Source: Pseudomonadota bacterium
GTDB lineage: Bacteria > Myxococcota > Bradymonadia > UBA4248
Reading direction: 5' to 3'
Length of the DNA: 21,709 nucleotides
NCBI GenBank assembly: GCA_017613855.1
Contig: JAGACY010000251.1
Coordinates: 1 to 21,709, forward strand
A program made the translations under genes and the position numbers. The stretch's first letter is position 1. The number at the start of each line of letters is the position of its first letter. This document shows positions 1 to 21,709 of the stretch, in pieces. Under the pieces are notes generated by a model that searched no databases, was not told the origin of the DNA, and saw nothing but the letters and a program-made list of their open reading frames with translations.

Positions 1-59
1 ACATAATTGAAAGATTAAAAGCCATGTCCAATATGGGAAGCGGGGAAATTGATTTATAA
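1..59 (+). CDS. 3' end of an unidentified gene (partial)
   Basis: An open frame enters from the left edge (first full codon at 3) and ends at TAA 57-59. The visible C-terminal residues are IIERLKAMSNMGSGEIDL. I do not recognise the family from 18 residues. The frame is supported only by being open and by its orientation toward rel. Its stop codon is the first three bases of the heptamer element at 57-262, exactly as seen at the end of rel. That parallel makes it more likely that this is a real gene end. Confidence 0.45.
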   Translation, partial: IIERLKAMSNMGSGEIDL

Positions 60-262
60 TTCGGAATTCGCAATGCGGAATGCGGAATTGGATAACAAAC
101 CTAAAGGGAAATCTAAAGATTAGAGAGAATTGCGTTCGTAATGCGTAATGCGTAATGCGTAATTGAGGTTGCCCCACAAACTTCACTCTGAAGCTAAAGC
201 GACTTTAATCCTTTAGAGAGAACCTGGAGAATACCTGAATAATTGCTAATTGCTAATTGTTA
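57..262. repeat. Composite heptamer-repeat element, copy A
   Basis: Three short arrays with a 7-bp period lie at 57-90 (CGGAATG and CGCAATG type units), 129-164 (CGTAATG units) and 238-260 (AATTGCT units). They are separated by spacers that carry TCTAAAG (112-118) and, further right, CTTTAGA (211-217), an inverted pair. CCTGAATAATT (234-244) precedes the right array and recurs in copy B. The element fills the gap between the upstream gene and rel, so it forms most of the rel 5' untranslated region. The units resemble the short tandemly repeated sequences known from cyanobacteria, but the composite layout looks like a small non-coding mobile element. No coding capacity is seen. Confidence 0.7.
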
Positions 263-274
263 TAAGGGATCGCG

Positions 275-2566
275 ATGAATACAGTTGAGCTCACACAGGA
301 ACAGATTGCGCGTCTCGAGACCGCCGGCATGGATGTCAATCAAATCCGGGAAGAACGCGTCGAAATTGAAAAAATGTACGACAGCCTGGTAGGGAGACTT
401 TTAAGCTATCATGGCGAAGCGGATAAAGTGCTGGTACGGCGAGCATTTGAATATGCCTACGACAAGCATTTGCTTCAACGCAGAAAATCGGGTGAGCCTT
501 ACATTATTCATCCCGTGGGAGTAGCGAAGCTCGTTACGCAGCTCAAACTGGATGAAGCCAGCATTTGTGCGGCATTGCTGCACGATGTCGTCGAAGACAC
601 CGAAACGACGCACCACGATATCGTCGTCGAATTTGGCGAGGAAATTGCGAATCTCGTCGATGCACTGACCAAACTCGATAAATATCAGTTCACATCGAAA
701 GAAGAGCGCCAGGCGGCGAATTTCTGCAAAATGCTGTTTGCCATGAACAGCGACCTGCGCTGCATCCTGATAAAACTCGCGGACCGCGTCCACAACATGC
801 GGACTCTGCAGCACATGCGCCCCGACAAACAGGCCTCGATTGCTCAGGAAACGCTCGATATCTATGTGCCTATCGCGAACCGGCTCGGTATCGAATGGAT
901 GAAGGCAGAACTCGAAGACATCTGCCTCAAATACCTGCATCCCGAGGAATACCAGGAACTGAACGAAAAAGTCTCGCGCTTGATGGAAGACAAGCACGAC
1001 TACATCGAGCGCGTCAAAGGCATTCTGAATGATGCGCTGGTCGCCGAAGGTCTCAAGGATTTCAAACTCAAAGGGCGCGTCAAGCACATTTACTCGATTT
1101 ACCGCAAACTCAAGCGCGGTGACGGCATTTTCGAGAATCTGCACGACGTGATTGCATTCCGCGTCATCGTCAATACCAAAGCCGAATGCTACCATGTTCT
1201 TGGCATCGTTCACAGCATGTGGACACTCGTCGAAAACCGCTTTAAAGACTACATTTCGCGCCCCAAACCCAATCAGTACAGCTCGCTACATACGTCCGTC
1301 ATCGGCCCGGATCACGAACAATTCGAAGTACAAATCCGTACCTACGAAATGGACCAGGTTGCCGAAGAAGGTATCGCCGCCCACTGGAAATACAAGGAAG
1401 GCAACATTACGCCGGCCAAGGATGCCCGCGACTTTGCCTGGCTGCGCCAGCTCGTCGAATTCCATGATGAGACGGGCACCGGGGATTCCAACTATTTCCT
1501 CAATTCCGTCAAGGTCGACCTCTTTAACGACGACGTTTTTGTCTTTACCCCAAATGGGGAAATCAAAGCCCTGCCTATGGGTTCCGGCCCCATCGATTTT
1601 GCTTATGCAGTCCACACCGAAGTGGGCGACCACTGCGCAGGTGCCGTCGTCAACGGAAATATTGTCTCGCTCAGGTACCAGCTCAAAACGGGAGATGTCA
1701 TCGACATCATCACCAAACCCAACCAAAAGCCAAAGAGCGATTGGCTGCAAATGGTTGCGACCAACCGGGCAAAAAGCAAGATCAATAAGTTTCTAAGCCA
1801 GGAAGAACGCAACACCCACAAACTGATTGGCAGTCAGGTTGCCGAAAAAGCACTTAAAAAGGTCAAGCTCAATCTGAACCAATTCGAGCGAATGGCCGAT
1901 CTACCCAAGATTCTCTCATCGATGAAGCTTCAGAACCTCGAAGCGCTCTATGTGGCATTGGGTGCAGAAAAGATCACACCGGAAGCATTTATCGAAAAGG
2001 TTCAGCCCTATACCTCGCAGGCAGAACCCGAACCGGAACCTTCTGAATCCTCCGTTCCGCCCTCAATGCTTCGCCAGGAACGCGTGATTGAGAAGATATC
2101 CAAACGTGCGCAAACCAATGTCTGCGTAGATGGTATCGATAATCTGGCTGTCCATTTTGCCAAGTGCTGCTCCCCGGTTCCGGGTGAACCGATTATCGGC
2201 TTTATTACCCGAGGACGTGGGTTGGCAATACACCACATGAATTGTCCGAGAATCAAGAATCTCGAGCCGGAACGCCACGTCGAATGCCACTGGGATCCCC
2301 GTATGGCCGACGGTTCTCATGCTACCCGTTCGGTCAATATCCAGGTCATTACGACCGACCGCATCGGCATGCTTCAGGACATCGTCAAAGTCATGAGCGA
2401 AATGAAGATCAATATTTCGCAAACGCACTGCAGAACCTTGGCGGATGCCATGCAGGGCGTGCTGACGTTCGAAGTTCAAATTGTCGATGTCAAACAGCTC
2501 AATACCCTGCTGAACAACATCAAGCGCACACCCGGCGTCATTTCGGCAGAGCGTGCATCTTCATAA
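275..2566 (+). CDS. rel: Bifunctional (p)ppGpp synthetase/hydrolase, RelA/SpoT family
   Basis: This 763-residue protein makes and degrades the stringent-response alarmone (p)ppGpp in the cytoplasm. The N-terminal hydrolase domain shows the HD signature (IIHP at 77-80, HDVVEDT at 103-109, HNMRTL at 173-178). The synthetase domain follows at about 240-370, with RFKD at 322-325 and YSSLHT at 335-340. RxKD is the motif of bifunctional Rel enzymes; monofunctional RelA has ExDD, so both activities are expected. A TGS domain (about 417-480), a Cys-containing zinc-finger-like segment (KCCSPVPGEPIIGF) and a C-terminal ACT domain (about 690-763) complete the long-Rel architecture. An acidic Glu/Pro linker near 588-598 separates the two halves. 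ATG 275 follows AAGGGAT, a moderate ribosome site located just after the repeat element. The TAA stop is the first codon-sized unit of the next repeat element. Confidence 0.96.
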   Translation: MNTVELTQEQIARLETAGMDVNQIREERVEIEKMYDSLVGRLLSYHGEADKVLVRRAFEYAYDKHLLQRRKSGEPYIIHPVGVAKLVTQLKLDEASICAALLHDVVEDTETTHHDIVVEFGEEIANLVDALTKLDKYQFTSKEERQAANFCKMLFAMNSDLRCILIKLADRVHNMRTLQHMRPDKQASIAQETLDIYVPIANRLGIEWMKAELEDICLKYLHPEEYQELNEKVSRLMEDKHDYIERVKGILNDALVAEGLKDFKLKGRVKHIYSIYRKLKRGDGIFENLHDVIAFRVIVNTKAECYHVLGIVHSMWTLVENRFKDYISRPKPNQYSSLHTSVIGPDHEQFEVQIRTYEMDQVAEEGIAAHWKYKEGNITPAKDARDFAWLRQLVEFHDETGTGDSNYFLNSVKVDLFNDDVFVFTPNGEIKALPMGSGPIDFAYAVHTEVGDHCAGAVVNGNIVSLRYQLKTGDVIDIITKPNQKPKSDWLQMVATNRAKSKINKFLSQEERNTHKLIGSQVAEKALKKVKLNLNQFERMADLPKILSSMKLQNLEALYVALGAEKITPEAFIEKVQPYTSQAEPEPEPSESSVPPSMLRQERVIEKISKRAQTNVCVDGIDNLAVHFAKCCSPVPGEPIIGFITRGRGLAIHHMNCPRIKNLEPERHVECHWDPRMADGSHATRSVNIQVITTDRIGMLQDIVKVMSEMKINISQTHCRTLADAMQGVLTFEVQIVDVKQLNTLLNNIKRTPGVISAERASS

Positions 2567-2862
2567 TTCGTAATTCGGAATGCGGAATGCGGAATTGTTT
2601 TTAATTCGCAATTCGCAATGCGCAATGCGCAATTGGGATGCAAAACTACAGGAAAAATCTGAAGTATAGGGAAAATTGCGCTCTTAATGCAGAATTCGGA
2701 ATGTGGAATGCGGAATTGTTTATAATTGCAATGCGCAATGCACAATGAGAATACAAAACCAAGGTGTAACTTTAAAGATATCGTCACAGGATTCTTTAGA
2801 TTATCTTTTGAAAATGCCTGAATAATTACGCATTACGCATTACGCATTACGCATTGCTAATT
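2564..2862. repeat. Composite heptamer-repeat element, copy B
   Basis: This is the largest copy and fills most of the rel-greA gap. Plus-oriented arrays lie at 2564-2597 and 2602-2634 (CGGAATG and CGCAATG units), 2690-2717 and 2723-2746. A minus-oriented array lies at 2821-2862 (TTACGCA units), whose reverse complement matches the central array of copy A. The spacer before it holds TTTAAAG (2771-2777), CTTTAGA (2794-2800) and CCTGAATAATT (2817-2827). Oppositely oriented arrays at the two ends behave like terminal inverted repeats and could fold into a long imperfect hairpin. It begins exactly at the rel stop codon. The two left arrays may reflect duplication or nesting of the element. Confidence 0.72.
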
Positions 2863-2865
2863 CTC

Positions 2866-2894
2866 TTGCAATCCGCTCAATTATTATTTACATT
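2866..2894 (+). promoter_or_regulatory. Candidate greA promoter
   Basis: TTGCAA (2866-2871) and TACATT (2889-2894) are separated by 17 bases, each matching four of six sigma-70 consensus positions. The pair lies between the right array of the repeat element and the greA leader. It is a weak match, supported mainly by spacing and position. Confidence 0.28.
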
Positions 2895-2936
2895 GAAAAA
2901 AGCAGCGATAAAGCTGCATTCCAATTATTTATGATT

Positions 2937-2972
2937 AGCCGCCGGAGCGCATGCCGTTTCGGCGGTTTTGCT
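2937..2972 (+). terminator. Terminator-like hairpin in the greA leader
   Basis: The stem CCGCCG/CGGCGG (2939-2944 with 2960-2965, extendable by an A-T and a G-T pair) is followed by a T-rich run TTTTGCTTTGTT. A second small stem GGCGC/GCGCC (2980-2984 with 2989-2993) lies between it and the greA ribosome site. A weaker 5-bp hairpin lies at 2902-2917. A terminator inside the greA leader would attenuate greA, as in the E. coli greA leader that yields the GraL RNAs. It could instead be the terminator of a short upstream transcript. Confidence 0.5.
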
Positions 2973-3011
2973 TTGTTCCGGCGCACCTGCGCCAATTGTC
3001 AGGAAGGAATC

Positions 3012-3512
3012 ATGTCCGTCGAACGTCATCCCATGACCCCGTACGGGTTTCAACAGCTCAAAGCCGAACTCAAAAGAATCCGTGAAATTGATAAGCCCGC
3101 CAATGTCAAAGCCATCGAGGAGGCCCGTGCTCACGGTGATTTGAGTGAGAATGCCGAATATACCTATGCCAAGGAACAGCAGGGCTTTATCTATGGTCGT
3201 GAAAAAGAAGTCGAGGCGCTGATTGCAACAGCGGATGTCATCGACCCCGAAACATTATCGGGCGATCGCGTCGTCTTTGGTGCCACAGTCCATCTTTTGG
3301 ACATCGATACCGATGAAGAAATCACCTACACCATCGTTGGCGAAAACGAATCGGACAGCAAGCATGGCCGCGTCTCAATCGTCAGCCCCATTGCCCGCGC
3401 CCTTATCGGAAAACGCATTGGTGATGAAGCCATCGTCAATGCTCCCAAAGGCAGACGCAATTTTGAAGTGCTCGACATCGAATTTTTGAGTGTCGATACC
3501 TGGAAGTTTTAA
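3012..3512 (+). CDS. greA: Transcription elongation factor GreA
   Basis: The 166-residue product matches GreA, which enters the RNA polymerase secondary channel and stimulates cleavage of backtracked RNA. The N-terminal coiled coil carries the tip motif GDLSENAEY (42-50), including the acidic D43 and E46 that help hold catalytic magnesium. The C-terminal half has the FKBP-like signature SPIARALIGKRIGDE (125-139). Length is close to the usual 158 or so. ATG 3012 is chosen because AGGAAGGAA (3001-3009) precedes it. The frame stays open to 2931, but the extra 27 residues are encoded by the leader hairpin and lack a ribosome site. The gene has a hairpin-rich leader and a strong terminator, so it is probably monocistronic. 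Both GreA and the product of rel, ppGpp, act on RNA polymerase. Confidence 0.95.
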   Translation: MSVERHPMTPYGFQQLKAELKRIREIDKPANVKAIEEARAHGDLSENAEYTYAKEQQGFIYGREKEVEALIATADVIDPETLSGDRVVFGATVHLLDIDTDEEITYTIVGENESDSKHGRVSIVSPIARALIGKRIGDEAIVNAPKGRRNFEVLDIEFLSVDTWKF

Positions 3513-3556
3513 TTTTTTTGCGCGGCCTTGTGCGCTGCGCGTACTACGGCCTGCGC

Positions 3557-3603
3557 AGTCCGGCTATCACCCCCTGTCGGGGATGATACGCCGGACTTTT
3601 TTT
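3557..3603 (+). terminator. Rho-independent terminator of greA
   Basis: AGTCCGGC (3557-3564) pairs with GCCGGACT (3590-3597), with an inner CCCC/GGGG stem, followed by a run of seven T. Between the greA stop and this hairpin the sequence is GC-rich with further inverted GCGC and GGCC blocks. This is a strong terminator. Confidence 0.88.
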
Positions 3604-3680
3604 ACTTATGCCATCCCTGGGTTCCTAATATCAAACCAGGCTGAATTGCCATTGAATACACGCATTTAATTGGATAGATA

Positions 3681-3760
3681 TTGATTAATACGAATATTTA
3701 TATAATAACATACAGTCAATATACTGGATTGAGTGAAGTCATCACCATCCAGTGAGGAGG
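3681..3760 (+). promoter_or_regulatory. Leader of lipoprotein copy 1: -10-like box, hairpin and ribosome site
   Basis: A perfect TATAAT lies at 3701-3706. The best -35 candidate, TTGATT at 3681-3686, is only 14 bases upstream, so the promoter is uncertain. Downstream, ACTGGAT (3723-3729) pairs with ATCCAGT (3747-3753), forming a 7-bp hairpin that ends directly at the ribosome site GAGGAGG (3754-3760). The hairpin could affect access to the ribosome site. Confidence 0.35.
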
Positions 3761-3764
3761 AAAT

Positions 3765-5588
3765 ATGAAAGTATCCCATGGAATCGTAATAGCATTTGCA
3801 TGTTGCGCTATCGCAGGTTGTTCGAATGATTCTAACGGGAATCATACCGCACTTCCAGCCGAATGTTCAGGAGACCACTGTCAGGGCAGTGAGACGCCCG
3901 AACCAGTAGACGGACCTCAATGCGACGAGAATGTCGACTATATGACGGATGCCGAGAATTGCGGTAAATGCGGTCATCCATGCGGCAACGGTACTTGCAA
4001 TAACGGCGTTTGTGTCTGCGATGAAGATTATTTCGACTGCGATGGGAACGACAGTTGCGAAACGTATCAGGAATGTCCATGCAGACCAGGAGATACCCAG
4101 GAATGCTACACAGGAGACGAAAATACAGCGGGTATCGGTGTCTGCAAAAAAGGGCATCATATCTGTGAAATCGGTGAATTTGGCGCCTATTGGGGATTTG
4201 ATTGTCTCGAAGAAGTCGTTCCTTCATTAGACAACTATAAATGCGATCCCGCCGAACCCGACAGGGATAACGATTGCAATGGCATTCCGGATTCCATGCA
4301 GGATGAAGATGGTGATGGCTATACAATCTGTAAAGACGGCAAGCTAAATGATTGCTGTGACAACACCAATATGTGCAATACTTCACGTCCGGAACTCGTC
4401 CACTCGGGAGTTACCATCGACTGCATCGGAAACCAAATCGACGATAACTGCAATGGCGTGGTTGACGATGGCAATATCAACTGCGATGGTTCTCTGGCCA
4501 CGCCTTGTGAAGGTCCCGATTGCCCGTCTGATTCCTGTCATTTTGATTATGGTAACTGCGATATCAATCTCATCTGGAACAATTTGAATAATGAAGACTC
4601 AGCTTTGCTGCTCGCCAAATCGATGGATATTTGTATGGGCAGTTCCAAAAATGAGGACAAAGGAAGCCTGCTTGAATATTCAGTTCATCGTTCATCCAAC
4701 AGTAAAAAACCAGGTCTGGTCGATCCCGCACAAATTCGATTGCTCGAGGGTATGAAAGATAAAGATGGTAAAACGCTCATTCCTCCCCGCATCGGCCATT
4801 CTTTTGCCATGCTGTCCAGCGGCAAGGCTCAGGATGTCTTTGGAAAAGTAGGAACAGGCGACGCCGGATTCAATACTTTTCAACCAGACAGTGTTCCCAA
4901 AGTCTATCTGCAAGCCCATAACAACAAGCTGGAATCCCATGCCAACTGTTCTGCCGGTACGACGACAGACATTTACGATTCAGTCGTGCTGCACCTCAAA
5001 TTACAGGCACCAAAGGATGCCAAGGGATTCAGTTTTGATTTTCGCTTCTTTTCCCGCGAATATCCCTACTTTCTGTGTTCAACCTACAACGACTTTTTCC
5101 TGACGCTGCTTACTGATGAGCAGGGAAATCCACTTGTCAATTCCGACGGCAACATTTCATTCGACAAAGAAAAGAATGCCGTTTCTGTCAACAATGCTTT
5201 CTTTACTGCATGCAGAGCACCGGCCTGCTACGACACCAAAGCCATGGGATTTACAAATGGATCTGAATGCCCGGGTAATTTTACAGGATGCACAGATGAC
5301 CTTTGCGGCAAATGCGACAGTTTTGATGAACTCTATGCCTATTACCCGACTCCCTTTATTGGTTCAGGCAAAAGCAACAGTCCCGGTAACCGGGGAGGCG
5401 GAACAGCCTGGCTTACCACAAAGGCTCCTATCGAAGGCGGTCAAATATTCAATCTCGATTTCTACATTTGGGATACTGGAGACAGTGCGTACGATTCTTC
5501 CGTTATATTAGACAACTTCCGGTGGCTTTGCAGTACAACCGTCGTCGATACAGGTTTTGCTCCTCCTATCGACAATCCCATCAATTAA
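3765..5588 (+). CDS. Cys-rich MopE-like / choice-of-anchor L lipoprotein, copy 1 of 6
   Basis: This 607-residue protein is a predicted surface or outer membrane lipoprotein. The signal peptide ends in the lipobox IAGC (Cys19, followed by Ser, which suggests outer membrane sorting). It has about 40 mature cysteines, most of them before residue 290. Order of parts: CSGDHC (34-39), a short linker, a Stig1-like Cys-rich module (53-150, with NCGKCGHPC), and a MopE-like metal-binding module (165-240, with DNDCNG, DEDGDGY and DDNCNG). A conserved middle region (255-360) and a choice-of-anchor L type domain (404-590, with FSFDFRFF, YNDFFLTLL, GGGTAWLTT and FYIWDTGD) complete it. This copy has almost no Pro/Asp linker and is the most divergent of the six. 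Its function is unknown; ion binding by the Asp-rich loops is inferred. It follows GAGGAGG and ends in its own strong terminator. Confidence 0.85.
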   Translation: MKVSHGIVIAFACCAIAGCSNDSNGNHTALPAECSGDHCQGSETPEPVDGPQCDENVDYMTDAENCGKCGHPCGNGTCNNGVCVCDEDYFDCDGNDSCETYQECPCRPGDTQECYTGDENTAGIGVCKKGHHICEIGEFGAYWGFDCLEEVVPSLDNYKCDPAEPDRDNDCNGIPDSMQDEDGDGYTICKDGKLNDCCDNTNMCNTSRPELVHSGVTIDCIGNQIDDNCNGVVDDGNINCDGSLATPCEGPDCPSDSCHFDYGNCDINLIWNNLNNEDSALLLAKSMDICMGSSKNEDKGSLLEYSVHRSSNSKKPGLVDPAQIRLLEGMKDKDGKTLIPPRIGHSFAMLSSGKAQDVFGKVGTGDAGFNTFQPDSVPKVYLQAHNNKLESHANCSAGTTTDIYDSVVLHLKLQAPKDAKGFSFDFRFFSREYPYFLCSTYNDFFLTLLTDEQGNPLVNSDGNISFDKEKNAVSVNNAFFTACRAPACYDTKAMGFTNGSECPGNFTGCTDDLCGKCDSFDELYAYYPTPFIGSGKSNSPGNRGGGTAWLTTKAPIEGGQIFNLDFYIWDTGDSAYDSSVILDNFRWLCSTTVVDTGFAPPIDNPIN

Positions 5589-5601
5589 GGGAAGTACAAG
5601 C

Positions 5602-5637
5602 TAATAAAGAAATGGGCGAAAGCCCATTTCTTTATTA
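5602..5637 (+). terminator. Terminator after lipoprotein copy 1
   Basis: A perfect 16-bp stem (5602-5617 with 5622-5637) closes on a GAAA tetraloop. The 3' arm ends in TTTCTTTATTA, so it can work as a rho-independent terminator. The A-rich 5' arm would make it active on the other strand too. Confidence 0.82.
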
Positions 5638-5740
5638 AAGATAAGCCAAAGGCTGAACGCACGATCGATTCATCATATAATTCACAGAATTGTGCATTCA
5701 TTTCAAATTGACCATTTTGTCGATTTCAGGATAAAGAATT

Positions 5741-5863
5741 ACGTCCGTTTTTGGACGGTTCAAGCCTCCCCTTCCATCACCAGGGGACTTGAGCCAGCAA
5801 AGAGATAAGTGTTCATGACATATCTGGATATGTTCACATCCACTCTAAAAGGAGCGCCCCATT
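5741..5863 (+). promoter_or_regulatory. Structured leader with three hairpins before the small membrane-protein pair
   Basis: Three stem-loops follow each other. CGTCC/GGACG lies at 5742-5757. A 10-bp stem made of TCAAG/CTTGA and TCCCC/GGGGA lies at 5760-5792, with a two-base bulge. ACATATC/GATATGT lies at 5818-5833 with a two-base loop. A GGAG ribosome site (5850-5853) and ATG 5864 follow. The compact run of hairpins resembles a cis-regulatory RNA, but I do not recognise a known riboswitch class. The last palindrome could instead be a repressor operator. Confidence 0.45.
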
Positions 5864-6247
5864 ATGGCATGTTTTATTGTTCCGGCAACCGAAGCCATTA
5901 TCACAACCATTGTACATAAAGTCATTGCCAAAAAAGAGAGCCAATCGGAAAAGACCGATACGACAACCATTCCCTGGTCGAGAAAGATCAGCTGGTTAAG
6001 CAATATGCTTTGGGGTGGTTCTTTCCTCCTGGCTTTCGAACATATCTGGCATGGTGAAGTTGTCCCATGGTATCCATTCCTGACAGCAATGAGTTCACCC
6101 GACAGTACTGCCGAAATGCTCCATGAAATGAGTACCGTTGGCGTTGCGATGGCCCTCCTCGTCACTGCAGTATGGGGAATCATGCTCGCAGTTGCCCACG
6201 CCATCGAAAAACGCCCTGCTATCGACCAGGAAACAAAGGAACCATAA
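5864..6247 (+). CDS. Small conserved-type membrane protein with FEHxWHGE motif
   Basis: This 127-residue protein is of unknown function. Residues 1-22 are hydrophobic to amphipathic, residues 46-60 and 92-113 look like membrane segments, and the tail is charged. Between the two later segments lies FEHIWHGEVVPW (58-69), with H60, H63 and E65, and then LHEM (86-89). Clustered His and Glu at a membrane boundary could bind a metal or heme, but this is inference. From memory, similar pairs of small proteins occur in other anaerobes; I could not check that. ATG 5864 has GGAG ten bases upstream. The next gene starts two bases after its stop, so the two are almost certainly cotranscribed and translationally coupled. 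Confidence 0.75.
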   Translation: MACFIVPATEAIITTIVHKVIAKKESQSEKTDTTTIPWSRKISWLSNMLWGGSFLLAFEHIWHGEVVPWYPFLTAMSSPDSTAEMLHEMSTVGVAMALLVTAVWGIMLAVAHAIEKRPAIDQETKEP

Positions 6248-6249
6248 TT

Positions 6250-6570
6250 ATGACACTTCTCATCTCAATTTTTGCTGCAGTTATTTTTACTTTTCTTTGG
6301 TACAAAAATGCGCCTGAAGATAAATACAAATTCAGCTTTTTATGCTGGATCTTCTGGGGAGCGTCACTCATGTGGCTCGTCGATGCCATCTTTGAATTTA
6401 TTGAGCAAAAAGAAGAATACTTTACGCCCGCAGCCACAGACATGGTGAATGATGCATTTCTTGGATTATCCGTAGTCGCCCTGGGAATGGTAGTCTGGAT
6501 TGTATATCTCATCATCAAAGATCCCAAACGGGTCGTCAAATCATCACTCATCAAAAAAGAAACGATTTAA
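6250..6570 (+). CDS. Small membrane protein, partner of the preceding gene
   Basis: This 106-residue protein has three predicted membrane segments (about 2-18, 28-51 and 69-89), the acidic stretch EQKEEYFTP before the last one and a basic tail. The function is not recognised. ATG 6250 lies two bases after the TAA of the upstream gene, so coupled translation is expected. A longer in-frame start at 6172 would overlap the neighbour by 76 bases and give a hydrophilic, non-conserved-looking extension, so it is not chosen. A terminator follows at once, which makes the pair a self-contained transcription unit lying between lipoprotein copies 1 and 2. The WGASLMWLVDAIFEF stretch parallels WGGSFLLAFEH in the neighbour, hinting that the two could be related subunits of one complex. 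Confidence 0.75.
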   Translation: MTLLISIFAAVIFTFLWYKNAPEDKYKFSFLCWIFWGASLMWLVDAIFEFIEQKEEYFTPAATDMVNDAFLGLSVVALGMVVWIVYLIIKDPKRVVKSSLIKKETI

Positions 6571-6581
6571 TCTCTTTATAA

Positions 6582-6608
6582 ACACGGTTTAATACCGTGT
6601 TTTTTTTT
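6582..6608 (+). terminator. Terminator of the small membrane-protein pair
   Basis: ACACGG (6582-6587) pairs with CCGTGT (6595-6600) around a seven-base loop and is followed by eight T (6601-6608). It is a typical rho-independent terminator twelve bases after the stop codon. Confidence 0.85.
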
Positions 6609-6746
6609 GGCATTCGCCTCATTTATGTCATTTTTTGCAGCGATTGACTGTATATACTGTGATAGTAACCCCATGCAATAAGGTGACATGCGGAAAAGAT
6701 ATCGCTCAGCATTCATTGAACGGGATGAATTACCATACTTAATGAC

Positions 6747-6776
6747 TTGATCTTGTTACTTCATTTATATATTCTT
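6747..6776 (+). promoter_or_regulatory. Candidate promoter of lipoprotein copy 2
   Basis: TTGATC (6747-6752) and TATTCT (6770-6775) are 17 bases apart. The -10 lies within TTTATATATTCTT (6764-6776), a 13-base string that recurs exactly at 11005-11017 before copy 4 at nearly the same distance from the start codon. The recurrence, rather than the match to consensus, is the main support. Confidence 0.4.
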
Positions 6777-6824
6777 TTTCTGGTTGTATAACCTTTCAGA
6801 ACGACACACAGAGGATGTGAAATT

Positions 6825-8741
6825 ATGAGAATATCCCGTTTAATGGCATTTGCATTTTCCTGTTGTTTAATCACAAGCTGTTCTGACGACTCGAAAACCA
6901 AAGATAATACCGAGCCAGCAACTCCGGATTGTCAGGGAAGTGATTGTCCCGCCACTCCAACCGATCCCACGCCAAGTGATCCGCAAGACCCGGATCCCAA
7001 AGATCCAACGGATCCTCCTTTAGACCCACCGGAACCCGAATGTGGCGAGGGTATCGATCTCATGACCGATATCAATAACTGCGGAACTTGCGGTCATACC
7101 TGTGTCAACGCAATCTGCGAGGAGGGTGCGTGCAAATGCGAAGAGGATTACTTCGATTGTGATGAAGATGGTACGTGCGAAACGTTGCACGAATGCATTT
7201 GTAAACCAGGTCAAACCGACCCATGCTACGAAGGGGATGAAGGCACCGAAGGGGTTGGCAGATGTAAATCTGGTTATCGCAATTGTATCGTGGATGAAAA
7301 TGGTGCCTATTGGGATAGCAGTGAATGCATCGATCAGGTTTTACCGGCACAAACACTTAGTGAATTTAGCTGTGATGTCAACACCCCCGATATAGACAAC
7401 GATTGCAACGGCATACCAGATGCCCAGCAGGATGAAGACCAGGATGGCTTTGCCATTTGCAAGGATGGTGCAATTCTGGACTGCTGTGACAGCCAGAAAT
7501 GGTGCAACACGACCAAACCGGAACTCATCAATCCCGGTGTAACGATAGACTGCAATGACAATCAGCTCGACGATAACTGCAACGGCACCGTCGATGAGGG
7601 TGAAATCAGCTGCAGCGAGCCTATCCCGTGCCAGGGACCTGACTGTGGTGTTGAAGCATGCAAATTCTCTTATGGTGATTGTGACCAGGGGTTGGTATGG
7701 AACAATTCCAATAACGCCGACTCTGCAATGCTGCTCGCCAAATCGATGGATATCTGTATGGGGGCAAGCTCAGATCCCACCAAGGGATCCCTAATCGAAT
7801 ATTCCGTTCATCGTTCGGGATACCCCTCCAATACGGTTGCCCCACAGCAAATCAACATTTTGCCGGGAATGAAAGACAAATCCGGCAATACACTGATCAA
7901 GCCTAGACTGGGGCATACGTTTGCACTGCTCTCAACTGGAGATGCTTTAGATGTGGGAGGCGGCTTAGAAACTGGAGATAAAGCTTACTCCAAGAGTGAA
8001 TATGACCCCGCTACTTTTTACGGGGTCAGTCTTGAGGACACGGTTCCAGAGCTTTATCTGTCAGCCCACGGCAATCAATTACAAACACATCCGAATTGTA
8101 AAGGGGCCACAAATACTCGCATTATCGATTCAGTCGTTCTCCACCTAAAACTTCAGGCACCGCAAGACGCTAAGGGGTTCAGTTTCGATTTTCGCTTCTT
8201 TACCCGGGAATTTCCTGAGTATGTATGTACAGATTACAACGACTTCTTCCTAACCCTGATGACAGATGAGAATGGTGCACCACTCCAGAACGCAGATGGC
8301 AATATTTCTTTTGATACAGCTGGCAACCCCATTTCTGTCAACAATGCCTACTTTACAACCTGCACAGCGCCTTCATGTTATGACAGTACAGCCTTTTCCT
8401 ACTTTGGTGGGGGGGCCTGCCCTGCAAACTATTCGGGATGCACAGAGGATGGTCATTGCGGAAAATGTGATTCCTTCAATGAACTCTATGCATATCATCC
8501 CAACCCTTATGCTGGAGCAGTAGACTATTCCCATTCTGCATGCGGTGGCGGTACAGCATGGCTGACGACAACAGCACCTATTACTGGCGGGCAAGTATTC
8601 AACCTCGATTTTTACATTTGGGACACCAAGGATTCCAACAAAGACTCGACCGTTATTCTCGACAATTTCCGCTGGCTCTGTGATGCAGCATTGAATACCG
8701 GCTTTGCCCCACCGGCAGAAAATCCCATTGAGATCAATTAA
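6825..8741 (+). CDS. Cys-rich MopE-like / choice-of-anchor L lipoprotein, copy 2 of 6
   Basis: This 638-residue copy is the longest. The lipobox is ITSC with Cys19. CQGSDC (36-41) follows, then the longest Pro/Asp/Thr linker of this subfamily (42-72, repeating DP and TDP). The Stig1-like module covers 73-168. The MopE-like module covers 188-262, where DEDQDGF replaces the usual DEDGDGY. The choice-of-anchor L type domain covers 434-620. A unique insert at 377-405 (with SEYDPATFYG) lengthens the region before VPELYLSAH. The C-terminus ends in ENPIEIN, as in copy 3 only. Start ATG 6825 has GAGG ten bases upstream. It shares an 83-bp identical tract with copy 3. Its role is not known; it is presumably displayed on the outer membrane. 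Confidence 0.85.
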   Translation: MRISRLMAFAFSCCLITSCSDDSKTKDNTEPATPDCQGSDCPATPTDPTPSDPQDPDPKDPTDPPLDPPEPECGEGIDLMTDINNCGTCGHTCVNAICEEGACKCEEDYFDCDEDGTCETLHECICKPGQTDPCYEGDEGTEGVGRCKSGYRNCIVDENGAYWDSSECIDQVLPAQTLSEFSCDVNTPDIDNDCNGIPDAQQDEDQDGFAICKDGAILDCCDSQKWCNTTKPELINPGVTIDCNDNQLDDNCNGTVDEGEISCSEPIPCQGPDCGVEACKFSYGDCDQGLVWNNSNNADSAMLLAKSMDICMGASSDPTKGSLIEYSVHRSGYPSNTVAPQQINILPGMKDKSGNTLIKPRLGHTFALLSTGDALDVGGGLETGDKAYSKSEYDPATFYGVSLEDTVPELYLSAHGNQLQTHPNCKGATNTRIIDSVVLHLKLQAPQDAKGFSFDFRFFTREFPEYVCTDYNDFFLTLMTDENGAPLQNADGNISFDTAGNPISVNNAYFTTCTAPSCYDSTAFSYFGGGACPANYSGCTEDGHCGKCDSFNELYAYHPNPYAGAVDYSHSACGGGTAWLTTTAPITGGQVFNLDFYIWDTKDSNKDSTVILDNFRWLCDAALNTGFAPPAENPIEIN

Positions 8742-8780
8742 TTCAGCAGCATTTTCGTGATACCCGACGAACACAATTCT

Positions 8781-8894
8781 CTCTCCTCTACACAGCCGTT
8801 CATCATAGGCTCTGTAGGAGGAGAGTGTTGATAAGCTCTGAGCTTGAGGCTTAGAGCCTGGAGTTGGGGGGAATAGTCTTCATGCTCCAGGCTC
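8781..8894. repeat. Two inverted repeats between copies 2 and 3
   Basis: The first inverted repeat is CTCTCCTC (8781-8788) with GAGGAGAG (8818-8825), extendable by imperfect pairing inward. It has no T-run, so it is a doubtful terminator. The second is a perfect 10-bp pair, GAGCCTGGAG (8854-8863) with CTCCAGGCTC (8885-8894), flanked by the further pair CTTA/TAAG. Together they fill most of the 247-base gap. Their role may be transcript end or mRNA stability. Confidence 0.5.
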
Positions 8895-8988
8895 AAAGTT
8901 CTAAGCAACAATCAACATAGTGGCCATACATCATAGCCTGATTGAATAGTAGGATCTGGTAGATAGTTTTGTGAAAGGACGAGCAACG

Positions 8989-10800
8989 ATGAAGATTTCC
9001 CGTTTATTCATAGTTATAAGCATCTGCTGCGCAGTTGCCGGCTGTTCCCAGGAATCGACGTACAAAGCAGATTCATTGAGTGGAGATAACACGAACTGCC
9101 AGGGGAATGACTGTACCAACGATCAGCAGAAACCGACAGATCCCCCAGCAGATCCACAAGATCCAACAGATCCGCCTGTGGATCCACCTTCCCCTGAATG
9201 CGGTGAGGACATCGACCTCATGAACGACGTCAATCATTGCGGGGCTTGCGGTCATGCCTGTGTCAATGCAACCTGCAGCGAGGGTAAATGTGTATGCGAA
9301 GATGATTATGTCGACTGTGATGATAACGGCACATGCGAATCATTGAATGAGTGCATCTGCCGCCCAGGCCAAACCACCCCCTGTTATGAAGGTGACGAAG
9401 GCACCGAGGGAATTGGGCAATGTCATGGCGGCTACCACAATTGCATCGTAGATGAAACAGGTTCTTATTGGGATAACAGTGCTTGCATCGATCAGGTTTT
9501 ACCGGCACAAACGCTTGCAGAGTTTACCTGTGATGCCAGCATCCCCGATATAGACAGCGATTGCAACGGCATTGCAGATGCGCAACAGGATGAAGACCAG
9601 GATGGCTTTGCCATTTGCAAGGATGGTGCAATTCTGGACTGCTGTGACAGCCAGAAATGGTGCAACACCACCAAGCCGGAACTCATCAATCCCGGCGTAA
9701 CCATTGACTGCAACGACAATCAGCTAGACGATAACTGCGATGGCACTGTAGACGAGGGGGAACTCAGCTGCAGCGAGCCAATTCCTTGTGAGGGCGAGGA
9801 CTGCGGCGTCGAAGCATGCAAATTTGATTATGGCGATTGTGATCAGGGGCTGGAATGGAACAATTCCAACAACACAAAATCCGCCCTCCTACTCGCCCAA
9901 TCCATGGATATCTGCATGGGCAAAAGCTCCGACCCTGCCAAAGGCGCCCTGCTTGAGTATTCCCTCCATCGTTCTGGCTACGACAAGAAAAAAGTAGCTC
10001 CTGAACAAGTCAATATTTTACCGGGAATGAAAGACAAAAAAGGCAAGACATTGATTAAACCGAGACTGGGACATACGTTTGCCCTGCTCTCAACAGGGGA
10101 AGCAAAAGACGTCTATAACGGGGTATCGACAGAAAGCCAGCTCTATTCTGACAGTTATTTCGACCCAAGTATTTCCATGTTTATGATCAGTGTCGAAGAC
10201 AAAATTCCTGACCTTTATCTATCGGCGCATAACCATAAGCTGCAATCAAGCAAAAGTTGTCCATCCGAAAAGGATCCACGCATTATTGATTCTGTCGTTC
10301 TCCATCTCAAGCTTCAGGCACCGCAGAATGCCAAAGGATTTAGCTTCGATTTTCGTTTCTTTACCCGTGAATATCCGGAATATCTATGTTCAGAATACAA
10401 TGATTTCTTCCTGACTTTGCTTACGGATGAGAAAGGCAAACCGCTTCAGAATAAAGATGGCAATATTTCATTGGATAAGAAAGGGTATCCTATTTCAGTG
10501 AATACAGCCTTCTTTACAACGTGTTATGGGTGTGACTCTTTTGATGAGCTCTATGCTTACTACCCCAAACCCTATAAAGGCACTCTCAACGCGGATACCT
10601 GCGGCGGAGGCACAGCCTGGCTTACGACGCAAGCCCCCATCGAAGGCGGACAGATCTTCAATCTCGATTTTTATATTTGGGACACACATGATTCCGGAAT
10701 GGATTCTACAGTGTTACTCGACAATTTCAGATGGCTCTGTGACGCCTCATTGAATACCGAATTTGCGCCTCCCGCCGAGAACCCCATTGAGATCAATTAA
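8989..10800 (+). CDS. Cys-rich MopE-like / choice-of-anchor L lipoprotein, copy 3 of 6
   Basis: This copy has 603 residues from ATG 8989, preceded by AAAGGACGAG. A GTG at 8971 in the same frame is rejected because it would put six polar residues before the signal peptide. The lipobox is VAGC, Cys19. CQGNDC (37-42) follows, then a linker of DPP and DPQ type repeats (48-69), the Stig1-like module (71-167), the MopE-like module (187-261) and the choice-of-anchor L type domain (432-584). It lacks about 35 residues found in the other copies between FFTTC and CDSF, so the usual cysteine loop is gone (TTCYGCDSF at 510-518). It is richer in lysine than copy 2, and ends in ENPIEIN. The MopE-like part is nearly identical in DNA to copy 2. 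Confidence 0.85.
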   Translation: MKISRLFIVISICCAVAGCSQESTYKADSLSGDNTNCQGNDCTNDQQKPTDPPADPQDPTDPPVDPPSPECGEDIDLMNDVNHCGACGHACVNATCSEGKCVCEDDYVDCDDNGTCESLNECICRPGQTTPCYEGDEGTEGIGQCHGGYHNCIVDETGSYWDNSACIDQVLPAQTLAEFTCDASIPDIDSDCNGIADAQQDEDQDGFAICKDGAILDCCDSQKWCNTTKPELINPGVTIDCNDNQLDDNCDGTVDEGELSCSEPIPCEGEDCGVEACKFDYGDCDQGLEWNNSNNTKSALLLAQSMDICMGKSSDPAKGALLEYSLHRSGYDKKKVAPEQVNILPGMKDKKGKTLIKPRLGHTFALLSTGEAKDVYNGVSTESQLYSDSYFDPSISMFMISVEDKIPDLYLSAHNHKLQSSKSCPSEKDPRIIDSVVLHLKLQAPQNAKGFSFDFRFFTREYPEYLCSEYNDFFLTLLTDEKGKPLQNKDGNISLDKKGYPISVNTAFFTTCYGCDSFDELYAYYPKPYKGTLNADTCGGGTAWLTTQAPIEGGQIFNLDFYIWDTHDSGMDSTVLLDNFRWLCDASLNTEFAPPAENPIEIN

Positions 10801-10812
10801 TGGATGCAGCCG

Positions 10813-10920
10813 GCGCGTATTTGCGCAGCAAAAAGCGCCGGTTCAGGGGTAGGCGCGTATTTGCGCAGCAAAAAGCGCCGGTTCAGGGGTAGGCGCGTAT
10901 TTGCGCAGCAAAAAGCGCCG
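10813..10920. repeat. 40-bp tandem repeat, 2.7 copies
   Basis: Units start at 10813, 10853 and 10893 and appear identical where they overlap; the third is cut after 28 bases. Each unit can fold with GGCGC against GCGCC and contains TGCGCA. It begins 12 bases after the stop of copy 3. There are no spacers, so it is not a CRISPR array. Perfect identity between units suggests recent expansion by slippage or unequal exchange. Confidence 0.9.
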
Positions 10921-10938
10921 CAGGGGGCTTGCCCCCTG
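10921..10938. terminator. Perfect GC hairpin after the 40-bp repeats
   Basis: CAGGGGGC and GCCCCCTG form an 8-bp perfect stem with a two-base loop, directly joined to the last 40-bp unit. ATATATCAAAAAATATAG follows instead of a T-run, so on the plus strand it is an imperfect intrinsic terminator. It may stop or stabilise the copy 3 transcript. Confidence 0.45.
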
Positions 10939-10987
10939 ATATATCAAAAAATATAGCTGTGCAGGTGAATGACTTTTGCACAAGGTA

Positions 10988-11017
10988 TTGCTATCGGGAG
11001 ATGTTTTATATATTCTT
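10988..11017 (+). promoter_or_regulatory. Candidate promoter of lipoprotein copy 4
   Basis: TTGCTA (10988-10993) and TATTCT (11011-11016) are 17 bases apart. The -10 overlaps TTTATATATTCTT (11005-11017), identical to the string upstream of copy 2. The start codon is 66 bases beyond the start of this string, against 61 for copy 2. Confidence 0.38.
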
Positions 11018-11070
11018 CTATGGGCTTTTATTATCATAAAGGTCTATAGATTTGATACCAGGAGGTATAT

Positions 11071-12915
11071 ATGAGAATATCCACTCTGTTAGCGCTCTCG
11101 ATGGCTTGCTGCATTTTTGCCGGTTGTTCAGACGACACGCTTGTCATCAATAAAACGCCCTCCACATCCAAGCCAGGCTGTCAGGGTAAAAACTGTTCCG
11201 GTGAGACACAAAAACCATCTCAACAGGATCCGCAAGACCCCGGGCAAAAACCGGATCAGCCAACAGGCCCAGATAATCCAACCGATCCTCCCCCAAGTGA
11301 CACAAATTGTGATGGTGCAGATTTAAGCACAGATCCCCTGAATTGCGGCAGCTGCGGCCATTCATGCGGTGAAGGAACGTGTCATAGTGGTTTGTGCGTA
11401 TGCAATGATAATTTCCAGGACTGCAACGGAGATGGATACTGCGAAACAGAAGGCGATTGCGCATGTAAAAAAGGCGATACCAAGCCGTGCTATCAGGGAG
11501 ACGAGGGGACCGAGGGCGTGGGTGTCTGCAAAGCAGGACATTATGAGTGCATCGTCGATGAATTCGGAGCTTATTGGAATCCCGAGTGTGTAGGCCAGGT
11601 GATGCCTGCGCAGGATATCAGTGGTTTTGTGTGTGATCTGAGCGATCCCAATCGGGATAACGACTGCAATGGCGTTCCCGACTCAGTTCAGGACGAAGAC
11701 GGCGACGGCTATCCCATCTGCAAAAATGGCAGCCTTTACGATTGCTGTGACAACCAGAAGATGTGCAACACATCCCGTACAGATCTCGTCCACCCCGGTG
11801 TTACCCGCGACTGCAAAGGGAATAGCCTGGATGACAACTGCAATGGGATCACGGATGAAGATGAGATCAGCTGCGATCAGGCCGTTTCGACATGTCAAGG
11901 CAAGGACTGTGAAACGCAGGCCTGTGAGTTTGATTATGGCGACTGCGATGTCAACCTGATGTGGAACAACTCCAATACGAACGAGTCCGCATTGTTGCTG
12001 GCAAAATCGATGGATATCTGCATGGGCACTTCTTCAGATCCCAATAAAGGCTCACTTTTGGAGTATTCCCTGCACCGTTCCGGATCGAACCTAAAGATCA
12101 ATCAAGCTCAGGTCAACATTCTTAAGGGAATGCGCGACAACTCTGGACAAGTCCTCATCAAGCCCAGAATTGGCCAGTCTTTTGCGATGCTCTCTTCAGG
12201 GTATGCACGGGATGTCTATGGTGGTGTAAGCGGCGATAGAACATTTTCCCAAGGTGATACGCCCCCAGACGTTTACCTGAAGGCCCACAATTATGTCCTC
12301 GAAACACATCCGAACTGTTCATTGGGTTCAACGTCAAAGATCAATGATTCGGTCGTACTTCATCTTAAACTTAAGGCGCCCCAAAATGCCAAGGGATTCA
12401 GCTTTGACTTTAGATTTTTCTCGCGTGAATACCCGACTTTCCTATGTACATCCTTTAATGATTTCTTCTTAACGCTGCTTACGGATGAACAAGGCCATCC
12501 CATTGTCAATGAGGACGGTAATATTTCATTTGATAAAAAAGGCCATGCGGTCTCGATCAACAATGCATTCTTTACAACCTGTGTTGCACCGAGCTGCAAC
12601 GGCGCGGGATCTTGTCCCGGCAATTTTGATGATGGTTGCCAGAATAACAAATGTGGTCAATGTGACAGTTTCGAAGAGCTTTATGCCTATACGCAAAATC
12701 CCTACAACGGTCACAGCGGCGATGGCGGAGGTACGGCATGGCTTACGACATCAGCACCGATTTCCGGGGGGCAGGTCTTTAACCTGGATTTCTATATTTG
12801 GGATACAACTGATCAAATACTGGATTCTTCGGTCATCCTCGATAACTTCAAGTGGCTTTGTGATGCACAATTAGATACGGGATTTGCGCCCCCGATTGAC
12901 AACCCAATTAACTAA
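11071..12915 (+). CDS. Cys-rich MopE-like / choice-of-anchor L lipoprotein, copy 4 of 6
   Basis: This 614-residue protein starts at ATG 11071 with a consensus AGGAGG (11060-11065). The lipobox is FAGC, Cys19, followed by SDDT. Order: CQGKNC (37-42), a Gln/Pro/Asp linker (48-78), a Stig1-like module (80-173, with NCGSCGHSCGEGTC), a MopE-like module (193-268, with DNDCNG, DEDGDGY and DDNCNG), and a conserved middle region (285-382). The choice-of-anchor L type domain covers 425-597. It belongs with copies 5 and 6: all three share the CETEGDCAC, GVCKAGHYECIV and DLSDPNRDNDCNG stretches and the DNPIN terminus. The short stretch between FAMLSSG and VYLKAH (385-400) differs from every other copy. 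Function is unknown; disulfide bonding outside the cytoplasm is expected from the cysteine content. Confidence 0.85.
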   Translation: MRISTLLALSMACCIFAGCSDDTLVINKTPSTSKPGCQGKNCSGETQKPSQQDPQDPGQKPDQPTGPDNPTDPPPSDTNCDGADLSTDPLNCGSCGHSCGEGTCHSGLCVCNDNFQDCNGDGYCETEGDCACKKGDTKPCYQGDEGTEGVGVCKAGHYECIVDEFGAYWNPECVGQVMPAQDISGFVCDLSDPNRDNDCNGVPDSVQDEDGDGYPICKNGSLYDCCDNQKMCNTSRTDLVHPGVTRDCKGNSLDDNCNGITDEDEISCDQAVSTCQGKDCETQACEFDYGDCDVNLMWNNSNTNESALLLAKSMDICMGTSSDPNKGSLLEYSLHRSGSNLKINQAQVNILKGMRDNSGQVLIKPRIGQSFAMLSSGYARDVYGGVSGDRTFSQGDTPPDVYLKAHNYVLETHPNCSLGSTSKINDSVVLHLKLKAPQNAKGFSFDFRFFSREYPTFLCTSFNDFFLTLLTDEQGHPIVNEDGNISFDKKGHAVSINNAFFTTCVAPSCNGAGSCPGNFDDGCQNNKCGQCDSFEELYAYTQNPYNGHSGDGGGTAWLTTSAPISGGQVFNLDFYIWDTTDQILDSSVILDNFKWLCDAQLDTGFAPPIDNPIN

Positions 12916-12985
12916 TACAGCAGGAACGCATTCTTCCGTAAAACCATGTCATGCACAAACCTGACACAGGACTGGATGAAAGGAC

Positions 12986-13033
12986 GCCACCACACGGTCA
13001 ACAAAGCAACGATACTCGACGACCGAAGGTGGC
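12986..13033 (+). promoter_or_regulatory. Leader hairpin before copy 5
   Basis: GCCACC (12986-12991) pairs with GGTGGC (13028-13033), and inside it GGTC (12996-12999) pairs with GACC (13021-13024). No T-run follows, so it is not a simple terminator. It lies 59 bases upstream of the chosen start of copy 5, and may be a leader structure or the 3' end of the copy 4 transcript. Confidence 0.4.
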
Positions 13034-13091
13034 AATTGGCTTCCGTTTCATTCCTAGGGTTTGCCATTTCTTTTCGCGATATGGAGATATT

Positions 13092-14924
13092 ATGAAAATA
13101 ACCGAGCTGCTTGCAGTGTCTTTGGTTTGTTGCATGTTTACCGGATGTTCCGATGATTCACTGGTCATCAGCAAAACCAATCCTTCCACAGATTCAGAAT
13201 GTCATGGAAAGAATTGTTCCGAGCAGCCCGACAAGCCATCCGAACCTGATCCCCAGGATCCGGATTCTACGCCAGATCCTGTCGATCCGGTGAATCCACC
13301 TTCTGGGGATTCGACATGTGAGGGGATTGATTTGCAGACAGATCCCCTCAATTGCGGCACTTGTGGTCATTCTTGCGGTGAAGGGACCTGTCAAAGCGGT
13401 TTATGCGTATGCAATGAGAATTATCAGGACTGCAATGGTGATGGTTACTGCGAAACAGAGGGGGATTGTGCCTGTCAGAAGGGCCAAACCGAACCATGCT
13501 ATCAGGGGGACGAAGGAACCGAAGGTGTGGGTGTCTGCAAAGCCGGTCATTATGAATGCATCGTCGATGAATTGGGCGCCTATTGGAATCCAGAGTGCAT
13601 CGACCAGGTAATACCGGCCCAGGATATCAGCGGCTTCATCTGTGATTTGAGCGATCCCAATCGGGATAACGACTGCAATGGCACTCCAGACTCACTCCAG
13701 GATGAAGACGGGGATGGTTATTTCATCTGCAAAGACGGCACCCTTTATGATTGTTGTGACAACGGGAAAATGTGCAACACTTCGCGTCCGGATCTCGTTC
13801 ATCCCGGCGTTTCCCTCGACTGTAAGGGCAACAATCTCGATGATAACTGCAATGGCATTACGGACGAAGATAGTGTCAGCTGTGACGAAGTGGTATCAAC
13901 ATGCGAAGGCAGTGATTGTGAAACCCAGGCCTGTCAATTCGATTATGGCGACTGCGATGTGGACCTAATCTGGAATAACTCCAATAATTCCGATTCGGCA
14001 TTATTGCTGGCAAGATCGATGGACATCTGCATGGGGGCATCTTCAGATCCCACCAAAGGTTCACTCCTCGAGTATTCGCTGCACCGTTCCGGATCTGACA
14101 AAAAAGTTAAAGCTGCTCAAGTCAATATACTTAAGGGAATGAAAAACAAAAAAGGCAAAACCCTCATCAAGCCCAGAATTGGTCAGTCTTTTGCTTTGCT
14201 CTCATCCGGTAATGCGCTGGATACCTATCAGGGGGTAGGAGAGGGCCACGAACCCTTCACGAAAGGTGGAGAGGTGCCTTCAGTCTACCTAAAAGCGCAC
14301 AAAAAGAAGCTTGAATCGCATCCAAATTGTGATGGCGGTGATCCTATTATCAACGACTCAGTCGTTCTTCACCTCAAGATACAAGCCCCTCAAAAAGCCA
14401 AAGGATTCAGTTTTGATTTTAGATTTTTCTCGCATGAATACCCAGTTTATCTATGTACTGAGTTCAATGACTTTTTCCTGACGCTGCTGACAGATGAAGC
14501 CGGCAAGCCCCTTGTCAATAAAGATGGCAATATTTCATTTGATAAAAACGGCAATGCCGTTTCGGTGAATAATGCATTCTTTACAACTTGTGTCGCCCCG
14601 AGCTGCACCAAATCAAGCGGGTGCCCAGGTAATTTCGACGAAGGATGCAAAGGTGGGCATTGCGGCAAGTGTGACAGTTATGAAGAGCTTTATGCCTATT
14701 GCCCAAAGCCCTACGACGGAGATGACGGAAATGGCGGCGGCACCGCATGGCTTACGACCTCAGCCCCGATTTCCGGAGGTCAGATCTTTAATCTGGATTT
14801 TTATATCTGGGATACAGGCGATCAATCTTATGACTCTACGGTGATTCTTGATAACTTCCAGTGGCTTTGTGATGCGACATTAGACACCGGATTTGCCCCA
14901 CCGATAGATAATCCAATCAATTAA
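13092..14924 (+). CDS. Cys-rich MopE-like / choice-of-anchor L lipoprotein, copy 5 of 6
   Basis: This copy has 610 residues from ATG 13092, with GGAG at 13083-13086. The frame is open back to 12951, but those 47 extra residues are polar, have no ribosome site and would bury the signal peptide, so they are not used. The lipobox is FTGC, Cys19, then SDDSLVISKT, shared with copy 6. CHGKNC (37-42), a Pro/Asp linker (48-72), the Stig1-like, MopE-like and choice-of-anchor L type modules follow in the order of copy 4. The hinge region reads YQGVGEGHEPFTKGGE, unlike its siblings, and FFSHEYP replaces FFSREYP. It is rich in lysine in the middle region. It ends in DNPIN. Its short upstream gap (176 bases) has no clear terminator, so read-through from copy 4 is possible. 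Confidence 0.85.
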   Translation: MKITELLAVSLVCCMFTGCSDDSLVISKTNPSTDSECHGKNCSEQPDKPSEPDPQDPDSTPDPVDPVNPPSGDSTCEGIDLQTDPLNCGTCGHSCGEGTCQSGLCVCNENYQDCNGDGYCETEGDCACQKGQTEPCYQGDEGTEGVGVCKAGHYECIVDELGAYWNPECIDQVIPAQDISGFICDLSDPNRDNDCNGTPDSLQDEDGDGYFICKDGTLYDCCDNGKMCNTSRPDLVHPGVSLDCKGNNLDDNCNGITDEDSVSCDEVVSTCEGSDCETQACQFDYGDCDVDLIWNNSNNSDSALLLARSMDICMGASSDPTKGSLLEYSLHRSGSDKKVKAAQVNILKGMKNKKGKTLIKPRIGQSFALLSSGNALDTYQGVGEGHEPFTKGGEVPSVYLKAHKKKLESHPNCDGGDPIINDSVVLHLKIQAPQKAKGFSFDFRFFSHEYPVYLCTEFNDFFLTLLTDEAGKPLVNKDGNISFDKNGNAVSVNNAFFTTCVAPSCTKSSGCPGNFDEGCKGGHCGKCDSYEELYAYCPKPYDGDDGNGGGTAWLTTSAPISGGQIFNLDFYIWDTGDQSYDSTVILDNFQWLCDATLDTGFAPPIDNPIN

Positions 14925-15021
14925 ACATATAAACGCATTCTCCCCTCCTAGGATCTTCTGGATCATACTACGACAAATAAAAACCAGGGACAGCTTCAGC
15001 ATGGCCTTAGAAAAGGAGAAT

Positions 15022-15069
15022 ATGAACTACGGGGATTGTCGGCAATCCCCTTCTCTTTCTATACCATAA
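15022..15069 (+). CDS. Possible 15-residue leader peptide before copy 6
   Basis: AAAAGGAG precedes ATG 15022, which opens a 15-codon frame (MNYGDCRQSPSLSIP) ending at TAA 15067-15069, 27 bases before copy 6. The hairpin at 15031-15050 lies inside this frame. The combination of ribosome site, tiny frame and terminator-like hairpin resembles an attenuator, but the frame is short enough to be chance. Confidence 0.25.
   Translation: MNYGDCRQSPSLSIP
15031..15060 (+). terminator. Terminator-like hairpin upstream of copy 6
   Basis: GGGGATTG (15031-15038) and CAATCCCC (15043-15050) form a perfect 8-bp stem with a TCGG loop, followed by TTCTCTTTCT. It is the best terminator candidate for copy 5. Alternatively it is an attenuator of copy 6. 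Confidence 0.6.
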
Positions 15070-15096
15070 CCAGCCATTTCGATCGTTGGAGGTTAT

Positions 15097-16959
15097 ATGA
15101 AAATATCCGATCTGTTTGTATATTCCCTGATATGCTGCATGTTTGCCGGTTGTTCCGATGATTCGCTTGTGATCAGCAAAGCACAGCCATCAAAGACTCC
15201 TGAATGTCAAGGTAATCATTGTTCAGGGAACACGGATACGCCCTCCGAACCAGAGGAGCAAAAGCCAGGTCCTCAACAACCAGAGACTCCCACAGATCCG
15301 GAAGAGCCAACGCCTACGGAGATCGTCTGTGATGGTGCAGACCTTAAGACCGATCCCCTCAATTGCGGCACATGCGGTCACTCATGTGGTGAAGGTACCT
15401 GCCATAGCGGGATATGTGTATGTAGTGAGAATTTTCAGGACTGTGACGGTGATGGTGCCTGCGAAACCGAAGGCGATTGCGCATGTCAAAAGGGGGATAC
15501 CAAACCATGCTATCAGGGAGATGATGGCACCGAAGGTGTGGGTGTCTGTAAAGCAGGACATTATGAGTGCATCGTCAATGAATTTGGAGCATTCTGGAAT
15601 CCTGAATGCGTCGGCCAGGTTATGCCGGCACAGGATATAAGCGGTTACGTCTGTGATTTGTCCGATCCCAACAGGGATAACGATTGCAATGGCATCCCCG
15701 ACTCACTCCAGGATGAAGACGGCGATGGCTATTCCATCTGTAAAAATGGCAGCCTCTACGATTGCTGTGATAACCAAAAGATGTGCAATACAACGCGACC
15801 GGATCTCGTCCATCCCGAGGTTGCACTCGACTGCAAGGGAAATAGTCTGGATGATAACTGCAATGGGATTACGGACGAAGATGATATCGGCTGCGATGAG
15901 GTAGTTTCAACATGTCAGGGCAAGGACTGTGAAACACAGGTATGTCAATTTGACTATGGCAATTGCGATATTGACCTTTCCTGGAACGACTCGAGCAATA
16001 ACGAATCAGCATTATTGCTGGCGAAATCGATGGATATCTGCATGGGAGCATCCTCTGATCCCCAAAAAGGCGGGCTTCTCGAGTATTCGCTGCATCGTTC
16101 GGGCAATTTACACAGCGTGGCCCCCGAACAGGTCAATATTCTAAAAGGAATGAAAGACAGCAAAGGAGCAACGCTCATCAAGCCAAGAATAGGTCAATCC
16201 TTTGCGATGTTATCCTCGGGCATTGCAAAGGATGTGTATCATGGTGTTGGAATAAAAGATCAGGGCTACTCTTATGCGAATGACGCTGTCCCCTCTGTAT
16301 ACCTCAATGCGCATGGGGGCAAACTCGAATCTCACAAGAAATGCGAGAGTGGTTCGTATGCGGAGATTCGGGATTCAGTCGTTTTGCATCTGAAAATGCA
16401 AGCCCCCCAAAATGCCAAGGGATTCAGCTTCGATTTCAGATTCTTTTCGCGCGAATATCCCTTCTATGTCTGTTCATCATTCAATGATTTCTTCCTCACC
16501 CTGCTCACAGACGAAAATGGCAATCCTCTTGTGAATGCAGATGGCAATATTTCTTTTGACGAAAATGGCAATGCTGTTTCGGTGAATAATGCTTTCTTTA
16601 CGACCTGCACCGCACCTGCATGTTACGATAGTATGGCCTTTGGCAGTCTTGATGGAGCTTGTCCGGGCAATTATGAACAGGGTTGCCAGAACAATCACTG
16701 CGGAAATTGCAGTAATGTCGAAGAGCTCTATGCCTATTATCCAGATCCCTATATTCACGACGGACGTGGTGGTGGCACAGCCTGGCTGCAAACAACAGCA
16801 CCAATCTCCGGAGGCCAAATATTCAATCTGGATTTCTACATTTGGGACACCGGCGATGCTGCATGGGATTCTTCTGTCATTCTCGATAACTTCCAGTGGC
16901 TTTGTGATGCAACCTTAAACACCGGATTTGCGCCCCCAATTGACAACCCAATCAATTAG
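15097..16959 (+). CDS. Cys-rich MopE-like / choice-of-anchor L lipoprotein, copy 6 of 6
   Basis: This 620-residue protein starts at ATG 15097 after GGAGG (15088-15092). The lipobox is FAGC, Cys19. CQGNHC (37-42) follows. The linker (48-76) is Glu/Pro/Gln rich rather than Asp/Pro rich, which sets it apart. The Stig1-like module (78-171), MopE-like module (about 191-266) and choice-of-anchor L type domain (about 431-602) match copies 4 and 5. CGNCSNVEELYAYYP replaces the CxxCDSF motif of the others, and WLQTTAP replaces WLTTxAP. It ends in DNPIN. No clear terminator follows before the next gene 240 bases on. It is the last member of the array. Confidence 0.85.
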   Translation: MKISDLFVYSLICCMFAGCSDDSLVISKAQPSKTPECQGNHCSGNTDTPSEPEEQKPGPQQPETPTDPEEPTPTEIVCDGADLKTDPLNCGTCGHSCGEGTCHSGICVCSENFQDCDGDGACETEGDCACQKGDTKPCYQGDDGTEGVGVCKAGHYECIVNEFGAFWNPECVGQVMPAQDISGYVCDLSDPNRDNDCNGIPDSLQDEDGDGYSICKNGSLYDCCDNQKMCNTTRPDLVHPEVALDCKGNSLDDNCNGITDEDDIGCDEVVSTCQGKDCETQVCQFDYGNCDIDLSWNDSSNNESALLLAKSMDICMGASSDPQKGGLLEYSLHRSGNLHSVAPEQVNILKGMKDSKGATLIKPRIGQSFAMLSSGIAKDVYHGVGIKDQGYSYANDAVPSVYLNAHGGKLESHKKCESGSYAEIRDSVVLHLKMQAPQNAKGFSFDFRFFSREYPFYVCSSFNDFFLTLLTDENGNPLVNADGNISFDENGNAVSVNNAFFTTCTAPACYDSMAFGSLDGACPGNYEQGCQNNHCGNCSNVEELYAYYPDPYIHDGRGGGTAWLQTTAPISGGQIFNLDFYIWDTGDAAWDSSVILDNFQWLCDATLNTGFAPPIDNPIN

Positions 16960-17104
16960 CCTTGTTAGCCTGCATTTTTTTCCTCTCATGGGCTATGCAA
17001 TGAATGCCATTTTACTCACATTTCAAAGCATAACCTTAAGGAAAAGAATGCGGCCTGTCGAACGCAAAGCAATGGAAATGTAAGAACGACTATAAAACAG
17101 TTAC

Positions 17105-17162
17105 GAATTCATCATAAGAATTCCGCTTGTAGGTTGATCTTTGTAAAGATATGAACGATAAT
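17105..17162 (+). promoter_or_regulatory. Candidate promoter and palindrome upstream of the PEGA-domain gene
   Basis: TTGATC (17134-17139) and GATAAT (17157-17162) are 17 bases apart and match four and five of six consensus bases. Just upstream, GAATTC occurs twice around a seven-base spacer (17105-17110 and 17118-17123), a possible operator. Transcription would start near 17169, about 30 bases before the start codon. Confidence 0.42.
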
Positions 17163-17200
17163 CGAAGTGTGTGACTGAACTCTTTTTTTGGAGAATGTAC

Positions 17201-18757
17201 ATGAAACCCTTCAATTTATTAGCTTATGCGGTCTTCATCGCTTTTTTGTGCATAGCACCTATTTTTGCTTTTGCACAAGATACCGTTGGCCGCCTTATCG
17301 ACTTACCAAATGTGGAGAACGACGACTCCGCCCTCTCCATGACACATGCCATTACAGAAGCACTGGGAAATGCCGGGCATGTCACATTCTCCGAAAGTGA
17401 GATGAATTCAACTGCACTCAATTCAGGTATGAGAGCAGGTTATTGGTCATCCAACGAAGACATTGCAAAGCTCAACGAAAAAATCAGACACGATGCTCTC
17501 GTCAAGCTTTCCTATCAGAAAAAAGGGAAAAAGGCTTCTATCGTTGTAACCATCATCAATGCGTACACCGGTGAGGTCATGGCAGAACTTGAAAGAAGCC
17601 TTAAAAAGAAAAAAGGCAAACTGACCAAGGATGATACCAAAGCAATTATACGTGGTATCAACCAGGTAACGGCCGAGATTATTCCCAAAGAATATGCAAC
17701 AGAAATTGTGATTAAAATCACATCCACTCCCCCGGGAGCATCTGTTATTCGTGAAGGCGTCACCCTTGGTGTTACACCGTATGAATACAAAACCCAATCG
17801 AAAGATGGGACGGAAAATTGGATCATCACTTATCCGGACCGTGAAGCAATTATGAAGGTTATCTCCTTTGTGGATTCTGGTTCCTATGAGGTCGTTTTTC
17901 CTGAACCCGTCGATCTTCCAAGTGATGACACCGGCAGATACGGTGCTGTAAAAGGTGGAACAGGGCGCCCCATTTTCTTACTTGGTTTTAATGTCAGTCC
18001 CACAATCCGCTCTTTGGATTCATCGGCCAAATTGGGCAGACCAACCAGCTACACGACACAGGTCTTCCCCGTTTATGGCTTTGACTTCGATTTCTTCCCA
18101 TTTGGTATTGGCGTCAATAGCGATTATCTTCAGGGCCTGGGACTTACTGCCAGCTTCGGATTCGGTTTTCTTCAAAGCGACATGAGAATCGAAAAAGAAT
18201 TATCCACGCAGCATGCCTGCAAGGCAAAAGGTGATGTCATTACCTGTGATACAACTTACTGGAGATTTAACGCAGACCTGGTTTATCGCCTCCTGCTTCA
18301 GAAACGCGGCGATAAACTGAATCCCGATGGACTCGCACTTGATTTCTTTGCCGGTTTTATGATGGCACAATATACCATCAAAACCAATCCTACCTATTTA
18401 GGACATGATTATACAGGTGTTAATGCAGGTCTGCGCTTCTCCACACCGCTCGGGTTACGTCAATTCCGCATGGATATTGGTGCCGCGGCAGATATCAGTA
18501 TTAAACAGCCTCAGATTCAAAAACTCGCCAAATGGGGTTCGATGGTTAAATCCAGTTGGGGCCTCACAGTGGATGCACACTTTAAATATGATATCTATAA
18601 AGGCTTCTTCGTACGCGCGGGTTATGCACTTACCTACATGAATACCCAATTCGGCGGTACAGGATGCCTCGATAAACAATGCACCGCCCCCTCCGATGCT
18701 AAGAGCACGGATCTTTACCACGAAATTCAGTTGGGATTGGGCTACATGCTCTACTAA
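17201..18757 (+). CDS. Secreted PEGA-domain protein with C-terminal outer membrane beta-barrel
   Basis: This 518-residue protein begins at ATG 17201, six bases after GGAG. An in-frame GTG at 17171 and an ATG at 17195 lie at or before the ribosome site and are less likely. A signal peptide (1-25, ending AFA) leads into an alpha/beta domain (about 28-165), loosely like the periplasmic parts of TolB- or CsgG-type proteins. A PEGA domain follows at about 168-235 (STPPGASVIREGVTLGVTPYEY). Residues 255-518 show alternating aromatic and glycine-rich strands and a C-terminal YMLY, typical of an outer membrane barrel. PEGA domains are found in surface-associated proteins. It has its own candidate promoter and a strong terminator. 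Being next to the lipoprotein array on the same strand, it may help assemble or anchor them; this is inference. Confidence 0.78.
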   Translation: MKPFNLLAYAVFIAFLCIAPIFAFAQDTVGRLIDLPNVENDDSALSMTHAITEALGNAGHVTFSESEMNSTALNSGMRAGYWSSNEDIAKLNEKIRHDALVKLSYQKKGKKASIVVTIINAYTGEVMAELERSLKKKKGKLTKDDTKAIIRGINQVTAEIIPKEYATEIVIKITSTPPGASVIREGVTLGVTPYEYKTQSKDGTENWIITYPDREAIMKVISFVDSGSYEVVFPEPVDLPSDDTGRYGAVKGGTGRPIFLLGFNVSPTIRSLDSSAKLGRPTSYTTQVFPVYGFDFDFFPFGIGVNSDYLQGLGLTASFGFGFLQSDMRIEKELSTQHACKAKGDVITCDTTYWRFNADLVYRLLLQKRGDKLNPDGLALDFFAGFMMAQYTIKTNPTYLGHDYTGVNAGLRFSTPLGLRQFRMDIGAAADISIKQPQIQKLAKWGSMVKSSWGLTVDAHFKYDIYKGFFVRAGYALTYMNTQFGGTGCLDKQCTAPSDAKSTDLYHEIQLGLGYMLY

Positions 18758-18772
18758 ATTACCAATACGGAT

Positions 18773-18801
18773 AAAAAAGCGCCCAATCGGGCGCTTTTTT
18801 T
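18773..18801. terminator. Bidirectional terminator
   Basis: GCGCCC (18779-18784) and GGGCGC (18789-18794) form a stem with an AATC loop, with A6 on the left and T7 on the right. It serves the plus-strand PEGA gene and, read the other way, the minus-strand gene whose stop codon begins at 18800. Confidence 0.92.
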
Positions 18802-19921
18802 ATATCTGACAAATCTCTTTAAAATGCGTTACCAATCCCGCATTCATTTCGGAAATACCGTTACGGGAACTCGATTGCATCAACCAAATCCATTCTTCAA
18901 TTGCCCATAAGGCAACTGCAACTCTGGCATTGTAATGAACAGTAATGTCACGGCACTCATCGAATTGAGATGTCTGCAGATAACTCTGTACCCGATTGTA
19001 TAGTCCTCTCGGAAAACGACTGCGCAGTCCCCAAGTCATGAGATCATAAATACTGGCCCGCACTCCGATATCTTCCCAATCGATGATCCAAATCCTATCA
19101 TCATGGTTGGATATCAGCACATTCCCGGGCTGGAAGTCACCGTGAGTCAAGGAAAGCTCAACTTTTTGAACTTGTGAGACCTCACGGGATGACAAATCCC
19201 ATATTTTTTCAACATGCTCCAATGATATTCCCATGAACTTTTCCTGAAGCTGTTTTTCGGCATGCACAAATTCTGCACGCTTCATTTCCAAATACTCAGC
19301 AGCAGTAACCTCTTTATTTTCATATTGATGAAGCGCATCCAAAGCCATGAGTGCTCGATTAAGCCCCATCTGCCGATTTCTGGCATTTCTCACACGATCT
19401 AATCCGGTCGCATCCAAAAGGGGTTCATCAAATCCATGTGTCCCCAATGTAAGAATGGGTAAAATCCAGTCATGGCGTTCGGAATGTGCCATGCGAAAAT
19501 CGATTTCCCTGCGCAACCCATCATCCGAAAATTCCGCTTTGCCATAAACCGATACGACACGATTCTTAAAATCAAACCGACGCAGACGTTGATTGCCGGG
19601 CATCCACATACAATAAGATGCATTCTCGATGGCAGGAAGTTTAAAAGCCGGACGAATCATTCGTTCAAAAACAGAACGCAATCCAAACAATTCAACCCCC
19701 ATCCCCTGCACGATTCGACGCATACGATGCGGTGTATGACGGTACTGTTCCTGCAAAAATTGAATGCCTGCCTGACAAAATCCACGAGTTACGTATACAC
19801 TGAAAAAAGGATGCTCATACCACTGTTGATCTGCCTTGCCTTCACCTCCTACCACGCGTTTGAGCGTCTCTTGCAGAATGGCATCGTAATCTTCGCGTAA
19901 CCTCAGTTCACTAATTTTCAT
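18800..19921 (-). CDS. Phosphotransferase-fold protein (aminoglycoside phosphotransferase / choline kinase-like)
   Basis: The 373-residue product carries the protein-kinase-like phosphotransferase core: LTHGDFQPGNVLI (258-270, catalytic D262 and N267) and IIDWED (279-284, metal-binding D281). The small lobe has VSVYGKAEF (123-131), whose K128 is a candidate ATP-binding lysine. Substrate cannot be told from sequence. Members of this superfamily phosphorylate sugars, choline, homoserine, antibiotics or other small molecules, and many in genomes are uncharacterised. ATG 19921 is preceded by GAGGG on the minus strand, eight bases away. Its 5' side abuts repeat element C. It is transcribed toward, and shares a terminator with, the PEGA gene. 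A resistance role should not be assumed. Confidence 0.8.
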   Translation of the reverse strand: MKISELRLREDYDAILQETLKRVVGGEGKADQQWYEHPFFSVYVTRGFCQAGIQFLQEQYRHTPHRMRRIVQGMGVELFGLRSVFERMIRPAFKLPAIENASYCMWMPGNQRLRRFDFKNRVVSVYGKAEFSDDGLRREIDFRMAHSERHDWILPILTLGTHGFDEPLLDATGLDRVRNARNRQMGLNRALMALDALHQYENKEVTAAEYLEMKRAEFVHAEKQLQEKFMGISLEHVEKIWDLSSREVSQVQKVELSLTHGDFQPGNVLISNHDDRIWIIDWEDIGVRASIYDLMTWGLRSRFPRGLYNRVQSYLQTSQFDECRDITVHYNARVAVALWAIEEWIWLMQSSSRNGISEMNAGLVTHFKEICQI

Positions 19922-19949
19922 TCGAAACCCTCAACATAATCATACAAAA

Positions 19950-20084
19950 AATTCGTAATGCGTAATGTGTAATGCATAATTATGATAATATGCTCAAGGT
20001 AATCTCTAAAGAATTCGGTTTCTTTATCTTTAGATTGTCTCTTTTATTTTGCTGATTCAATTGCACATTGCGCATTGCAAATTG
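19950..20084. repeat. Composite heptamer-repeat element, copy C
   Basis: A plus-oriented array (19950-19982, CGTAATG units with one TGTAATG) and a minus-oriented array (20058-20084, TTGCGCA type units) flank a spacer of about 75 bases. The spacer contains the inverted pair TCTAAAG (20005-20011) and CTTTAGA (20028-20034). This is the cleanest copy: inverted arrays outside, inverted heptamer inside. It lies between the start of the phosphotransferase gene and the ferredoxin terminator. Confidence 0.68.
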
Positions 20085-20122
20085 AGAACCAAAGAAAGAG
20101 CATACACGGCAGAGGCAGAGCT

Positions 20123-20152
20123 AAAAAAAAGCACCCTGTTACAGGTGCTTTT
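20123..20152 (-). terminator. Terminator of the ferredoxin gene
   Basis: On the minus strand GCACC (from 20148) pairs with GGTGC (to 20131) and is followed by eight T (20130-20123). It lies 21 bases after the ferredoxin stop codon. The plus strand also ends in TTTT, so it may act weakly in both directions. Confidence 0.85.
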
Positions 20153-20173
20153 AGATGTATTTAAACCGATGAA

Positions 20174-20356
20174 TTATTCACCTTCGGAAATTGCACCAGC
20201 CGGGCAGTTGTCAATGCATGCAAGGCATTCCACACAAGCATCAACATCCACGACTGCAAATCCATCATCATTGACCTTAATGGCTTCTGCCGGACAACCT
20301 GATTCACAGCTGCCGCAACCCACACAAACATCGGTATCTACTACTGGTTTTGCCAT
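20174..20356 (-). CDS. 2[4Fe-4S] ferredoxin
   Basis: This 60-residue protein is a small bacterial (clostridial-type) ferredoxin that carries electrons in the cytoplasm at low potential. Two cluster motifs are complete: CVGCGSCESGCP near 11-22 and CVECLACIDNCP near 41-52, each with three spaced Cys plus the Cys-Pro that crosses to the other cluster. Length is typical. ATG 20356 is preceded by AGGAGAAG on the minus strand. The frame is open 17 codons further upstream, but that part has no ribosome site and does not resemble the family. It is probably a single-gene transcript with its own terminator. Its presence fits an anaerobic metabolism. Confidence 0.93.
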   Translation of the reverse strand: MAKPVVDTDVCVGCGSCESGCPAEAIKVNDDGFAVVDVDACVECLACIDNCPAGAISEGE

Positions 20357-20621
20357 TTTTCTTCTCCTAAAATAGTCGTTAAAGTACGGTGCATAACACA
20401 CACACACCGGACAATTCCTACTAGCACTATTCGTCTACCCTTTTCAATGTGTAATTCACTTTTCCTCTCCCATACACCGTCAGTTGACTAAAAATTGACA
20501 ATCGCAATCATGTTATATTAGTATCAAAATGGGAAACTATTGTTTTGCCAACTCAATGTCTAAGCATGGCTTAATACCGATGGGTTGAGCATTTTAATTG
20601 CGTTTTTGGAGCTAATACGCA
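20357..20621. other. Divergent intergenic region between ferredoxin and Ser/Thr kinase
   Basis: The 265 bases must hold promoters for two divergent genes. On the plus strand a perfect TTGACA (20495-20500) is seen, but the nearest -10-like box, TATATT (20514-20519), is only 13 bases away, so pairing is doubtful. TAAGC and GCTTA form a small inverted repeat around ATG at 20561-20573. I see no open frame or RNA gene here. Confidence 0.4.
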
Positions 20622-21709
20622 ATGTCATATAATCCTGGAGATGTTTTAAAAGAAAGATATGTCATCAAGGAAGTGCTCGGAAAGGGCTCCATGGGCGAGG
20701 TTTATCGGGCAGAACACGTCACGATACACCGCATGTTCGCTATCAAACTCATGCACGTCCATATCGCAGAGAAGAGCGAATCACTGGCGCGATTCCGACG
20801 CGAAGCCAATGCCGCAGCACAACTTGATCATCCCCACATCTGCCAGGTAACAGACTTCGATTCGACCGAGAATGGCGATTTTTATCTCGTCATGGAATAC
20901 CTCAAAGGCGAGACACTCAGAGATCGACTGGAACGCGAGGGAACCATCGAGATAAAAACCATCTTCCGAATCATGAATGATTTGCTTGGTGCACTCGAAT
21001 GCGCCCACGAAGCCGGAATCGTTCACCGCGACATCAAGCCCGAGAATATTTCACTCATCAACCGTGAAGACCGGGACGATTACGTCAAGCTCATTGACTT
21101 CGGCATTGCACATGCCGATAAACCCAATGATGAACATGGCGTCCTGACCCAATCCGGCCAGGTCTACGGCACCCCGGAATACCTCTCGCCCGAACAGGTC
21201 ATGGGCAATCCCGTGGATCTACGTGCAGATCTCTACTCTTGCGGCTGCATGCTGTTCGAAATGATCGAAGGAGAACCGCCATTCAACGGCAAGAACTACA
21301 TTCTGCTGCTCAACAAACACCTCGTGGTAGATCCACCTCACCTGACCAAAGAATTCAATTGTGCTCAGGAACTTGACGCTGTGATCCAAAAACTCCTCAT
21401 GAAACACCCCGAGGACAGATACAGCTCTGCACGCGAAGTGCGAACCGTTTTGAGCGACATTGCAAGCCGCTATTTTCCGGAACTCAATCTCGGATTGTCC
21501 CAATCTGGAGGTGCCAATCCTTCCCAGCCAAATCTTCAGTCAAACAGTTCCGGCCCTGCTTCCAACGGCGAAAATAAAAACTCAAACGAAGAACCTCCTA
21601 AAAAGAAAATTGGCAAAATCGCAATTGCCGGTGTCGTTGTTTTCATTTTATTGGCGGTTGTACTCTTGAGCATGTTTGTGAATCAGAATAAAGCAAATGA
21701 TTCCGAAAC
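20622..21709 (+). CDS. Eukaryote-type Ser/Thr protein kinase, transmembrane (3' end outside window)
   Basis: The frame runs from ATG 20622 (GGAG at 20608-20611) to the window edge without a stop, giving 362 residues so far. It is a complete Hanks-type kinase domain: glycine loop LGKGSMGEVY (19-28), ATP-binding K42 in FAIKL, catalytic HRDIKPEN (135-142, D137), DFG (159-161) and GTPEYLSPEQ (183-192). A low-complexity Ser/Asn/Pro linker (about 291-326) and a basic stop KKK lead into one membrane segment (331-352). An extracytoplasmic sensor or repeat part presumably follows beyond the window. Such kinases phosphorylate regulatory proteins and are abundant in Myxococcota. All catalytic residues are present, so it should be active. 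Confidence 0.93.
   Translation, partial: MSYNPGDVLKERYVIKEVLGKGSMGEVYRAEHVTIHRMFAIKLMHVHIAEKSESLARFRREANAAAQLDHPHICQVTDFDSTENGDFYLVMEYLKGETLRDRLEREGTIEIKTIFRIMNDLLGALECAHEAGIVHRDIKPENISLINREDRDDYVKLIDFGIAHADKPNDEHGVLTQSGQVYGTPEYLSPEQVMGNPVDLRADLYSCGCMLFEMIEGEPPFNGKNYILLLNKHLVVDPPHLTKEFNCAQELDAVIQKLLMKHPEDRYSSAREVRTVLSDIASRYFPELNLGLSQSGGANPSQPNLQSNSSGPASNGENKNSNEEPPKKKIGKIAIAGVVVFILLAVVLLSMFVNQNKANDSE

What the first reader, a model, noticed from the sequence alone, without database searches (positions are those of the whole stretch)
3765..16959. Tandem array of six large Cys-rich lipoprotein paralogues
Six genes of the same build cover 13 kb: lipobox, CxGxxC, variable linker, Stig1-like module, MopE-like module and choice-of-anchor L type domain. 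Core motifs are conserved, but linkers and two loops before and within the last domain differ in every copy. That pattern suits a surface repertoire under diversifying selection, such as ligand, prey, host or phage contact. The combination of MopE-like metal-binding and anchor-L modules in one lipoprotein family has no assigned function that I know of.
Basis: partly seen in the sequence, partly recalled or inferred. Interest (0 to 1): 0.76.

Follow-up and report, generated by a model that had tools for sequence, protein, structure and literature searches.

The report
Lipoprotein array with shared stalks
An uncultured relative of myxobacteria carries six neighbouring genes for probable surface lipoproteins whose stalks are copied between genes while several of their end domains stay distinct and recur in related sequences, which looks like a small set of binding specificities on a common stem.

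Summary
Six paralogues (603-638 aa) lie at 3765-16959, + strand: lipobox, acidic Pro-rich linker, Cys-rich and Asp-rich stalk, C-terminal choice-of-anchor L head (NF038133, 6 of 6 above cut-off). Two small genes interrupt the array after copy 1. The lineage is an uncultured myxococcotan family.

A sister genome has this locus with four copies found. No region has pN/pS above 1, so diversifying selection is not shown, though linkers and two head loops are the least constrained mature parts.

New: stalk and head have different histories. Stalks group by genome, with gene-conversion tracts in the sister genome and between copies 2 and 3. Heads of copies 3 and 4 and of sister copy hX group with counterparts from other sequences; heads 2 and 6 have no clear counterpart. 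AU tests reject 7 of 8 alternatives (groups chosen after seeing the trees). A second locus does not show this.

The head is predicted to be a jelly-roll, weakly CBM4/MAM-like. The MopE label does not imply copper: no conserved histidine in that module. Best reading: lipid-anchored adhesins or receptors with a homogenised stalk and separately kept heads. Ligand unknown; surface exposure inferred.

The parts
3765..5588 (+). copy g1, 607 aa lipoprotein
   Evidence: NF038133 47.2 bits; syntenic orthologue in sister genome G277 (76.5%)
5864..6247 (+). mA, small membrane protein (by inspection) between g1 and g2, 87.5% in sister genome
6250..6570 (+). mB, small membrane protein (by inspection), 80% in sister genome
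6825..8741 (+). copy g2, 638 aa lipoprotein
   Evidence: NF038133 41.2 bits
7428..7510 (+). 83-nt stretch of g2 identical to g3 9586-9668, inside a gene-conversion tract in the Asp-rich module
8989..10800 (+). copy g3, 603 aa lipoprotein (alternative start 8971); lacks the Cys-rich insertion of head loop 2
9586..9668 (+). g3 side of the 83-nt identical stretch
11071..12915 (+). copy g4, 614 aa lipoprotein
   Evidence: NF038133 50.0 bits
13092..14924 (+). copy g5, 610 aa lipoprotein (alternative start 12951)
   Evidence: NF038133 45.4 bits
15097..16959 (+). copy g6, 620 aa lipoprotein
   Evidence: NF038133 47.8 bits; structure model
15097..15153 (+). g6 signal peptide and lipobox (residues 1-19)
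   Evidence: sequence
15154..15324 (+). g6 CxGxxC and acidic Pro-rich linker (residues 20-76), mostly pLDDT under 50
15325..15882 (+). g6 stalk: Cys-rich (Stig1-like) and Asp-rich (MopE-like) modules, residues 77-262
15958..16938 (+). g6 head: choice-of-anchor L domain (residues 288-614), predicted jelly-roll sandwich
16216..16362 (+). g6 variable head loop 1 (residues 374-422)
16606..16770 (+). g6 variable head loop 2 (residues 504-558), with extra cysteines
17171..18757 (+). probable outer-membrane beta-barrel protein with a PEGA-like segment, immediately downstream; candidate partner only
   Evidence: OMP_b-brl 28.3 bits (cut-off 28.7) and PEGA 17.8 (cut-off 20.8), both just under cut-off; one match in 8 of 9 genomes of the order and two in the ninth

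Best explanation
These are probably outer-membrane lipoproteins that display a binding head on a disulfide- and calcium-stabilised stalk. An N-terminal lipid holds the protein, a flexible acidic Pro-rich linker and a Cys/Asp-rich stalk carry it outward, and a C-terminal jelly-roll head (choice-of-anchor L) binds a glycan or protein ligand, with loops 1 and 2 as the likely contact region. Tandem copies provide a small set of head types. Gene conversion between copies keeps the stalk uniform within a genome, while heads are kept distinct, as expected if each head has its own partner. Shown here: architecture, array, copy-number difference, conversion tracts, stalk/head discordance at this locus. 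Predicted: head fold. Inferred: lipidation, surface exposure, calcium, ligand binding, contact loops.
Confidence: 0.45

Rival explanations
1. Rapidly diversifying surface repertoire: loops and linkers change under positive selection from host, prey or phage.
For: Linker, loop 1 and loop 2 have higher pN than every stalk or head-core region in orthologue pairs and carry indels. Copy number differs. Array dS (1.3-1.8) exceeds that of neighbours (0.47-0.87), compatible with import of divergent alleles.
Against: No region has pN/pS above 1 (weak because of saturation); whole-gene dN/dS against the sister is about 0.11; some head types recur instead of turning over.
Confidence: 0.2
2. Ordinary paralogues of a structural envelope or matrix lipoprotein. 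Linkers and loops vary because they are unconstrained, and copy number tracks dosage.
For: Strong constraint in the core and weaker constraint in loops fit relaxed constraint. The family is multicopy in most of the order: 36 NF038133 matches, 1-9 per genome, 9 of 9 genomes. At the second locus stalk and head share one history.
Against: Dosage alone does not explain why heads escape the conversion that homogenises the stalk at this locus.
Confidence: 0.25
3. Copper or other metal acquisition or handling proteins like MopE.
For: 27 of 70 aligned members hit PF11617 Cu-binding_MopE.
Against: MopE* binds copper through His132, His203 and kynurenine from Trp130 (PMC3423442, passages). In 70 members the Asp-rich module has no His column above 26 of 70; the best-conserved His (406, 60 of 70) is in the head, so a metal site there is not excluded.
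Confidence: 0.07
4. Polymorphic lipoprotein toxins with cognate immunity genes, like SitA/SitI of myxobacteria.
For: Multicopy lipoproteins in a myxococcotan; SitA families are multicopy lipoproteins (PMC13184517, passages).
Against: Gaps after g2, g3, g4 and g5 are 247, 270, 176 and 172 bp; the largest ORF contained in one is 64 aa, on the minus strand (gap ORFs were not compared by sequence). C-termini are homologous across copies, not swapped domains.
Confidence: 0.03

Closest known systems
NCBIfam NF038133 choice-of-anchor L domain proteins
   Same: C-terminal domain scores 41.2-50.0 bits against a cut-off of 27 in all six.
   Different: Anchoring is by an N-terminal lipobox, with no C-terminal sorting tag seen; arrayed; fused to a Cys/Asp-rich stalk.
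Stig1 (PF04885) and Cu-binding_MopE (PF11617) modules
   Same: Aligned members hit them, and the window copies share their Cys and Asp patterns.
   Different: Window copies fall below detection; histidines are not conserved in the Asp-rich module.
TraA/TraB kin-recognition receptor of Myxococcus xanthus (PMC13184517, passages read)
   Same: Works-like comparison only: variable recognition domain, cysteine-rich repeats, surface anchor, partner gene in the operon.
   Different: No homology tested; anchor at the opposite end; several copies here; the downstream barrel is not shown to be TraB-like.
Surface lipoprotein families shaped by recombination, for example Borrelia (PMC11389397, search listing and abstract start only)
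   Same: Paralogous lipoproteins with recombination among loci.
   Different: Here conversion homogenises the stalk and spares the head; no expression-site system was seen, though none was searched for specifically.

Membership tests
choice-of-anchor L domain (NF038133) | score above curated cut-off | tested here: met
   6 of 6 copies at 41.2-50.0 bits, cut-off 27
choice-of-anchor L domain (NF038133) | C-terminal sorting anchor beside the domain (recalled as the origin of the name; not part of the model and not required for membership) | tested here: not met
   by inspection, proteins end in NPIN or NPIEIN shortly after the domain; lipobox is N-terminal
Cu-binding_MopE (PF11617) | Pfam hit in the window copies | tested here: not met
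   no hit at E<=1 in 6 of 6; 27 of 70 aligned members hit at E<=0.01
Cu-binding_MopE (PF11617) | conserved histidine copper ligands in the Asp-rich module | tested here: not met
   best His column in the module 26 of 70; Asp 206, 208, 210 and 222 invariant in 70
Stig1 (PF04885) | Pfam hit in the window copies | tested here: not met
   none at E<=1 in 6 of 6; 17 of 70 aligned members hit at E<=0.01
Outer-membrane surface lipoprotein | signal peptide with lipobox Cys | tested here: met
   Cys19 preceded by G or S in 6 of 6; by inspection, no signal-peptide program was run
Outer-membrane surface lipoprotein | surface exposure | not testable with these tools
   needs experiment
TraA-type recognition receptor | C-terminal MYXO-CTERM sorting tag | tested here: not met
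   by inspection, C-termini end in NPIN or NPIEIN with no hydrophobic tail
TraA-type recognition receptor | homotypic binding by the variable domain | not testable with these tools
   needs binding assays
SitA-type polymorphic toxin | cognate immunity gene after each copy | tested here: not met
   gaps of 172-270 bp; largest contained ORF 64 aa, minus strand
CBM4 or MAM jelly-roll domain | clear structural match | tested here: inconclusive

The most novel reading that the evidence does not exclude
A multi-receptor recognition system in an uncultured myxococcotan lineage. Each species carries several receptors with a genome-specific, conversion-homogenised stalk, perhaps matched to a shared outer-membrane partner such as the adjacent beta-barrel, and older head types shared across species that each recognise a different partner (kin, prey or glycan).
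Probability: 0.22. Interest if true: 0.75.

Novelty: new variant of a known kind. Interest (0 to 1): 0.5.

Why it matters
I found no function assigned to choice-of-anchor L proteins: searches of the held open-access library for the name or the Pfam number returned no papers. This array offers a handle. The stalk and head follow different evolutionary rules, so ligand specificity should lie in the head and can be tested one head type at a time. If the typed-head reading is right, it is a bacterial repertoire in which recombination preserves a common stem while distinct specificities are kept.

Tried and rejected
Copper reading: disfavoured by the lack of conserved His in the Asp-rich module. 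A 24-aa Asp-rich MopE* peptide quoted in PMC3423442, scanned against Pfam, gave no hit; uninformative at that length. Profile search of solved structures: three matches, all E above 0.7, taken as noise. Phylum of G004 (28 genomes): one match at E<=1e-45, 2.0e-47, far weaker than in the phylum of G007. Single-operon idea: terminator-like stems lie after g1, after mB and before g6, but terminator-like and promoter-like site numbers are close to those of shuffled sequence (14 against 12.7; 25 against 23.2), so nothing is concluded. Fixed pairing with the downstream barrel: it lies next to a lipoprotein in 3 of 9 genomes (G277, G211, G141); in G235 the barrel starts 208 bases from a contig end, so its upstream neighbour cannot be seen; too few to call a pair. 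Second locus as a replicate of stalk/head discordance: negative; row G216_b in that call was mis-extracted and is disregarded. My first frame for mB was wrong (the dN/dS of 1.25 there is an artefact); corrected. In one search my merging rule fused two adjacent sister genes, so its tandem tally (16 of 38) is not used. The protein search did not list window copy g5, so that list is not complete.
Full report
WHAT IS THERE. Six + strand genes of one build lie at 3765-16959. They encode 603-638 aa proteins with 40-44 Cys: lipobox at Cys19, CxGxxC, an acidic Pro-rich linker, a Cys-rich and an Asp-rich module, then a C-terminal choice-of-anchor L domain in 6 of 6. Upstream are RelA/SpoT-like and GreA-like genes (named by inspection). 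Between g1 and g2 lie two small genes, membrane proteins by inspection. Downstream are a probable outer-membrane beta-barrel protein with a PEGA-like segment (both Pfam matches just under cut-off), an APH-fold kinase on the other strand and a Ser/Thr-kinase-like gene (by inspection).

MODULE NAMES. Stig1 and MopE are not detected in the six themselves at E<=1 but are in aligned members at E<=0.01: MopE 27 of 70, Stig1 17 of 70. The MopE label should not be read as copper. In MopE* copper sits on His132, His203 and kynurenine-130 (PMC3423442, passages). In 70 members D206, D208, D210 and D222 are invariant, while no His column in the module exceeds 26 of 70. The best-conserved His, 406 in 60 of 70, is in the head. 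A DxDGDG ladder suggests calcium (inference). The same paper reports that calcium protected MopE from proteolysis during purification.

LINEAGE. No whole genome is held for the window. The nearest genomes lie in the phylum of Enhygromyxa salina, that is Myxococcota: 11 of 377 genomes drawn have a match at E<=1e-45. All 9 genomes held of one order match. In the family (8 genomes), RelA is 84-85% identical in five and 68% in a sixth; G277 and G235 have no RelA match at E<=1e-100, so those assemblies are incomplete or diverged there. All nine genomes of the order carry the anchor-L family, 1-9 matches each, 36 in all; 0 of 14 control genomes do.

SISTER LOCUS. Genome G277 has GreA 98.8%, g1 76.5%, mA 87.5%, mB 80%, g2 69.8%, h4 (74.6% to g4), hX (split by a contig break), barrel 93%, APH 82% and kinase 78%. 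Its four lipoproteins equal P0011, P0012, P0005 and P0003 over all residues available, 591 of 608 for P0003. Each of those is listed with a longest contig of 50,113 bases, so I read them as one locus; that they share one contig is inferred from the equal length. Four copies were found, against six here. g2 and h4 are adjacent in G277, so g3 has no counterpart between them. A missed copy between mB and g2 is not strictly excluded, since G277 has a contig break there and the protein list missed the window's own g5.

SELECTION. Whole-gene dN/dS for g1, g2 and g4 against the sister is 0.105-0.115; dS is 1.3-1.8 against 0.47-0.87 for GreA, mA, barrel, APH and kinase. By region, pooled orthologue pN/pS is highest in the signal peptide (0.50), linker (0.32), loop 1 (0.31) and loop 2 (0.30), and lowest in head core 3 (0.10); nothing exceeds 1. 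Synonymous sites are near saturation, so positive selection could be missed. This neither proves nor excludes diversifying selection.

GENE CONVERSION. In the sister, h4 and hX have pS 0.06-0.12 and pN 0 in the four windows starting at codons 120-180; windows at 200 and 220 have pS 0.07 and 0.13 with pN 0.04; windows at 100 and 240 are transitional (0.28, 0.42); the rest are 0.57-1.03. Over the tract 192 of 196 variable sites match in the N-terminal piece and 84 of 92 in the C-terminal piece, each 0 of 2000 permutations. The contig break falls in this tract, but the separately held protein P0003 covers it whole. In the window, g2 and g3 share 83 identical bases (7428-7510 and 9586-9668) and a longer tract with pS 0.22-0.35 (56 of 58 sites, 0 of 2000). 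Of 23 comparisons without correction, other low values were g4/g6 (6 of 2000 by segment, 12 by run), g4/g5 (17 by run, 51 by segment), g1/g6 (18 by run), s1/sh4 (19 by segment) and g2/s2 (22 by segment); I make nothing of these.

STALK AND HEAD DISAGREE. With 16 sequences, the stalk tree (residues 77-262) groups copies by genome: SIS_h4+SIS_hX 98/98, g4+g5+g6 100/98, g2+g3 93/91. The head tree (288-614) groups P0004+g4+SIS_h4 98/96, SIS_hX+P0007 100/98 and g3+P0013 99/98. Not everything fits: heads g2 and g6 have no clear counterpart, sister g2 does not group with window g2 in the head tree, g5 joins SIS_hX+P0007 only weakly (62/10), and g1 groups with sister g1 in both trees. The genomes behind P0004, P0006, P0007 and P0013 are unknown to me. 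AU tests reject genome clades for the head in 4 of 4 trials (p 6.6e-6, 8.3e-4, 0.011, 0.027) and type clades for the stalk in 3 of 4 (9.5e-16, 2.1e-4, 2.3e-6; g3+P0013, p 0.064, not rejected). The clades were named after seeing the trees, so these p values are optimistic. At a second locus of longer paralogues (907-968 aa frames) both modules group by genome; the pattern is therefore specific to this locus as far as tested.

MECHANISM. The most economical reading is a lipid-anchored adhesin or receptor with a common stalk and several heads. Within-genome conversion keeps stalks alike, which is expected if stalks share a partner or export route. Heads are kept apart, which is expected if they bind different things. 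TraA of Myxococcus is a useful works-like comparison (variable domain plus cysteine-rich repeats; PMC13184517, passages), but nothing shows homology. The adjacent barrel has one match in 8 of 9 genomes and two in the ninth but is seen next to a lipoprotein in only 3 of 9, so it is a candidate partner and no more.

LITERATURE. Searches for choice-of-anchor L, PF26766, choice-of-anchor with NCBIfam and at least two of Stig1, MopE, Myxococcota returned no papers in the held open-access library; MopE with myxobacteri returned three listings on other subjects by title and start of abstract. Subscription papers are not covered.

VERDICT.

Noticed in passing
window 10812-10920: Perfect tandem repeat, 2.7 copies of a 40-bp unit, partly self-complementary by inspection, just after g3 and before g4.
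   Followed up: no
window 5864-6570: Two small membrane-type proteins between g1 and g2; among loci L001-L101 tblastn found them only in the sister genome G277.
   Followed up: partly
L090 5468-13071, L091 3715-11643, L098 10736-15481: A second locus in relatives carries longer paralogues (about 907-931 aa in these three) with extra Cys repeats beside one shorter copy.
   Followed up: partly
window 3765-16959 against flanking genes: Synonymous divergence from the sister genome is about twice as high in the array genes as in most flanking genes, although GC3 is similar to that of the barrel gene; import of divergent alleles or a locally raised rate are possible causes.
   Followed up: partly
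window 137-163, 2603-2634, 2825-2855: Three short 7-bp tandem repeat arrays flank the RelA-like gene.
   Followed up: no
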